A DNA stretch of 64,000 bases, from contig JAHBAS020000006.1 of NCBI GenBank assembly GCA_018499965.2, forward strand, positions 31,559-95,558, in the 5' to 3' direction. Both the position numbers and the translations under genes were made by a program. The notes under the pieces are model-generated. The model saw only the letters and a list, made by a program, of their open reading frames with translations, searched no databases and was not told the DNA's origin. Of the stretch, positions 1-64,000 are shown in pieces. The stretch comes from Candidatus Uhrbacteria bacterium (GTDB lineage Bacteria > Patescibacteriota > Patescibacteriia > 2-12-FULL-60-25). How positions within the stretch are numbered: position 1 is the stretch's first letter; each line of letters starts with the position of its first letter.

Positions 1-2
1 CG

Positions 3-173
3 TTCGTTGAGAAACTTCGCGCCACCGGTCTGGACGTCGACACGTTCGATGAATCGCTTACGAGCCGCATCGCTTCCCAGCAAGCGCATGAAAGCGGTCG
101 AAAGGGGAGTCAGGATGACCTCGCGGCTGCGTCGATGCTTCAGGGTTGGCTGGATCGGAATGTGAGAGAGTAG
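3..173 (+). CDS. C-terminal fragment of an unknown protein (truncated by window edge)
   Basis: Open frame FVEKLRATGLDVDTFDESLTSRIASQQAHESG...LQGWLDRNVRE* from the left edge to TAG at 171-173. Confidence 0.4.
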   Translation, partial: FVEKLRATGLDVDTFDESLTSRIASQQAHESGRKGSQDDLAAASMLQGWLDRNVRE

Positions 174-248
174 GGTGTAGAGCGTAGAGGGGGGTGAATA
201 TTGTTTGATAAAAGCTTTTGAGAAGTCGGTCTTATTTCGTGCCCCTGT

Positions 249-1025
249 ATGTATCTCCGCGACCATGTCGTTATCCTCCGATCCGATCCGTTCCGTGAAC
301 ATGATCGACGTATTGTGATGTTTGGGGAGTCGCATGGGTTGCTTGAAGCCGTTGCACGCGGCGTAGACCGCAAAGAATCGAAACAAGCAGGGCATCTTTT
401 GCCGATGATGGAGGCGGAAGTAATGATCGCCAAGGGTGCGGCATTTGATAAGTTGGCTGTAGCGCGCGCGACACGATCCTATCGAACGCTCCGGACGCGC
501 TTGGGGTCGCTCGCGATCGCTGGATCGTTTTTAGATCTCTTCGAGCGTTTGCAACGCCCGGGAATCGTCGACGCGGGTTCGTATGCTTTACTCACGGACT
601 TGTTAGATATCGCCGATCGTCTTCCAGAAGAACCGTCTATCGAACGAGCGAAGCTTCTCTTTGCGACTGCAGCCATGAAACTTCTTGATCGAACGGGATT
701 TGCGCCGCAACTCACGCGTTGCGGATTGTGCTATGACGGTTTTCGTGAAGAAGATGTTCGCCAGCTTCCACAAGACGGGACGATCGTGCACGAAGACTGC
801 TATCGATCCGTTCGCACCGCGCAGCCGAATGCGATGCTGATTCCGCATACCGTGCGCACGGTCGCGCGGTTTTTACGTGACGAGTCGTTAGAAAAAGCAT
901 TATTGATTACGGGCACGTCCCAAAGCTTCGCCGCCGTTTCTTCAATGGTTTATCGATTCATCCGTCAAACGCCGCTCACGCATGAGCCGCATGGGATGAG
1001 TACGATTGCAGTGATGTTGGGGTAG
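249..1025 (+). CDS. recO: DNA repair protein RecO
   Basis: 258 aa; N-terminal OB-like YLRDHVVILRSDPFREHDRRIVMFGESHGLLEAVARGVDRKESKQAGHLLPM and C-terminal GFAPQLTRCGLC fit RecO. Confidence 0.85.
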   Translation: MYLRDHVVILRSDPFREHDRRIVMFGESHGLLEAVARGVDRKESKQAGHLLPMMEAEVMIAKGAAFDKLAVARATRSYRTLRTRLGSLAIAGSFLDLFERLQRPGIVDAGSYALLTDLLDIADRLPEEPSIERAKLLFATAAMKLLDRTGFAPQLTRCGLCYDGFREEDVRQLPQDGTIVHEDCYRSVRTAQPNAMLIPHTVRTVARFLRDESLEKALLITGTSQSFAAVSSMVYRFIRQTPLTHEPHGMSTIAVMLG

Positions 1026-1242
1026 ACTTCGTCTATTGATGAATTGCGAATTGTTTTTTTATGCCTGCGGCTATAGGTGGTTTTAGATATATCAAGGACA
1101 CTTGACAAAGTGGCCTTTTTCTGCTATCCTTCACCGTTATTTGCTCGAAATAGGTTCGGGCCAAGTAACGCGCACGTTTACCCCGTTCGATCGCGAACGG
1201 CGTGTTAGGTTCACAATTTCAGAAAAAGAGAGGAAATTCATC

Positions 1243-2688
1243 ATGAACAAGCTATTCGTTTCGGCTACGTTGACGGCTGTTTTGGCTTTCGTTGCTGCTT
1301 GCGGCGGTCGTATGGAGCCTGGCATTCAGGATTCCCAGGCTGCTGCAGGATATACGTCCGATGACGTCGAAGATGGAATTGGTGGAGAGGTTTCCGCTGG
1401 AGGCTCGTCTGCAACCGCAGCACGATCAACCGGAGGAGCGTCTGTAGTAGCGTCTTCGGCAGGCGGATCTCCCGAAATCATCACGGATGACTTTGGGGGT
1501 AATGCATCGACTGGCGACACCTCCTCATCTACGTCGTTCGCGACGGGTGGAAGTTCTGCGACGAACGTTGCAGGATCTTCGTCTGTTGCAGCAACCGGAG
1601 GATCGTCTGCTATGGCGACTGGCGGTTCTGCTGGAGCGACGACGCAGGCATGTGAGCACGAGCTCTCCGTTCAGTCCGCTCAGCACAATCAAGAAACGGT
1701 CCTTCCTGGAGAACGGGACGTATCGACATTAACTGTGCGCGTGACGGCATTGTGCCAAGACGTTCACATTCGCAAGATGTCTTTTCAGTTTTCAGCCCTC
1801 ACGAAAGACGTTGCTGGCAAAGGTCCGTTTCGTAGCGGAGGTGTAGAAAACTTTACGAATATCCGGCTCATGAATCCAGGGAATGTGACATATGCCGGAC
1901 CAACAGCGCTCGTCTCAACGACGAAGGAAGAGGTTAACCTCGCGACCTTCGTTGATGCGATCACTGTTCCTGCATATACGACGCATACGTTCACCGTGAA
2001 GGTGGATGTCTCGCCGGATTTCTCGTCGCCTCTGAAAGATAGTCAGTATTCCGTCGCGTTTTACGCCTTGGAGACGGAGGGTTCGCCTGTTCGTCTGTTG
2101 CAAGGGATGACAGAAAGCTTCCCGCGGAATACATTCGGTTTCCCGCGGCTCGATTCTATCGGGATGCCAACGCCATTCTTCACGGTCGCATTGGTCGGGA
2201 AAGAAGCTCCTGTTCACATCAGTTTGGCGCCAACAACGCCCCCTGGTCGGACGATGAGTATCGATGAAGCTGAGGGCACGATGATCGCGAATGACGAAAG
2301 GCTTCGCGTCGTCGTGACTGCGAAGGATAGGGATACGAATTTCAAGGGCTTGATCATCCGTCGTTCGGGAACGTCTACGGCTCCTATCACATCCGCGCTC
2401 GTGGGTGATAATGTCGGTAGTGAGACATTCGTCGAAACTGTCGATAATGCCACCGGAACAATCGTAGCGGTTCCAAACGGCGGCGTTCGGGTTATTCCGG
2501 CAAACACGTCGCTCACATTGTACGTGCACACGACCTTCGATGTTCGAGAAGAAGATAATGGAAAGACGGTCTCGTTTGGTGTCGAGAGTCTTTCGGATGT
2601 GTTCTCGCCTGTTACGGGAGATTCCGGTTTCCCGATTCGTGGCAATACGTTCACGTTCACAAACATCCAGTCATTCCCTCTCAACTAG
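1243..2688 (+). CDS. Surface lipoprotein with Gly/Ser/Ala/Thr-rich linker and Ig-like C-terminal region
   Basis: Internal ATG at 1243 after an AGAGAGGA RBS; lipobox-like AFVAACGG; linker GGSSATAARSTGGAS...TGGSSAMATGG; beta-rich C-terminus. The longer ORF start at 1102 lacks a signal peptide. Confidence 0.7.
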   Translation: MNKLFVSATLTAVLAFVAACGGRMEPGIQDSQAAAGYTSDDVEDGIGGEVSAGGSSATAARSTGGASVVASSAGGSPEIITDDFGGNASTGDTSSSTSFATGGSSATNVAGSSSVAATGGSSAMATGGSAGATTQACEHELSVQSAQHNQETVLPGERDVSTLTVRVTALCQDVHIRKMSFQFSALTKDVAGKGPFRSGGVENFTNIRLMNPGNVTYAGPTALVSTTKEEVNLATFVDAITVPAYTTHTFTVKVDVSPDFSSPLKDSQYSVAFYALETEGSPVRLLQGMTESFPRNTFGFPRLDSIGMPTPFFTVALVGKEAPVHISLAPTTPPGRTMSIDEAEGTMIANDERLRVVVTAKDRDTNFKGLIIRRSGTSTAPITSALVGDNVGSETFVETVDNATGTIVAVPNGGVRVIPANTSLTLYVHTTFDVREEDNGKTVSFGVESLSDVFSPVTGDSGFPIRGNTFTFTNIQSFPLN

Positions 2689-2737
2689 TTCGTTCTTTCT
2701 TTGCAAGTAGGTGTATTACACCGAACGCTTTTGCTCG

Positions 2738-2770
2738 CACCCCATCAAGGTCTACTTGGTGGGGTGTTTG
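2738..2770 (+). terminator. Rho-independent-like terminator
   Basis: CACCCCATCAAG-GTCTA-CTTGGTGGGGTG followed by TTTG. Confidence 0.5.
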
Positions 2771-2822
2771 CATATCCAGCCCTCTTTTCCGTTCGCTTCA
2801 AACCACGTACACTGTGTGAGCT

Positions 2823-3413
2823 ATGTCTGTCCCAGAAGCAATCATCAAACATAAAATCGTCGTTGGCTCGGCAATCACCGTCATTCTCATCCTTCTTGGC
2901 GGTTTTTTGTACATGCAGCAGGAGGGTGAAGAGCAGGAAAATCTTGCAGAAGAAAAAACGCCATCTATTGAAGTTCGGATTATCAAAGAAGGTGAGGAAT
3001 GCGGTGGAGCAGATACGGCGTGCGGACCAGGTCTTACATGTGCGTCTCCGGAAACGGGGAAGCGAACCTGCGTCTCGATCGCTCCGGACGGACATCCGTT
3101 CATTGCCGCCATCCTTCCGGAGGGTATGACCTTGGAATCCGGAGCCTATCGGGCGGATGCCGGAAAGCCGATTCAGGTAACGGTTCGGGCTGTGAATGTA
3201 ACCGGAGGGGCATTATATCTTAAGCCAATGGGCTCAAATGACCAGGAGATGAGTCCAAATGAAAAAGTAGCAGATCTCACCCCTCGGGCGGTTGCGAACG
3301 AGTATGAGGGCATGTTTGCGCTTGGCGATAAAATGCAAGGTGGACTTTACGCCGTTATGCAGGCAAAAGATGGACAAGAAGTCCGATTATCGGTTAATGT
3401 AGCAGCAAGATAG
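2823..3413 (+). CDS. Membrane-anchored protein with short Cys-rich segment
   Basis: Single N-terminal TM (IVVGSAITVILILLGGFLYM), then GEECGGADTACGPGLTCASPETGKRTC. Confidence 0.6.
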   Translation: MSVPEAIIKHKIVVGSAITVILILLGGFLYMQQEGEEQENLAEEKTPSIEVRIIKEGEECGGADTACGPGLTCASPETGKRTCVSIAPDGHPFIAAILPEGMTLESGAYRADAGKPIQVTVRAVNVTGGALYLKPMGSNDQEMSPNEKVADLTPRAVANEYEGMFALGDKMQGGLYAVMQAKDGQEVRLSVNVAAR

Positions 3414-3475
3414 GACCGTGGGCCCGGGAGCCTGTCCCGACGGATCCGTAGGTCTAAATCCAAATTGAATTATCT

Positions 3476-4873
3476 ATGAAACGAACAATGATTGGCGAGA
3501 CATCCTCGCTTGCAGGACAGACGGTGCTCTTGAAGGGCTGGGTGAATGCTCGTCGTGATATGGGCAAGGTTTGTTTTATCGACTTGCGTGATCGCACGGG
3601 GATTCTTCAGGTCGTGCTCGTGCCATCCGTGCTTGGGGAGGAAGGGAAAGAATTGATGAAAGGCTTGCGTTCGGAATACGTACTTGCGATCGAAGGTGAA
3701 ATCAAAGACCGTGATGCCAAGTCGATCAACGAAAATATCCCAACCGGAAAGATCGAAATGCTCGCCACGAAGATCACGATTTTGAATGCCGCAAAAACGC
3801 CTCCGTTTGAATTGGATAAAGACACGCGCGGCATCAACGAAGAAGTCCGCTTGAAATATCGCTACCTCGACCTTCGCACGGAACGCATGCAGAAGAATAT
3901 CCGTTTGCGTGATCGTGTGATGCAACATTCTCGTCAGTTCTTGGCGAAAGAGGGGTTCACGGAAATCGAAACACCGATGCTCACGAAGGGAACGCCAGAA
4001 GGTTCCCGCGAATTCATCGTGCCAAGTCGTTTGCATCCGGAAAATTTCTACGTGCTCCCACAATCTCCGCAACAGTTCAAACAGCTTCTCATGGTGGCAG
4101 GCGTTGAGCGCTACTTCCAATTCGCTCGTTGTTTGCGCGATGAAGACCAGCGCGGAGACCGTCAGCCGGAGTTCACGCAGTGCGACTTGGAAATGTCTTT
4201 CGTGGAACGTGAAGACGTGATGGATCTCGTGGAACGCTTGATGACGGATATGGTGAAAACCGTGACGCCGGAAAAGGTGATCGCACAAACGCCATTCCCG
4301 GTGATGACGTATAAGGAGGCTATGGAAAAGTACGGATCCGACAAGCCGGATCTTCGCAAAGACAAGAATGATCCGAATGAAATGGCGTTTTGCTGGGTGG
4401 TTGACTTCCCGATGTTCGAAACGCTCGATGACGGATCCGTGCAGGCCATGCATCACCCGTTCTGTTCGGTGAATCCAGAGGACCGCGAAAAGTTGATGAG
4501 CGGAAACGACATGATGTCGATTCGCGCGAATGCGTACGATCTCGTATGCAATGGCTATGAAATTTGGGGCGGTTCCATTCGTATCCACGAACGCGATGTG
4601 CAGAATCGCATCTTCGAATTGCTCGGACTCTCGCCGGAAGAAATTCAAACCAAGTTCGGTCATATGCTCGAAGCCTTTGAATTCGGCGCGCCTCCGCATG
4701 GCGGCATCGCATCCGGCTTCGATCGCGTCATGATGATCTTGTGCAATGAACCGAATATCCGCGAAGTCATCGCCTTCCCAAAGACCGGCGACGCCCGCGA
4801 CCTCTTGATGAATGCTCCAAGTCCGCTCCCAAAGAAATCTTTGGATGAAGCGAATATCCAGGTGAAGAAGTAA
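3476..4873 (+). CDS. aspS: Aspartyl-tRNA synthetase, bacterial type but lacking the GAD insertion domain
   Basis: OB domain VLLKGWVNARRDMGKVCFIDLRDRTG; class II motifs RYLDLR, GSREFIVPSR, YFQFARCLRDEDQRGDRQPEFTQ, GGIASGFDRVMM. YGSDKPDLR runs almost directly into FCWVVDFPMFE. Confidence 0.93.
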   Translation: MKRTMIGETSSLAGQTVLLKGWVNARRDMGKVCFIDLRDRTGILQVVLVPSVLGEEGKELMKGLRSEYVLAIEGEIKDRDAKSINENIPTGKIEMLATKITILNAAKTPPFELDKDTRGINEEVRLKYRYLDLRTERMQKNIRLRDRVMQHSRQFLAKEGFTEIETPMLTKGTPEGSREFIVPSRLHPENFYVLPQSPQQFKQLLMVAGVERYFQFARCLRDEDQRGDRQPEFTQCDLEMSFVEREDVMDLVERLMTDMVKTVTPEKVIAQTPFPVMTYKEAMEKYGSDKPDLRKDKNDPNEMAFCWVVDFPMFETLDDGSVQAMHHPFCSVNPEDREKLMSGNDMMSIRANAYDLVCNGYEIWGGSIRIHERDVQNRIFELLGLSPEEIQTKFGHMLEAFEFGAPPHGGIASGFDRVMMILCNEPNIREVIAFPKTGDARDLLMNAPSPLPKKSLDEANIQVKK

Positions 4874-5003
4874 GAGAGAAGAATAAGAGAAAAGAGCGGG
4901 TGAAGAGCCTGCTCTTTTTTTGATGCGCTCCCTGGATGACGAAAAGAGATGCCAAGTAGGCTATATCTGGAAAAATCTTCGCAAATCCGCTAACCTTCCT
5001 CCT

Positions 5004-5747
5004 ATGCCGGTGACGTTCCGCGTTGAGCGCTTTGAGGGGCCTTTGGACCTCCTTTTGCAACTCGTGGAGCGGGAAGAGCTTGATATTAGCGAGGTTTCTT
5101 TGACCACCGTGGCAGAGCAGTACGTGGAGCATGTGCGTACGAATAAAGGGCATATTCCGCCGGAAGAGTTGGCGGATTTTTTAGTGGTTGCGGCAAAGCT
5201 CGTGTACCTCAAGTCCCGCTTGCTCATGCCAACGCTTGAGGATGAAGAGTTGGACGAAGGGCCGGACTTGGCTACGCAGTTGCGTCTCTATCAGAGATTC
5301 ATGGGTGCGGCGACTAAGTTGCAGGAGCGTTGGGAGGCGGGGCATGTGTGCTACGGTCGCGATCCAAAGCCAGTCCGTTCATTGCAACCAACGTTTGCAC
5401 CTCCACCGGATCTTACGCATGAACTTCTCTCGTCCATCATGTTGCATGTGATTGCGCGTCTCAAGCCGGTCGTGCGCATGCCGCAAGCAGCGATTCGTCG
5501 TATCGTTCGCATTCAGGATAAGATCGGTGAGTTGGCCGCGCGATTGCGAAACATGGCAAAGTTCACATTCTCGAATTTTGTGTCGCAAGCAAAAGATAAG
5601 CAAGAACGGCTCGTCTCATTCCTCGCCCTCCTCGAACTCGTCAAACAGCGCGTGGTCACGGTCGATCAGCAGGGGATTTTCGAGGATATCGATATTGCCG
5701 CAAACGACTTGGATCGGCTGGCGGATTTAAAGATTGAATTTGTATGA
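5004..5747 (+). CDS. scpA: Segregation and condensation protein A
   Basis: MPVTFRVERFEGPLDLLLQLVEREELDISEVSLTTVAEQYVEHV is the classic ScpA N-terminus; followed by scpB. Confidence 0.9.
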   Translation: MPVTFRVERFEGPLDLLLQLVEREELDISEVSLTTVAEQYVEHVRTNKGHIPPEELADFLVVAAKLVYLKSRLLMPTLEDEELDEGPDLATQLRLYQRFMGAATKLQERWEAGHVCYGRDPKPVRSLQPTFAPPPDLTHELLSSIMLHVIARLKPVVRMPQAAIRRIVRIQDKIGELAARLRNMAKFTFSNFVSQAKDKQERLVSFLALLELVKQRVVTVDQQGIFEDIDIAANDLDRLADLKIEFV

Positions 5748-5782
5748 GGTAGATGATTGTTTGCGAGTTGACGAGTTGTCGT

Positions 5783-5831
5783 GTTAACGGGTTTATGAAA
5801 AACCCGTTAACCCGCAAACCCGTTAACCCGC
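5783..5831. repeat. Hairpin plus perfect 2x16-bp tandem repeat between scpA and scpB
   Basis: GTTAACGGGTTT-ATGAA-AAACCCGTTAAC; AAACCCGTTAACCCGC occurs twice back to back (5800-5815, 5816-5831). Confidence 0.8.
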
Positions 5832-5864
5832 CAACGCCTTCCTCGATCCGTTGACGTGTTGTCT

Positions 5865-6473
5865 ATGTCTCTCTCCCATCAACTCGAAGCTATCCTATTC
5901 GCCGGTGCGCGATCGTTCAGTCTGAAACGGCTGGCGGATGTAACGTCGTCCGCGAGTGCGGATGTTGAGGCGGCACTTGCGGAATTGTCGGAACGATTGG
6001 AGCAAACATCGCTCATGGTGCAGCGCGCGGGGAATGACGTGCAGCTCGTGACGAAGCCGGAATATGCAACGACCGTGCAGCAAGTCGTCAAAGATGAACT
6101 CCATGGAGAGCTGACGCGCCCGGCGCTCGAAGCGTTGACTATCCTTGCGTATCGCGGTCCGCTTACGCGTCCGGAATTGGAGCAGATTCGTGGCGTGCAC
6201 TCGTCCATGATTTTGCGCAATCTCATGCTTCGCGGATTGGTGGAAGAAAAAGAAGATACGCGTCTCGGTCAACCAACCTATGCGGTGACGCTCGATTTCT
6301 TGCGACATATCGGCGTGGCATCCGTGGAAGAACTTCCATCATATGAAGATTTGCGTGGACATCAGCACGTGGTTGATATCCTGAATGACTTGCAAGAGAA
6401 GTCAGGAGAAAAGGGGGAGGGGGCGTCGGAAGGTTCGAATAACGAAGAGGGTAAAGATACGATTGTGGTATGA
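5865..6473 (+). CDS. scpB: Segregation and condensation protein B
   Basis: SHQLEAILFAGARSFSLKRLADV, LTRPALEALTILAYRGPLTRPELEQIRGVHSSMILRNLMLRGLVEE. ATG at 5865 preferred over GTG at 5856. Confidence 0.9.
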   Translation: MSLSHQLEAILFAGARSFSLKRLADVTSSASADVEAALAELSERLEQTSLMVQRAGNDVQLVTKPEYATTVQQVVKDELHGELTRPALEALTILAYRGPLTRPELEQIRGVHSSMILRNLMLRGLVEEKEDTRLGQPTYAVTLDFLRHIGVASVEELPSYEDLRGHQHVVDILNDLQEKSGEKGEGASEGSNNEEGKDTIVV

Positions 6474-7384
6474 CATTGAATGGTTTCGTGGCGCTCGCTG
6501 CAGCGCTTGTGGTTCAGGCGAATCCTTCGCCCGCAGCGCTTCCGCAGCAGCTTGATATTCAGCCGGTGTATCGTATTGCCGTAAGTACGCCGATGCGTCC
6601 GGAACGCGTACGTCCGGATTCCTACGGCGTTAAAACCACGGCTGGTTCTGCGATCGTGGCGGACGTTTCCAGTGGCGCTGTTCTATATTCCAAGAAGGCT
6701 ACCGTCGCACGGCCGATCGCATCGATTTCAAAAGTCATGACTGCGATGGTGCTTATTGATGCAGGATTGAAGCCGGATGAATTACTTACGGTTCGCGCGA
6801 CGCATATCGAAGCGATTGGAAGTCATGCGTTTAACGACGGAGATACGGTAAAGCGCGGAGAAGCGTTGCGCGCGATGCTCGTAGAGTCTTCGAATGAGAT
6901 CGCGAACGCATTCGCTGACGCATACGAAGGCGGTCGACAAGCATTCGTAGACGCGATGAATGAAAAAGCGCGCACGCTCGGATTGGAACAAACGCATTTT
7001 GAGGATCCGAGCGGTATCAGTCCACGAAATGCGGGGAGCGCACTTGATGTGGCGCGTATGCTCCGAAGCGCGTTGGCGTATTCCGAGATTCGTGACGCCA
7101 CGCAGTCCCCGGCCTATTTCTTGAAAACAACGGCTGGACGATCCATCAAAATCGAACCGACGAATCAACTTTTAGATTCGTATTTGAATAAAGACACCTA
7201 CCGTATCACGCTCGGAAAAACGGGATCATTGCCAGAGGCGGGATTCTGTTTGGCGATGGTGACGCGTAAAGCAGAGGGTCAGCAAGTGATTTCCGTTGTA
7301 CTCGGAAGCGATTCACATCCCTCGCGCTTTCAAGACGTAAAAGCGCTTACCGCCTGGACGTTTGAAGCATTCGCCTGGAAGTAG
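6470..7384 (+). CDS. Serine-type D-Ala-D-Ala carboxypeptidase (S11 family)
   Basis: SxxK (SISK), SxN (SSN), KTG (LGKTGS); ATGA overlap with the scpB stop. Confidence 0.88.
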   Translation: MTLNGFVALAAALVVQANPSPAALPQQLDIQPVYRIAVSTPMRPERVRPDSYGVKTTAGSAIVADVSSGAVLYSKKATVARPIASISKVMTAMVLIDAGLKPDELLTVRATHIEAIGSHAFNDGDTVKRGEALRAMLVESSNEIANAFADAYEGGRQAFVDAMNEKARTLGLEQTHFEDPSGISPRNAGSALDVARMLRSALAYSEIRDATQSPAYFLKTTAGRSIKIEPTNQLLDSYLNKDTYRITLGKTGSLPEAGFCLAMVTRKAEGQQVISVVLGSDSHPSRFQDVKALTAWTFEAFAWK

Positions 7385-7389
7385 TTCGT

Positions 7390-8511
7390 ATGATCGTGGG
7401 TTTTGATCTTCGCTCCATTCCATCCGGACACCCTGGTGCAGGCGTGGCGCATGCGGCGATCCATATGGCGCGGGCTATGGAGAAAAGCATTCCGTCATCG
7501 TGTCAGATTCGGGCATACGCCTTAGAAGGCGCGACTGTGCCGATCGCCTCGGAGTGCATTCGATTGTCTTCTGGTCGCCGATCAAAGCTCGTTGCGGCTT
7601 TGCGCGAGCATCCGTGCGATATTCTCTTTTGCTTTTCCGGTGCTGTTCCGTTGTTTTTGCCCGTTCCTGCGATTCCATGGGTCCATGATCTGGATATCTT
7701 TGAACATCCGGAATGGTTTCCGCAGTCCAGGTGGAAACGTCTGTTGACGACGAATATTTTTCTTCGTGGCCTACGGAAAGCGCCGATAGTTTGTGCTTCC
7801 ACGGAATACGCAAAGCAGCAGGTTTTCGATATCGCAAAGATATCGCCGGATCGTGTTATCGTGACCGGTGAGGGCGGGGATGAATTCGGATCAGCGATGG
7901 ATTGGGAAGATTTGGTGGATGCACGTCGATCTGCGCGCGCCGAACTCGCATCGAGTTTGAAGATGACACGCCCGTTCGTGCTCCTTTTCGGGACGTTCGA
8001 ACCGCGAAAGAACGCGCCGTTCATCCTTTCGTGTTGGGCGGATATTATTCGACAACTGCCAGGCATTGATCTCGTGATCGCCGGTCGGGACGGATGGAAG
8101 ATGGAGTCGCTTTCAAAAGCGCTCGCGTGGACGCAGACGACATGTAAGGAGATGGATACGCGCATCATCCGTCTTCCGGATGTCTCGGATGTGTTGCGCA
8201 TGGATTTGCTTCGAGGTGCGATGCTGCTTGTGACGCCGTCTTTTTCCGAAGGATTCGGTCTGGCTCCGTTGGAAGCGATTCAAAACGGCACGCCGGCATT
8301 TGTTTCGGATCGTGGGGCATTGCCGGAGGTCTTCGGTCCGGGGGAGTGGGTATTGCCGTTAAAGCGCGAGGTGTGGATCCAGGCGATCGTCCGCGGAATG
8401 TCCGATGCGCTTTTTCGAGGGAATATTTTCGAAGCGCAACGCGAGTTGTGCGAACGATGGTCTTGGGCAAAATCAGCAGAGGCGGCGTGGAGGGCGATCG
8501 GTTCACGGTAG
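7390..8511 (+). CDS. Glycosyltransferase, GT4-like
   Basis: FGTFEPRKNAPFILSCWADI and PSFSEGFGLAPLEAIQNGTPAFVSDRGALPEVFG. Confidence 0.88.
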   Translation: MIVGFDLRSIPSGHPGAGVAHAAIHMARAMEKSIPSSCQIRAYALEGATVPIASECIRLSSGRRSKLVAALREHPCDILFCFSGAVPLFLPVPAIPWVHDLDIFEHPEWFPQSRWKRLLTTNIFLRGLRKAPIVCASTEYAKQQVFDIAKISPDRVIVTGEGGDEFGSAMDWEDLVDARRSARAELASSLKMTRPFVLLFGTFEPRKNAPFILSCWADIIRQLPGIDLVIAGRDGWKMESLSKALAWTQTTCKEMDTRIIRLPDVSDVLRMDLLRGAMLLVTPSFSEGFGLAPLEAIQNGTPAFVSDRGALPEVFGPGEWVLPLKREVWIQAIVRGMSDALFRGNIFEAQRELCERWSWAKSAEAAWRAIGSR

Positions 8512-8565
8512 GTGTTGTAACCTTCTCATTTACCAATCATCTCAAGAGTGTCATCATAAAAATCT

Positions 8566-8961
8566 ATGAAAGGATTTATTGCAAATATTGAGCAGCTCTC
8601 GCTTGAGAATACGGATTTTCGACACGTGCTCTATACGGCGAAGAATAGTCAGCTCGTGTTGATGTGTCTTCAGCCGAATGAAGACATTGGTGAAGAGGTT
8701 CACCATCTGGATCAGTTTTTGCGCATTGAGGCTGGAACCGGCAAAGCGATCCTTGACGGCGTAGAGCATGAAATCGCCGATGGGTCTGCGATCGTCGTTC
8801 CTGCCGGGGCGCGCCATAACATCATCAATACGTCTCCCGACGCGCCATTAAAGCTCTATACCGTGTATTCGCCGCCAGAGCATAAAGATGGAATTATTCG
8901 CTCAACAAAGGCAGAAGCTGAGGCAACGGAAGAACATTTTGACGGAGTAACCACAGAATAG
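8566..8961 (+). CDS. Cupin-domain protein
   Basis: EEVHHLDQFLRIEAGTGKAILDG...IVVPAGARHNIINT cupin motifs. Confidence 0.8.
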   Translation: MKGFIANIEQLSLENTDFRHVLYTAKNSQLVLMCLQPNEDIGEEVHHLDQFLRIEAGTGKAILDGVEHEIADGSAIVVPAGARHNIINTSPDAPLKLYTVYSPPEHKDGIIRSTKAEAEATEEHFDGVTTE

Positions 8962-9001
8962 GGTAGACGCTCCTATTGGATTCAAGTATCATGGGCCACA
9001 T

Positions 9002-10012
9002 ATGAAGAAACATTTCATGCTTGTTTGCGCACTCGGCGGATCGATCGTGTTCCCGGGTTTGGCGCTTGCAGCCACGCCACAGCAAATGCTGGACGCCGCT
9101 GTCCTTAAATCAAATGCCGTCGCTCCGTTCAATATGACGGGAGAGATGGTGATTCGAACGTCTGAAAAGGCCTTGCGCGAAAAGACACCGGGCCAACAGG
9201 TGGAAGTGAAGTTGAATCTCGCACAGCGTCGTAATGGCATGAGTTCCGAAGGGAATCTCGCCATCAAGTCTTTTTCAGCAAAGATGAATGGCGTTGAAGT
9301 TCCAACGACGAACGATCCAGCGACCATTGAGTGGAAAGTGACGGATGGCAAAGCCTACCTTCGCGTTTCCCAGGCTTCGGATGCCGTTCTCGGTGCATTA
9401 AAGCTTTATGGAATTGACGTGAGCGGCACCGTAGGAACATGGGTGGAAGTCGATCTTCTTTCTCTGTTCTCCATGGTTGGGCCTTCGGATGTGGCAATGG
9501 CGAATGAAGCAGCCAATGTCGCCGCGAGCGAAGCTTCGAAGTTCGGCGATATCAAGACATTGCAAGTTACGCGCGTTGAACGTCGATGGAAGGAGGATGG
9601 CGTAGACATGATCCGCGTTCGCGTTCGTTTGAACCCGGCTGTGATCAATAAGGCGATGTCCATGGATTTGAAAGCGATCGATGCGAAGGCCAAGGATGCA
9701 AAGGCACAGCGCGCAGCCGTGAACGCGAAGTATGCGGAAATGCGCAAGTTCGCCGCGAACTTCCAAATTGCGATCAATATCAAAGTGCAGGAACAGTCCA
9801 TTGATCGCATCGAAATGGGATACAAGCGCGTTGATCCGGTAAAGGAATGTTCCAAGAACAGTCTTGGAAAAGAGGTTTGTAAGACCACGGGATCCCGCAC
9901 GTCCGAAATGAATGCCGGATTCTTCCTCCGTGGCGCTTCGAATGCGCCAGTCCAGGCCCCAAAGAACGCCGTTTCTTCGGATGTCCTTCTTGAGGGTATT
10001 TTGGGTCGGTAA
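9002..10012 (+). CDS. Secreted protein of unknown function
   Basis: N-terminal signal peptide MKKHFMLVCALGGSIVFPGLALAA; no family recognised. Confidence 0.6.
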   Translation: MKKHFMLVCALGGSIVFPGLALAATPQQMLDAAVLKSNAVAPFNMTGEMVIRTSEKALREKTPGQQVEVKLNLAQRRNGMSSEGNLAIKSFSAKMNGVEVPTTNDPATIEWKVTDGKAYLRVSQASDAVLGALKLYGIDVSGTVGTWVEVDLLSLFSMVGPSDVAMANEAANVAASEASKFGDIKTLQVTRVERRWKEDGVDMIRVRVRLNPAVINKAMSMDLKAIDAKAKDAKAQRAAVNAKYAEMRKFAANFQIAINIKVQEQSIDRIEMGYKRVDPVKECSKNSLGKEVCKTTGSRTSEMNAGFFLRGASNAPVQAPKNAVSSDVLLEGILGR

Positions 10013-10035
10013 TTCAAAAAACGTTGAAATAGAAG

Positions 10036-10062
10036 GCATCCAAGCTCGCTTGGGTGCTTTTT
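10036..10062 (+). terminator. Rho-independent terminator
   Basis: GCATCCAAGC-TC-GCTTGGGTGC-TTTTT. Confidence 0.7.
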
Positions 10063-10175
10063 ATGTTTTGTCTATCCGTCTTGACAAAAAGTAAAAAGTA
10101 CGGTGTAATCGACATGAACGTTCCATGTTGGGGCGTTTTCGACAAGTAAACAGCAGTGAAATTGGAGCATGTCCA

Positions 10176-11576
10176 ATGGCAAAAAAAGGATACGTAGGGA
10201 TATGGATCAGCCTTATCGTCGCAGTTTTTGCGATGGTTGGGTGTCAGTTCGGCGAGGACGTCTATGACGACCCTCAAGAAGAGGCCGGAAAAGCAACGGT
10301 GCAGCAGGACCTTGGCGTCACATGTGGCGTCTTACGGGACTGTCAGCCGTATGACGTGTGTATCAAAAACGGGAGCGCGCAGTGTATCAGCAATCGCTGC
10401 AAGTCGGTTCAAACGGCTGCAGGGATTGTAGATTTGCAATGCGTGATCGACGTTTACACCGGCTTAAGCGGCGCTCCTCCGAGCACGTCGTCAACGAGTG
10501 GGACGACTTCGACTCCAACGACTTCTACGACATCTACGGCAATATGCGGTCGCGTCGATCCTCCTGTGCAGGAAGTTGCGAAGTATAACGGTTTCGATAA
10601 GCATGCGAATTGCGACCGGGCCACGGAAGCATGGGCTGGAAGGATGTTGGCTGAAGTGAAAGAGGCAAGGGCTTGGGTCGATGTGGTTGCAGATACGCCG
10701 GGATCAACGATCGAGGTTTTAGAACTGACGTTGTACGGCGTGTTATCGAACGGTCAGTCGGTTGTTGTTCGCAGAACGACAAAAGGCCAGCCTGCGATTA
10801 CATGGATCGCTGAATTTTCTCGCGATGAGTGGTTCGTGCCCACGACACCTCTCTCGACAACGCCTCCCCTTAAGCCGTTATCGAGCGACGTGTACAGCGT
10901 TCCGTTGAATCCTCGTTTGATTCATTTCGGAAATGGAGCGGCGCCTATTGGTCAATACGTTGATTTTTACGTTGTCGGCGTCTTCAGGACGACTGGCACC
11001 GCTAAGGTCAAGGTTGGAGCTGATGCGTACTATCCGTCATATGCAAATGGAACGGATCATTACGGATGGGAAATCGGGAATAGTCACTGGTACTCCTGCA
11101 CAAGCGGGACGATCACGGTTGTTTCCTATAACCCGACGCTTGCCGATCCTTGCTCGAATCAAATTGGCGTTGTAAGTACGACGTCAACGACAACCACGAC
11201 TACGACAACGTCGAATGGATGCCCATCGACGGGAATCAAAGTCACTCCGGGTTCGTCGCTTATCTCTTCGTGCGCATCCGATCTTCGGTTGGTCACGTGG
11301 GATAATGCGGGTAACACGATTCGATCGCCGTCGGATGATGCGCCACTTGTGACCACGCCAAATTTCTTAGGGTTCCTCGCTGTCACATCGACATGCGGCG
11401 GAGCGTATCGAACGAGTTGGCCGTCGGTTGGATCAAGCGCGGTAAGCGCAGGATTCTCGCAAGTGTGTTCGCAGGGTCAGGATGTGACGAGCACCTCTGT
11501 CATTTGCAATGACGGAAACGGCTCGAAACTATCCATTGCGATTAATCCGAAAGAATCAACTGGTCGCTGTCTATAA
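10176..11576 (+). CDS. Lipoprotein with Ser/Thr-rich linkers
   Basis: MAKKGYVGIWISLIVAVFAMVGCQFGED lipobox; linkers STSSTSGTTSTPTTSTTST and STTSTTTTTTTSNG; TTGACA near 10080. Confidence 0.7.
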   Translation: MAKKGYVGIWISLIVAVFAMVGCQFGEDVYDDPQEEAGKATVQQDLGVTCGVLRDCQPYDVCIKNGSAQCISNRCKSVQTAAGIVDLQCVIDVYTGLSGAPPSTSSTSGTTSTPTTSTTSTAICGRVDPPVQEVAKYNGFDKHANCDRATEAWAGRMLAEVKEARAWVDVVADTPGSTIEVLELTLYGVLSNGQSVVVRRTTKGQPAITWIAEFSRDEWFVPTTPLSTTPPLKPLSSDVYSVPLNPRLIHFGNGAAPIGQYVDFYVVGVFRTTGTAKVKVGADAYYPSYANGTDHYGWEIGNSHWYSCTSGTITVVSYNPTLADPCSNQIGVVSTTSTTTTTTTTSNGCPSTGIKVTPGSSLISSCASDLRLVTWDNAGNTIRSPSDDAPLVTTPNFLGFLAVTSTCGGAYRTSWPSVGSSAVSAGFSQVCSQGQDVTSTSVICNDGNGSKLSIAINPKESTGRCL

Positions 11577-11785
11577 TGATTCGTACGGATGTGCGTGAAC
11601 AACGAGTCTGCGGTATAGGCGCCCGTTCGAATGTTCGTCGCTTTTATGAGAAGCGATGACGCGAAGTTGTGGTTGTGCCAAGCCTGGCATCTCGTCTTCC
11701 GTTTCACTGCATACGATTATTTTTTCTCGGGTTTTTGAAATGTCCTGAAATGAGGATGTTGGCCCATTGTTCGTTTGTCTCTCGG

Positions 11786-11813
11786 GGACCGTAAACCACG
11801 TGGTTTACGGTCC
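11786..11813. repeat. Perfect 28-bp palindrome
   Basis: GGACCGTAAACCACGTGGTTTACGGTCC equals its own reverse complement; followed by TCTTCTATTTT. Confidence 0.9.
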
Positions 11814-11837
11814 TCTTCTATTTTAGGAATAGGTATC

Positions 11838-11862
11838 AAAAAAACCGCCTTTCGGCGATTTT
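11838..11862 (-). terminator. Terminator downstream of tRNA-fMet
   Basis: On the minus strand: CGCCGAAAGGCGGTTTTTTT. Confidence 0.65.
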
Positions 11863-11867
11863 TCTTT

Positions 11868-11944
11868 TGGTTGCGGGAACCGGATTTGAACCGGTGACCT
11901 CCAGGTTATGGGCCTGGCGAGCTGCCTGGCTGCTCTATCCCGCG
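11868..11944 (-). tRNA. tRNA-fMet (CAT), initiator
   Basis: 77 nt with encoded CCA; C1:A72 mismatch and A11:U24; anticodon loop CCCATAA on stem CCAGG/CCTGG. Confidence 0.92.
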
Positions 11945-12014
11945 AGAGGATACTACTGAATTTCGGCATATTTGTCAAATGGGGATGCCTCGATTCCTTT
12001 AATATTTCGCATCT

Positions 12015-14342
12015 ATGCTACCATTATTTTATATGTTTATGCCTTTTCGTGTGCCGAGGGTTCTTCGGAGGGTGTTCGGAACGATCATCGGAATCGCTGT
12101 TCTTGCGATGAGTAGCTTCGTCCTGTATCCGGAGTCGCTTTTTGCAGCTTCATCGTCTTGTTCGCTGACAACGGGTGGAGCTTATCGAACGGCATCCGTC
12201 ACAACGGTGTACGTGATCACGTCCGATTGCCAGAAACGTCCTATTTTCAATCCGGACGTTTATTTCTCTTACTACCAAGATTGGAGTCCGGTGAAGTTCA
12301 TCGAACAATCCGCGCTTGATCGCGTTCCGGATCATGCGCTTCGATTCATGCCTTGGGGTCCGCGTCGAACGTTCCAGAACGGATCGTTGATCAAAACCAC
12401 GGATGATCCGCATGTCTATCTCGTGGAAGATGGGAAGATCTATCCGTTCGGCGGCGAAGATGCGTTTAAGGCATTTGGTTTTACGTTTGACCAGGTGGAA
12501 GACGTGGCCGAAGACGTGATGAAGAAGTTCCAGAAACAGTCGCAAGACATCCAGGGATTGGATCAGGTTCCGGCATCACTCGTTTTCAAGTATTCGAATG
12601 CCCCGGCGGTCTACGTATTGGTAAGTGAGTCGGGCGTATTGAAAAAACAGCATGTCACTTCCATGGAATCCTTGCGAAGCCTCGGACGCGCCGATCGCAT
12701 CGCGGTTCTGCCTATATCAAAGACATTCCCGGATGGCGGCACGGCATCGCCGCCCGCGAATCAGGGATCCGCAGATGACGCAGCGGAACTTGCGAGCGCG
12801 GATATTACGATCACGGTTGATCCTGCAAAGACCAAGGCGATTTCGCCGTATATCTACGGAATCAACTTCAACCATGATGTTACGGATGCTCCATCAGGAC
12901 TTACGTTGAATCGATACGGAGGAAATCGATGGACGGCATACAACTGGGAGAATAATGCGTCCAATGCAGGAAGCGATTGGAATTATTCAAGCGATAGCTA
13001 TCTCGGCGGGGGAGAGACGCCTGCAGAAGCGGTACGCTCCGGCATCGCGGGCGATCAGTCGCGTCATCAAGCGAGCTTGGTCACGTTCCAGCTTCAAGGA
13101 TACGTGTCTGCGGACAAAGACGGTTCGGTTGATGCGAACAAGGGTGATCTCGCAGATCGGTTCAAGAAAGTCGTTTTCAAGAAAGGCTCTGCGTTTTCAT
13201 TAACGCCGAGCACGTCTGACGCGAACGTGTACATGGATGAATTCGCCTGGGCGTTGAACCAAAAACAGTCCGGCATTTTCACGACGAATGCCTCATATCC
13301 AACGTTCGTGAGTTTGGATAATGAGCCGGAATTGTGGAATAGCACGCATTCCGAAATCCAGGGGACGGGCATGGCCACTTCAGGCGATTACATCGCAAAA
13401 ACGATCGGCCTTACTAAGGCATTAAAAGATCAATTCCCGGAAATGGTGATTTTCGGTCCAGTACATTACGGCTTCCTCGGCATGTATAATTTCCAGGATG
13501 ATAAGACGGAATCGTACTCAAACGATTATTGGTTCACGGACAAATATCTTTCTGAATTAAAAAAGGCATCCGATGCCTACGGCAAACGTTTGCTTGATGT
13601 CTATGACTTCCATTGGTATTCCGAGGCGCAAAGCAGCGACGGATCTCGCGTATCCGGATTAACCGGTTCCAGCCTCACGGCGGATCAGGTACAAGCGATC
13701 GTGCAGAGTCCGCGTAGCCTTTGGGATCCGACGTACACGGAAAAATCGTGGATTACGCAGTGGATGACGAATGGACCGATCAATATCCTTGGAAAGTTGC
13801 AGGATAAAATCAACAAGATTTGGCCTGGTACGAAGATCGCGATCACGGAGTACGAACACGGGGGAGATAATCACGTTGCCGGAGCTATTGCGCAAGCGGA
13901 TGTGCTCGGAATTTTTGGAAGCCAGGGAGTCTTTGCCGGCACCTGGTGGCCACCGTACGGGACGTATCCGTACACCGTCGGAGCCTTCCGTGCCTATCGA
14001 GGATTCGATGGCGGAAGCGCAAATTTCGGTGACGTATCCCTCCAGGCGTCATCCAGCGATATCGAAGATGTTTCCGCATACGCAAGTACGGATAGCCAGA
14101 AATCCGGACGAACGGTTTTCGTGGTCATCAACCGATCAACAGCAACGAAGAAGGTTGCGCTAAGCGGTCAGTCGCTTTCCGGTACGGCTTCCATCTATCG
14201 CATCACGGCATCGTCTGGCGCATCTCAAATCAAGGCTGGAAAGCCGGTTTCTCCGGTATTTGTGAGCAACATGTCCGTAAGCGGTAAAGTCATGGTTGTA
14301 GAGGTACCAGCCTTGAGCGTAACCACGATTGAGGTCAAATAG
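12015..14342 (+). CDS. Secreted glycoside hydrolase, GH44-like, with N-terminal surface-type domain
   Basis: Hydrophobic N-terminus; ITITVDPAKTKAISPYIYGINF and LNRYGGNRWTAYNWENNASNAGSDWNY resemble GH44; FVSLDNEPELWNSTH and ITEYEHGG are candidate acidic motifs. Start codon uncertain. Confidence 0.75.
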   Translation: MLPLFYMFMPFRVPRVLRRVFGTIIGIAVLAMSSFVLYPESLFAASSSCSLTTGGAYRTASVTTVYVITSDCQKRPIFNPDVYFSYYQDWSPVKFIEQSALDRVPDHALRFMPWGPRRTFQNGSLIKTTDDPHVYLVEDGKIYPFGGEDAFKAFGFTFDQVEDVAEDVMKKFQKQSQDIQGLDQVPASLVFKYSNAPAVYVLVSESGVLKKQHVTSMESLRSLGRADRIAVLPISKTFPDGGTASPPANQGSADDAAELASADITITVDPAKTKAISPYIYGINFNHDVTDAPSGLTLNRYGGNRWTAYNWENNASNAGSDWNYSSDSYLGGGETPAEAVRSGIAGDQSRHQASLVTFQLQGYVSADKDGSVDANKGDLADRFKKVVFKKGSAFSLTPSTSDANVYMDEFAWALNQKQSGIFTTNASYPTFVSLDNEPELWNSTHSEIQGTGMATSGDYIAKTIGLTKALKDQFPEMVIFGPVHYGFLGMYNFQDDKTESYSNDYWFTDKYLSELKKASDAYGKRLLDVYDFHWYSEAQSSDGSRVSGLTGSSLTADQVQAIVQSPRSLWDPTYTEKSWITQWMTNGPINILGKLQDKINKIWPGTKIAITEYEHGGDNHVAGAIAQADVLGIFGSQGVFAGTWWPPYGTYPYTVGAFRAYRGFDGGSANFGDVSLQASSSDIEDVSAYASTDSQKSGRTVFVVINRSTATKKVALSGQSLSGTASIYRITASSGASQIKAGKPVSPVFVSNMSVSGKVMVVEVPALSVTTIEVK

Positions 14343-14360
14343 GGGATTGTTGTTTCGTTC

Positions 14361-14408
14361 GAACGCTTCAGCGGTCGAAAAGCCGCTGAAGCGTTCTTTA
14401 GGCCTTTT
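14361..14408 (+). terminator. Rho-independent terminator
   Basis: GAACGCTTCAGCGG-TCGAAAAG-CCGCTGAAGCGTTC then TTTAGGCCTTTTT. Confidence 0.75.
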
Positions 14409-14485
14409 TCACAGGCTGTTCTCGGCTCTTGTCAATTTACCAGAAATCCGCTATATTTTCCCCACAAAAGAAGCATTGGTACCAT

Positions 14486-14562
14486 GCCGGGGTAGCTCAG
14501 TTGGTTAGAGCGTGGGACTCATAAGCCCGAGGTCGGCGGTTCAAATCCGCCCCCCGGTACCA
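14486..14562 (+). tRNA. tRNA with CAT anticodon (elongator Met, or Ile2 if lysidine-modified)
   Basis: 77-nt cloverleaf GCCGGGG...CCCCGGT-ACCA; loop CTCATAA; encoded CCA. Confidence 0.88.
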
Positions 14563-14564
14563 AT

Positions 14565-14594
14565 AAAAACGATCCGCCTAGGCGGATCGTTTTT
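14565..14594 (+). terminator. Perfect palindromic terminator after the tRNA
   Basis: AAAAACGATCCGCCTAGGCGGATCGTTTTT. Confidence 0.75.
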
Positions 14595-14619
14595 ATATGC
14601 CGAGATGTAAAATCCTCTC

Positions 14620-16608
14620 TTAGAGGACCGAAATTTTCCCGCTATCCCCATCAATCCGAATCTGATCTCCGATGGAGATGTGTTCTTTGAGGATGTCGAC
14701 ATTCGTTACAACGGGGATGTGTTGTTCGCGAGCAAGGATAGCGAGATGCGAAAGGATGCCTCCTTGGGATGAGACGATGCCAACGATATAGTCGAAGTAC
14801 TGCACGAGATCCGGCGTGAGCATTTCCGTATACAAGATACATCGCGGGTCTTTTTTCTTATCAAGTTGTTCTCGTGAAACGAGAACTCCTTCCGTAGTCC
14901 CGGATGAAATTCCCTGAGGTTTTTCTCGTCGAACGGATTCCGGCAGATTCGAAAGTCGAGGTGGAAACGACCAATGGGAGTATTGGGCATGTTGCTTGCG
15001 TCGTTCTGTGACTTCTGTTTTCGAAACGTGTCCATTTTCAAGTTCCTCAATGGTGGAAAAATACGAAGATGTTCCGATCGCGCGACGAAGCGCATTGATA
15101 TATCCGACCGTAAGCCAGCGGCCTCGTTCCCGGAGATGGTCGCATGCCACGGCTTTTTCTAGGAATGGCCTGAGGAATGTTTTTCTCCATTCGGGAAGCG
15201 CGTTCCACCAAGAAATCATTTCGGGATCATCAGCGTACGTCGGCGTCCGTGTCATGAAAGCGTCTGTATTCGCGATCTCCAATCCATTTCCGATCCATCC
15301 TTTCGGCGGCGCATCCGCCTTAGGAGAAAAGAATGTTTCTCGAAGCGATGTGCTTAGGATTTGAATGGCTGTTTTTCCATAGGGTTTGAGAATCGCATCC
15401 AGTCGACGAACGGATATTTCGGCTAAAAGGTTTATTTCAAAAATAAGCTCATAGCAATGAGAAAATGCCGGCCATATCTCGGAAAGATCGGATGAATCCG
15501 GAATCTGCTTGAGTTCGTTTTTTACAGATGTCACGAATGCGTCAACGTCTCGAATAGCGATCTTCCCTAAGGCGGCTGTGTTTTGCCAGCTACGCCAAAA
15601 ACCTTTCATCGTGGATCGGGTCGGCGTTGCGGAGGTTGGTTTGCGGAAGTAGCTGTAGGATGGCAAAAGCGTGTGTAACTCTTGTTCACGGTCGACGTAT
15701 AATTGATTGCCGATGATGCGAAGGAAATCTCGCGCTTCAAACGTTACGCCGTATTTTTGATATACGCGTTGGATGGGCCCGTTGTCGGCATAGAGGCGTT
15801 TAAGGATAGACAAGGTAAAAGGCGTTGGACGCGGCGCTATTTCGCTGATCGTTGTCTGTTCATAGAGAAAGGGGTTTCCCGACGGAAGTGCTTGATCAAG
15901 ATAGAGGAGTCCCTGGTACTGTTCTTTTGAAATGGTCGTAATCGGTCGCGCCTGCAACAGGTACCATTGTCCGTTTTGCAAACACCATTCAATGTCTTGA
16001 GGATGTTCGCATGCGCGTTCTATTTTTTGAAAGACGGGAAGAATGTCTTTCAGAGGCAATTGATGACGGGGGAGTGGTTCATTCCAATACCATTCAATTG
16101 ATTCAGGTTTTATCTTTCCAGATACGAGATCTTCTCCGATACCTTGATGGTATTCGACAAGCATTTGACGCTTGTTTCCCGGATGGCGCGTAAAGGCCAC
16201 GCCGGAAAAATCTGCTCTGATGTATTCTTGAACAATGATTGAGCATTTTGCGAGATCTCCTTTGAGATATGCACGTGCATGTTCGATGACTTCTGAAATA
16301 CGCATGCCGATATCATGTGGTTTAACATCGACGTGCGTCAAAAATTGTCCTGCAAACGAGTGCTCGGCATCGTCCTCGATCAGTGCTGCGGATCGAACAG
16401 CGAATGTATCGGCACGAAGCCGTTCCAGGATGTGCTTAACGAGTTTGTCCAACTTTTTAGCATCTAGCGTACTCACGACGGAAGTGGGAATGACAACAAA
16501 AGGCGGGACAGTGCATCCTAATGCTTTCAGGCGTGCAAGATTGATGGCTTTTTTACCGACGGTATCGGCATGCGCCTCTAGCTGATCCGAATCGAGAACC
16601 ATGTCCAT
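14620..16608 (-). CDS. PEP-synthase/rifampicin-phosphotransferase-like protein (ATP-grasp + middle region + swivelling His domain)
   Basis: GKKAINLARLKALGCTVPPFVVIP, FAVRSAALIEDDAEHSFAGQF, ATP-grasp QARPITTI; C-terminal SSQGGILSHLAILAREQHIPVV His domain; ends without a PEP/pyruvate TIM barrel. Confidence 0.8.
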   Translation of the reverse strand: MDMVLDSDQLEAHADTVGKKAINLARLKALGCTVPPFVVIPTSVVSTLDAKKLDKLVKHILERLRADTFAVRSAALIEDDAEHSFAGQFLTHVDVKPHDIGMRISEVIEHARAYLKGDLAKCSIIVQEYIRADFSGVAFTRHPGNKRQMLVEYHQGIGEDLVSGKIKPESIEWYWNEPLPRHQLPLKDILPVFQKIERACEHPQDIEWCLQNGQWYLLQARPITTISKEQYQGLLYLDQALPSGNPFLYEQTTISEIAPRPTPFTLSILKRLYADNGPIQRVYQKYGVTFEARDFLRIIGNQLYVDREQELHTLLPSYSYFRKPTSATPTRSTMKGFWRSWQNTAALGKIAIRDVDAFVTSVKNELKQIPDSSDLSEIWPAFSHCYELIFEINLLAEISVRRLDAILKPYGKTAIQILSTSLRETFFSPKADAPPKGWIGNGLEIANTDAFMTRTPTYADDPEMISWWNALPEWRKTFLRPFLEKAVACDHLRERGRWLTVGYINALRRAIGTSSYFSTIEELENGHVSKTEVTERRKQHAQYSHWSFPPRLSNLPESVRREKPQGISSGTTEGVLVSREQLDKKKDPRCILYTEMLTPDLVQYFDYIVGIVSSQGGILSHLAILAREQHIPVVTNVDILKEHISIGDQIRIDGDSGKISVL

Positions 16609-16612
16609 AGGA

Positions 16613-18106
16613 TCATTGGGATTTTAATTTCCACGGCTCGGCAAATCGTCCAAGGAATGCGTGTCCGCGTCGTTCTAATTCTACGCCAGTCAATTTTGCA
16701 TCAAAACAATTCACGTATTCGTCGCAGACCGTGATGACTTGTGAGTTTGGTGGAACTTGTGCAAATGCCTTCTCGATGCCGATCGAAGGCGTGTACATGA
16801 GAGGGATGTTGATGCTTCCGGGGATGTGCCAAGCGTTAAAAGATGCAGGTGGTCGCGAATCGACCATGATCGTTCCTTTGTTTACGGAGTCCTGGAATGC
16901 ATTTGGGGTAAATACTCGTTTGTACCGATCATCGGTGTAGACTTTCAAGAATGCGATTTCTCCACTCCACGTGCCTTGATCCGCGACCCAGCCATTCGCG
17001 CCTTTTTCCAAATACCGAGCAGCAATTTTTTTCGTCCGAAGGAATTCCGCGACCTCTTTGCCACGGATGCCGGACCAACAGAATACATAGACCGGGCGAT
17101 CGGTCGGGAGCTCGATCCATCGACCGGCTTTGAGGTCTGCGAATCGAATATGCGTTGCATCAGGGAAATGTCCGTTTTCAAATTCAACGTCCTCTCGCGC
17201 ATCCAAGATGAGGAACGGTGATGTTTGATTGAGCGCGGTTTGAAAATCCGCATTGGATATCGCTTCTGGAAGCTTTGTTTGTGCAGTGAAATAGTCCGTT
17301 GTCGACGCTTGAAGGAGTATTGGCGTCGTTGATGACGTTGCGACGCTTGAAGACTCGCTGAGAACGCGCACGAGGGAGCTTTCTACCCGTGTCGGTTGAC
17401 CGTCTTCTGCACGTTTAATTACCATGAGCACGCCGTAGCGTGTCGTTTTTCCGTCCTCGGTCAGCGTGAGTTCCAAGGATGACGTTTTATCGTCAATGCG
17501 CTGCAATCGGTCGATAGAAATGTCCGTCGTGGACGCATACCATTCCTTGAACGTCTCAAGCGAAACGGATTTTTTGGACATTTCATACGCATCAGAAAAT
17601 TGATGCGCTGCAATGCTGGCATAGTAGCGTTGAATGAATTTCGATACCGCATCTTCCGGTTGCGCGACGGCCTTCTGAGCGGGTTTTTGGTCGCCGAGCG
17701 TAAGCTGATCGAGCTCGTCCGTTGGAACGCTCGTTCGCGTTGACGTTGGTTCTTGGTCGATATTGATCTGATCGGGGTCTGTCGTAGCCATTGAACTTTG
17801 TGCTAGCCAAAGTTTCATTTCTTGCTGTTGTACGTATCGTCCATACAGCCATGCTCCGCCGCCTGATAAGGTAATCGCTCCAAGTCCTGCGATGATCCAA
17901 AAGACGAGCTTTCGCTTTCCGGCGAATCGTTGCTGGAAGAATCGGTAAACCACGCTTCCGGCGGCTGAAAAGAGAATGACGGAAATGGAGAAAAATTGGG
18001 CGATTTGGGATGTAACGTTGAAAATGAAGTCCGGAGGCGGAACGGCTTTGGCTGGATGGGCCGAAAGGACGAATAGGGCTGCTGCAACGAAATAGAGGTA
18101 TGTCAT
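16613..18106 (-). CDS. Membrane-anchored protein with two rhodanese-like domains
   Basis: Two N-terminal TM segments; FLILDAREDVEFENGHFPDATHIRF...VYVFCWSGIRGKEVAEFL and MVDSRPPASFNAWHIPGSINIPL...VITVCDEYVNCFDA. Confidence 0.8.
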   Translation of the reverse strand: MTYLYFVAAALFVLSAHPAKAVPPPDFIFNVTSQIAQFFSISVILFSAAGSVVYRFFQQRFAGKRKLVFWIIAGLGAITLSGGGAWLYGRYVQQQEMKLWLAQSSMATTDPDQINIDQEPTSTRTSVPTDELDQLTLGDQKPAQKAVAQPEDAVSKFIQRYYASIAAHQFSDAYEMSKKSVSLETFKEWYASTTDISIDRLQRIDDKTSSLELTLTEDGKTTRYGVLMVIKRAEDGQPTRVESSLVRVLSESSSVATSSTTPILLQASTTDYFTAQTKLPEAISNADFQTALNQTSPFLILDAREDVEFENGHFPDATHIRFADLKAGRWIELPTDRPVYVFCWSGIRGKEVAEFLRTKKIAARYLEKGANGWVADQGTWSGEIAFLKVYTDDRYKRVFTPNAFQDSVNKGTIMVDSRPPASFNAWHIPGSINIPLMYTPSIGIEKAFAQVPPNSQVITVCDEYVNCFDAKLTGVELERRGHAFLGRFAEPWKLKSQ

Positions 18107-18272
18107 GCGGGAAAAGCGTATCAAAGTATGTCGGGTTGTGAAATAGGGAATTAATTAGCGATTTACGAAATCCATGGGCAGTTAAAGTAACGATGAATAA
18201 TCGAGCTTATTCAAAAATACTGAAAACGAAAGATAAAGTTTTGATAAAGTTTTAGATATCGAGGCTTGTTAG

Positions 18273-18678
18273 ATGCGGTTATCGCATGTACTGTTGATTA
18301 ATGATATTCCGATGAATCCTCTGGTTGCACATACTCGTCTCTCATCAAAAAAGATAGCGGTTATACTGGCCGTTTCTTTCTTCGTTTTTCTTCTTTTTAT
18401 TTTTCATGAAAGAGTCTCAACGCTTGTCATTGGGATAGTCTGTGATATTTTTTTTAAAACCTCCCGAGCGAACATTTTGTCTAGATGCGTCTGATAGTTA
18501 TAGGTGTATAACAGATCGAGCTATTCAAAATAAAGATGCCGATATTTGTTACTATCTCGATGCTGGGAATAGTGATCGTTGTATTGACGAAGTCGTATTG
18601 ACCGGAAAGGACGGATCTATTTGTAAGAATATTCGAAATTTTTGGACAAAAAAATATTGTTTAGAGAAATACAAATAG
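18273..18678 (+). pseudogene. Membrane protein with Cys-rich repeat region, split by a frame change at a T8 tract
   Basis: ORF 18273-18494 (TM) and ORF 18442-18678 (DRCI/C-rich) overlap at T8 (18448-18455). Removing one T gives one continuous frame VCDIFLKPPERTFCLDASDSYRC. Confidence 0.55.
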
Positions 18679-18716
18679 TTAAAAAAGCTGATTTTTCTAT
18701 TTGAGGAAGATGCTAT

Positions 18717-19784
18717 TTAATTTTTTTTGACGGAAGTGACGAAGCGGGCGAAATCCTGATACCTCATCCTCTCGAACATTTTATAGATTTCAAGAGGATT
18801 TTCAGATGGGAGATCTGCGTAGGTTTCAAAACGAAAACCCTGGAGCCATAAGAGTGAGTCGGTCGCATCGATGCCGTCGAGGGCTCGACGGAAGCGTTGC
18901 AAGAAATCTTGTTTTGTTTGATTGAACTCTAGGACCGAAATAGGATGTAGAAAGAATTTTTTTGCGGATGCTTGCTGTACACCAGAAACAAAAAAGATGG
19001 TCTGATGTTTGAACTGCGCGAAGGTGTAATCGGCATTTGAGGGGAGGGATTGCGAACGTTGGTCTAAGAGCTGTCCGAAGAAAAGGAGATAGGGATGTTT
19101 CTTCGTGCATGAAACGACAAGCGCGTGCGCATTTTTCTTTGTGACAAATTCCGTTTTGATCATATTCCACTCCGTGCATTTCGTATGCTTTTTGGTGGTC
19201 TTAAATAGGTTGTGACAGAAGACAACGTGTTTCTTTGTTACGGACTCACCGACCAAAAGGATATCGATAGGCGTTTCTTGGAGGAGATGATTCCAATAAC
19301 GTTTGATTTTCTGTACGTCTGAAAATTGAAGTTTTTTTAGACGCGGAAGATTTCCAAGGATTTCTCGTTGGGGGATGGAAAGGAAAGTGTCGACGCTTTT
19401 ACGCTGCCGGTGCTCCGTGGATCTCATGTATGCACGTGTTTCCTGAAGAAGATCTTGTTTTTCATCTTCAAAGATATTCGAACGGCATTTCCAACGAAAG
19501 ATCATTTCATAAAGCGTTTTTATCGCCTCATGAACGTCTGACATATCCACGAGACAGAAGATGCTCACTTCTTCGCGAGAGGTTCTTGCTTCCAGCGAAT
19601 GGAAAAATCGATCATGTTTTTCTCGGAGTTGGTATCGCGTGTCCTTTTCCGTTCCGCTAAACATGAGGTGTTCAGCGAAGTGCGTAAAGCCCTCGGTCTC
19701 CCCATTTTCAAAAAGACTTCCATTGTTCATGGTGATCACGATGCCGACGGTTTTCTTCCATCCATTTGGAAAAACACGAATCAT
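18717..19784 (-). CDS. M16-family zinc metallopeptidase, single module
   Basis: Inverted zinc motif HxxEH in GFTHFAEHLMFSGTEKDT; downstream EDEKQDLLQETRAY. Confidence 0.8.
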   Translation of the reverse strand: MIRVFPNGWKKTVGIVITMNNGSLFENGETEGFTHFAEHLMFSGTEKDTRYQLREKHDRFFHSLEARTSREEVSIFCLVDMSDVHEAIKTLYEMIFRWKCRSNIFEDEKQDLLQETRAYMRSTEHRQRKSVDTFLSIPQREILGNLPRLKKLQFSDVQKIKRYWNHLLQETPIDILLVGESVTKKHVVFCHNLFKTTKKHTKCTEWNMIKTEFVTKKNAHALVVSCTKKHPYLLFFGQLLDQRSQSLPSNADYTFAQFKHQTIFFVSGVQQASAKKFFLHPISVLEFNQTKQDFLQRFRRALDGIDATDSLLWLQGFRFETYADLPSENPLEIYKMFERMRYQDFARFVTSVKKN

Positions 19785-19864
19785 ATATGTCTAGTTTATA
19801 AGAGTAGGTGGGATCCGTCTATGAACGAATCCCACCCGAGATTTCTGGCGAATGAGAGGTTCGC

Positions 19865-20035
19865 TCAGAAGATGCCGAGGAACCTTGTTCGTTTCGGCGG
19901 CTTGTTGCCCTTGGCTTTTTGCGAGTGATGCCCACCATCTCGATGTTGAGCATTTTTACCGGGTCCATCCTTCGTCTTCTGACGACTTCCGTTGCCACCG
20001 CGGTACTTGTTTCCGTTGCTGTATCCATGAGCCAT
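19865..20035 (-). CDS. Small basic Gly/Lys/His-rich protein (56 aa), absent from the supplied ORF track
   Basis: MAHGYSNGNKYRGGNGSRQKTKDGPGKNAQHRDGGHHSQKAKGNKPPKRTRFLGIF* preceded by AGGAG RBS. Confidence 0.65.
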   Translation of the reverse strand: MAHGYSNGNKYRGGNGSRQKTKDGPGKNAQHRDGGHHSQKAKGNKPPKRTRFLGIF

Positions 20036-20059
20036 GGCTATTTCTCCTGACGGTACAAA

Positions 20060-20080
20060 TTCACTTAACTTTTAAGTGAA
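20060..20080. promoter_or_regulatory. Inverted repeat between promoter and RBS of the 56-aa ORF
   Basis: TTCACTTAA-CTT-TTAAGTGAA, perfect 9-bp arms. Confidence 0.6.
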
Positions 20081-20090
20081 TGATAGGTGG

Positions 20091-20119
20091 TATGTATAGT
20101 ATATTTGCTAACTTGTCAA
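20091..20119 (-). promoter_or_regulatory. Sigma70-type promoter
   Basis: Minus strand TTGACA-17-TACATA (TATACA one register away). Confidence 0.5.
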
Positions 20120-20171
20120 GTCTTGTACCTATTTATGCCATTTTTTACCTAAATGATAAGATACTCTTAAC

Positions 20172-21014
20172 ATGACCCCCAAAAAGAAAGCCCTCTTCTC
20201 CATCCTCATAGGATTTTTTGCCCTTATCCTCGTCTTTTTCCTCTGGCAAGCGCTAAAGCCTGTGCCGACGGAAGGGGATTGGCAGACGCCGTTGGCGGTG
20301 CTTTCGACCGCGGAGTTTGAGGGGGATTCGGTGACCGTGAAGAACGTGCGCAATTTTCGATATCGTGGAAGTGAACAGGAAAAGGATTTGGAACCGGCAT
20401 ACTACGACAAGACGTATGATCTCAATCAGGTGGTTAGAGTATGGTACGTGACGGAGCCGTTTAAAAATTTGAGCATCGCCGCGCATACGTTTTTATCGTT
20501 CGAATTTTCGAACGGGGATTTTTTGAGCATTTCCATTGAAGCGCGCAAGCGAAAAGGTCAGGATTATAATCTGTTCTTGGGAATGCTCCGTACGTATCCG
20601 CTCATGTACATCGCTGCGGATGAGCGGGATTCGGTTTTTGTGCGTGCGAATATCCGAAAGTCGGATGTATACGTGTATCCGGTGAAGATCGGAAGTACGG
20701 AAAACGCGAAAATGTTGTTAACGGACATGCTGAATAAGATGAACGATCTCGTGGTTCACCCGGCTTGGTATAACACGCTTTGGGCTAACTGCACGTCGAG
20801 CATTGCCCGGCACGTGAATCAATTGTGGCCGCATCGCCTCAAAGGTTTGCAGTGGCAATTGTGGCTTACGGGATATGCGGATGAGCTCGTGTTCAAGAGC
20901 GGGTTGATCGATGCAGATCTCTCGCTTGAGGGCGCACGAAAAGCATTCGGTGTTACGGAGAAATCACAACGGATCGGGAATGTTGAAAATTACTCGAGGT
21001 TGATTCGAGAGTAA
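20172..21014 (+). CDS. DUF4105-type (Lnb N-terminal periplasmic) membrane protein
   Basis: N-terminal TM; AHTFLSFEFSNGDFLSISIEARKRKGQ and HPAWYNTLWANCTSSI. Confidence 0.8.
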   Translation: MTPKKKALFSILIGFFALILVFFLWQALKPVPTEGDWQTPLAVLSTAEFEGDSVTVKNVRNFRYRGSEQEKDLEPAYYDKTYDLNQVVRVWYVTEPFKNLSIAAHTFLSFEFSNGDFLSISIEARKRKGQDYNLFLGMLRTYPLMYIAADERDSVFVRANIRKSDVYVYPVKIGSTENAKMLLTDMLNKMNDLVVHPAWYNTLWANCTSSIARHVNQLWPHRLKGLQWQLWLTGYADELVFKSGLIDADLSLEGARKAFGVTEKSQRIGNVENYSRLIRE

Positions 21015-21091
21015 ATGAAAACGTCGCCGGGTGAGGTGCGGCGACGTCGTCAAGGAGGTGTATCGGGGGAGAGGGTTCTTTCTGCTGCTCG

Positions 21092-21754
21092 TTAGACAAC
21101 GAGAGCGGTTTTGAGGTTGAGGTCAGTGAAATTCGGTGTAGCGTTTTGAGGATATTCCGAATCCAATTCTCGCGAGAGGCTCATGGCGGTATAGCTTCTC
21201 GAGACGATTTCTCGACCGGCGTTACTGAGTGGCTCGTTATGGGTGGTGTATCCGTTCGCGCAGAGTTCCCGCCCTGCATCCGCTAACCGCTCTTTGACGT
21301 CGGCGAGGAGTTCTTGTATCGCAACGGTCCAAGAAGTCGTTCGACGAACGGTGCCGCCGTGTTCGCGTGAGCTTTTTGTGAGAACAACGGTCGTTCCGTT
21401 CTGCAGGAATACGAACATTGTGCCTCCGCTGTGCTCTGATCTCATTTGAAGCTCTTCGCCCACGTGGATGACCAGCATGGAAGTATGTTTCCATGGTAGC
21501 GGTGTGTATTGCACGATACAGTCCGGATCCTCGGTGAACGAGTAGAGAATGCCTTTCAGCTTTTCATGCTCGATGCCGATATTGATACCGTCCTGAATTT
21601 GAACGGTACGAATGCCGTTTTGGCATTGTGACTGACCAGCGATGCTGTTCGAGATCTGGCGCATGAGAGAGATGAGCGCTTGGGGCGCGTTGCTCTGTGT
21701 TGCGTGTGGAATAGCGAATCGCTGACCCTGATTGTGTATGGTACGAACGGGCAT
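21092..21754 (-). CDS. Hypothetical protein
   Basis: 220-aa ORF preceded by GGAAAGGAGG RBS; no family recognised. Confidence 0.55.
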   Translation of the reverse strand: MPVRTIHNQGQRFAIPHATQSNAPQALISLMRQISNSIAGQSQCQNGIRTVQIQDGINIGIEHEKLKGILYSFTEDPDCIVQYTPLPWKHTSMLVIHVGEELQMRSEHSGGTMFVFLQNGTTVVLTKSSREHGGTVRRTTSWTVAIQELLADVKERLADAGRELCANGYTTHNEPLSNAGREIVSRSYTAMSLSRELDSEYPQNATPNFTDLNLKTALVV

Positions 21755-21772
21755 AAAGCCCTCCTTTCCCGA

Positions 21773-21810
21773 AAATAAAGATCGTCCTTCACGGTATTGT
21801 GAAGGACGAT
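21773..21810 (-). terminator. Terminator downstream of typA
   Basis: ATCGTCCTTCAC-loop-GTGAAGGACGAT then CTTTATTTTC on the minus strand. Confidence 0.6.
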
Positions 21811-21845
21811 ACTATGCCGATTTTTCCAAAAACTGTCAATGGATC

Positions 21846-23642
21846 CTAGGCGTTCGCGCGTCGGCGTTCGAATTCCTTAAGGAAACGCTTGCGCATGCGG
21901 ATGTTGATCGGTGTCACTTCCACAAGTTCGTCATCACCGATGTATTCAATGGCGGTTTCAAGCGTGATCTGACGAGCTGGGTGAAGAGGGTCTGCCGCGC
22001 CATCGCCCTTGGAGCGCATGTTCGAAAGTTTCTTTTCTTTACACACGTTCACGACCATATCTTCAGCCTTCGCGTTCTCGCCAACGACCATACCTTCGTA
22101 TACTTCAACCGCAGGGCCGATGAAGAGGTCTCCACGTTCCTGGGCGTTCACGAGTCCGTAGGTGAGCGAGGTTCCGGATTCATGCGCGATGAGGGATCCG
22201 TGTGGGAGCGCGGTGAGTTCTCCGGCGAATGGCTTATATCCGAGCAAGAGGGTATTCATGATGCCCAAGCCTTTCGTATCCGTAATGAAACGGCTTCGGT
22301 ATCCGATCAAGCCACGTGTTGGCGCCTCGAATTCCAAGAAGGCGATGCCATTCTCGTTCTTCATGTCCTTGAGTTCGCCTTTGCGTTTTGCGAGCTGTTC
22401 AATCACGGCTCCAGCGGAGTTCTCCGGGACTTCGATCGAGACCTGTTCATACGGTTCAAGCGTTTCTCCGTTTTCTTCTTTCAAAATCACGCGTGGACGG
22501 GAGACTTGCAATTCAAATCCTTCGCGACGCATCTTTTCGATCAAGATTGAAAGGTGGAGTTCGCCGCGTCCGGAAACTTCAAAGCTTCCATCGGACGTTC
22601 CGGTTTCCACGCGAAGCGCTACGTCGTTCTGCAATTCACGCTGAAGACGATCGGAGATGTTGCGGCTGGTTGTGAACTGACCTTCTTTGCCCGCGAACGG
22701 GGAAGTATTCACGCCGAAGGTCATCTTCACGGTCGGTTCTTCGATCTTCATGACCGGCAAGGCGTCCGGTTGGTTGATGTCCGCAAGCGTTTCACCGATG
22801 TTGATATCTGGAATACCAGAGATCGCCACGATTTCACCGGCTTGGGCGGCCTGTACTTCATCGCGACCCATGCCCATGAAGGTCATGATGTGGTTGATCT
22901 TCGCTGGCTTCATCACGCCATCGCGATTGATCCACGCGACTGGTCCTGGTTTAGCAACGCCGCGAACGACACGACCAATGGCGAGCTTTCCTTTGTACGA
23001 ATCGTACTGCACGTTAGCAACCGAAATCTGCAATGGGCCATTGTCGTCCACCTTTGGTGCGGCGATGTTTTCAATCACGCTCTTAAAGAGCGGTTTGATA
23101 TCCGTCATGGTTTCAAGATTCGCCTCGAGTCCAGCTTTGCCTTGTTTAGCGGAAGCGTAGATCACCGGGAAATCCGTTTGTTCATCCGTGGCATGCAAGT
23201 GCACGAAGAGATCGAACGTTTGATCGAGGACCCAATCCGGTCGTGCATCCGGCTTGTCGATTTTGTTGATGACCACGATGATGCGGTGTCCGGCTTCAAT
23301 GGCTTTCTTCAAGACGAATTTCGTCTGCGGCATCGGACCTTCCTTGGCATCCACGAGCAAGAGCGCGCCGTCAACGAGGTTCATGATACGTTCCACTTCA
23401 CCGCCGAAGTCCGCGTGTCCCGGCGTATCAACGATGTTGATCTTTACGCCATCGTACATCACGGCCGCGTTCTTGGAGAAAATCGTAATACCGCGCTCGC
23501 GTTCGAGCTCGTTCGAATCCATGATCGTGTCGCCTTCAAGTCCGCGTTCCCGGAATGTTTCAGACTGCTTTAACAAGGAGTCCACGAGCGTTGTTTTGCC
23601 GTGGTCGACGTGGGCGATGATCGCGATGTTACGTAAATCCAT
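21846..23642 (-). CDS. typA: Ribosome-associated GTPase TypA/BipA
   Basis: MDLRNIAIIAHVDHGKTTLVDSLLKQS, RERGITI, DTPGHADFGGEVER, NKIDKPDARP. Confidence 0.95.
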   Translation of the reverse strand: MDLRNIAIIAHVDHGKTTLVDSLLKQSETFRERGLEGDTIMDSNELERERGITIFSKNAAVMYDGVKINIVDTPGHADFGGEVERIMNLVDGALLLVDAKEGPMPQTKFVLKKAIEAGHRIIVVINKIDKPDARPDWVLDQTFDLFVHLHATDEQTDFPVIYASAKQGKAGLEANLETMTDIKPLFKSVIENIAAPKVDDNGPLQISVANVQYDSYKGKLAIGRVVRGVAKPGPVAWINRDGVMKPAKINHIMTFMGMGRDEVQAAQAGEIVAISGIPDINIGETLADINQPDALPVMKIEEPTVKMTFGVNTSPFAGKEGQFTTSRNISDRLQRELQNDVALRVETGTSDGSFEVSGRGELHLSILIEKMRREGFELQVSRPRVILKEENGETLEPYEQVSIEVPENSAGAVIEQLAKRKGELKDMKNENGIAFLEFEAPTRGLIGYRSRFITDTKGLGIMNTLLLGYKPFAGELTALPHGSLIAHESGTSLTYGLVNAQERGDLFIGPAVEVYEGMVVGENAKAEDMVVNVCKEKKLSNMRSKGDGAADPLHPARQITLETAIEYIGDDELVEVTPINIRMRKRFLKEFERRRANA

Positions 23643-23844
23643 AGGAGTTGAGGTTGGAGGTCAGGATTGGAGATCGGATATCACCAATCTTTTCGGTGGT
23701 CTGACCTTCAGTTTGTTGCGGGAGTGTAAGCGAAATCGGAGTTTTTGTCAAAGGGATTGGACGCCTAGGCTGCTATGTAACGAGGAAGCCCTACAGAACG
23801 CGTGTTCTGTAGGGCTTTTGCGGGGAGAATGGCCATAAAATGGC

Positions 23845-24057
23845 CTAGGGATGGTTTTCCGTTCGGCAATCCGGACAGTGAAAGTCTTGATCAAGGTGCT
23901 TGAGGCGCGTCGCTCGTTGACATGCGATGCATCGTTGCGCTTTTCCGCTAATCAAGAGAAATAATTCATCTTCCACATCGTTTGGTTCAAGCCACGGGCT
24001 CTTGGGTTTCGGATCCGGCAAATCATTGCTTGTTGGCGTTCTCGAACAGAATCCCAT
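23845..24057 (-). CDS. Small zinc-ribbon-like protein
   Basis: 70 aa with CIAC...CPDC. Confidence 0.5.
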   Translation of the reverse strand: MGFCSRTPTSNDLPDPKPKSPWLEPNDVEDELFLLISGKAQRCIACQRATRLKHLDQDFHCPDCRTENHP

Positions 24058-24203
24058 GAGGATGCTCCTTTCATGAATGCGGTGCGAACGGTTGAATCTT
24101 TACGCCTTCAGGAAGAAAAGGCAAGAGTCAAGAAGAGCCCGGAACGCGTAGGAGTGCGTCCGGGCTCGACTGAAAAGAAGCGTATCGAAAAAAGAAGAAG
24201 GAT

Positions 24204-25361
24204 TTACGATCGGAGATTCATGGTATCGGCGGCAAAAACGACTCTGCCGTTATCGATGACGACGGCTTTGCGTCCACCGTCCTCTTCGACCCGTCCGGCT
24301 TTCCAGGCTCGTATACAGTGTTTCTCGGCGTAGTTGATAATTTCTTCCGTGAAATCCGGATCCACGTATAACGCGAATCCGGCGCCCATGTTGTACGTAC
24401 CCCACATTTCCTGTTCTTCGACCGGACCCATTCGTTGGATAAAGTCGAAAACCGGTTGTGGTTCCGGAAGCATGTCGATGTGATACACGAACGGCCGCTT
24501 GGCGCGCATGAGTTTGCGCCACCCGTGTCCCGTGATGTTCACGGCGTAGTTGATGATGATCCCAACGTCTTGCAAGGCTTTGATGATCGGGGAGTAGAGT
24601 ATCGTCGGAGCGACGAGCGCTTCGCCGAATTCTTTTCCGTCGCTGAGCAGTGTGTTGTATCCGTCTGGAAGTTTTGGAATGATGTCCTTCCAGATCATCG
24701 TGATACCGTTGGCATGCAACCCAGAGCTTTCGAAAAGCACGATGTCATCTCCGTCCTAGATACGACTTTCGCGAATCACGTCTTCCGGAGATCGGATTAC
24801 GCCTGAGGCGGAACCACTCAAGAGCACTTCCCCTGGTGTAATGATGCGTTTGAGCGTCGGTGTTTCTCCGCCGCCCCATACGCACTCGGTTATGTCGCAT
24901 GCATGGCTCCATCCTTTGAGGATTTCCATCCATTTCTGTTCGTTCTCGAACCAGTCGCTTGACCCTACGGCCAAGTGCATGGCGCATACGAGCGGAAGCG
25001 CGCCGGTGGTCAAGAGATCGTTGACGCACATGGCGAAGTTATCGATGGAGATGTTGAAGTGCGGCCTGACCGTGTCGGAAGATGGATGATAGTCGTCCGC
25101 GATCACGGATTTCGTTCCCAACCCTTCGTTCACGTCCGCGAGGTAGGCGAATTTTGCCGGATCCACGACGCGCATCACGTACGCGCTTTCGCCGCGGCTC
25201 CACGGCTCTTCTTGAAATCCGTACTGCAAGCAGTACGAAGCTGTTAGTCCGGCGAGTCGTTGTGCAGCGATCTTGAAAGGATCCATCACGTCGTAGTTCA
25301 CGCCGGATCCTTGGTAGGTGATGAATGTTCCAGGGACAGATTCCGTTGTCGATTCTTGCAT
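24204..25361 (-). pseudogene. purM: PurM (AIR synthase) homolog interrupted by one in-frame TAG
   Basis: ORFs 24756-25361 and 24204-24740 share a frame and are contiguous: ...VIRESRI-TAG-DGDDIVLFESSGLHANG.... Confidence 0.8.
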
Positions 25362-25484
25362 GATGTTCCTCCTGTGTTCTTCTTTTGTGATCCATCGAAT
25401 CGGCGAATCCGATTCGGCGACTCGACGGAGTTCCGTGAAGTCGCGTGTACTATACAGAGAACAGGAAAAAAATCAAGCCTGAAA

Positions 25485-25515
25485 CAACAAAACCTCCGGG
25501 TGTATCCCGGAGGTT
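25485..25515 (-). terminator. Terminator downstream of tRNA-Leu
   Basis: AACCTCCGGG-ATACA-CCCGGAGGTTTTGTT on the minus strand. Confidence 0.65.
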
Positions 25516-25522
25516 TCTGTGA

Positions 25523-25609
25523 TGGTGGGCAAGGAGAGAATCGAACTCTCATGAGGTTGCCCCCGCAGGATTTTGAGTCCTGTGCGTCTACCAATTCCGC
25601 CACTCGCCC
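25523..25609 (-). tRNA. tRNA-Leu (CAA)
   Basis: 87-nt class II tRNA GGGCGAG...CTTGCCCACCA, loop CTCAAAA, encoded CCA. Confidence 0.93.
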
Positions 25610-25728
25610 GTGTGAGTCGCTAATAGCCTGTAGCTAGTAGCTGGTATGAGGAACAACGTCTAAATGACGACCAAAACAATACACGGTTTTAATAGCCTCG
25701 TCAATCAACGAAAAACGCGGAAAAAAGT

Positions 25729-25765
25729 GACCTACGGACTCACGGACCTACGATCCTGCGGACCT
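25729..25765. repeat. Dispersed CCTACGGAC repeat, copy 1
   Basis: GACCTACGGACTCACGGACCTACGATCCTGCGGACCT; 33/37 identical to the reverse complement of 34426-34462. Confidence 0.75.
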
Positions 25766-25825
25766 GTAGCTGTGGGCAATCAGGCCTTGAACAAAGGCCT
25801 CCGACAGGCGTATGATACTCGGGTT

Positions 25826-26608
25826 ATGGGACGAATTATCTCTGTGGTCAACCAGAAGGGTGGCGTGGGCAAAACGACCACGGCGATCAACCTAGGTGCC
25901 TATCTCGCAGAGGCGGGAAAGTTCGTCCTTATCGTGGATTTGGATCCGCAGGCCAATGCCACTTCCGGCATCGGCGTTGATTTTCAAACCATCGAACGCG
26001 GCGTGTACGAGGCGGTGCTTGGGGATGTGAGCATGAAAGAAATCGTGCAGCCGACGGCGCACGATACGCTCCGTATCGCTCCGGCTACTCCGGCGCTCGC
26101 GGGCTTGAACGTGGAACTCGTGCCGATGGAGCGTCGCGAACATCGATTGCGAGATTCGTTGCTGGAAATCCGTCATGACTACGATTATATTTTGATTGAC
26201 TGTCCACCAACGCTCGGATTGATCACGTTGAATGGTATTGTTGCCGCAGACGAAGTGTTGATTCCGGTCCAGGCGGAATATTTTGCGCTTGAAGGTTTGG
26301 GTCAATTGCTCGAAACCGTGAATCTCGTGAAAGACCGCATCCGTCCAGAGGTAAATATTCTTGGTGCGGTCCTTACGATGTACGACGGCCGCACGAAACT
26401 TTCGGAAGACGTGCTTCAAGAACTCTACAAGTATTTCCCGAATAACATTTTCCGATCCGTGGTCCCTCGGAGCGTGCGTTTGGCGGAGGCTCCGTCATTC
26501 GGCCGATCCATCGCGGCATTCGATCGATTCTCAAAGGGCGCCAAAGCGTACGAGCGTTTAGCTCGCGAAATTATCGAAACAGAAATCAATCACATCAAAG
26601 CGGTATGA
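25826..26608 (+). CDS. parA: Chromosome partitioning ATPase ParA/Soj
   Basis: MGRIISVVNQKGGVGKTTTAINLGAYLAEAGKFVLIVDLDPQANATSGIG; ATG at 25826, ORF 5' extension unlikely. Confidence 0.93.
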   Translation: MGRIISVVNQKGGVGKTTTAINLGAYLAEAGKFVLIVDLDPQANATSGIGVDFQTIERGVYEAVLGDVSMKEIVQPTAHDTLRIAPATPALAGLNVELVPMERREHRLRDSLLEIRHDYDYILIDCPPTLGLITLNGIVAADEVLIPVQAEYFALEGLGQLLETVNLVKDRIRPEVNILGAVLTMYDGRTKLSEDVLQELYKYFPNNIFRSVVPRSVRLAEAPSFGRSIAAFDRFSKGAKAYERLAREIIETEINHIKAV

Positions 26609-26613
26609 TCATG

Positions 26614-27519
26614 ATGAAACGTCCATCGGGTTTGGGTCGCGGATTAGGCGCGCTCATTCCGCCGTCACAAGGCGGAACTTTTTCTTCCACGCGTCCGGCG
26701 GACCTTGAAGTCCCGCTTTCCGCTCCGCAAGAAGACGCTCCGGTTGCGCTCGGCGTGTATCGTGAGGTCCCGATCGCGGACGTCGAAGCGAATCCGCATC
26801 AGCCCCGAAAACATTTCGATCATGCGGCGCTCGAAGATCTCGTGTCTTCCATTCGTGATCGTGGCATCATCGAGCCACTGGTCGTGACAGAACGTGGGGA
26901 TGGGAAATATGAACTCATCGCCGGTGAACGGCGATTGCGCGCCGCGAATATCGCCGGGCTCCGCGTAGTCCCGTGCGTGGTGCGCGAACAAACGGATGAT
27001 CGGGAAAAATTGGAACTGGCGATCATCGAAAACGTGCAGCGCCATGATTTGAATCCAATCGAAGAAGCGTTAGCCTATCAACGCCTGATCGACGAATTCG
27101 GACTCACGCAAGATGAAGTGGGCGTACGCGTAGGCAAGAGCCGTCCGCAGGTGGGGAACATCGTTCGATTGTTGCAACTGCCAAACGAGATCCAGCAGGC
27201 GCTCATGGAACGGAAAATTTCCGCGTCGAATGCACGTACGCTTTTATCGTTGCCGACGGATGCGGAGCGCATGGAATTATTCCGCGCCATGCTTTCGCAG
27301 AACTTCACGGTTCGTCAAACCGAGGAGCGCGTTGGTCATACGCGCGCGCCTCGTACGCCGGTTGACCCGAATCTCGCAGAGCAGGAACGACATCTTCGCG
27401 AACAGATCGGGCATCGTGTTTCGATCAAGCGATCGCCTTCCGGCGAGGGAGAGATCCGTATCGCGTTCCAGTCCGAGGAAGATTTGATGGACGTGTGTCG
27501 ACGGTTAGGAGGGGAATAG
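26614..27519 (+). CDS. parB: Chromosome partitioning protein ParB
   Basis: RPSGLGRGLGALIP, VPIADVEANPHQPRKHFD, YELIAGERRLRAANIAG, HTH EALAYQRLIDEFGLTQDEVGVRVGKSRPQVGNIVRLL. Confidence 0.93.
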   Translation: MKRPSGLGRGLGALIPPSQGGTFSSTRPADLEVPLSAPQEDAPVALGVYREVPIADVEANPHQPRKHFDHAALEDLVSSIRDRGIIEPLVVTERGDGKYELIAGERRLRAANIAGLRVVPCVVREQTDDREKLELAIIENVQRHDLNPIEEALAYQRLIDEFGLTQDEVGVRVGKSRPQVGNIVRLLQLPNEIQQALMERKISASNARTLLSLPTDAERMELFRAMLSQNFTVRQTEERVGHTRAPRTPVDPNLAEQERHLREQIGHRVSIKRSPSGEGEIRIAFQSEEDLMDVCRRLGGE

Positions 27520-27529
27520 TGCCAGAACC

Positions 27530-27620
27530 CATCCCTAGCCCTTCCCTTGTCAGGGAAGGGGATAAGATTTTTTTAAAAAGAAAAAGTCTCCCCTGATAAG
27601 GGGAGATTTAGAGGGGTTTG
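27530..27620. repeat. Palindromic MITE/REPIN-like intergenic element
   Basis: CCCTTCCCT-TGTC-AGGGAAGGG and TCTCCCCT-GATA-AGGGGAGA hairpins flank an A/T-rich centre; related copy at 56998. Confidence 0.6.
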
Positions 27621-27661
27621 TATCTCTTGCCAATCCGGCTCGATAGCCTTACGCTTATTTC

Positions 27662-29173
27662 ATGTCACGGCCTCAACCAACGATCGAAGACATCATTCAA
27701 GAGGCGCTACAAAATGATCCGAATGCGGACGTTGAAACGCTTCGGGCGGCTTTTGCGTTTGCGGATGAAGCGCACGCGGGTCAGAAGCGAGCGAGCGGCG
27801 AGCCGTACATCAACCACTGTTTGTTTACGGCCATGTATTTGGCGGAAATGCGATTGCCAGTCAACATGATCGTGGCTGGATTGCTGCACGACGTTCCGGA
27901 GGATACGGCGAAGACGAGCGAAGAGATCGAGGCGAAGTTCGGTAAAGATGTGGCGACCATGATCGCGGGCATCACCAAACTCGGTCGCATTAAGTATCGT
28001 GGCATTGAACGGTACGTGGAAAACCTTCGAAAGATGTTTTTAGCCATGGCCGAAGATATCCGTGTCATCATCATCAAGTTCGCAGATCGATTGCACAATC
28101 TCGAGACGCTCGAATCCCTCCCTCCGAAAAAAGCCTATCGCGTAGCGCTTGAATCGCTCGAAATTTATGCGCCGATCGCCAACCGTCTTGGAATGGGTGA
28201 AATGAAAGGGCGATTGGAAGACGCTTCGTTCAAGTACGTGTATCCCAAGGAATACGAATGGACGCTTTCGCTCGCGCAATCCACGCGTGAAGGTAAGCGG
28301 GAATACCTTACGGATGTGATTGAAAAAACGGATCAGGCATTGGCCGAAGCTGGGGTGAAGCATATCGAGGTCCATGGCCGCTCCAAGCATCTCTATTCGT
28401 TATATCGCAAGCTGCTTCGTCAGGATCGAGACATCGCGCGCATCTACGACCTTATCGCCGTACGCGTGATCGCCCCGACGGTTGCGGATTGTTACGCAGC
28501 GCTTGGAGTGATTCATGGCGTATGGACCCCGCTAAAAGGACGTATTAAGGACTATATCGCCACGCCAAAGCCGAACGGATATTCGTCGCTGCATACCACG
28601 GTGTTCTGCGAAGAAGGGGAGATCGTTGAGTTCCAAATTCGTACGCAAGAGCTCCATAATCGAGCGGAGTACGGTATTGCCGCACACTGGCAGTACGATG
28701 AGCATAAAGGGAAAGAAGATCATGTTACGCGAAAAGCGCCGGTACACATGGACTGGATTTCGCAGCTTTCGGATTTGCATCATGAGGCATCGGACACGGG
28801 TCAGTACATCAAGATGTTGGAAGAAATGAAGATCGATCTTTTTAAAGACCGCATTTTCGTATTCACCCCAAAGGGCGATGTCATCGAATTACCGGAAGAT
28901 TCAACGCCGGTTGATTTTGCCTATCAGATCCATTCGGATATCGGAAACAAGTGTACGGCCGCCAAGGTGAATAATAAAATGGAACAATTGAACGTGATGT
29001 TAAAGAGTGGAGACGTTGTAGAAATCGTCACGGATAAATCTCGTAAAGGACCGAATCCGGATTGGTTGAATTTCGTCAAAACGCGATACGCGCGGTCTAA
29101 AATCCGTCAGCATGCGCAAGCGTCGATTAAAGGCTGGATCAAGGGATTGATTCCGGGCAGTGGAAGAGGGTAG
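27662..29173 (+). CDS. RelA/SpoT-family (p)ppGpp synthetase/hydrolase without C-terminal ACT region
   Basis: HD LLHDVPED; synthetase YDLIAVRVIAPTVADCYAALGVIH...KDYIATPKPNGYSSLHTTV; TGS DRIFVFTPKGDVIELPEDSTPVDFAYQIH; ends approximately 40 aa after TGS. Confidence 0.92.
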   Translation: MSRPQPTIEDIIQEALQNDPNADVETLRAAFAFADEAHAGQKRASGEPYINHCLFTAMYLAEMRLPVNMIVAGLLHDVPEDTAKTSEEIEAKFGKDVATMIAGITKLGRIKYRGIERYVENLRKMFLAMAEDIRVIIIKFADRLHNLETLESLPPKKAYRVALESLEIYAPIANRLGMGEMKGRLEDASFKYVYPKEYEWTLSLAQSTREGKREYLTDVIEKTDQALAEAGVKHIEVHGRSKHLYSLYRKLLRQDRDIARIYDLIAVRVIAPTVADCYAALGVIHGVWTPLKGRIKDYIATPKPNGYSSLHTTVFCEEGEIVEFQIRTQELHNRAEYGIAAHWQYDEHKGKEDHVTRKAPVHMDWISQLSDLHHEASDTGQYIKMLEEMKIDLFKDRIFVFTPKGDVIELPEDSTPVDFAYQIHSDIGNKCTAAKVNNKMEQLNVMLKSGDVVEIVTDKSRKGPNPDWLNFVKTRYARSKIRQHAQASIKGWIKGLIPGSGRG

Positions 29174-29219
29174 GGGCGGAGTTTTCCCGCCCGAAGTGCA
29201 AAAAGGATCTTGTTTTTGA

Positions 29220-29248
29220 TTGACAAATTGCCTTGACTGTGATACAAT
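29220..29248 (+). promoter_or_regulatory. Sigma70-type promoter
   Basis: TTGACA-17-TACAAT. Confidence 0.7.
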
Positions 29249-29259
29249 ATACCTATTCT

Positions 29260-30687
29260 ATGAACCCAGAGGGCACGTCATCTATGGATCCGGTTTCGGA
29301 TCCGATCGTTGATCCGTGGATCAATCAACCTGATTTTGATGATGGTGAAAACGACGTTGTCCTTGGTGCACGTCGTAAGGAGAATAATGACGAGCAAGGC
29401 GAAGGCCGTGAAGGAAACCGTCGTCGCAAGAAAGGCAAGAAAGGCAAGGGTGGAGGTGGAGGAAACGGCGGACAGAACCAAAATCAGGGTGGTGGAAAGA
29501 AGAATAAAAGTAAGAGTGGAGGAGGCGGAGGCGGTGATAAAGGAGCGAAAGAGTATGAGCGCTTTGCGCCGGTGGAGTTGTCTCAGACCGAGCTTGAAGC
29601 TGCGATCGCATCGGTCGTAGAAGATCCTTCATTGCGCGAGCCGGAAAAAGAAGAAATCGAAGAAGTTCCATCTGAGGTCGAAATTCAGAAGACGGCTTTT
29701 TTGCAAAAATGCGATGGAGTGCTTGCACATCGAGAGGCCTGGAAAGCCGAAGCTACAATTCTACGACAGAAGGATTCGCCCTCCATTGATGAGCAGCTTC
29801 GCAAAGAGAGACTTATGAAGCGTCTTACGCTCGTAATGTATTATGAGCGTTTTCAAAATGCCGTAAAAGAAATTGATGAATTAAAAGAGAAGCTGAAAGC
29901 GTTACAGGAAGAACAACGTCAGGACGCAATTCGTTTAAAGGCCATTTTGAAACATACGGAAGCGACTCAGGAAGAGCGAAAGAAAAGGGAAGATGCGGTC
30001 AAAGCAGCGCAGAAGGCGTTTGATATCGCAAAAGCTGCTTCAGAAGAGGCGCCAACGGAATTGAATAAAAGCGTAGATCAGTTAAATGCACAGGAAGCAT
30101 TGGATGCGGCAAAGGCCGATCAGGCTGCTTTGCAAGAGCTTCCAGAAAATTGGGAGCAGATACAGGCGGGTCTCGTGAGACGAATGAGGAATCGTACGGA
30201 AAGTATTGATGAAGGAAATGATACATTCGTAGATCTTACGGAAAAGCTTGAAAAAATGATGGGGGATCTCGCTATTGTTGAACATGAAGCTGGGAATTTG
30301 GCTGATCCTCAGGCTCCAGAGGGGGAGTCTGCGATTGGGGAACAGACGGCGGCTGATCGTGTCGCGGATCAAACGCTTCGTGTGGCGCGTGCGATGCGTC
30401 GAGGCACGGTCAAGGCGGCGAAAGTCGGAGGAAGGGTCGGATATATCGGTGGCATGGGAACGCTTGCCGTCGGCGCAGGTTTGCTTTCGATCCCGGGAAG
30501 ATTTGTCGCAACCCAGATGGAACGCTTGTACCATTTCGCCATGAATCCGTCCGTCTTCGGGAAAGGCGTGGATCGCATCAAGAAGTTCTATCAAGACGAG
30601 GGTCTATGGGATGGAACGAACGATGCCGTGAAATGGTTGCTCTTAGGTGATCCACAGAAGGAAGAAAAGAAGAAAGAGAAGAAATAG
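29260..30687 (+). CDS. Low-complexity Gly/Lys-rich plus coiled-coil protein
   Basis: RRRKKGKKGKGGGGGNGGQNQNQGGGKKNKSKSGGGGGG followed by long charged helices. The track start at 29233 lies inside the promoter. Confidence 0.6.
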   Translation: MNPEGTSSMDPVSDPIVDPWINQPDFDDGENDVVLGARRKENNDEQGEGREGNRRRKKGKKGKGGGGGNGGQNQNQGGGKKNKSKSGGGGGGDKGAKEYERFAPVELSQTELEAAIASVVEDPSLREPEKEEIEEVPSEVEIQKTAFLQKCDGVLAHREAWKAEATILRQKDSPSIDEQLRKERLMKRLTLVMYYERFQNAVKEIDELKEKLKALQEEQRQDAIRLKAILKHTEATQEERKKREDAVKAAQKAFDIAKAASEEAPTELNKSVDQLNAQEALDAAKADQAALQELPENWEQIQAGLVRRMRNRTESIDEGNDTFVDLTEKLEKMMGDLAIVEHEAGNLADPQAPEGESAIGEQTAADRVADQTLRVARAMRRGTVKAAKVGGRVGYIGGMGTLAVGAGLLSIPGRFVATQMERLYHFAMNPSVFGKGVDRIKKFYQDEGLWDGTNDAVKWLLLGDPQKEEKKKEKK

Positions 30688-30762
30688 TCAGGTCCGTAGG
30701 GGCGTCCCTACGTAAATAAAACACCCCGATGTCCATCAGGGTGTTTTTGATTCAGGTCTCGT

Positions 30763-32973
30763 CTATTCCTCTTCTTCTCGAACTCGGGTGTACTCGCAGG
30801 TTTCATTCGAGCATGAGATCTTCGTCTTTTTGGCGATAAGCGGCCATCCGCAGGTTGGGCACGGTTCGTCGCTCGGTTTGTCCCAGAAGGCCTGATCACA
30901 GGCTGGGTACTGGTTGCAGGCGTAAAATGTTTTGCCTTTCTTCGTTCGCTTTTCGATGATTTCGCCCTTCTTGCATTTTGGACAAATAACGCCGGTTTTC
31001 TTCTCGATGGATTTGATGTTCTTGCATTCCGGATAGCGCGAACAGGAAAGGAATGGGCCAAAACGTCCGATTTTCTTTACCATCGGTGCATCACACTTGT
31101 CGCATTTCTCGTCCGTCGGTTCCGGAGCGGCGAGTTCCGGAGCGCCTTTGACCGGTCGCGTGCGTTTGCATTCCGGGTAGCCGCTGCAAGCCAAGAATTT
31201 TCCAAAGCGTCCATGTTTGAGAATCATGGGTTTCCCACATTTGTCGCAGACTTCGCCTTCGGCTTCGGTCTGTGCTTCTGCGTCGAGTTCTTTGCCCTGC
31301 GCTTCGAGGTTCAAGTGGAACGGGCCGTAGAAGGCTTGGAGGAGGGGTTGCCACTCCATTTCTCCTTCCGCGATTTTATCGAGTGACGCTTCAAGCCGTG
31401 CGGTAAATTCTGGATCAACGATATTCGGGAAGCGTTTGACCAAGAGGTCGTTCACTTGTCCGGCGACCTCGGTCGGCGCGAGTCGTTTGCGCTCATCGCG
31501 TTCTACGTATCCGCGGTCAATGAGTGTAGAAATGGTACTCGCATACGTGGAAGGTCGACCAATGCCATCTTCTTCGAGTTTTTTCACGAGCGATGCATCG
31601 GAGAATCGTGCTGGCGGTTCCGTGAAGTGCTGCTTGCCTTCAACGCTGTCTGCGGTAATAGCATCGCCTTCGTGGAGTTCCGGGAGGAGTTTGTCTTTAT
31701 CCTGGTCCGGGTAGATCTTGAGGTATCCGTCAAAGACCACGTGTTGGCCCGTGGCGCGGAACGTGGCTTCGCCGCCCGTGATATCCACGGAGGTGGACAT
31801 CATGCGAGCCGCTTGCATTTGCGTGGCAACCGCACGCTGCCAGATGAGTCGATAGAGCTTTAAGAGACCAGCTTCGAGGTATGGGGCCACGAGATCTGGC
31901 GTTCGGGAAACGTCCGTTGGGCGAATGGCTTCGTGCGCTTCTTGCGCGCCTTTGCTCGAAGTCTTGTGCCGGCGTGGCGCATCAAGGACGTATTCTTTGC
32001 CGTAGGTTTGTTCGATGTGCGCCTTCGCTTCCGTTAAGAATTTTTCCGAAAGGTTTTGCGAGTCTGTTCGCATGTACGTGATCAAACCGATCTGGCCTTC
32101 ATTGCCGAGTTCAATACCTTCGTAGAGTTTTTGCGCAAGCGTCATCGTTTGCTTGGAGGTAAATCCAAGGCGCGTGTTCGCCGCCTGCTGCAATGTGGAT
32201 GTGGTGAACGGCGCCGGGGGATTGGAGGCTTTTTCTTTGGCGCTCACGTGCGTAATGCTCCAAGACGCATTTTTGAGCTGTTCAAGAATTTCATCTGCGC
32301 GCGTCTTCGTTCCGATTTCCAGCTTGTCGATCGTCTTTCCGTTTAAGGCGTGAAGTTTGGCTTCGAATGGATCAGAGGATCCGGATCGGAACAGGCCTTC
32401 GATGCTCCAATATTCTTGCGGCACGAAGGCGAGGATCTCGCGCTCGCGTTCCACGATTAGCCGGAGTGCCACGGATTGCACGCGTCCAGCTGAAAGTCCG
32501 CGACGAATCGTTCTCCAGAGAAGCGGGGAGAGTTCGTATCCGACTAAGCGGTCCAAGATGCGGCGTGCTTGCTGGGCGTCCACGAGTCGCAAATCGAGCG
32601 CACGCGGGTTTTCCATGGCATGCTCAATCGCTTCCTTGGTGATTTCGTGGAAAGTGATTCGTTTGCTCTCTTTGGGATCGATATCCAAAATATGCGCCAG
32701 GTGCCAGCTGATCGCTTCTCCTTCGCGGTCTTCATCCGTCGCGAATAAGACGGCTTTGGCCTTTTTTGCCGCGTTCTGCAATTCTTTGACTTTCGGTTTG
32801 CTCTTCGGCGGAATGATATACGTCGGTTCAAATCCGTGTTCAATGTCAACGCCGATTTTTGATTTTGGGAGATCACGCACATGGCCGAAGCTCGCCAGGA
32901 CGGTATAGCCCTTTCCGAGGTAACGTGCGATGGTTTTTGCCTTTGTTGGGGACTCAACGATAACGAGTTGCAT
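30763..32973 (-). CDS. topA: DNA topoisomerase I
   Basis: Toprim MQLVIVESPTKAKTIARYLGKGYTVLASFGHVRDLPKS; ATDEDREGEAISWHL; active-site GLITYMRTDS; three C-terminal CxxC zinc modules. Confidence 0.96.
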   Translation of the reverse strand: MQLVIVESPTKAKTIARYLGKGYTVLASFGHVRDLPKSKIGVDIEHGFEPTYIIPPKSKPKVKELQNAAKKAKAVLFATDEDREGEAISWHLAHILDIDPKESKRITFHEITKEAIEHAMENPRALDLRLVDAQQARRILDRLVGYELSPLLWRTIRRGLSAGRVQSVALRLIVEREREILAFVPQEYWSIEGLFRSGSSDPFEAKLHALNGKTIDKLEIGTKTRADEILEQLKNASWSITHVSAKEKASNPPAPFTTSTLQQAANTRLGFTSKQTMTLAQKLYEGIELGNEGQIGLITYMRTDSQNLSEKFLTEAKAHIEQTYGKEYVLDAPRRHKTSSKGAQEAHEAIRPTDVSRTPDLVAPYLEAGLLKLYRLIWQRAVATQMQAARMMSTSVDITGGEATFRATGQHVVFDGYLKIYPDQDKDKLLPELHEGDAITADSVEGKQHFTEPPARFSDASLVKKLEEDGIGRPSTYASTISTLIDRGYVERDERKRLAPTEVAGQVNDLLVKRFPNIVDPEFTARLEASLDKIAEGEMEWQPLLQAFYGPFHLNLEAQGKELDAEAQTEAEGEVCDKCGKPMILKHGRFGKFLACSGYPECKRTRPVKGAPELAAPEPTDEKCDKCDAPMVKKIGRFGPFLSCSRYPECKNIKSIEKKTGVICPKCKKGEIIEKRTKKGKTFYACNQYPACDQAFWDKPSDEPCPTCGWPLIAKKTKISCSNETCEYTRVREEEE

Positions 32974-33153
32974 GTTCGTAGAGGATACACGGTTTTAGGG
33001 GGATCCGTCGAATAGAGCGAAAAAAGCCCGTAAAACCATTAAACAATGTTCTTGGCCTATCATTTATATAGGACGGTGTCAAGGAGAGGGGGGGTAAAAG
33101 GGAGAGGGTAGAGGGTGGTGGAATACGTAATCCCAATCCATCCCTTCTTGCCT

Positions 33154-34278
33154 TCACCATTCCCTCTTCCCATACACCCCCGGCTCTTCCTGAACGACGC
33201 GGCCTTTGATTTCAAGGATGCTTAAAAGACTGCCGATTTCACTTGGGGATTGGTTGGAGAGACGAACGAGATCATCGGCGGATCTTGGTTCGGTGAGAAA
33301 ATGCAGGAGGGCGGATTCGGCCTCGGTCATGGGGAATTGGATACGAGACGTTGAAATGCGGGCGGCATGTTCGGCGTGACGCACGCCAATGGCTTGCCAG
33401 ATATCGTCTACGCAGGTGCAGGGCGTTGCACCGTCTTTGATAAGTTGATTCGTGCCTTGTGAGGCTTCCGACCAAATGGACCCCGGAACCGCAAGGACAT
33501 CCCTTCCTTGTTCAAGGGCGAGTTTTGCGGTCGTGAGCGCGCCGGATTGTCGACCGGCTTCGATCACGATCGTGGCATCGGCAAGCCCGGAGATGAGGCG
33601 ATTGCGATGGAGGTAAAGATAGGGAAGTGTTGGTGTTCGCGGAGCATGCTCGGAAAGAACCGTTCCTTGGGCATCAAGGATTTCATGAGCGAGCTTTACG
33701 TGCGATTGCGGCATGATCGACGTATCAGAGACGCCGCTGGGAACTACGGCAATCGTTTGAATATCGCAAGAGAGTGCTGCGCGATGCGCACAAGCATCAA
33801 TGCCGAACGCGAGGCCTGAGATAACGGTTGCTTGGCTGGCTTGAAGTTGTTGAACGAGGGTTTCCGCGCATCGTTTGCCGTAACTCGTCATGCCGCGCGT
33901 TCCAATCACAGCAATGCGTAATCCGTCGTGAGGAATGGCTCCGCGTACGAAGATCGCGGCCGGAGGATCCGGAATGGTTTTTAGGGCTCGCGGAAAGTCG
34001 GGATCTTCCGGTAAAAGAAAGGTAATGCCTTGTTCTTCGAGTTCGCGGAATTCTCCTTCCAGATCCGTGTGGACGCTCGCTGAGAGGCTTTTGCATTGCT
34101 TGTCGGATAGTCGCGTTTCTCGCCAAGCGTCTTGCGATGTCAGGAAGTCGGAAATATGAGCCCCGGCAAATTTACGGATGCGGTGAATGGTCTGTGCGCC
34201 GCATTCCCATGCGCGAACGAGTTGGTAGATGGCGAGGCGCTCTCGGGTCCAGGAATGGGGTTGAGAAGGGATGGTCAT
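33154..34278 (-). CDS. dprA: DNA processing protein DprA
   Basis: LRIAVIGTRGMTSYGKRCAETL, ATVISGLAFGIDACAHRAAL, IEAGRQSGALTTAKLALEQGRDVLAVPGSIWSEASQGTNQLIKDGA. Confidence 0.93.
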   Translation of the reverse strand: MTIPSQPHSWTRERLAIYQLVRAWECGAQTIHRIRKFAGAHISDFLTSQDAWRETRLSDKQCKSLSASVHTDLEGEFRELEEQGITFLLPEDPDFPRALKTIPDPPAAIFVRGAIPHDGLRIAVIGTRGMTSYGKRCAETLVQQLQASQATVISGLAFGIDACAHRAALSCDIQTIAVVPSGVSDTSIMPQSHVKLAHEILDAQGTVLSEHAPRTPTLPYLYLHRNRLISGLADATIVIEAGRQSGALTTAKLALEQGRDVLAVPGSIWSEASQGTNQLIKDGATPCTCVDDIWQAIGVRHAEHAARISTSRIQFPMTEAESALLHFLTEPRSADDLVRLSNQSPSEIGSLLSILEIKGRVVQEEPGVYGKREW

Positions 34279-34425
34279 AGACTTGACGAAGAAAGGGGGT
34301 TTTGATAAGACAAGGGTATTCAAAAGCGCCTTACCTACTGTTCACGTAAGACTTCACCCGGGATTGCCCCTCCAGCTCGGGAATAACAGGTCTAGCGTGG
34401 GCAGTATGAAGGGCGTTTTTTTGTT

Positions 34426-34462
34426 AAGTCCGTAGGATCGTAGGTTCGTGTGTCCGTAGGTC
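34426..34462. repeat. Dispersed CCTACGGAC repeat, copy 2 (inverted)
   Basis: Reverse complement GACCTACGGACACACGAACCTACGATCCTACGGACTT. Confidence 0.75.
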
Positions 34463-34525
34463 GAAAGGCAAGTTGATAAGGGCCCTTCAGGAATCGACAC
34501 TCTGGGACTTGATTTATGCCTATTA

Positions 34526-34555
34526 AAAAAACATCCGCTAGGCGGATGTTTTTTC
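34526..34555 (-). terminator. Terminator overlapping the 3' end of pth
   Basis: AAAAAACATCCGC-TAG-GCGGATGTTTTTT. Confidence 0.7.
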
Positions 34556-35107
34556 TTTCTTGTTCCAGGCATTTGCGGCTTTTGTTATGCCCCCTTCTAT
34601 CCAGTCTCGCATTCCAGCGATCATGTCAAGGGGTTTTGGGAGGTCTTTTGTGGATAGACGGGCCAGAACCCAGTTTTCCGTAGCCATGGGCGTTAGCGGT
34701 TTGCCGATGCCGAGCCGTAATCGGGCGATGCTCTTTGATCCGAGTTTTTGCTGGATGTCTTTGATGCCATTGTGTCCGGCTGCGCTCCCTTGCGCCATGA
34801 ATTTCATGCGCCCGGTTTCAATATCCATATCATCATGGACGATCAGGACATTTTCGAGATCAATACCGTAGAACGATATGAGCGCTTGCACGGCGTCGCC
34901 AGACAAATTCATGAACGTGAGTGGCTTCGCCAAGAGAATCTTCTCTCCATCGTGTTGGAACGAAGCGATTTCCGCATGTCGTTTTCGATCCGTTTTCCAT
35001 GAAGCGTCCTCTTTTTTTGCAAGGGCATCAACGGCAAGAAAGCCCGCATTATGCCGCGTTCGTTCATACGAAGTTCCTGGATTACCAAGTCCGACGATGA
35101 GTTTCAT
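34538..35107 (-). CDS. pth: Peptidyl-tRNA hydrolase
   Basis: MKLIVGLGNPGTSYERTRHNAGFLAVDALA; KPLTFMNLSGDAVQ; HDDMDIETGRMKFMAQGSAAGHNGIKDI. Confidence 0.95.
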   Translation of the reverse strand: MKLIVGLGNPGTSYERTRHNAGFLAVDALAKKEDASWKTDRKRHAEIASFQHDGEKILLAKPLTFMNLSGDAVQALISFYGIDLENVLIVHDDMDIETGRMKFMAQGSAAGHNGIKDIQQKLGSKSIARLRLGIGKPLTPMATENWVLARLSTKDLPKPLDMIAGMRDWIEGGITKAANAWNKKEKTSA

Positions 35108-35181
35108 AGGTGAGGGTAGTGGGGAGAGGGTAGCGGGGAGAGGGTAGCGGGGAACGTTTTCGTGTCTAGCTCTTCTCTTTT

Positions 35182-36732
35182 CTAGAAGCTAGCGGCTTTC
35201 TTGCGGCGACGGGCGATGCCTCGGATGTGGGATTTTACTTTTGCGGGAGCGGCCTTTTTCTTTTTCGGTGCGTCGTACTCGGTTTCAATGCCTGGGCCTT
35301 TGAGATTCCATTCACGTTCGGATTTCGCCATCGGCACGTTCGCGGCGCGAACGTCGATCGGCGTGCCTTCGAATCCGTATTTTTCACGCACGCGACGCTC
35401 AAGGAATTTCAACCAGCTTCCGTGGAGCGTTTCCTTTTCTCCGCGAACTGTCACGAGGAAAGTTGGAGGCGCGGTATTCGTTTGCGCCATGTCGTGGATA
35501 TGCGGCGACTTTGGTCCAAGTACCTGGAGCGGTTTTTTCTGTTTGATCACGCTCTTGAGGAGTCGGTTGATGGCGTTATAGTCGATCTTGCGATAGCGCT
35601 CCTGTTGGATTTTGATCGCGGCATCGAGAATATCCGTGGTGCGACGATTCTTCTTTGCGGAAACGAAGATGATCGGCGCCCAAGCGAGGAAAGGGAAAAT
35701 CGTTCGTAATCGAGCTTCGGCTTCTGTGGCGCTTCGCGTAGTCTTTTCTTCCACGAGATCCCATTTGTTCGCGACGATGATCAATCCTTTGCGTTCTTCT
35801 TTCATCATGCCGCCGAGTTCCTTGTCTGCGCCCATCGGATCTATCGTGGCGTCTAATACGAGAACGGCGATATCCGCGCGATCGAGTGCGCCTTGGTTGC
35901 GGTCGATAGCTTCGTGTTCGATGTCGTCTTTGATGCGTGCACGCTTTCGCATGCCCGCGGTGTCAACCAAAATGATTTCGCGGCCGTTGTAGGTGAGCTG
36001 CGTGTCTTGCGGTTCGCGCGTCGTATGCGGACGGTCAGCGACGATGACGCGTTTTTCACCGAGGATCGCATTCACGAGCGAAGATTTTCCAACATTCGTT
36101 CGTCCCATGATGACGACGCGAATCGGACCATCCGGACCGCTTTCCCGTCGGGATTCGCGTGTTGGACCACGGACTTTTTTTCTGGCGACTTCAAGTTCTC
36201 GCCCGGCCTTTTCGAGCGCTTCAAAAATAGCGTCAAGGAGATCTCCCACGCCTTTTCCTGTTGCAGCGCTGATCGGCATGGGTTCACCCAAGCCCAAGCC
36301 GTACACGCCACTTCCCGGAAGTTCGGAGATGTCGCGAGCATTGTCAGCTTTGTTCGCAGCGAGGATAATCGGCTTCTTGGATTTGCGAAGTTCTTTGGCG
36401 AGCGTACGATCTTCTTCGAGAATGCCAACTTTCGTATCGATCAAAAATACAATGGCATCAGCCTCCTTCATGGCGATATCCACCTGTTCGCGGATGCCGC
36501 GACCAACGTCGTTGTCTTCAACGTCCACGCCGCCCGTGTCGATGAACTGGAACTCCATGCCACGCCAGACCGCGGTTTCGATGTTGCGATCACGCGTGGT
36601 ATGCGGGGTATCGGAAATAATGGCGCGTCGTCCTTCGACAATGCGATTCCAGAGTGTGGATTTTCCGACGTTTGCACGACCGACGATCGCGATAACGGGG
36701 AGCGAGGAACGGGTAACCTGTGGGCGAGTCAT
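35182..36732 (-). CDS. der: Ribosome biogenesis GTPase Der (EngA)
   Basis: Two G domains: AIVGRANVGKSTLWNRI and VIMGRTNVGKSSLVNAILGEKRVIV; KH-like C-terminus. Confidence 0.95.
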   Translation of the reverse strand: MTRPQVTRSSLPVIAIVGRANVGKSTLWNRIVEGRRAIISDTPHTTRDRNIETAVWRGMEFQFIDTGGVDVEDNDVGRGIREQVDIAMKEADAIVFLIDTKVGILEEDRTLAKELRKSKKPIILAANKADNARDISELPGSGVYGLGLGEPMPISAATGKGVGDLLDAIFEALEKAGRELEVARKKVRGPTRESRRESGPDGPIRVVIMGRTNVGKSSLVNAILGEKRVIVADRPHTTREPQDTQLTYNGREIILVDTAGMRKRARIKDDIEHEAIDRNQGALDRADIAVLVLDATIDPMGADKELGGMMKEERKGLIIVANKWDLVEEKTTRSATEAEARLRTIFPFLAWAPIIFVSAKKNRRTTDILDAAIKIQQERYRKIDYNAINRLLKSVIKQKKPLQVLGPKSPHIHDMAQTNTAPPTFLVTVRGEKETLHGSWLKFLERRVREKYGFEGTPIDVRAANVPMAKSEREWNLKGPGIETEYDAPKKKKAAPAKVKSHIRGIARRRKKAASF

Positions 36733-36769
36733 AGAGGAGGGGATGCGCTCCGCGCATCATGGATAGTCG

Positions 36770-38287
36770 TTAGAATTGCGTTTGGGCGTTTTCACCTAAG
36801 ATCACGAGAAAATCAGTTTGGCTGGCATCGGCTGCATGCTGTTCGTATGGCGTACTCGTGGTTGAGTCGGAGGTTGATGTTGCACTGGTCGTAACGGTTG
36901 CGTTGAGTTCCGTGCGAAGCTTGGCGAGCTCGTTCGCCTTTGCGCCTTGCGTGAGATCGATGATCATCGTTTGTTTGTAATCTCGGCGCGTGGCATTCCC
37001 GACCGTTTCGACGAGATAACCTTTGGTGCGAAGTTCTTCGGATGCCCGGGAGGCGAGTCCGGTGATGAGTGTCCCGTTACGCACCTCGAGTCGAACCGGT
37101 GTGGTCGCCTTTGTTCCAATGTCCGCACCGTCTTCACCGAATGGATGCTGGGCGATGTCTTGGATTTGAGACCAGTCAGGTTTCTTCGGGAAAAGCATGT
37201 ATGCGCCATTGACCATCTGCGACGTGAGTTCGCCATTTCCGGCATTCGTGAGCACGCGCATGGTGATCTGATCCGATGAGAAATTTTTAAGCAGAGGGGC
37301 GAGCTTGATCATGTCCCATGGCGTGAGATCGGTTTGGAGGTTGGAAGAGATGGCCTGATACAACTTGGTGAGCTTGGATGGATTCGCGATCGTTCCCATG
37401 GAAAGGAGTTTTTCTTTGACCGCAATCATGATGATTTGCTGACGGCGTGATCGTGCGAAGTCGCTGCCTTCACCATTGTTTCCGTGGCGTGATCGTGCGT
37501 ACATGAGCGCTCGCTGACCATCCATGTGCTCTTTGCCTTCCTTGAAGGAAATGGTTTGCCATTTCTCGTCTTCTGTTGGGTACTCGTAATCCGTAAATGA
37601 TTTTTCTACGTTTACATCAATGCCATCAATCGCATCGATGAGATCAACGAATGCGTTGAAATTGATTTTGACCGCATGATCAATCGTAATACCGAGAAGT
37701 TCTTCGAATGCATCCGCGGTTTCACGAGCGCCTTGTCCGGGATTCGACTGTTCAGCGTAGGCATTGACCGAATTGATCTTGATAAACTTGCCGCCACCAA
37801 GTGGGTAGGCGAGGTCGCGCGGCATGGACATGATGCCAATGCGATGCGTTTTGAGATCTGCGGTCGCGATGAGGATAGTGTCTGCGAGTTCTGGTCCGGA
37901 GTGTCCGGTGCCCCCAACGCCCATAATGAGGAAGGTAAGGCGATCGTCGGCAATGGCCTCCGTGGTTCCGGCAACCGGCGTGCCCCAGGCGAGTCTGCGA
38001 ATATCTGCGATGATCGGGAGATTGCCAACTTCATCAAGCACGCTCGTTCCATGCGTTGCGGCTCGATAGGAGGCTCCTGCGCCAACAGCCGCCAAAACCC
38101 CAACGGAAACGGCAAAAATGACCGCGATGAACGCGGTTGTTCGGCGGGCTTTTCGTTCAGCGTCTCCACCCAAGAGATCAACCTTGATTCCGTGCATGTT
38201 TCGTTCGTGAGTGTAGCCTGAAATGGAGCGATCGGCAAGGTGGGGAGGAGCGGTCGGTTGATTGGATGAAATACGTTTTCTAAACAT
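36770..38287 (-). CDS. LytR-CpsA-Psr (LCP) family protein
   Basis: TM anchor; DTILIATADLKTHRIGIMSMPRDLAYPL; ALMYARSRHGNNGEGSDFARSRRQQ; LytR_C-like tail. Confidence 0.88.
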   Translation of the reverse strand: MFRKRISSNQPTAPPHLADRSISGYTHERNMHGIKVDLLGGDAERKARRTTAFIAVIFAVSVGVLAAVGAGASYRAATHGTSVLDEVGNLPIIADIRRLAWGTPVAGTTEAIADDRLTFLIMGVGGTGHSGPELADTILIATADLKTHRIGIMSMPRDLAYPLGGGKFIKINSVNAYAEQSNPGQGARETADAFEELLGITIDHAVKINFNAFVDLIDAIDGIDVNVEKSFTDYEYPTEDEKWQTISFKEGKEHMDGQRALMYARSRHGNNGEGSDFARSRRQQIIMIAVKEKLLSMGTIANPSKLTKLYQAISSNLQTDLTPWDMIKLAPLLKNFSSDQITMRVLTNAGNGELTSQMVNGAYMLFPKKPDWSQIQDIAQHPFGEDGADIGTKATTPVRLEVRNGTLITGLASRASEELRTKGYLVETVGNATRRDYKQTMIIDLTQGAKANELAKLRTELNATVTTSATSTSDSTTSTPYEQHAADASQTDFLVILGENAQTQF

Positions 38288-38445
38288 GGCGAACGGTCTA
38301 CAGCTTACAGTCAAGCGTCTTTATGTTTTTCGCCGTCAGCCGTAGACCGTTCGCCGTAAGTCGCATGAGGGGAATATTTTTTAAAGCCCCTCCGCACGAG
38401 CGGGTCATCATCCCTCCCTCTGGCTTTTCAAATGTGGTATCCTAA

Positions 38446-41400
38446 ATGCATCACATGATCTTCTCGCGGAGGGAAATTGTTTGTGGAAAAGAATCCGATG
38501 CACGTCGCATGGAGCGATGGTGGCGGATTGGCGTTTTGGTATTCGCGATACTTGGATTGGCCTATCCAGCCGGCGCTGTGCTCGCGATCGATGTTTCCAC
38601 AGTAGTGAACTATGTCTTGATCCTGTTGGCGCATGTTCTAGGGTGGATCATTAACATGATCGGTAACCTCGTGGTCATGCTCGTAGATCTCGTGGTTCAG
38701 GTTTCGCAGTACAACACGTTCATCAAAGCCCATCCTGTGCAGGTCGGATGGCCGTTGATCCGCGATGTCACGAACATGTTCTTTATCGTGATTTTGCTGC
38801 TCATCGCTTTTTCGGTGATTATTCGTTGGTCAAAGTTTAATAATTGGAAAGGAACCCTGCCGAAGTTTTTATTGATGGCGATCTTGATCAACTTCTCGCT
38901 TCCGCTGATCGGATTAATGATCGACTTCTCACAGGTGGTCATGCTCACGTTCGTGAACGGATTTAGTGCAGCAGCGACGGGGAATTTCGTTCAGGTCTTA
39001 AAACTTGATCGTGTGATGAGCTTGTCTGCGAACCAAAATATTTCGCTAGACGGGGATGGACCTCAGGACCCGCAGCTCGTCAAGCTTGTGGTTGCCGAAA
39101 TGTTCGGCATCTTCATCCTGGGAGTGACGTGCACATTGTTGTTTATCATGGCGCTGTACCTCATTGTGCGCATTGTGGCGTTGTGGGTCGCGCTGATCAT
39201 GAGTCCGTTGGCATTCTTCATGACTGCCGTGCCGAGCGCGTTGACGTCGAAATTAAGCGTGTTTTCTGATGGGTACTGGAATAAACTTTCGCAAATGCTC
39301 GTTGGAGGTCCGACGATGGCGTTCTTCCTTTGGTTGACGCTTGCGACGGTTCAGACGGGCGGTATCGGAACAATCACTCCTACGAACTATGCGGGGCAAG
39401 GGGAGCAGCAGCAGGTTGAACAGTATTTTTCGAGCGCGATCGGAAGCGTTGAAGAGTTCGGAATCTATCTCTTTGGCATCATCATGATGTTTACGGGATT
39501 GAGTGCGGCCGTGCAGTCGAGTAGCCAGTTGAGTTCTACGCTTGGAAGTGTCACTGGAAAAATTAAGAGCGGTGGCATTTGGGCTTCCAAGATGGCGGCA
39601 TATGGCGGAATAATGGGCGCGACCGCCTATGGTGCGCGCAAGGCCTACCAAGGAACGGCTGCGACCGGACGTTTTGCCGCGAATCGGGTTGATCAACGTC
39701 TTGATCTTACGAAGAAGGTGGGCTCGGCCATGAAGACGGTTGGCTTGAAGTTGCGTTCCGATAGCATGGTTCAGGCTGGTGCGGCGATCGGAAGTATTCG
39801 TGGACGTGCGGTGAAGGAACGAGGAGAAGAATTCGACGAGCGCGTGAAATCCATGAAGCTTTCGCCGGAGCAGTATTTGAAGTACGCCCAGCGCTTGGAA
39901 AAGACATCTGGCAATAAGGATATCCAGAAGGCCATGAACGAGCGTATCCTTAGGAAGGGCATGACCAAGGAGGGTTCGGATGAATTACTCAAGCAGTATG
40001 AGAGTTCCGCCAAAGAAAGCGCGTTGCGTGCTGGTTTGAATGGCGCGGAAAATGCTACGGAAGCTGAAAAGAAAGAATTCCAGTCGCATGTGGATGCGTT
40101 TAAGAGGCAGCGTGTCCAGGAAACGATGGCTGAGCGCATGCGTAAGTATGAAGATGCGAACAAGGGCGATGACGACAAGATGAAGTTCGCAAAAGATACG
40201 ATCGAAGCGAATCCGTCTTTGGCAAAGGATACGTACAAGTACGTCATGGAGCAGATGGAGAAAGATCCGAATTCGTATAAGAAATTCCGCATTCAGGAGT
40301 TTGAAAATACGGATGTCATGCGTGCGATCATGGCGCATGAGAGCAATGTCTTTAAAGATGACGGCGAATTGGACAAGTTGCATCCGCTTTATAATGCCTT
40401 TAAAGGAAACGGTGAACGCGCCAAACTTTTCCGAGCCTATGCCAAGGATTTGCAGATGGCGGCTCCAGATCGCGATCCGAAGAAGCTTCTTGATGATGAA
40501 GGGGCTTTGCGAAATGCCGGCTTAGCGGGTGGTCGATACATGCGAACGGGGGATAAGGAGCACTATCCGAATGGGTATCGAAGGCTTTCGGTGGCAGAAC
40601 TTTCAGAGGCAGCGGGTGCGCCGGTTGCTGCGGCGGCTGGAGCTCCAGCTGTGGTTCGTGCGGCAGCGGTGCAGGAAATTCGTGCAGCGGAAGAGCGCGT
40701 CGCGCAGGCCCGTGCGCGCGTTGAACACGTTCGTGCCATGCCGGCAGGCGCAGCGCGTGATACGGAAGAACAGGCGGCGCATGAAGAATTGCGTCAGGCG
40801 CAACAGCGCGTGACCGCGGTTGGCGGCCGCATTGAGCAGGCATTCAATGTTGACGAACGGGGAGCGTTTAGGGATGATCGAGATCAGCAAAATTACGCGC
40901 AGAACGTGACAGAGCTGCATCAGCAGGCGCAAACGAACGTGGATGTCTACAATAATGTGGATATGGAAATGATCGCGCGTAATCCGGCCGGTCGGAACGA
41001 AGTCCGCTCCACATTTGTGGAGAACACGAATGTCGAAGATTTGAAGCACGCCTATCGTCAAGCCGAGCAGAGCGGAAAAGCGGAATCGCTGCGCGGCGTG
41101 TCGAATGTCGTTCGCGCCGTGGAAATGGAGGGAACGCGTATTGAGAACTTGATCAAGACGCAGAACGCGAAGATCCAAAAATCGAATCAAATCGCGGTCA
41201 AGCAGCATGGGGATCAGGCGGAGCTTACGAGCTCGATCGACGAGAACAAGATCTTCCAGGCGGCATTGAAGAATGATCAGTCCGCATTAAAGGAAGCGTT
41301 GGGTGATTCCGGATTGGCTTTGAGCATGAATGAAGCAAAGGCGCTCGCAAAGAAGCACGAAGTGGTTTCGGATGAGACGCTGAGCAACTTCAAAGATCAT

Positions 41401-41820
41401 GCGACGTCGCGCGGGAGAATCGGGATTGAAAAGGCAAAGCGCGTCGGCGGGGATATCGCATCAACGACGGCAGAAAAAGTCGTTGGCGCGGCGTCGGTAA
41501 CTGCCGGAGCGGTAAAGGGCGCGGCCACCACGGTTGCATCAAAGGCCGGTGGAGCGGTTTCGGCCGTTGGATCCAGGGCGCGTCGAATGGTTGGTCGTGA
41601 AGGTCAGTCAGAGTTTGAGGCGCGAATGGAGCAGCAGAGCACGGAGAATGAGGTGCGAAGCGCTGGTCAAAAAGCGAAGGCGGAGCAAAGGCGTTTGAAG
41701 GCGGCGGAAAAGATCGCCCGAGCTCGAGATACGGCAGCGCCACGAACGGATAAGCCGTATGACTGGAAAGAATTACAGCAAAGGCCAGGGGATGATGATA
41801 AGGGACCGAAGACGACGTAA
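38446..41820 (+). CDS. Large polytopic VirB6/TrbL-like protein with long coiled-coil C-terminus
   Basis: Several N-terminal TM segments; long charged region with AEERVAQARARVEHVRAMPAG...; lies upstream of PrgI/VirB4-like genes. Confidence 0.65.
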   Translation: MHHMIFSRREIVCGKESDARRMERWWRIGVLVFAILGLAYPAGAVLAIDVSTVVNYVLILLAHVLGWIINMIGNLVVMLVDLVVQVSQYNTFIKAHPVQVGWPLIRDVTNMFFIVILLLIAFSVIIRWSKFNNWKGTLPKFLLMAILINFSLPLIGLMIDFSQVVMLTFVNGFSAAATGNFVQVLKLDRVMSLSANQNISLDGDGPQDPQLVKLVVAEMFGIFILGVTCTLLFIMALYLIVRIVALWVALIMSPLAFFMTAVPSALTSKLSVFSDGYWNKLSQMLVGGPTMAFFLWLTLATVQTGGIGTITPTNYAGQGEQQQVEQYFSSAIGSVEEFGIYLFGIIMMFTGLSAAVQSSSQLSSTLGSVTGKIKSGGIWASKMAAYGGIMGATAYGARKAYQGTAATGRFAANRVDQRLDLTKKVGSAMKTVGLKLRSDSMVQAGAAIGSIRGRAVKERGEEFDERVKSMKLSPEQYLKYAQRLEKTSGNKDIQKAMNERILRKGMTKEGSDELLKQYESSAKESALRAGLNGAENATEAEKKEFQSHVDAFKRQRVQETMAERMRKYEDANKGDDDKMKFAKDTIEANPSLAKDTYKYVMEQMEKDPNSYKKFRIQEFENTDVMRAIMAHESNVFKDDGELDKLHPLYNAFKGNGERAKLFRAYAKDLQMAAPDRDPKKLLDDEGALRNAGLAGGRYMRTGDKEHYPNGYRRLSVAELSEAAGAPVAAAAGAPAVVRAAAVQEIRAAEERVAQARARVEHVRAMPAGAARDTEEQAAHEELRQAQQRVTAVGGRIEQAFNVDERGAFRDDRDQQNYAQNVTELHQQAQTNVDVYNNVDMEMIARNPAGRNEVRSTFVENTNVEDLKHAYRQAEQSGKAESLRGVSNVVRAVEMEGTRIENLIKTQNAKIQKSNQIAVKQHGDQAELTSSIDENKIFQAALKNDQSALKEALGDSGLALSMNEAKALAKKHEVVSDETLSNFKDHATSRGRIGIEKAKRVGGDIASTTAEKVVGAASVTAGAVKGAATTVASKAGGAVSAVGSRARRMVGREGQSEFEARMEQQSTENEVRSAGQKAKAEQRRLKAAEKIARARDTAAPRTDKPYDWKELQQRPGDDDKGPKTT

Positions 41821-41833
41821 GTATTGATGCCGT

Positions 41834-44020
41834 ATGGAGGACGTGCAATCACCACAAGGAGCAACGAATTTCACCCCGACGTCCATCGGGGTTGATTCGC
41901 CATCAACGGCTTTGCGCATCCAGCCGCCATCGCCGGCCGTTTCCGTCTCTTCTTCGAATCCGGTTCCTGTCGGAGGCTGGGAGCCGGTGGGAAAGGGTGC
42001 GGGGAGCAGGGAGGGGGGAGAGAAGATGTCCTTGCCTGTTCTTCCGACAAAGGCGACAACGCTTGAATCGGCAGATGTGCGTTCGGCACCCGACATGAAC
42101 CCGTTAGCTATTAGCCGTCAGCCAAGTGATACGGATACCGATACTGACGCGAATACGGACGAAGAAAGTTTTGAACTCCCAGAACTCACGCCTCAACAAT
42201 TCGCCTTCACGACATCTACGCATTACAGATCGTCTTCGCTGCTCGTGAAGCGCGAATTCGGGTTATCGGATGATGATGTCGTTTTTTTGAATGAAATGGA
42301 TCGTGCGGTATTCGGAGGCATGATCACGCTTCATGGGTATATTGCGGCATTGCGCGAAGAGTTTCCGAGATTGGATGCGAAAGAAAAGGACAGGCTGATT
42401 TCAGAGCTTCTTGCCTATCGATTCGTTCCTTTTGATGGATCGCTTTCTCCGAATGCGCAGGAGGCTGCGCAAAAAGCGGGAATCGCAATGCCTGCCCGGA
42501 TTCCATACTATCGGATCTACGATGCTCCGCTCACGTTCCGTGGTGCGGCGCATGAAGTGGCACGCATGGCAGGATTTACGCTCGTTGGTCCGGCACAGGA
42601 GCGGATTCGCGATCTCATTATTTCTCGAAATAAGGGCATCCGAAACGAAGCGCAAGTTTTGGATCAATTACGTCGATCAGCTGAACAAGGAGGTATCGGA
42701 TTATCCGAAGAAGTTGCCGTAGCTGCGCAATCCGCCATCGAGGACCTTTTGGGCCGTGCGCAATTAATGGGGGAGGAAGAGTATGCGAACTGGTTGAATA
42801 GTAAGATTCACGCTGTACCGTCCGCTGCCTCGTCCACCGCTCAATCGTCGGCTGAGGCGCCATCAACGCTCCATAAAGACGAAGAGGATGAAATCCGGAC
42901 CATTGTGGCGCGCATGCCTGCTCAGCCGATTCGTCGCGATACCACGCTTGAGGTTGCGGTACGGGCCGTGGCAGACCGATTGACGTGGCGTTCGAGCGAT
43001 CCATATCTCCAAAGCCGATTGGAGAACGTGATTTCCACGCGGCTCCGTGATGTCCGTTCCAAGAACGAGGTATTCATTAAGCTGATGCGGGATGAAAAGG
43101 TCGGCGGACTTGGTATTGATCGAAAACGCGCAGAGGAAGTCACGGATGAAATTGAAAAGGGCTACGTGGAATTCCGTGGAGCGATCGCTCAAGAGGAGGA
43201 GTATCGCATCAAAGAACAGCTCACGGATCAGCAGCGCAAGATCGAGGAGCGTAAGCGTCGCGAAGCTGAAGAGCATGCGCGTTGGTATGAAGAAAAGGTG
43301 AAGCAGCGCCAGGGTGTCACGGACCAGCAAAAGAGCACATTGGAGAAACTGCGGACCGTGGTGGCACATGGTATGACCACGCCGATTTCGGTTCCGATGC
43401 ATCCGGTTGAAGAAAAGGCGCAGGCTAAAGAGCGTGCACAGTTCGGCGAGCTCGTCCCTGCATCTCCGGCGATTCCGAAGAGCGTTGCCCCTTCTCCGCC
43501 GGAGCCACAGGTATCGCAACAATCTCCGGTGACGTCTTCGGCGTTGAAAACGCCATCTGTTCGTGATGTGCCGGTTGCTCCGGTCGTTAAAGTGAGTGCC
43601 GAAACTGAGCGGATGCGAAAAACGGCACAGGGATCGCGTCCAAAAATTGAGGACATCGCCGCACCAAAAACATCCGCTTCGTCATCATCTACGGCGCTCG
43701 CCGGCCCATTGCAGGAAATCGGGAATATGACGTTGGAACACTTCCGTCGCATCTCAAAGGATCCAAAGCTTGCTGCGAAGCGTGTGCAAGATCTCGTAGC
43801 TCTCCTTGGTGAAGAGTCCTTCAATCGTCGTACGGCTGGTATTCAGGCGTGGCGCTCTTCTCCGTTGCAGAAGCAGTATCTTTCTCTCATGACCGAATCA
43901 TTCGCCGCTAAGATGCCTGTTCAGAAGCTCGTTGATTCAAAGCAGGGTTCTAAGGCTGATTTTCCAACCGCAGAAGAGATTTCTGCCATCATCGAATTGA
44001 ACGGCATCTTGAAATTGTAA
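41834..44020 (+). CDS. Hypothetical coiled-coil protein in the T4SS-like cluster
   Basis: 728-aa continuous ORF; charged KEQLTDQQRKIEERKRREAEEHARWYEEKVKQRQG segment. Confidence 0.6.
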   Translation: MEDVQSPQGATNFTPTSIGVDSPSTALRIQPPSPAVSVSSSNPVPVGGWEPVGKGAGSREGGEKMSLPVLPTKATTLESADVRSAPDMNPLAISRQPSDTDTDTDANTDEESFELPELTPQQFAFTTSTHYRSSSLLVKREFGLSDDDVVFLNEMDRAVFGGMITLHGYIAALREEFPRLDAKEKDRLISELLAYRFVPFDGSLSPNAQEAAQKAGIAMPARIPYYRIYDAPLTFRGAAHEVARMAGFTLVGPAQERIRDLIISRNKGIRNEAQVLDQLRRSAEQGGIGLSEEVAVAAQSAIEDLLGRAQLMGEEEYANWLNSKIHAVPSAASSTAQSSAEAPSTLHKDEEDEIRTIVARMPAQPIRRDTTLEVAVRAVADRLTWRSSDPYLQSRLENVISTRLRDVRSKNEVFIKLMRDEKVGGLGIDRKRAEEVTDEIEKGYVEFRGAIAQEEEYRIKEQLTDQQRKIEERKRREAEEHARWYEEKVKQRQGVTDQQKSTLEKLRTVVAHGMTTPISVPMHPVEEKAQAKERAQFGELVPASPAIPKSVAPSPPEPQVSQQSPVTSSALKTPSVRDVPVAPVVKVSAETERMRKTAQGSRPKIEDIAAPKTSASSSSTALAGPLQEIGNMTLEHFRRISKDPKLAAKRVQDLVALLGEESFNRRTAGIQAWRSSPLQKQYLSLMTESFAAKMPVQKLVDSKQGSKADFPTAEEISAIIELNGILKL

Positions 44021-44071
44021 CGTTCCCTTTCATGTCTTTGCCGTTCAAGGTACAATACCCTCACAAAGGAC

Positions 44072-44524
44072 ATGCCGGATAAGTTTATCGTTCCGCAGTT
44101 TATCGAAAATGAGGATAAGATTCTCGGTCCGGTTACGGTACGCCAATTCGTCCTTTCACTTATTACGGTCGGTGTCGTCTTTTTAGAGTATCGATTGTTG
44201 AAGTTGCCGTATTTCATTTTTGCCACGGTGATCACGGTTCCTATCGGAGGCGTCTTCGGATTCGTAAAAGTGAATGGTCAGCCGTTCCATATTTTCTTTT
44301 TGAACTTCATGCAAACCATGCTGCGTCCAGGATTGCGTGTATGGGACAAGGCTCCGAAGGAAGACGAATTACGTTTGTTGATTAAGCCGCAGACCATCGC
44401 GGAAAAAGATCCGAATGACATGCCGCGACGAAAGCCGAAGCCAGGATCGTCCCGATTACGGGATCTCTCACTCACCGTGAATACCGGAGGCGTCTATGAT
44501 GCTGATACGGACAATTCATCCTAA
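44072..44524 (+). CDS. PrgI-family protein
   Basis: FIVPQFIENEDKILGPVTVRQFVLSLITVGVVFLEYRLLKLPYFIFATVITVPIGGVFGFVKVNGQPFHIFFLNF. Confidence 0.8.
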   Translation: MPDKFIVPQFIENEDKILGPVTVRQFVLSLITVGVVFLEYRLLKLPYFIFATVITVPIGGVFGFVKVNGQPFHIFFLNFMQTMLRPGLRVWDKAPKEDELRLLIKPQTIAEKDPNDMPRRKPKPGSSRLRDLSLTVNTGGVYDADTDNSS

Positions 44525-44527
44525 TGT

Positions 44528-45232
44528 ATGCAGAGCACGAAACTCGCTGGAAGTAAGAAAGGGCCGCCAACGCAGCACTTCCTTGATATTGCAGAAATCA
44601 AGGAAGACACAGTGATTCTCAAAGACGGAACGCTTCGTGCGGTACTTCTGGTTTCGAGTATTAATTTTGCGCTTAAAAACATGGACGAGCAGAATGCGAT
44701 CGTCCAGGCGTACATGGGATTCTTGAATTCCATCGAGTTTCCAATTCAGGTAGTGATTCAGAGTCGTCGCATGAATATCGACGACTACCTCATGCGTTTG
44801 AAGAAGGCGGAGAAAGATCAGAAGAATGAATTGCTACGAAATCAGATCGTCGACTACCGGGAGTATATTCATCAGCTCGTAGAGCTTGGCGAAATCATGC
44901 AGAAGCGATTCTATGTGATCGTGCCGCTGGATCCGGCGACGAGCGGTGAGGCCGGGGGAGAGGGGTTGAAGCGTCGTGGATTTTTTGCGCGCGCACAGGA
45001 GTTGCTTACGCCAGCCGCCGCGATCCGTCTTTCGGAAAAGCGCTTCAAGGACAAACGGGAACAGCTTGCGCTTCGCGTAAACAGCGTGTTGAGCGGATTG
45101 TCTTCCATGTCGCTCAATGCGGTGATGTTGGATACGCAGTCGCTCATCGAGCTCTACTACACGGTGTACAATCCGGAATTGTTTGAAACACAGCGTCTCG
45201 AAGATATTAATAAGCTCCAACTTGAAGGGTAA
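44528..45232 (+). CDS. VirB4/TraC N-terminal-like protein (separate ORF)
   Basis: QHFLDIAEIKEDTVILKDGTLRAVLLVSSINFALKNMDEQNAIVQAYMGFLNSIEFPIQVVIQSRR; 5 nt before the ATPase ORF. Confidence 0.65.
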   Translation: MQSTKLAGSKKGPPTQHFLDIAEIKEDTVILKDGTLRAVLLVSSINFALKNMDEQNAIVQAYMGFLNSIEFPIQVVIQSRRMNIDDYLMRLKKAEKDQKNELLRNQIVDYREYIHQLVELGEIMQKRFYVIVPLDPATSGEAGGEGLKRRGFFARAQELLTPAAAIRLSEKRFKDKREQLALRVNSVLSGLSSMSLNAVMLDTQSLIELYYTVYNPELFETQRLEDINKLQLEG

Positions 45233-45237
45233 ACGGT

Positions 45238-47163
45238 ATGGCCATTGAAATCAAAAAAAAGAAAGCCATCGACGCCTCGGAACTCATCAAAGACGGGGTC
45301 GAGTTTAAGAAAGCCAAATCCAAGGAAGAGCTCAAGAAAGAGCAAGCCGAAGAACGTGTAGCCTTGGAAGAGGAGCGCGTGTATCGCAAGGGCGTCGCGT
45401 CGATCAAGGATTTGATCGCGCCGGCCTCCATGAAGGTGGATCCGTCGTTCGTACGGCTGGGAGACGTATTCGTCCGTACGCTTTTCATCGTGACCTACCC
45501 TCGATACGTGACCGTAGGATGGGCAAGTCCGATCATCAACCTTTCGGCACAATTGGATATCTCGATGTTTTTCTATCCTATTAAAGCGGATGTCATCTTA
45601 AAGGAATTGAAGCGCAAGGTGGGTGTGTTAGAGGCGCAGATCACCATGGACGCAGAAGCAGGGAAGGCGCGTGATCCAATTGCGGAAACGGCGTTGCGCG
45701 ACATCGAACAATTGCGAGATGACCTCACGCAGGGGATCGAGCACTTTTTCCAATTCGGTTTTTACTGCACGTTCTACTCTCGAAGTCAGGATGAATTGGA
45801 AAAATTGACCCGCCAGGTGGAAACCACCTTCGGCGCCATGTTGATCTATACCAAGCGCGCGTACTACCAGGCGGAGCAGGGATTCAATTCCACGATGCCG
45901 CTCGGAAATGACGAACTCATGATCACGTTCAACATGAGTACGTCGCCGATCGCGTCGAGCTTTCCATTTACGTCCGCGGAATTGACGAGCGATAACGGCA
46001 TTCTGTACGGCGTGAACCGACATAACAATTCGCTCATCATTTTCGACCGATTCTCGTTGCAGAATGCCAATGCGGTGATCTTCGCCACGTCCGGTGCGGG
46101 AAAATCGTATGCGATCAAATTGGAAATTCTTCGATCGCTGATGCTTGGTACGGAAGTGATCGTGATCGATCCAGAAATGGAATACAAGCATCTTTCGGAT
46201 GCGGTTGGTGGAACGTATATCAACATTTCCCTCGCTTCCAGCGCCAAGATCAATCCGTTCGATCTTCCGCGTCCATCCGGTGAAGCTATTTCAACGGAAG
46301 ATATTATCCGTAGCGCGGTCATCATCTTAAAAGGATTGCTTCGCTTGATGCTCGGCAAGCTCACGTCACAGGAAGATAGTATTTTGGATCGCGCCTTGCT
46401 CGAAACGTATGCGAAGAAAGATATCGTGCCGGGATCGGATCTTGCCACGGTAGAGCCGCCGATCCTCCAGGACTTCCAAGATATTCTCGAAGGCATGGAA
46501 GGGACGTCGGACTTGGTGATTCGTTTGAAGAAGTATACGGAAGGCACGTTCTCCGGATTGCTCAATTCGCCGACCACGGTGAACATGAGCAATATTCTCG
46601 TGATTTTCTCCGTACGAGACTTGGAAGACGAGTTGCGCCCGATGGCCATTTATACGGTCATCAACTACATTTGGAATGTGGTCCGTTCGGAGCGCAAAAA
46701 GCGCGTCCTCGTGATCGACGAAGCCTGGTGGCTCATGCAGCATGAGGATTCTGCCAAATTCATCTTCGCGCTGGTCAAACGTTGCCGAAAGTATTACATG
46801 GGCGTCACGACGATTACGCAGGACGTGAACGACTTCTTGACCTCTCCATACGGTCAGGCGATCGTAACGAACTCTTCAATCCAGCTTTTGCTTCGCCAGA
46901 GTCCAGCGTCTATCGATCTTGTAGGAAAGACCTTCTTGCTCACGCAGTCCGAAAAGTATCTTCTCCTTGAGAGCGGAAGAGGCGAGGGGATTTTCTTCGC
47001 CGGGCAAAAGCACGCGGCGATCCAAATCGTGGCGTCATATGCAGAAGACCAAATCGTTACCACGGATCCGAAGCAGCTCTTGCAAATTGAACAAGCGAAA
47101 AAGGATTTTCAGCAATCCGTGGGTGATCCGGATGTCGTAGCTCCGTCCCCAGGAATTGGCTAG
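45238..47163 (+). CDS. VirB4-like conjugative ATPase
   Basis: Walker A FATSGAGKSYAIK; VIVIDPEMEYKHL; Walker B VLVIDEAWWLMQHED; TITQDVNDFL. Confidence 0.88.
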   Translation: MAIEIKKKKAIDASELIKDGVEFKKAKSKEELKKEQAEERVALEEERVYRKGVASIKDLIAPASMKVDPSFVRLGDVFVRTLFIVTYPRYVTVGWASPIINLSAQLDISMFFYPIKADVILKELKRKVGVLEAQITMDAEAGKARDPIAETALRDIEQLRDDLTQGIEHFFQFGFYCTFYSRSQDELEKLTRQVETTFGAMLIYTKRAYYQAEQGFNSTMPLGNDELMITFNMSTSPIASSFPFTSAELTSDNGILYGVNRHNNSLIIFDRFSLQNANAVIFATSGAGKSYAIKLEILRSLMLGTEVIVIDPEMEYKHLSDAVGGTYINISLASSAKINPFDLPRPSGEAISTEDIIRSAVIILKGLLRLMLGKLTSQEDSILDRALLETYAKKDIVPGSDLATVEPPILQDFQDILEGMEGTSDLVIRLKKYTEGTFSGLLNSPTTVNMSNILVIFSVRDLEDELRPMAIYTVINYIWNVVRSERKKRVLVIDEAWWLMQHEDSAKFIFALVKRCRKYYMGVTTITQDVNDFLTSPYGQAIVTNSSIQLLLRQSPASIDLVGKTFLLTQSEKYLLLESGRGEGIFFAGQKHAAIQIVASYAEDQIVTTDPKQLLQIEQAKKDFQQSVGDPDVVAPSPGIG

Positions 47164-47225
47164 ATCAGTAGGTATCTATCGTCTTCGTATCGCCTCCCAT
47201 CTACTACCTACCACCTACTACTCAT

Positions 47226-47867
47226 ATGGATCGTCGTACAAAAATCATTCTCCTCATTATCGGCTCCGTGATCCTTCTGGCTCTCGTGATCTGGTTTTTC
47301 GTGTGGCCGTTATTGCAGCCGGTACTCCCGACGTTCTCAAAACCTCAACCGCCGGCGATCGGGGAGCCTCAGCCTCCGTCTACGGAGATTCCGAACACCA
47401 CGACTCCGGGAGGCGCGAATGGATCGAATCAGGATCCGCTCACGGTTTCCCCGGGATCGGATAACCCGGATATTCAGCGCATCATCGAACTTTCGCGTCG
47501 TGCCGGCGTGCTCGCCGAACGCGCAGAGAGTGGTTCGAGCCAGGGTATGTTCAATAACTACGCGGATGCGGCATTGGACGCTTCTCCGGAGCTCGCCAAA
47601 AAGTTCCTTGCCCAACAAGCAGAGCTTCGAAAAGCACATCCGGAAACCGGACCGAATTACCTCACCCTCGCGCGACGGCTCGTGGAGATTCCAGAATCGC
47701 GTGATACGATCAATGGAGATGCGTTCATCGTTCGCGTGCAATTACAGGTTCAAGTCACGGATAACGGAAAGACGTCCACTGAGTATCGTGAAGCCACCGT
47801 CCGTTTTGATCGTCAGGGAGGGGATTGGGTGATTGCCTCATACGAGACCAAGCCTTTTACTCCGTAG
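47226..47867 (+). CDS. Single-TM hypothetical protein
   Basis: IILLIIGSVILLALVIWFFVWPLL then Pro-rich linker; follows virB4-like gene. Confidence 0.6.
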   Translation: MDRRTKIILLIIGSVILLALVIWFFVWPLLQPVLPTFSKPQPPAIGEPQPPSTEIPNTTTPGGANGSNQDPLTVSPGSDNPDIQRIIELSRRAGVLAERAESGSSQGMFNNYADAALDASPELAKKFLAQQAELRKAHPETGPNYLTLARRLVEIPESRDTINGDAFIVRVQLQVQVTDNGKTSTEYREATVRFDRQGGDWVIASYETKPFTP

Positions 47868-47932
47868 GAAAAGAAGGTTTTTATTGGAAGACTTATCCCC
47901 ATTGCAGAAGTGTTTGAGCTAGGAGAGACTGG

Positions 47933-48646
47933 ATGGGGATGAAATGGTCTTCATGGGTTTCTGTCTTTTTAGATACGATGTATCCACCCTCTTGTATCCA
48001 TTGCGGAGCAAGGGGGTTTTGGTGGTGCGAGACATGTCGGGAAAAGGTTGAGCGACTTGATTGCGATCCATGTCCACAATGCTTAAAGATGCACGGAGTT
48101 GGATTATGCAATGACACGCTTCCTTTTGAGGGCGTTGTCGCGTGCGGATATTATCATTCGCCGCCGCTCCGCCGGATGATTGCGGCTGTAAAGTATCAAG
48201 GCGTTACGGCGCTGGCATGCGATGTTGAGGTGTTTCTTTCGCGGGAGCGCATGGCGCGATCGGCGATATTTCCATGGTCGCATGAGCCGTCTTTGCACCT
48301 TCTCCCGATGCCGCTCGCATCGTCTCGTGAGCGCGAGCGGGGGTTTAATCAAGCGGTATGGTTGGCGGAGCGCATGCGCGCTGCATGGCATTTTTCCGGG
48401 CCACTTCTTCACCAGGATATTCTCACAAGGTCACTGCTTATATCTCCGCAAGCAGAGATTGATGATCCGAATATCCGTGCCGCGAACGTATCAGGGTCAT
48501 TCATGGTTCACGGTACGGTCCCGGAAGCTATTCTTTTAATCGATGATGTCGTGACAACCGGATCAACAGCCAAAGAAGCTGCGTTATGCCTTAAGAAGGC
48601 CGGAGCAAAGCGGGTGTATGTGACATGCTTGGCACTGGGGAGGTGA
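47933..48646 (+). CDS. comF: ComF-family phosphoribosyltransferase-like protein
   Basis: N-terminal CIHCGARGFWWCETCREK zinc motif; RERERGFNQAVWLAERM; PRPP loop ILLIDDVVTTGSTAKEAALCLKKAGA. Confidence 0.88.
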   Translation: MGMKWSSWVSVFLDTMYPPSCIHCGARGFWWCETCREKVERLDCDPCPQCLKMHGVGLCNDTLPFEGVVACGYYHSPPLRRMIAAVKYQGVTALACDVEVFLSRERMARSAIFPWSHEPSLHLLPMPLASSRERERGFNQAVWLAERMRAAWHFSGPLLHQDILTRSLLISPQAEIDDPNIRAANVSGSFMVHGTVPEAILLIDDVVTTGSTAKEAALCLKKAGAKRVYVTCLALGR

Positions 48647-48691
48647 GAATCTCCTATTTAAGGCTATTTTTCTTCTATTTGTCTATAATGC

Positions 48692-48720
48692 TTGACATTT
48701 TAGGCATTTTAGGCTATAGT
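48692..48720 (+). promoter_or_regulatory. Sigma70-type promoter
   Basis: TTGACA-17-TATAGT upstream of the lipoprotein gene. Confidence 0.75.
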
Positions 48721-48841
48721 GTGCGGTTCACTTTGGGCTTAAAGGAGGAGAGAACCCTTTTCCAAAGCGGACAGTACATCAACCCTTTTCGTACCTCGAA
48801 AAACGAAGAGTTTACAGACAAGAAAGTTGGAGGAGCGCATC

Positions 48842-50086
48842 ATGAAGAAGAATCATTTTGTCACCGTCTCGATCATTTCGGTTTTGGCTTTGGTTGCTTG
48901 CGATTTCGGTATGGATGCTCCTGATTACTCCCAATGGGATCCGAAGCCACAAACGGCTACGGGTAAGGGCGGATCAGGGTTTGTCGTCGACACCGAGGAC
49001 GGTACTTCTCAGACGTGTTCATGCAATTGTCTGGATATCCAAATCCAGTCCGTCAACAAGGTCGGGACGCTTGCTCCAAGCAAGCACAGTCTCGGTCTCA
49101 ATACCCCCAAGGCATGTGTCCCGTGTCCGGATAGCCAATGTGGCAGAAGCGCGGGCGGTTCCGGCAATACCGAAGATCCGCCTGGTGGATCTTCCGGTGT
49201 CGGCGGTTCAACGTCCGTTTCCATTGCTGGTGCTGCTGGATTAGGGAATACCGAAGATCCTCCGCAAGGTGGAACGTCGTCCATGGGTGGATCGAGTAGT
49301 ATCGGTGGCAATACCGGCGAAACCCAAGATCCTCCGAAGGGCGGATCAACCGGCGTCGGTGGAGGTTCCACACAAGATCCTCCGCAAGGTGGTTCTCCGG
49401 CAACTGGCGGCACGACTTCGGTCGGCGTTGGTGGCGGATCGACACAGGATCCTCCAGTGGGCGGAAAGGCTTCGACAGGTGGAACTTCTTCCACAGGCGG
49501 AGCGACGGGTACTGGCGGCGGATCAACGCAAGATCCTCCAGTTGGCGGCAAGTCTTCCACGGGCGGTTCTCCGGCAACTGGCGGCACGACTTCGGTCGGC
49601 GCTGGTGGAGGTTCCACACAGGATCCTCCAGTGGGCGGAAAGGCTTCGACAGGTGGAACTTCTTCCACAGGCGGAGCTGGAACAGGCGGTTCGACGAATT
49701 GTGGAAAGAACGATTACAAGTTCTACACCGACAGCGCAGAGGAATACCTCGGCGAAGGCGTGACTACGATCGTCGACTTGGATGACGCAACGGCTGCGCC
49801 AATCGTTACACATTGTGGCGATGCATCATGTTGCTTCTATCATGTCCCAAATTCGTGTCATCGCTGGGCCGTCTATCAAACGACGGAGAGCGAGGGGATG
49901 CCGCGCATTCCTTCGTACAATGCCACGACGAATAAGGCATATCTCCAATGGAACGCGAAGCCCGAAATTACGACAGCGGGCTACTACGTCTTGATATCGG
50001 GAACGGACTATAACCTGTCCTGCAATGCGAATCACGAATGCGTGCTCATCCTCGAGCCGCATGCAGGAGAGCATTTCTACCGGTAA
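48842..50086 (+). CDS. Lipoprotein with Gly/Ser/Thr repeats (STQDPPVGGKASTGGTSSTGG type)
   Basis: MKKNHFVTVSIISVLALVACDFGMD lipobox; repeated GGSTQDPPxGG modules; non-repetitive Cys-containing C-terminus. Confidence 0.75.
   Translation: MKKNHFVTVSIISVLALVACDFGMDAPDYSQWDPKPQTATGKGGSGFVVDTEDGTSQTCSCNCLDIQIQSVNKVGTLAPSKHSLGLNTPKACVPCPDSQCGRSAGGSGNTEDPPGGSSGVGGSTSVSIAGAAGLGNTEDPPQGGTSSMGGSSSIGGNTGETQDPPKGGSTGVGGGSTQDPPQGGSPATGGTTSVGVGGGSTQDPPVGGKASTGGTSSTGGATGTGGGSTQDPPVGGKSSTGGSPATGGTTSVGAGGGSTQDPPVGGKASTGGTSSTGGAGTGGSTNCGKNDYKFYTDSAEEYLGEGVTTIVDLDDATAAPIVTHCGDASCCFYHVPNSCHRWAVYQTTESEGMPRIPSYNATTNKAYLQWNAKPEITTAGYYVLISGTDYNLSCNANHECVLILEPHAGEHFYR
49391..49677 (+). repeat. Near-identical 113-bp block duplicated with a 174-bp (58-codon) period
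   Basis: ggttctccggcaactggcggcacgacttcggtcggcg...acttcttccacaggcggagc at 49391-49503 and 49565-49677. Confidence 0.8.
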
Positions 50087-50247
50087 CAACGACCGCATCG
50101 TCGTATCAATGATCGTACATTTCGATCTATAGCGTTCTTATGCGCTATACTCGCTAAACGACCTCTTAATGCTAAGGGGTCGTTTTTCGTTTTTACAAGT
50201 CTACGGGGCCTACCGTCGCCCTCTCCGTTTTGCTACGATCCTTTCAT

Positions 50248-50850
50248 ATGACCGAGATCGAGATCGAAAAGAAGTTTCTTCCGTCTGAAGATCAGCTAAA
50301 ACGTCTCCTCGAAGGCGCTGTGGAAGGGGGAGAGAAGGTGAATACGGATACGTATTACGATACGGCGACGTATGCGTTTGGAATGAAGGATTGGTGGTTG
50401 CGTAAACGGAACGAAGGTTATGAGTTAAAGATCTCGTTGAATGCCCATGGTCACGTAATGACGAACCGGTACCGTGAAGTCACGGACGAGCTTGAGATTC
50501 GTCGCGAGCTAGGTCTTTCAGAAGAAGAGGAGATGGATACGGCGCTTGCCGCGCAGGGGATTGTGCCATTCGGAACATGGACCACCCGTCGTCATGCGTA
50601 TACGAAAGATGGATTCACGATTGATGTCGATGAAGTCGATTTCGGCACGTTTAAGCATCATGTGGTTGAAATCGAATTGATCGTTTCCGATGCGTCTTTA
50701 GCTGAAGAGGCGAGTGAGCGCATTCTCGCATTTGCCCGAGGGTATGGATTAAGCACCGAGCCGATTGCCGGAAAAGCCACGACGTATCTCAAGCGCGAAC
50801 GACCCGAGCATTACGCAGCGTTGGAAAAAGTTTGGTCAGCAAAAGTGTGA
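50248..50850 (+). CDS. CYTH-domain protein
   Basis: ExExK signature MTEIEIEKKF; YYDTATYAFGMKDWWLRKRNEGYELKI; FTIDVDEVDFGTFKHHVVEIELIV. Confidence 0.85.
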   Translation: MTEIEIEKKFLPSEDQLKRLLEGAVEGGEKVNTDTYYDTATYAFGMKDWWLRKRNEGYELKISLNAHGHVMTNRYREVTDELEIRRELGLSEEEEMDTALAAQGIVPFGTWTTRRHAYTKDGFTIDVDEVDFGTFKHHVVEIELIVSDASLAEEASERILAFARGYGLSTEPIAGKATTYLKRERPEHYAALEKVWSAKV

Positions 50851-50871
50851 AATTCGTGTTAGGATATCTCT

Positions 50872-51222
50872 ATGACGAAACCTCGGATCTATACCATGAG
50901 CTTCGCCAGCGTCTATCCTTTGTATATTGCAAAGGCAGAGAAAAAAGGACGCACGAAAGCAGAAGTCGATGAAATTATCCGTTGGTTGACCGGATATACG
51001 CAGAAGCAGCTAGAAAGTCAGTTAAAAAAGGGAGTAGATATTGAGACGTTCATTGCCAAAGCTCCTGCGCTGAACCCTTCGCGGGCATTGATCACAGGCA
51101 TCGTTTGTGGCGTTCGAGTGGAAGAGGTGAAAGAACCAATGATGCGGGAAATCCGGTATTTGGATAAACTGATCGATGAGTTGGCAAAAGGAAAGGTGAT
51201 TGAGAAGATTTTACGAAAATAA
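50872..51222 (+). CDS. DUF2200-family protein
   Basis: [44 protein letters not shown]...[35 protein letters not shown]. Confidence 0.8.
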
Positions 51223-51229
51223 TTTTTTT

Positions 51230-52582
51230 ATGAAGAAGTCTATTTCAAACTATCAACATACCGTCATAATTAGCGCGATCTGTTTTTTTACGATGGTCGT
51301 GTTCGTTTTAGCTGCGGTTTTTCTTAGCTTTCCGGCCACGCCAAGGTCTCAAGCACCCTCTCTCGGTGCGGTAGTATCTGTAGGGACGACGACTAGCGAC
51401 GTGGAACGAGTCGTTCCTCCTGTGCAGGGGGAATGGCAAGCTTCCGTCTATGGTTCAACGGCCTGTGTAGGTTATACCCGCGATGACCAGCGTGTTCTTT
51501 TTAAAGAATGGGTCATCGAAGCTGCGGATGCGAATTCTTTTGAAGAGATTGGGGAGTTATATACCGGTTTGTATGATGTGATTTGCGTTTCAAGGGATAA
51601 GAATGCCGTTTTTGCAATTAATCCACATGATGGAGTGGTGCATGTTCTCGATCTAGACCCAAAGACCGTTGAATTGTTGGATGGGGATGTCGCAGACAGG
51701 ACTGGATATATCAAAGATAAAAACGGTGTCTATTTTCGAGGATGGCTTGAACCAGTGTTAGGCGCCGACCCCGTGACATTCCAAGTGTCGAGTACGACGA
51801 ATGTCGTCGCCGATAGCGCGTGGATATATGAGTGCGAAAAACGCGTGGTGCCGAATCAAGAGAGTGCTATAGTGTTAGGCGATTTTTATGGAAAAACGAA
51901 AACCGCCGTTTATCATGCAGGTCGAAAAATTCCAGGTGCAAATCCGGAGACGTTTACGGTAATCGGCGGCGACGGCATTATGCACTGTGAATCTCAAACG
52001 GGCGGATATGCCATTGATGGTGACGATGTATATTTCGGTGGAAAATTAATTGTAGGGGCTGATGGCGCGACGTTTGAGCGAACGGGTCGCGTTGGATATG
52101 CGAGAGATAAAAATGGGGAATATGCTCATGGCGTTTTGGTTCGGAATGATTTCAAAAGATGCTCCACGGATCCTGCGCTTCTTCCTGGTGGGGTATCGGC
52201 CTGGCTTCCTATTGTTCCGGAAGTAGGTATGAGCATGTTGAATACGCTATTTGAATTTTGCACCATGGCCGATGGAAGGATTCTTATCGGTGTAAAGGAC
52301 AAGTCTGGTCTTGAACAAAAAACCTATAGGCTTTTTGATGCAAAGAAGAATCTTGTGGCGACGACGAGTCTTTCGTGCAATGACCAGGATTCATACGGTC
52401 TCGTTTTACATGAGAGTATCCAGAATCTTCAGGGGACGAGAATAAAATTAGCGTGCCAGATAGAGGACGCGTGTGCGAGTCGGGATTTTTATCAGCTAGA
52501 TCTCACGAAATTTTTAAGCGGTTCAACGGAAGTTATTGCACCCATCAAAGACGAGCACTACGATTGTGGGTATAGGGGATAG
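51230..52582 (+). CDS. DKNYY-family-like membrane-anchored protein
   Basis: N-terminal TM; repeated RDKNAVF, KDKNGVYFRG, RDKNGEYAHG motifs. Confidence 0.65.
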   Translation: MKKSISNYQHTVIISAICFFTMVVFVLAAVFLSFPATPRSQAPSLGAVVSVGTTTSDVERVVPPVQGEWQASVYGSTACVGYTRDDQRVLFKEWVIEAADANSFEEIGELYTGLYDVICVSRDKNAVFAINPHDGVVHVLDLDPKTVELLDGDVADRTGYIKDKNGVYFRGWLEPVLGADPVTFQVSSTTNVVADSAWIYECEKRVVPNQESAIVLGDFYGKTKTAVYHAGRKIPGANPETFTVIGGDGIMHCESQTGGYAIDGDDVYFGGKLIVGADGATFERTGRVGYARDKNGEYAHGVLVRNDFKRCSTDPALLPGGVSAWLPIVPEVGMSMLNTLFEFCTMADGRILIGVKDKSGLEQKTYRLFDAKKNLVATTSLSCNDQDSYGLVLHESIQNLQGTRIKLACQIEDACASRDFYQLDLTKFLSGSTEVIAPIKDEHYDCGYRG

Positions 52583-52679
52583 CGGAACGAATCGATCCAC
52601 GTTTTTACATTGCGCCTAAAATCGATCTTTTTATGCAAAGGGATCGGTTTTTATGGTACCGCCGATATGTGTAATCGTC

Positions 52680-52708
52680 TTGACAAAAAGGGAGTTTTGG
52701 GATACGTT
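52680..52708 (+). promoter_or_regulatory. Putative promoter
   Basis: TTGACA-17-TACGTT. Confidence 0.5.
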
Positions 52709-52779
52709 CCGTCCAGTTCTATCAAAGCTGAATATCAAGGAAATCTACATATCCGCAAATAGCGGATGAGGAGGTTATC

Positions 52780-53118
52780 ATGCATGCGAATCAGGTAAAT
52801 ATGGAAGGTTTTTGGCGAGCGGCAGAAATGCCCATGGAAATCGCGATTGGCGTTATCGTTACGACGATCGCGATCTACTGCCTCTGTCGTTTTCTGCTCT
52901 TGCCGAAATTAGAGCTGTCGGATGAGGAGGGGAGCGGCATGATCAGAACGTTGAGTATCGTTGCCGGATCCGTGGTCGTCCTTACTTTACTCATCCTTAC
53001 GTGGTCGCTCGTTTCGCTCTCGACGAATCGCTTGCCGCGCAAGGAATTGGATCGCAGCGAGATCTACAAGCAAATGGAATCGAATACGGCCGAGTCCGAT
53101 GAGAAGGAAGGGAAGTGA
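52780..53118 (+). CDS. Two-TM hypothetical membrane protein
   Basis: AIGVIVTTIAIYCLCRFLLL and TLSIVAGSVVVLTLLILTWSLV; adjacent to the next lipoprotein gene. Confidence 0.6.
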   Translation: MHANQVNMEGFWRAAEMPMEIAIGVIVTTIAIYCLCRFLLLPKLELSDEEGSGMIRTLSIVAGSVVVLTLLILTWSLVSLSTNRLPRKELDRSEIYKQMESNTAESDEKEGK

Positions 53119-54132
53119 GTGATGAAAAGTATCAAGCTGTTTTTTCTCTGTTTGTTTTCAGTGTTCGCTGTTCTTGGTTGTAGCGACTATCGAACGGTGG
53201 GTCCTGATGAGATCGGTCTTGTGCTTGCTCCAACGGGTTTCGAGAATACGATCTATCCTCCAGGGCAGGTTGATATTGGAGACACGAGCGAAGGAAAAGG
53301 TAGTACGCTATATCTGGTCCAGCTGACCGGGTTGGACGTTAAAGAATCCTTCGGGAAGGCGATGCAAGCGCCTCCAAAAACAGAAGATGGAAAACCTGCG
53401 GAAGCGCCAGACACCGAGGATCATCGTTGCCTCCTCGGCAACAAATCCGTTCTCACGTTGGATCTTCGCAACCTGTTCGCGTTTCCGGATTACAATACGG
53501 CAGAGGGGCGAAAGGATTTGCTTCGTGCATTCGCCATGACATCGGCCGAGTGCGTGAACAGCACGAACACTGATAATAAGACCGACTGTCGGGTCAAGCG
53601 TATTAGCGCGAAGACGATCTACGACCAGCAGGCGCGTCAGGAAGTTCGTCAGGACGTGCGTCGTCTTTGCGCCTCGTATCACGACTTTGACGAAATTTTC
53701 GAGGCTTTCAAACTCCCGAAGGAGGATGCGAAGAGCTTGGAATACAAAGTGACGCAGATCGTTGCAAAGGTCATGAAAGCCAAGAATGTGCCGTTGCGGC
53801 TCGTGAGTGCAAGTCCCTCGAATCTCAAGGAGGATGACGAGATCATTCGTGCGCGGACCTTGGAATCCGCTGCACAGGGTCAGATCAATGCCATGAGGGA
53901 ATTGGTAGCGTACCTGGATGCGGACAAGACGGGAGCTCGTCGGCTCGTGTACCAGTATCAGGAGATGAATCGCATCGTTTCGCAAGCAAATGCGAACGGC
54001 CACAACACGGTCGTACTCACATCCGGAAACGGACCGGTCAACTTCGTGCCACTCTCCGGTTCTGCATCAAAGGAAGTGAAAGCGGACGTTTCTGCTCCGG
54101 CAAAGAAAGCGGAAGGGGAGAAGAAGGAGTAG
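53119..54132 (+). CDS. Lipoprotein with SPFH/band-7-like features
   Basis: FSVFAVLGCSDYRTVGPDEIGLVLAPTGFENTIYPPGQ; DVRRLCASYHDFDEIFE; helical RARTLESAAQGQINAMRELVAYL. Confidence 0.5.
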   Translation: MMKSIKLFFLCLFSVFAVLGCSDYRTVGPDEIGLVLAPTGFENTIYPPGQVDIGDTSEGKGSTLYLVQLTGLDVKESFGKAMQAPPKTEDGKPAEAPDTEDHRCLLGNKSVLTLDLRNLFAFPDYNTAEGRKDLLRAFAMTSAECVNSTNTDNKTDCRVKRISAKTIYDQQARQEVRQDVRRLCASYHDFDEIFEAFKLPKEDAKSLEYKVTQIVAKVMKAKNVPLRLVSASPSNLKEDDEIIRARTLESAAQGQINAMRELVAYLDADKTGARRLVYQYQEMNRIVSQANANGHNTVVLTSGNGPVNFVPLSGSASKEVKADVSAPAKKAEGEKKE

Positions 54133-54213
54133 GTTTTCTTGATATGAAGTATCTCGGGGGCTTGTTGCATCGTGCAGCGAGCCCTTTCTTTTTAAAGATT
54201 TTTCGAAATGAAA

Positions 54214-54268
54214 AGCGCTCGTGAGCTTTGTGATTCTCATTGATAGGATCACGAAGCTCACGAGCGCT
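54214..54268 (-). terminator. Long imperfect hairpin downstream of tRNA-Ser
   Basis: AGCGCTCGTGAGCTT/AAGCTCACGAGCGCT plus GTGAT/ATCAC; followed on minus by TTTTCATTT. Confidence 0.6.
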
Positions 54269-54269
54269 A

Positions 54270-54357
54270 TGGCGGAGAGAGTGAGATTCGAACTCACGGA
54301 CCCTTGCGAGTCGCCAGTTTTCAAGACTGGTGCCTTAAACCACTCGGCCATCTCTCC
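54270..54357 (-). tRNA. tRNA-Ser (TGA)
   Basis: 88-nt class II tRNA GGAGAGA...TCTCTCC-GCCA; loop CTTGAAA. Confidence 0.93.
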
Positions 54358-54444
54358 ATGTACTGCGTGCAGAACAGTATCAAAAAACCCGCAAAACGTC
54401 TACCCCTATTAGGTCCGAAAATGCTCAATGGCATGGGGTGATTC

Positions 54445-55515
54445 TTACAGTCTCTTCTCGATCGCTTTCCGCACTTCCTCCGGTACGTCCGTATAGATCG
54501 GCGCGATGTCTGCGTTGCCTAATCCAAGCGCGACTGCGTGTTTGATGAAGGGGTGATCGGATGTTCGGTCGATCCCGAGTTCTTTGATCTGTCCGTTTGC
54601 GAGTACGAGCATTTTTTGGAGAAGTTTTTGCAAGAACGGCGTTTGCGATTCGTAGAGTTCGGTGAGGTAGGCGATGGCAAACGTTTCCGCGGCAACAGGA
54701 TCTGCGCTCGCGAACACGAGTCCTGTTTCCGGGGTCACGATATAGGATGAGAGGAAGGGGAGGACTTGATGATCAGGTCCGATCGTCGTTTGCGCCTGGG
54801 TGCCGGTAAAGAGCGTGAGGCGGAGCTTGTCTTTGACTGCTAAGCTAATCTCAACGATTTTTTCGATAAACGCATGCATCCCATCGTCTTGCCATGCGAT
54901 GCCGGAATCTTTTGCGGCATTTGTGATGAAGGAATTGAAAGGCCCATTCGCATGGAATTCGAGTCGACTGTCTTCGCGAAGGATCCCAACCCAGTTTTTG
55001 AATCCAAGTGTCACACCTGCTTGCGCATGCGTACTCACTCGCGGGAGGTTGATGATATGATCGGCTTTCTGAATCCAGTTGGTAACGGAGAATCCTTGTT
55101 TCCAGGAAGTCGTTCGTTCGGATGTAAAATGATCGAATCCCTGATCCCATCCACCTTCTTCAAAGCTCACGAAGTCGGGATGGGCCGGATGGGCATGTTC
55201 AAAACAGGTTTTTGTCGATCCTTTCATAATGCCATTCGGTCCATGGACGACATGTTCGACGCCGGACTGATCCCCGATGACTACGCGCGCTCCACGTTGC
55301 CGAAGAATCTCTGCGATCACGGAGATGGAAAGCGGATGCGTGGTAGATGGGTATGGGTCAGGGGAGTTGATTGCAGGCTTGAGGAGCACGAGGTCTCCTG
55401 GTTTGAGCCAGGAGAGTTGATCGGTGCTTTCCAAGAATGTGCGTTCAATGATGCGTTCGAGCTCATCAAGGCTCGCATTTTTTCGAACGCCGGAAATAAA
55501 GACAGGGGATGGCAT
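54445..55515 (-). CDS. DUF362-domain protein
   Basis: DLVLLKPAINSPDPYPSTTHPLSISVIAEILRQRGARVVIGDQSG...INLPRVSTHAQAGVTLGFKNWVGI. Confidence 0.8.
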   Translation of the reverse strand: MPSPVFISGVRKNASLDELERIIERTFLESTDQLSWLKPGDLVLLKPAINSPDPYPSTTHPLSISVIAEILRQRGARVVIGDQSGVEHVVHGPNGIMKGSTKTCFEHAHPAHPDFVSFEEGGWDQGFDHFTSERTTSWKQGFSVTNWIQKADHIINLPRVSTHAQAGVTLGFKNWVGILREDSRLEFHANGPFNSFITNAAKDSGIAWQDDGMHAFIEKIVEISLAVKDKLRLTLFTGTQAQTTIGPDHQVLPFLSSYIVTPETGLVFASADPVAAETFAIAYLTELYESQTPFLQKLLQKMLVLANGQIKELGIDRTSDHPFIKHAVALGLGNADIAPIYTDVPEEVRKAIEKRL

Positions 55516-55516
55516 A

Positions 55517-55729
55517 TCATGGGCATGATAGCGCATTTGGGATGATCGTTCTTGTTTCGGAGGGCATCTTGACGGGGCGTGCCGTGATATGTTGAAATAC
55601 AGGCTCTCTCGAACCTTCGATTTCTCCGAACGCAAAACCCATCACAATCGATACAACCACAATGAGGATGGGGGCACGCATTCGGGAATAAAAAACGATA
55701 AGGCTTCGCACTAGCCGGTCGTTCCCCAC
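55517..55729 (-). CDS. Small single-TM protein coupled to the DUF362 gene
   Basis: MRAPILIVVVSIVMGFAFGEIEGSREP...; its stop and the DUF362 start form TGATATG. Confidence 0.4.
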   Translation of the reverse strand: MGNDRLVRSLIVFYSRMRAPILIVVVSIVMGFAFGEIEGSREPVFQHITARPVKMPSETRTIIPNALSCP

Positions 55730-55739
55730 GAACTACGGG

Positions 55740-55981
55740 GCAAAGAATGAGCACGTTCGCGTTCATCAGCTGTACTCAATGACCATCCCTCGAGTGAATC
55801 GCACCAGGTCTATGGAGTCTGTCTCGATGCCGTTCGTTCTCTTCGTTCGCGGCGCTTATCAGCTCCCCTAGCTGATTTTCCTCGCGAACAGCGAAAGCAG
55901 TCCTTTCCCACAGGAAACTGCCTAGCACGTGCCTAATCTCCCATCCTCCGTTGGCTCACGCCTCGGAGGATGTTTCTTTTT
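55740..55981 (+). ncRNA. Putative structured RNA 1 (5' end approximate) ending in a terminator
   Basis: Stem 55845-55889 (7 bp, 6x6 internal loop, 7 bp), hairpin 55897-55921, terminator CATCCTCCG...CGGAGGATG-TTTCTTTTT; no credible ORF. Confidence 0.45.
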
Positions 55982-55991
55982 GAAAGCTGAC

Positions 55992-56021
55992 TTGACATTT
56001 TTTGGCCTGTATGGCTAGATA
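55992..56021 (+). promoter_or_regulatory. Sigma70-type promoter of putative RNA 2
   Basis: TTGACA-18-TAGATA, same TTGACATTTT style as 48692 and 58096. Confidence 0.55.
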
Positions 56022-56027
56022 GAGAGA

Positions 56028-56436
56028 GTTCGTTAGATTTCCCCTCAAATGCAGCTCCGCGGACGGTGTTCATGGCGTATCGCGTTGAGTGGCATAAGAG
56101 GAAACGGTGGGCTTGCACGAAGCCTGACCGATAGAATGGTGAACGATATGAGGGATTCGGCCCCAGCAAAGATGGAGATTGAGTGAAGTCGACGTGTGAA
56201 CTGTCGCGTCAGACCTCTTCGTCTTCGTGCGTAGAAAATGCTGCGTGATCGCGTGTCCTCTTGCGTGTCGTTCATGGTTCCTGTGGATGTTCAATGGGTT
56301 GCCCTCCTCCCCCCCCACCTCGCCTATTGTTCATTCATGGAAGGTATCTACGGGTAGGTGAATTAGCGTTCATCCTATTCGTAGATATCACGTGCCTCTT
56401 CGGAGGGACCTTTATCCAAGGTCCCTCTTCTTTTTT
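56028..56436 (+). ncRNA. Putative structured RNA 2, approximately 410 nt
   Basis: Promoter upstream; 20-bp hairpin with three G-U pairs at 56343-56389; terminator at 56403; no credible ORF. Confidence 0.45.
56403..56436 (+). terminator. Strong Rho-independent terminator
   Basis: GAGGGACCTT-TATCC-AAGGTCCCTC-TTCTTTTTTT. Confidence 0.8.
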
Positions 56437-56473
56437 TCTCGTTTGTCATTTTGTGCTATGCTAGCTTATAGAT

Positions 56474-56983
56474 ATGGCACGTTACGCTCCGGATTTCGAA
56501 GATCAGCTCATCGACGCGCAAGACGCGTTCGTTTGGGAAACGCCGGAACATGAACGTCATGATCGGGGATCGAAATGGTATGTTGTTATGGGCGCCGTTG
56601 CCTTGCTTTTCGTGGCTTATGCCATTTGGACCACGAATTACCTATTTGCCCTTATCGTTCTCTTGCTCGCAATTACGATTATTCTGATCGGGAACGAGAA
56701 GCCTCGTAAAATCCTCGTGCAAGTTGGGCATCATGGATTGGTTTTGGATGGGCATTTCATTTCCTACGAAGATCTTGAGCATTTTGCGATCATCTATCAG
56801 CCCCCGATGATCAAGACGCTCTACCTGTATCCAAAGAACAGTGTGCTTCCGCGATATCGAATTTATCTTGGTGATCAAGATCCTGTGAGTGTTCGCGATC
56901 ATCTCCGCCGATACGTTGCGGAAAACTTGGAAATGCGAGATGAACACGCCTCCGATATCATCGGACGATTGTTAAGGTTGTAG
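56474..56983 (+). CDS. Two-TM conserved-looking membrane protein
   Basis: WYVVMGAVALLFVAYAIWTTNYLFALIVLLLAITIILIG followed by soluble domain. Confidence 0.7.
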   Translation: MARYAPDFEDQLIDAQDAFVWETPEHERHDRGSKWYVVMGAVALLFVAYAIWTTNYLFALIVLLLAITIILIGNEKPRKILVQVGHHGLVLDGHFISYEDLEHFAIIYQPPMIKTLYLYPKNSVLPRYRIYLGDQDPVSVRDHLRRYVAENLEMRDEHASDIIGRLLRL

Positions 56984-56997
56984 ATGCCTATCGAGAA

Positions 56998-57030
56998 CCC
57001 CTAAATCCCCTTGTCAGGGGACTTAAGCGC
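56998..57030. repeat. Second copy of the 27.5-kb palindromic repeat (half-element)
   Basis: AACCCCTAAATCCCCTTGTCAGGGGACTTAAG versus reverse complement of approximately 27580-27620 AACCCCTCTAAATCTCCCCTTATCAGGGGAGACTT. Confidence 0.6.
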
Positions 57031-57103
57031 GGTGCTAAATGCATCGTGTTTATTTTATCCAATCCCATAAAGAAACACCCCGATTTCTCGGGGTGTTTCT
57101 TTA

Positions 57104-57180
57104 TGGTGCGATCAGGACGATTCGAACGTCCGACCTCTTCCTTCGCAGGGAAGCGCTCTATCCAGCTGAGCTATGACCGC
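57104..57180 (-). tRNA. tRNA-Arg (GCG)
   Basis: 77 nt GCGGTCA...TGATCGC-ACCA; stem CTTCC/GGAAG; loop CTGCGAA. Confidence 0.9.
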
Positions 57181-57260
57181 TTGAACCGATGACGCGTGAG
57201 GTGGTCAAGCGGCGGTAAGTGTAGCAAATAGGCGGAAAATTGCAAGCTCCCGGGGAAAAG

Positions 57261-57449
57261 CTAGAAAATGAAGAGGTCGTCGATCGTGGTCTTGAGGGCG
57301 ACCGCAACGTCATGGGCTAATTGGAGCGAGGGGTTATACTTCCCTTGTTCTAGAAATACGATGGTTTCCCGTCGGACTTTGGCCTTGTTCGCGAGCTCTT
57401 CCTGCGTCATTCCGAGATCCGTCCGCAGTTCTTTGATGCGATTCTTCAT
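57261..57449 (-). CDS. XRE-family transcriptional regulator
   Basis: [62 protein letters not shown]. Confidence 0.92.
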
Positions 57450-57452
57450 AGG

Positions 57453-57998
57453 CTATTTGCACTCCGCCGTTGGAGCAGGGAAGGATGGGTTACCATGCTT
57501 CACCCACGCGCCATTCTGGCAGATCCAATCATCTTCGCCTGAAAGCCCTCGAAGGCTTGCGATGCCGAGGATGAGAAGGAGAATGCCAACGGCAATAGTG
57601 TAGATCGTTTTTTTATCCGAGAATTTGAATTGGTTGTAGAAACGGAAAATAACGGAGTAGAGAATCATTAGGAGACAGACGGCGAAAGCGATAACCCTGC
57701 CCATAGGCTCGTAGGAGGGATTGTAATCACGGGCGGCATAGAGGGCGAACATCGCGATCACGCCAATCCAAGAGAAAATTTGCATGGCTAAAAAGGCCGC
57801 CTTTCCTGCCGTGGCATAATCGCGCTCATCGGCGATCACTTCTTTGACCCGTCGACGGAGTGCGATGAGCAGGAGTGAGCTCACGACAACCGTAATAAGA
57901 GGGATGTAAAAGTTTCGGTACACCATGGACTGGCTTATGATCATGGCGATCACGAACACGAGAGCCAGGCGAATTTGCGTATAGCGTTTAATGGTCAT
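57453..57998 (-). CDS. Four-TM membrane protein, DUF2178-like
   Basis: Start ATGACCATTAAACGC at 57998; four hydrophobic segments; upstream of the XRE gene. Confidence 0.65.
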   Translation of the reverse strand: MTIKRYTQIRLALVFVIAMIISQSMVYRNFYIPLITVVVSSLLLIALRRRVKEVIADERDYATAGKAAFLAMQIFSWIGVIAMFALYAARDYNPSYEPMGRVIAFAVCLLMILYSVIFRFYNQFKFSDKKTIYTIAVGILLLILGIASLRGLSGEDDWICQNGAWVKHGNPSFPAPTAECK

Positions 57999-58095
57999 AA
58001 TGTTAGAAATAAGTAACGATACGATGATGTTAGAATAATATAACAAAGTCGTCAAGGGTATAGAGAGGGTGGCGGCTTTGGGATGTGTGTATGAC

Positions 58096-58124
58096 TTGAC
58101 ATTTTGCCTATTTTCAGGTATTTT
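58096..58124 (+). promoter_or_regulatory. Putative promoter
   Basis: TTGACA-17-TATTTT. Confidence 0.5.
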
Positions 58125-58183
58125 CTTTTCGCCATTGTGGTTCAAAGGGCGATCATGCCTTTTGATGGGAGAGGTTTCGTACC

Positions 58184-58933
58184 GTGACAACAAATATTCA
58201 TAAAGCCTTGTTTGTTGGTTTTGCCGTGATCATCGTCCTCCTTTTGATCAAAGATAAGGACGAAGATTCCAATGCAACGAGTTCGGACACGACATCGTCA
58301 TACGTCGCTCCGACGCGTGAACAGTCGCCCTCACCTGTTGTTCAGGAAGCGACTTCGCCACCCGCGGCGCCCGAGCCTGAAGTTGCTCAACCCGTAGAGC
58401 CTCCAAAAGAGGAGCCCGCGCCTCGTCAGGTTGTTGCGGCCCGTCGTTGCTACATCGAGGCTCATGCCGAAGGTGTGGAGATCCGTGCAAAGCAAAGCGC
58501 GTTGGAAAAGGACTGTCAGACGGGCCAGCCGCTGCATCCAGAAGAGTATCAAGCGTTCATGAATTGGCTCGGCGAAATGTCGGCCCATGTGGCGCAAGTC
58601 AACCAGCAACGTGCTGCAGCTCGACAAGCGCAAGCGCCGCAGCAGCAGGTCTACGTTCAGCGACAAGCGGCTCAAGTTCCGATGAATCAGCCTGTGCAAG
58701 GACCTGTCATGCACGGAGGCGTTCTCGAGGGAATGCCGATCATGGATGGCCAGGATCCCTATGCGGCGCAAGCAGAATGGGATCAGCAGCGGAATGCAGG
58801 CGAGGCTGCGCAGCATCAACGGGATATGGGAAGGCTTCACAATGAAGGCGTGTATCAGTGCCGCAAGGTCTGCCATATGAATTTGGATCCGAATCAAGAC
58901 GTCAGTCTGTGTTTGGCACGCTGCGGTTCGTAG
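58184..58933 (+). CDS. Single-TM protein with Pro/Ala and Gln-rich regions
   Basis: GTG start after GGGAGAGG; FVGFAVIIVLLLI; Pro/Glu linker; C-terminal CRKVCHMNLDPNQDVSLCLARC. Confidence 0.65.
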   Translation: MTTNIHKALFVGFAVIIVLLLIKDKDEDSNATSSDTTSSYVAPTREQSPSPVVQEATSPPAAPEPEVAQPVEPPKEEPAPRQVVAARRCYIEAHAEGVEIRAKQSALEKDCQTGQPLHPEEYQAFMNWLGEMSAHVAQVNQQRAAARQAQAPQQQVYVQRQAAQVPMNQPVQGPVMHGGVLEGMPIMDGQDPYAAQAEWDQQRNAGEAAQHQRDMGRLHNEGVYQCRKVCHMNLDPNQDVSLCLARCGS

Positions 58934-59079
58934 CAACAGGTCGTTCGTTTTTATGCGTTATCCTGTGACCGATCTGGTCACGAGAGAGACTCCTTTGCTC
59001 AGGGGAGTCTCTTTCTATTTATAGACAAATCAGACGCCCGGTGATGCCGGGCGTCTGATGATCTGCGGAGTATCGTTGT

Positions 59080-60954
59080 TTAGTATCGCATGCGTCCATT
59101 AAAGACCCTGAAAGTACGTTCCGAAATATCACCGGTTTCAACGAGGAAAAACGCGTCTCCATAACTCACGACCGTGCTCGTGGCTGGCGTTTCTTCATCG
59201 CGCAGGTCTTCTTGTTCTTGGAAGCGTTCATACTCGGCTTCGGTAGTCGGGTGATACGCGATCACGTGTGCGTATGGGTGTTCTCCGGTGATCGTCGGCT
59301 TGCCGGAGTAGAGCATCGTGCTGTCGTCCGAAGAGGTGAGGATGAGCTTCGTCGTGTCTCCGAGGATTCCGGTTGATCGATTCTGCATTTCGAGGGCTGC
59401 GGATCCAGTCGTGAGCGTTTGGGCATGCAACGAAGCGCGATCAAGCGTGATGGAAATTGCCGTTGCCTTTCCGGATAAGACCATGCTCGCATCATCAAAG
59501 AGTGAAGCGGTGACGACTTGTCCTTGGAGATCTTGCCAATCGATTTCCGCTCCGTTTTCTGCATGGATCTTTGGGTTGTTCCGAAGATTTCCTTTGATGC
59601 TGATTCGTGCGTTCTTCGTCGCTTCAATAGCTTGCAGCGTGTCCGCATCCACGGTGATCGTCACGGGATCCATATCACATCCGAGGCATCGCCCGTCGTC
59701 TTCCTGCGTTTCCTTTGGACGAATGGTGAGCGTATGGTTTTCCGTTTTAATGTCCATACCTTCAAGATCAACCCGTCGTCCTTTTACCGTGGCCTGCGTG
59801 CTGGTTCCGGCGCGCAAGATCATGCGCATATCCGATCCGGAAACCGCGAGCGTGGTGATGTCTGAAAAAGGAATGACGCGTTGTTCGGTTTGGAGCAGGG
59901 GATGCGCAAGATAGGTCGCGCGAAGTTCTGGAACGTAACGGAGCCCGAGCGCGCAGCACGTAATGCCTGAAAGCATCCATACACCAACGAGAATGGAACC
60001 GATCGCAAACGTCATCACTGGCTTGCGACGGATCAATGCGATGCCTCCAAGTAAAAAGAAGAGCGCAGGAAGGGCCAGGGAAAGGAATCCGGTAACCGCG
60101 ATCCACATGAATGGAATGCTTTGTGTCAGCTCCCTGATCGGGATATGCGCGATTTTATACGGAGCATTGATATTCAACATCGCGTAGAGCGCGGCAATGC
60201 CAAGGCCCGCCACGGCGATCATCGATCCGATGATGAGGAGCGATCCAAAAAGGATGCGCAATGCGGGCAACATCCATCGCCAGATTTTTTGGATCGCTCC
60301 AAAGAAGGCTCGAAGGAGTTGAAAGGGGATCTCGAGGATTTTTTGAAACGTGGATTGGGCTTTTTGAACGCCTTTATGCTGCGTCATGCGTTCGAGCGCG
60401 CTGAGCGTGGGCGCTTGGCCACGCATTTCCAATTTCTGATTCGGCGTTTCGGCTCGTGGCATGGCGATCCAGAGGATGATGTAGAGCACGAACGCGAATC
60501 CGCCGGTGAGGGTGAAGGCGATGAAGAGAACTCGAATGAGAACCGGATCAACGTCGAAGTACGTGGCGATTCCGGAAGCGACGCCCGCGATCACGGCATT
60601 GTCCATGTCTCGATAGAGCTTTCGTTTTACGCGCGTTTCCGGTTCCGCGTTCGTCTTTGTCTCTTGCTGCGCCTTCGACTCCTCGCCGATCGCATCATCG
60701 AAATCTTTTGCGGTTCCCATCACGCCGATGAGCGTATCCACGTCTTCAATCGTGATCACGTTTTTATATTCCGTGATCGTTGATTGGAGTTTTTCGGCGA
60801 TGCTCGCTTCAATGTCCGTAACGACTTCTTCCACGTTCGCTCCGGATCCGAAGTGATTTTTAATGTCTTGCAAATAGTTGCTCAAGCGTTCATGCGCCTC
60901 TTCCTCGATGAGGAAGTTGCGGCCATGGATGTTTACGGAAATCGTTTTCTTCAT
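59080..60954 (-). CDS. PspC-domain membrane protein with C-terminal beta-helix-like (DUF2807-like) region
   Basis: KRKLYRDMDNAVIAGVASGIATYFDVDPVLIRVLFIAFTLTGGFAFVLYIILWIAMP; C-terminal repetitive beta region. Confidence 0.85.
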   Translation of the reverse strand: MKKTISVNIHGRNFLIEEEAHERLSNYLQDIKNHFGSGANVEEVVTDIEASIAEKLQSTITEYKNVITIEDVDTLIGVMGTAKDFDDAIGEESKAQQETKTNAEPETRVKRKLYRDMDNAVIAGVASGIATYFDVDPVLIRVLFIAFTLTGGFAFVLYIILWIAMPRAETPNQKLEMRGQAPTLSALERMTQHKGVQKAQSTFQKILEIPFQLLRAFFGAIQKIWRWMLPALRILFGSLLIIGSMIAVAGLGIAALYAMLNINAPYKIAHIPIRELTQSIPFMWIAVTGFLSLALPALFFLLGGIALIRRKPVMTFAIGSILVGVWMLSGITCCALGLRYVPELRATYLAHPLLQTEQRVIPFSDITTLAVSGSDMRMILRAGTSTQATVKGRRVDLEGMDIKTENHTLTIRPKETQEDDGRCLGCDMDPVTITVDADTLQAIEATKNARISIKGNLRNNPKIHAENGAEIDWQDLQGQVVTASLFDDASMVLSGKATAISITLDRASLHAQTLTTGSAALEMQNRSTGILGDTTKLILTSSDDSTMLYSGKPTITGEHPYAHVIAYHPTTEAEYERFQEQEDLRDEETPATSTVVSYGDAFFLVETGDISERTFRVFNGRMRY

Positions 60955-60957
60955 AGA

Positions 60958-61308
60958 TTAGGTGTTTTGGAGTTGGTGGATGGCATGTTCGAGGTTTTGC
61001 CACTGTTCTTTGCAGCTCGTGAGGAACCGTTCGCCTTTCGCGGTGAGTGAATAGTACTTTCGCGGCGGCCCGGCTTTGCTTTCTTCCCAGTCGTACGTCA
61101 GGAGGTCGGCATTCTTTAATCGGGAGAGCAGGGGATAGATCGTGCCTTCCACAACCGTGAGCTGCACGTCTTTGAGGCTCTCGATGATTTCGTTCGCGTA
61201 GGTCTTGCGCTTCGCGATCACAAGCAGAATGGCGAATTCAAGCACGCCTTTGCGCATTTGCGCCTCGGCATTGTCGAGCGTTTTTTGCAGGTGGTTTTCT
61301 GCGGACAT
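60958..61308 (-). CDS. PadR-family transcriptional regulator
   Basis: RKGVLEFAILLVIAKRKTYANEIIESLKDVQLTVVEGTIYPLLSRLKNADLLTYDWEESKAGPPRKYYSLTAKGE. Earlier ORF start precludes the inferred TSS. Confidence 0.92.
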   Translation of the reverse strand: MSAENHLQKTLDNAEAQMRKGVLEFAILLVIAKRKTYANEIIESLKDVQLTVVEGTIYPLLSRLKNADLLTYDWEESKAGPPRKYYSLTAKGERFLTSCKEQWQNLEHAIHQLQNT

Positions 61309-61323
61309 AGGCATGATTGGGCT

Positions 61324-61358
61324 ACTATAATACATGCTACCTTTTTATGCAAGGTAGC
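61324..61358 (-). promoter_or_regulatory. Promoter with overlapping operator of the padR-pspC operon
   Basis: Minus: TTGCAT-17-TATAGT; inverted repeat GCTACCTT-N7-AAGGTAGC (61336-61358). Confidence 0.7.
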
Positions 61359-61505
61359 GGAGAGATTTTATAATATAGAGCATTTCACAGAAAATACATG
61401 TTCGCGTCGTGTCCATCCTGATTTTTCTGTGTATATCTTCTTTTTTCGCTTAACGGTGCGGGCTTGCGTGGGAAATTTGTGAATGGTACTGACTGTATGG
61501 TTATT

Positions 61506-62186
61506 ATGAATACTCTACGAATCAGTTCTCTTGTCGTCGCTTGCGCGCTCGTACTCGCCGGTGGCATCGCATATTATCGATATGCAGCGCGTGAACCCGC
61601 GTCTCCCAAAATCGTCGCCATCCAAGGGTCGAATGATTCGCAAGTCAGTGCATCGTCTACGGTAGAAAGTCTTGATACGTCAAATTGGAAAACGTTTCGG
61701 AATGAACAGATGGGGTTTGAGATGAAATATCCGGATTCGTGGGAAGTTGAGGCAGAACGTCTCGATGGTTCTATAGGAACGTCATCCTCGTCAACGTTGG
61801 CATCTAGGCGATCATTAAGTTTTAAACGAAAGGGGGAAGGATATATGGATACGGATTCCCTCAGGTTCTCCATGGATGTCATTGATTCAAGTCTTCATCC
61901 GAAAATCTTTCAAGAAACGTATGGGAATGAATTGCCAAATTATGGAACCGTTTTATCTTTAGCAGAATTTCAATCTACCATTGAATTGATGGATGATGCT
62001 AAACCTACTTTTATAGAATCAAAAAATGATGTTCCGGGATATTGGGTTTACAATCAAACAATTCTCTTAAAGATCGAGGGTCGTTATTTCTTGGCTTGGA
62101 TGATTGCAACAGGTTCGGAAAAAGAAGTCGTTTCTAAGCACATCGTCGAATTTCGAGATGTCCTGAAATCTTTTAAGTCAAGATAG
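61506..62186 (+). CDS. Membrane-anchored hypothetical protein
   Basis: MNTLRISSLVVACALVLAGGIAYY; FRNEQMGFEMKYPDSWEVE. Confidence 0.6.
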   Translation: MNTLRISSLVVACALVLAGGIAYYRYAAREPASPKIVAIQGSNDSQVSASSTVESLDTSNWKTFRNEQMGFEMKYPDSWEVEAERLDGSIGTSSSSTLASRRSLSFKRKGEGYMDTDSLRFSMDVIDSSLHPKIFQETYGNELPNYGTVLSLAEFQSTIELMDDAKPTFIESKNDVPGYWVYNQTILLKIEGRYFLAWMIATGSEKEVVSKHIVEFRDVLKSFKSR

Positions 62187-62305
62187 CGTTTTTTCCTTGT
62201 TTCTTGGGCTGCTTGAGATGCATACTAGGCAGCCCTTAGAACGAGGAACGTTCTTTCGACAATTACAGAGCATATCGCGTGTATCGCGATGGAAAGTGAA
62301 ATAAA

Positions 62306-64000
62306 ATGTTATCTACTCGTACATTAAGTTTGGTTGCATTGTTAACGGTTGGCGGTTGTGCGGAACGAATGGCGTTCAACGAAAGCAGTTCAATTTCTTT
62401 GAGCGCTGAAGCATTAACGTGCAATCCAAGCAATTCGGATACATGTTGTGAAAAAACGAAGGAGGTCTGTATAGATCCAAAAACAAATAAGGAATTTGTG
62501 TATGGAGACGTGGTAGCTAGTTATTTTGGCTATGATGCAAAATCGAACGGAGCCTGTACTGGAAGTGTTTCCGGTGAGCATCAGTGTGCTCAATTCGCGA
62601 AAAATTTCTATATAGGCGTCTTAAATCACGCATCCTGCGTCGGTGAAGCTTCTACGTGTTCTGGATTTACGCAAAAGTGGTCTCCGAAGGTGAATGGAGT
62701 GTACACAAATGCGGCCCTGAGCGTTGAAGAAAGTTACCCTAATGACGAAGATCCGCTTTTCATTTTTCGATCCTCAAATAAGGGTTGGAATAGCCTTAGT
62801 GAGCCGCCTCGTGATACGGATATCCTTGTATTCGAGAACGGAAACGCAGGACACTTTGTGATTGCAAGTGGAGCGACTGACACCTCGGATGCTTCTCTTA
62901 CAGAGATGGAGATTCCGATTATTGAGGAAAATGTGGCTATCCTCTCGGATAAGAATAATGGTCCTGGAGGGACTTGCCATCATCGCATCCTTGTTGGCGA
63001 TAAGAGCGGTGACACGTGGAATGTGAAATCTGGAATCGGAGAAAGTTATAAATATACGGGTTTCATCCGTCATAATCTTGCTGGAATTTTTGAAAGCATC
63101 GGTTGGAATAAGCAGGATGGCATAAGCGCTCTTTTTCGAGCGAAGTATATTAAGCACGAGACGAAGCTTGGTTGGGCCTTTAGGGATAATAAAGGCAGCT
63201 TGTTCGTTCACGATGTTCATGGCGTAAAGCTACAGAACTTCGTAAATACGAATGCTGAAAATCGTTTCGGGACGGATGGTCAAACTGCACTCGCTCTTTC
63301 ATCGGATCGTAAAAATGTCCATCTCTTAAAAGAGGGGTTCTGGGGAGCGTATAAATGCATCCCAGATTCTAATCAAAAAGCGATGGGTGGCGCAGAGTAT
63401 CTCGGTGCTCCAAAGACCGATGAACTCGTTGGACGTATTGATGGGAATTGTCAGGTCATTGCTGATCCGAATGTTCCTCTTGTTACGTATCAACAATTCG
63501 AAAAAGGTTGTCTTTGGTGGCGTGATGCTGTTGATGGAAAAGTTCATATCCATCTTTACAGCGGAAGCTCCATTAATGCAGAAAAGGCAACAAAATGTGG
63601 TATCCAGGTAGAAAACAATCCGCCGTCTGCGAATTGCGTTGATGATTGTTCGCCTGGAACGCAGCGTTGTTATGATTCCAATCGATTGCAGATTTGTGGT
63701 CATCCGGGAACGGATAGTTGCTATCATTGGTTGATGCTTTCTTGTGGTGGAGGAACGGTATGCATACAGAACGAATGTGCTATTCCGTCAGCATCGACCG
63801 TAAGTTGCGATCCAATGATCGCAGAACCGTGCACCTGTTCAACGGGTGTAACGGGTAAGCGTTGGTGGCGCGCGGATTGCTCGGGGTATAACGAGTGTAT
63901 CTGTGCCGCATCGACGGCTGCTGTGTCGTCCGTAACTGGAACTGGCGGAACGAGTTCCGTGACGAGTGCGAATCCATCAATGGGTGGATACGTCTCCTCG
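62306..64000 (+). CDS. CHAP-domain lipoprotein (partial; runs off window), absent from the ORF track
   Basis: MLSTRTLSLVALLTVGGCAERM lipobox; SGEHQCAQFAKNFY...DILVFENGNAGHFVIASG Cys/His CHAP motifs; Cys-rich region; GTGGTSSVTSANPSMGG linker at the edge. Confidence 0.75.
   Translation, partial: MLSTRTLSLVALLTVGGCAERMAFNESSSISLSAEALTCNPSNSDTCCEKTKEVCIDPKTNKEFVYGDVVASYFGYDAKSNGACTGSVSGEHQCAQFAKNFYIGVLNHASCVGEASTCSGFTQKWSPKVNGVYTNAALSVEESYPNDEDPLFIFRSSNKGWNSLSEPPRDTDILVFENGNAGHFVIASGATDTSDASLTEMEIPIIEENVAILSDKNNGPGGTCHHRILVGDKSGDTWNVKSGIGESYKYTGFIRHNLAGIFESIGWNKQDGISALFRAKYIKHETKLGWAFRDNKGSLFVHDVHGVKLQNFVNTNAENRFGTDGQTALALSSDRKNVHLLKEGFWGAYKCIPDSNQKAMGGAEYLGAPKTDELVGRIDGNCQVIADPNVPLVTYQQFEKGCLWWRDAVDGKVHIHLYSGSSINAEKATKCGIQVENNPPSANCVDDCSPGTQRCYDSNRLQICGHPGTDSCYHWLMLSCGGGTVCIQNECAIPSASTVSCDPMIAEPCTCSTGVTGKRWWRADCSGYNECICAASTAAVSSVTGTGGTSSVTSANPSMGGYVSS

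Follow-up and report, generated by a model that had tools for sequence, protein, structure and literature searches.

A candidate lineage-specific small RNA ending at an intrinsic terminator in an intergenic gap of a Candidatus Uhrbacteria genome

Based on its sequence, we propose that the stretch at positions 55740-55981 of the window (the whole 64-kb length of Candidatus Uhrbacteria DNA that was analysed) may encode a lineage-specific orphan small RNA (sRNA) of roughly 230-250 nt, read from the + strand and ending at a terminator at 55942-55981, a reading to which we give a little less than an even chance. Overall, this is an unproven and weakly supported candidate, with which neutral intergenic DNA that happens to form hairpins competes seriously as an explanation. 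The strong + directed terminator, the minus-strand genes to the left, the large gap, the folding z-score and a repeat triple unmatched in shuffled sequences speak for a putative sRNA, whereas the lack of a recognised promoter, a folding signal that comes largely from the terminator and the absence of conservation count against it. It is a fair inference that a short noncoding transcript of the + strand is made here, because the terminator points in the + direction, no + strand gene lies upstream and no credible reading frame is present. The sequence, the repeats, the terminator signal and the lack of Rfam matches and detectable homologs are shown here; the transcription, 5′ end, in vivo fold and function of the candidate are inferred. 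The predicted features of the stretch are as follows.

55747-55871, + strand: two tiny overlapping frames of 11 and 30 codons (55747-55782 and 55779-55871, with an ATGA overlap), unsupported as genes
55751-55756, + strand: GCACGT, 5′ strand of a possible closing stem (P1) that pairs with 55927-55932 in the centroid fold
55755-55771, + strand: upstream repeat copy GTTCGCG-TTC-ATCAGCT (55755-55761, TTC, 55765-55771), an alternative 5′ arm, from the sequence
55845-55889, + strand: local hairpin of 7 bp, a 6x6 internal loop, 7 bp and a 5-nt loop, from the sequence and a pair probability of ~0.9
55897-55921, + strand: second hairpin, GCAGT...ACTGC, from the computed fold
55927-55932, + strand: ACGTGC, 3′ strand of the possible closing stem P1, from the centroid fold
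55942-55981, + strand: intrinsic terminator with a 9-bp stem and a T-rich tail, from sequence signal and energy

The initial annotation had described a repeat with one shared complement, and every letter and coordinate of it proved exact: the motif GTTCGCG-N3/N6-ATCAGCT is found twice, at 55755-55771 and at 55845-55864, and 55870-55889 is complementary to both copies, forming with the nearer one two stems of 7 bp each (55845-55851/55883-55889 and 55858-55864/55870-55876). When the 64 kb were scanned exhaustively on both strands (7+7 bp, gaps of 0-8, partners within 160 nt), this was the sole triple in which one 3′ strand has two separate upstream partners. Equivalent triples were found in none of 40 dinucleotide shuffles and none of 60 order-5 Markov windows, figures that are not a strict probability since the triple was picked post hoc. 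Its rarity is also slightly softened, not removed, because the window contains more GTTCGCG than expected (23 copies versus ~5).

The minimum free energy of the whole stretch was -79.9 kcal/mol, with a z-score of -3.8 relative to shuffles, compared with -2.2 for the stretch without its terminator and -3.9 for the two-hairpin segment 55843-55940; much of the folding signal of the stretch is contributed by the terminator. By structure, it ranked sixth of the ~530 240-base strand-windows in the 64 kb, with windows containing a tRNA or a strong terminator ranking nearby. Forcing the local or the upstream pairing gave nearly isoenergetic folds (-79.1 versus -79.6 kcal/mol), the gap being smaller than the error of the model, whereas in the ensemble the local hairpin accounted for ~90% (probability ~0.9) and pairing with the upstream copy for ~7% (0.07). 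Folding of growing 5′ pieces showed the local hairpin to be optimal once its own 3′ arm was included; the long-range form was optimal only after the closing strand near 55930 had been added.

These two pairings had been taken as the layout of a switchable RNA, and a switch is not supported by the analysis. The terminator forms in both folds and is overlapped by neither pairing, the ensemble is dominated by the local hairpin, the transcript unit contains neither a gene nor a ribosome site with which an alternative helix could compete, and the searches found no homologs that might show covariation. Since the terminator remains intact in both folds, no frame exceeds 30 codons and the next gene (at 56474) has a promoter motif of its own behind a second terminator, the layout differs from that of attenuators and riboswitches. 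Of the structured RNA originally claimed, then, a terminated + strand RNA stays plausible, given its terminator, hairpins, lack of a credible frame and lack of an Rfam match, and its switchable character does not. The main fold of such a transcript would consist of the local hairpin and the small hairpin behind it, probably with the closing stem as a part, and the upstream repeat copy would offer an alternative long-range helix, thermodynamically close and in the minority. If active, the RNA would most likely be trans-acting or a stable structural RNA and not a cis switch.

The hairpin and the Rho-independent terminator said to follow the repeats were both recovered, the hairpin in the computed fold and the terminator as a sequence signal. 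The terminator, with its stem at 55942-55950/55964-55972 plus TTTCTTTTT and an energy of ~-21 kcal/mol, is among the strongest on the + strand of the window and provides the intrinsic end expected of an sRNA gene. It was also confirmed that no reading frame is credible here: the longest + strand frame inside the stretch has 30 codons and matches no Pfam family, and a six-frame Pfam search of the stretch revealed no traces of a pseudogene. The stretch sits in a gap of roughly 740 bp, the largest in the window's list of open reading frames. Its left neighbours, a DUF362 gene and a small frame, are both on the minus strand; the small frame (55517-55729), a possible membrane peptide without a Pfam match, overlaps the start of the DUF362 gene. 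To the right, the gene starting at 56474 encodes a membrane protein present in 34 of 41 family genomes, and has its own family extended -10 motif at 56457, located behind another terminator (56402-56436). This conserved protein of 169 aa belongs to no Pfam family, and just 5′ of its start the extended -10 TGnTATAAT is strongly conserved in nearly all relatives (window 56457-56480; L014-L042), a proximity which suggests that its leader is very short or absent.

The most serious rival is that the region is neutral intergenic DNA, which we regard as a real possibility but less probable than a small RNA. The terminator would then block stray + strand transcription (antisense or read-through) and insulate a promoter-like site at 55992, and a decayed local duplication nearby would have left a chance hairpin and a second copy. 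In agreement with this, the two repeat copies can be aligned across 20 nt if one indel of 3 nt is allowed, like a small duplication, TTGACA stands immediately 3′ of the terminator, and consensus scans upstream of the stretch, which a weak promoter may escape, found neither a site like the extended -10 of the clade nor a sigma-70 consensus. Homologs were likewise not found: BLASTN and a single-sequence covariance model gave none in 41 same-family and 384 same-class genomes, no similar intergenic region occurs at syntenic loci anchored on the right neighbour or on DUF362, and a related-locus search and searches of viral contigs, phages and plasmids yielded nothing. No conservation was detected at the genus, family or class level. 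On the other hand, a 20-nt arm with both a complement and a copy is rarer than chance, and no upstream + strand gene needs the terminator.

Several matches from these searches were rejected. Those of BLASTN within the genus are located in unrelated, apparently coding DNA, and the sole BLASTN match below 0.001 (L060) covers 31 nt around the tail of the terminator and the TTGACA behind it, again in an unrelated, apparently coding region. The covariance model gave only matches of ~16-20 bits to a generic hairpin plus terminator, as seen in the best three. Scanning 85,462 species genomes for the pattern gave 18 matches, 15 of them within long open frames and none accompanied by the remaining element.

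It is unlikely that the structure belongs instead to the minus strand, as the 5′ leader of the divergent operon of the small membrane protein and DUF362 (55729 to 54445). The start of that operon adjoins the stretch on the left and the minus strand can form the same helices, but its z-score in the same test is weaker (-2.0 versus -3.8), no convincing minus-strand promoter lies upstream, the terminator tail is exclusive to the + strand, and the upstream regions of DUF362 homologs are dissimilar.

It was also noticed that the gap holds a second structured stretch without a reading frame (55992-56436, + strand; fold z -5.7), having a long hairpin near 56340-56390 and ending with the terminator at 56402-56436. 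At its start, TTGACA (55992-55997) is followed by a poor -10, TAGATA (56016-56021). This stretch had no credible Rfam match, and BLASTN found no homologs in the family and class genomes. Two colinear short similarities connect the sRNA candidate with the 3′ end of this second stretch (55756-55767/56363-56374 and 55923-55934/56386-56397, 11 of 12 bases each), the latter pair directly before the terminator in both; their score was reached by ~1/300 shuffles with long gaps and was not significant with standard gaps. It seems improbable, more so than the minus-strand leader, that the gap at 55735-56436 would carry two adjacent noncoding RNAs of a class outside Rfam, alike at their ends (GCGTTCATC close to the 5′ end, CACGTGCCT ahead of the terminator) but not in their middles, one of which, the first, could alternate between two isoenergetic folds. 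In a same-genus genome (L044), 183-307 and 1330-1452 each hold a long inverted repeat (CACTTTCCCGAGGAGTC...GACTCCTCGGGAAAGTG); the two are similar and look like a small repeated hairpin element.

Very doubtful is a leader-peptide attenuator, in which ribosomes on the 30-codon frame, whose stop codon falls inside the loop of the local hairpin, would open that hairpin and allow the upstream pairing; the two overlapping frames do span both 5′ arms, but their ribosome sites are weak, frames this tiny are expected by chance and are not conserved, the terminator stands clear of both pairings, and the transcript carries no gene. Covariance models agree with the earlier failure to match RNase P, tmRNA, SRP or 6S RNA by eye: none of the four matches the stretch, and a search of Rfam at gathering thresholds and at E <= 10 found no credible match. 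RNase P and tmRNA genes were found on other contigs of the genome. Least probable of all is that the stretch is an RNA of a known class, for instance 6S or SRP RNA, that has diverged very far; the lack of any RF00013 or RF00169 match genome-wide would fit this, but neither model matches the stretch even at E <= 10, the SRP model misses some control genomes, and the absence of 6S RNA elsewhere is uninformative because RF00013 misses most of them.

If transcribed, the candidate would add one more lineage-specific sRNA to the repertoire of a small genome (1.1 Mb); at present it is one among many unproven intergenic RNA candidates, and compensatory changes in a close relative would raise its importance. 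Compared with known systems, it resembles attenuators and riboswitches in having one strand with either of two partners, but its pairings compete with neither a terminator nor a ribosome site and its transcript unit is without a gene. Alternative pairings are known within the 6S RNA family, and with 6S RNA (RF00013) the candidate shares a length of ~200 nt and a closing stem, although the covariance model was unmatched at every threshold used. It differs from orphan intrinsic-terminated bacterial sRNAs in that its promoter is unrecognised and that it is known here from sequence alone, and is like them in its intergenic position, hairpins, terminator, absence of a reading frame and narrow distribution.

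Follow-up and report, generated by a model that had tools for sequence, protein, structure and literature searches.

Comparison with known RNA systems

In Bacillus subtilis, the small RNAs FsrA and RoxS bind their targets through C-rich single-stranded regions, and the C-rich regions of Firmicutes sRNAs bind mRNA sites that include Shine-Dalgarno sequences (PMC8216469). The locus described here lies in a 64,000-nt stretch of a Candidatus Uhrbacteria genome, hereafter the window. Like FsrA, RoxS/RsaE and CsfG, it would be a stand-alone intergenic RNA, with an intrinsic terminator and a predicted C-rich single-stranded region (PMC8216469). It differs from these RNAs in having no sequence similarity (Rfam negative) and in belonging to a host that uses few Shine-Dalgarno motifs.

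Two other groups of RNA elements invite comparison. The candidate resembles RNase P RNA (RF00010) and tmRNA (RF00023) in its size of ∼400 nt, its intergenic position and its structure, which is confined to the 3' part; unlike them, it has neither an Rfam match nor family-wide conservation. As with attenuators and riboswitch leaders, its terminator lies shortly upstream of a same-strand gene, but a promoter-like element of the gene's own follows the terminator, no antiterminator is predicted, and the orthologues lack a leader. To our knowledge, few regulatory RNAs have been described in bacteria of this kind, and a literature search on regulatory RNAs in patescibacteria returned nothing specific.

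The best single reading of the locus, adopted tentatively and with slightly less than even confidence, is a stand-alone, species-restricted small RNA. A 21-pair hairpin that is not expected by chance speaks for an RNA gene. Speaking against one are the absence of a relative in the searched genomes, a chance-level promoter, a 5' region of 310 nt that folds no better than shuffles and the presence of other equally long intergenic hairpins.

An orphan terminator closes a non-coding region

No intergenic gap of the window is larger than the one that houses the candidate unit. Comparison with orthologues places the true start of the upstream DUF362 gene probably at ∼55515, which sets the gap at 958 bp; the median gap is ∼100 bp. 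The DUF362 gene is encoded on the opposite strand, where it has its own promoter-like element, and the downstream gene, encoding a membrane protein, is on the same (+) strand as the unit. The unit sits behind a second orphan terminator, and the features of the region are as follows.

∼55942..55980, + strand: upstream orphan terminator closing putative RNA 1, with a 9-pair outer stem followed by TTTCTTTTT
55992..56021, + strand: weak promoter-like site TTGACA-18-TAGATA, with a perfect -35 and a -10 matching at 3/6 positions
56022..56277, + strand: 5' part of the putative transcript, with no ORF and no unusual structure
56278..56342, + strand: stem with a C-rich loop of 22 nt (around CCCTCCTCCCCCCCCACCTC), predicted to be unpaired with a probability of ∼0.9-1.0
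56343..56389, + strand: 21-pair hairpin with four G-U pairs, one bulge and the loop TAGC
56402..56436, + strand: intrinsic terminator, an 11-pair stem (56402-56428) of -18 kcal/mol with a U-rich tail
56452..56476, + strand: start codon of the membrane-protein gene, preceded by its own extended -10 promoter-like element (TGCTATGCT), a TGnTATnnT-like form that recurs in family orthologues

The terminator that the first-pass annotation had placed at the end of the unit was recovered, with its 11-pair stem and U-rich tail. Judged from the gene arrangement, it cannot serve a known gene: the one upstream is encoded on the other strand, and the one downstream begins only past the terminator, with its own promoter-like element.

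The region also appears to be non-coding. All frames of the gap were listed, and frames were scored against the codon usage of 46 genes from the window. Those above 50 codons that were scored all came out negative, on both strands, while almost all window genes were positive, down to a 62-aa HTH gene; the + strand also holds two shorter frames, 30 and 39 codons in length, with scores near zero. A Pfam search of the gap frames gave nothing above threshold. The earlier statement that no plausible + strand ORF is present therefore holds, and the - strand is likewise devoid of one. With neither a coding signal nor a Pfam match above threshold, a hidden or decayed gene was rejected. A + strand transcript that is non-coding and ends at 56436 is a well-supported prediction, based on the orphan terminator, the missing coding signal and the strand-asymmetric wobble hairpin described below.

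The main rival to the small RNA reading is relic intergenic DNA, a rearrangement junction of decayed genes, leftover terminators and a palindrome from which any transcript would be functionless. We regard this origin as rather unlikely. The frames tested retain no residual protein similarity, which argues against it, and the two intact terminators and the intact 21-pair stem suggest maintenance.

Structure is concentrated in the 3' part

The first-pass annotation had described a transcription unit of ∼410 nt opening with a TTGACA-18-TAGATA promoter. This site is located as claimed, with the -35 hexamer TTGACA at 55992-55997, an 18-nt spacer and the -10 hexamer TAGATA at 56016-56021. It is weak evidence with a chance-level score, since the -10 matches at 3/6 positions and a score at least as high is reached at ∼250 sites on the + strand of the window. 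It also lacks the TGnTATnnT-like form seen in family orthologues of the downstream gene.

Folding gave a similarly uneven picture. The z-score of the whole ∼410-nt unit (z = -5.6) is due to the 3' hairpins only: the segment 56027-56335 folded alone reaches z = -1.5, a fold matched by 8 of 100 shuffles, and the fragment 56335-56440 reaches z = -7.8. Folding better than chance is thus limited to the last ∼165 nt, and the first ∼310 nt fold no better than shuffles, as relic DNA would have it. Of the proposed ∼410-nt unit, the orphan terminator, the missing coding signal and the wobble hairpin stand, whereas the first 310 nt are not unusually structured and the promoter does not rise above chance. 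The case for a long structured RNA therefore lies in the 3' hairpins, and the folds do not support a structured RNA of ∼410 nt that begins at the TTGACA site.

The hairpin at 56343-56389 is one of the strong elements of this 3' part. It was annotated earlier with 20 pairs and three G-U pairs; its position and single bulged base are correct, but the stem has 21 pairs including four G-U pairs, closed by a UAGC loop in the RNA. In 40 Markov sequences of window length, the expectation per 64 kb per strand is 0.05 for stems of at least 20 pairs with at most one bulge, and 0.025 for at least 21 pairs. The predicted energy is -27.2 kcal/mol on the + strand vs -16.5 kcal/mol on the - strand, and all four imperfect stem positions are wobble pairs in the + strand RNA. 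Both observations count for the small RNA reading. The second also counts against relic DNA, as random decay would not favour imperfections that all wobble in one strand. In support of relic DNA, long palindromes also occur in other gaps of the window, with equally long intergenic hairpins at ∼54237 and ∼57083.

A predicted accessible C-rich loop

An accessible C-rich region, a feature of FsrA/RoxS-type sRNAs, is predicted in the candidate. The stem that bears the loop (around CCCUCCUCCCCCCCCACCUC) adjoins the long hairpin, which is followed by the terminator, and the loop is almost certainly unpaired according to the folding model.

Under the small RNA reading, the putative RNA would be transcribed on the + strand and end at the terminator at 56402-56436. 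Its functional core would probably be the last ∼165 nt, in which the stem with the C-rich loop is followed by the 21-pair hairpin and the terminator stem. The C-rich loop would most likely act in trans by pairing with G-rich mRNA sites, at ribosome-binding sites or elsewhere, and the long hairpin may serve as a stability or RNase III element. A general anti-Shine-Dalgarno role would offer few targets, a minority of mRNAs, since Shine-Dalgarno-like motifs precede only 12 of the 47 window genes. Duplex energies between the C-rich loop and mRNAs were computed for window genes only and without a null model, and are not counted as target evidence.

A bolder version, to which we would assign very little probability, is that the locus encodes a C-rich regulatory RNA of a new class, in a lineage with small genomes and scant use of Shine-Dalgarno sequences. 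This RNA would act on the few mRNAs that retain G-rich ribosome-binding sites, and it would form a tandem arrangement with another orphan RNA to which it is unrelated. The locus would give access to RNA regulation in a streamlined genome, should it be transcribed. The general importance is limited: the finding is of a fairly ordinary kind, a single candidate specific to one species where orphan intergenic regions are numerous.

Relation to the downstream gene

The position of the terminator raises two explanations that involve the membrane-protein gene. The first is a cis-acting leader or attenuator, starting near 56028, whose terminator, ∼38 nt 5' of the start codon, would be conditionally bypassed. 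The shared strand and the short distance to the gene are consistent with this, and by sequence inspection the GGAGGG of the terminator 5' arm and the CCCUCC of the C-rich loop are complementary. When the terminator 3' arm was removed, the 5' arm did not pair with the C-rich loop in the predicted fold, and no antiterminator was predicted. The gene also appears to have its own promoter-like element directly 5' of its start codon, as its orthologues do. This TGnTATnnT-like element is recurrent in the membrane-protein orthologues of the family (among orthologues L005-L022), and an extended -10 element a few bases 5' of the start codon across the family suggests leaderless transcripts. None of the inspected orthologues has such a leader, and no Rfam leader or riboswitch family matches. 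A leader function is thus improbable.

The second explanation is an insulator, in which the hairpin and terminator would merely stop + strand read-through from upstream into the membrane-protein gene. The next gene begins shortly afterwards and carries its own promoter-like element, which would suit this role, as would the additional terminator on the same strand at 55942-55980. Transcription from upstream is, however, already stopped by that earlier terminator, so that another one makes sense only with a promoter between the two, and no U tract follows the long hairpin. We consider an insulator highly improbable.

Search for known families and relatives

The locus was scanned with the Rfam 15 covariance models, the check suggested in the first-pass annotation. 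No match was obtained at the gathering threshold, so no known family recognises the unit, and relaxing the cut-off to E = 10 brought up only two sub-threshold matches, both on the - strand and taken as chance. Identity with RNase P RNA or tmRNA was rejected, as the genome's own copies of RF00010 and RF00023 score above the family cut-off on other contigs (C23, C1). 6S RNA (RF00013) had no match at the locus or anywhere in the genome. The unit is single-copy in its genome, which rules out a repeated element.

BLAST searches of the unit gave no convincing relative among 56 relatives or among 381 genomes drawn from the class, only short chance matches in 40 other family genomes, and no match among phages and plasmids. 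As a control, RNase P RNA, which is of similar length, was found in 37 of the 40 family genomes at E <= 0.001. Isolated short matches were taken as chance: 27 nt within a P-type ATPase-like coding sequence (G014), one within an ABC-transporter-like coding sequence (G026) and one in G121. Among viral contigs, one hairpin arm had no match, and the 16-mer matches of the other arm lacked the partner arm. A covariance model spanning 56278-56396, with 119 positions and two stems, found only itself in the family genomes and the window; built from a single sequence, it would miss strongly diverged relatives.

Gene order was equally uninformative. Orthologues of the membrane-protein gene were present in 30 of 34 genomes and those of the DUF362 gene in 8 of 41; the sequences upstream of both were unrelated where inspected. 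Contig scans using both neighbour genes found nothing, and synteny via either gene gave no aligned homologue of the unit in the genomes searched. Relic DNA gains from these results: the region is kept by neither neighbour gene in relatives, and its sequence is not conserved, whereas RNase P RNA, similar in size, turns up in 38 of 41 genomes when its own is counted. The small RNA reading accommodates the same results as restriction to this species.

Other features of the window

The claim that the unit directly follows another putative RNA agrees with our analysis, in that putative RNA 1 does end in a terminator at ∼55942-55980. This region (window 55700-55980) has no ORF and a strong terminator, with z = -3.2 over 55700-55982; it had no Rfam match, and no relative was found. 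Putative RNA 1 and the studied unit have TAnCACGTGCCT in common just 5' of their terminators. Paralogy of the two was rejected, as their local alignment is no better than that of shuffles despite this common sequence.

In this 94% complete genome, the small bacterial SRP RNA (RF00169) had no match, whereas 11 of 14 control genomes match; the SRP RNA of this genome may be divergent, of the large type or located in an assembly gap. The Rfam and fold scans also covered other intergenic gaps of 490-592 bp, at 8512-9001, 18125-18716, 23643-24203 and 60955-61463. The strongest hairpin of the window (54214-54267; 25 pairs, -40.9 kcal/mol) lies just downstream of a tRNA-Ser gene on the - strand.
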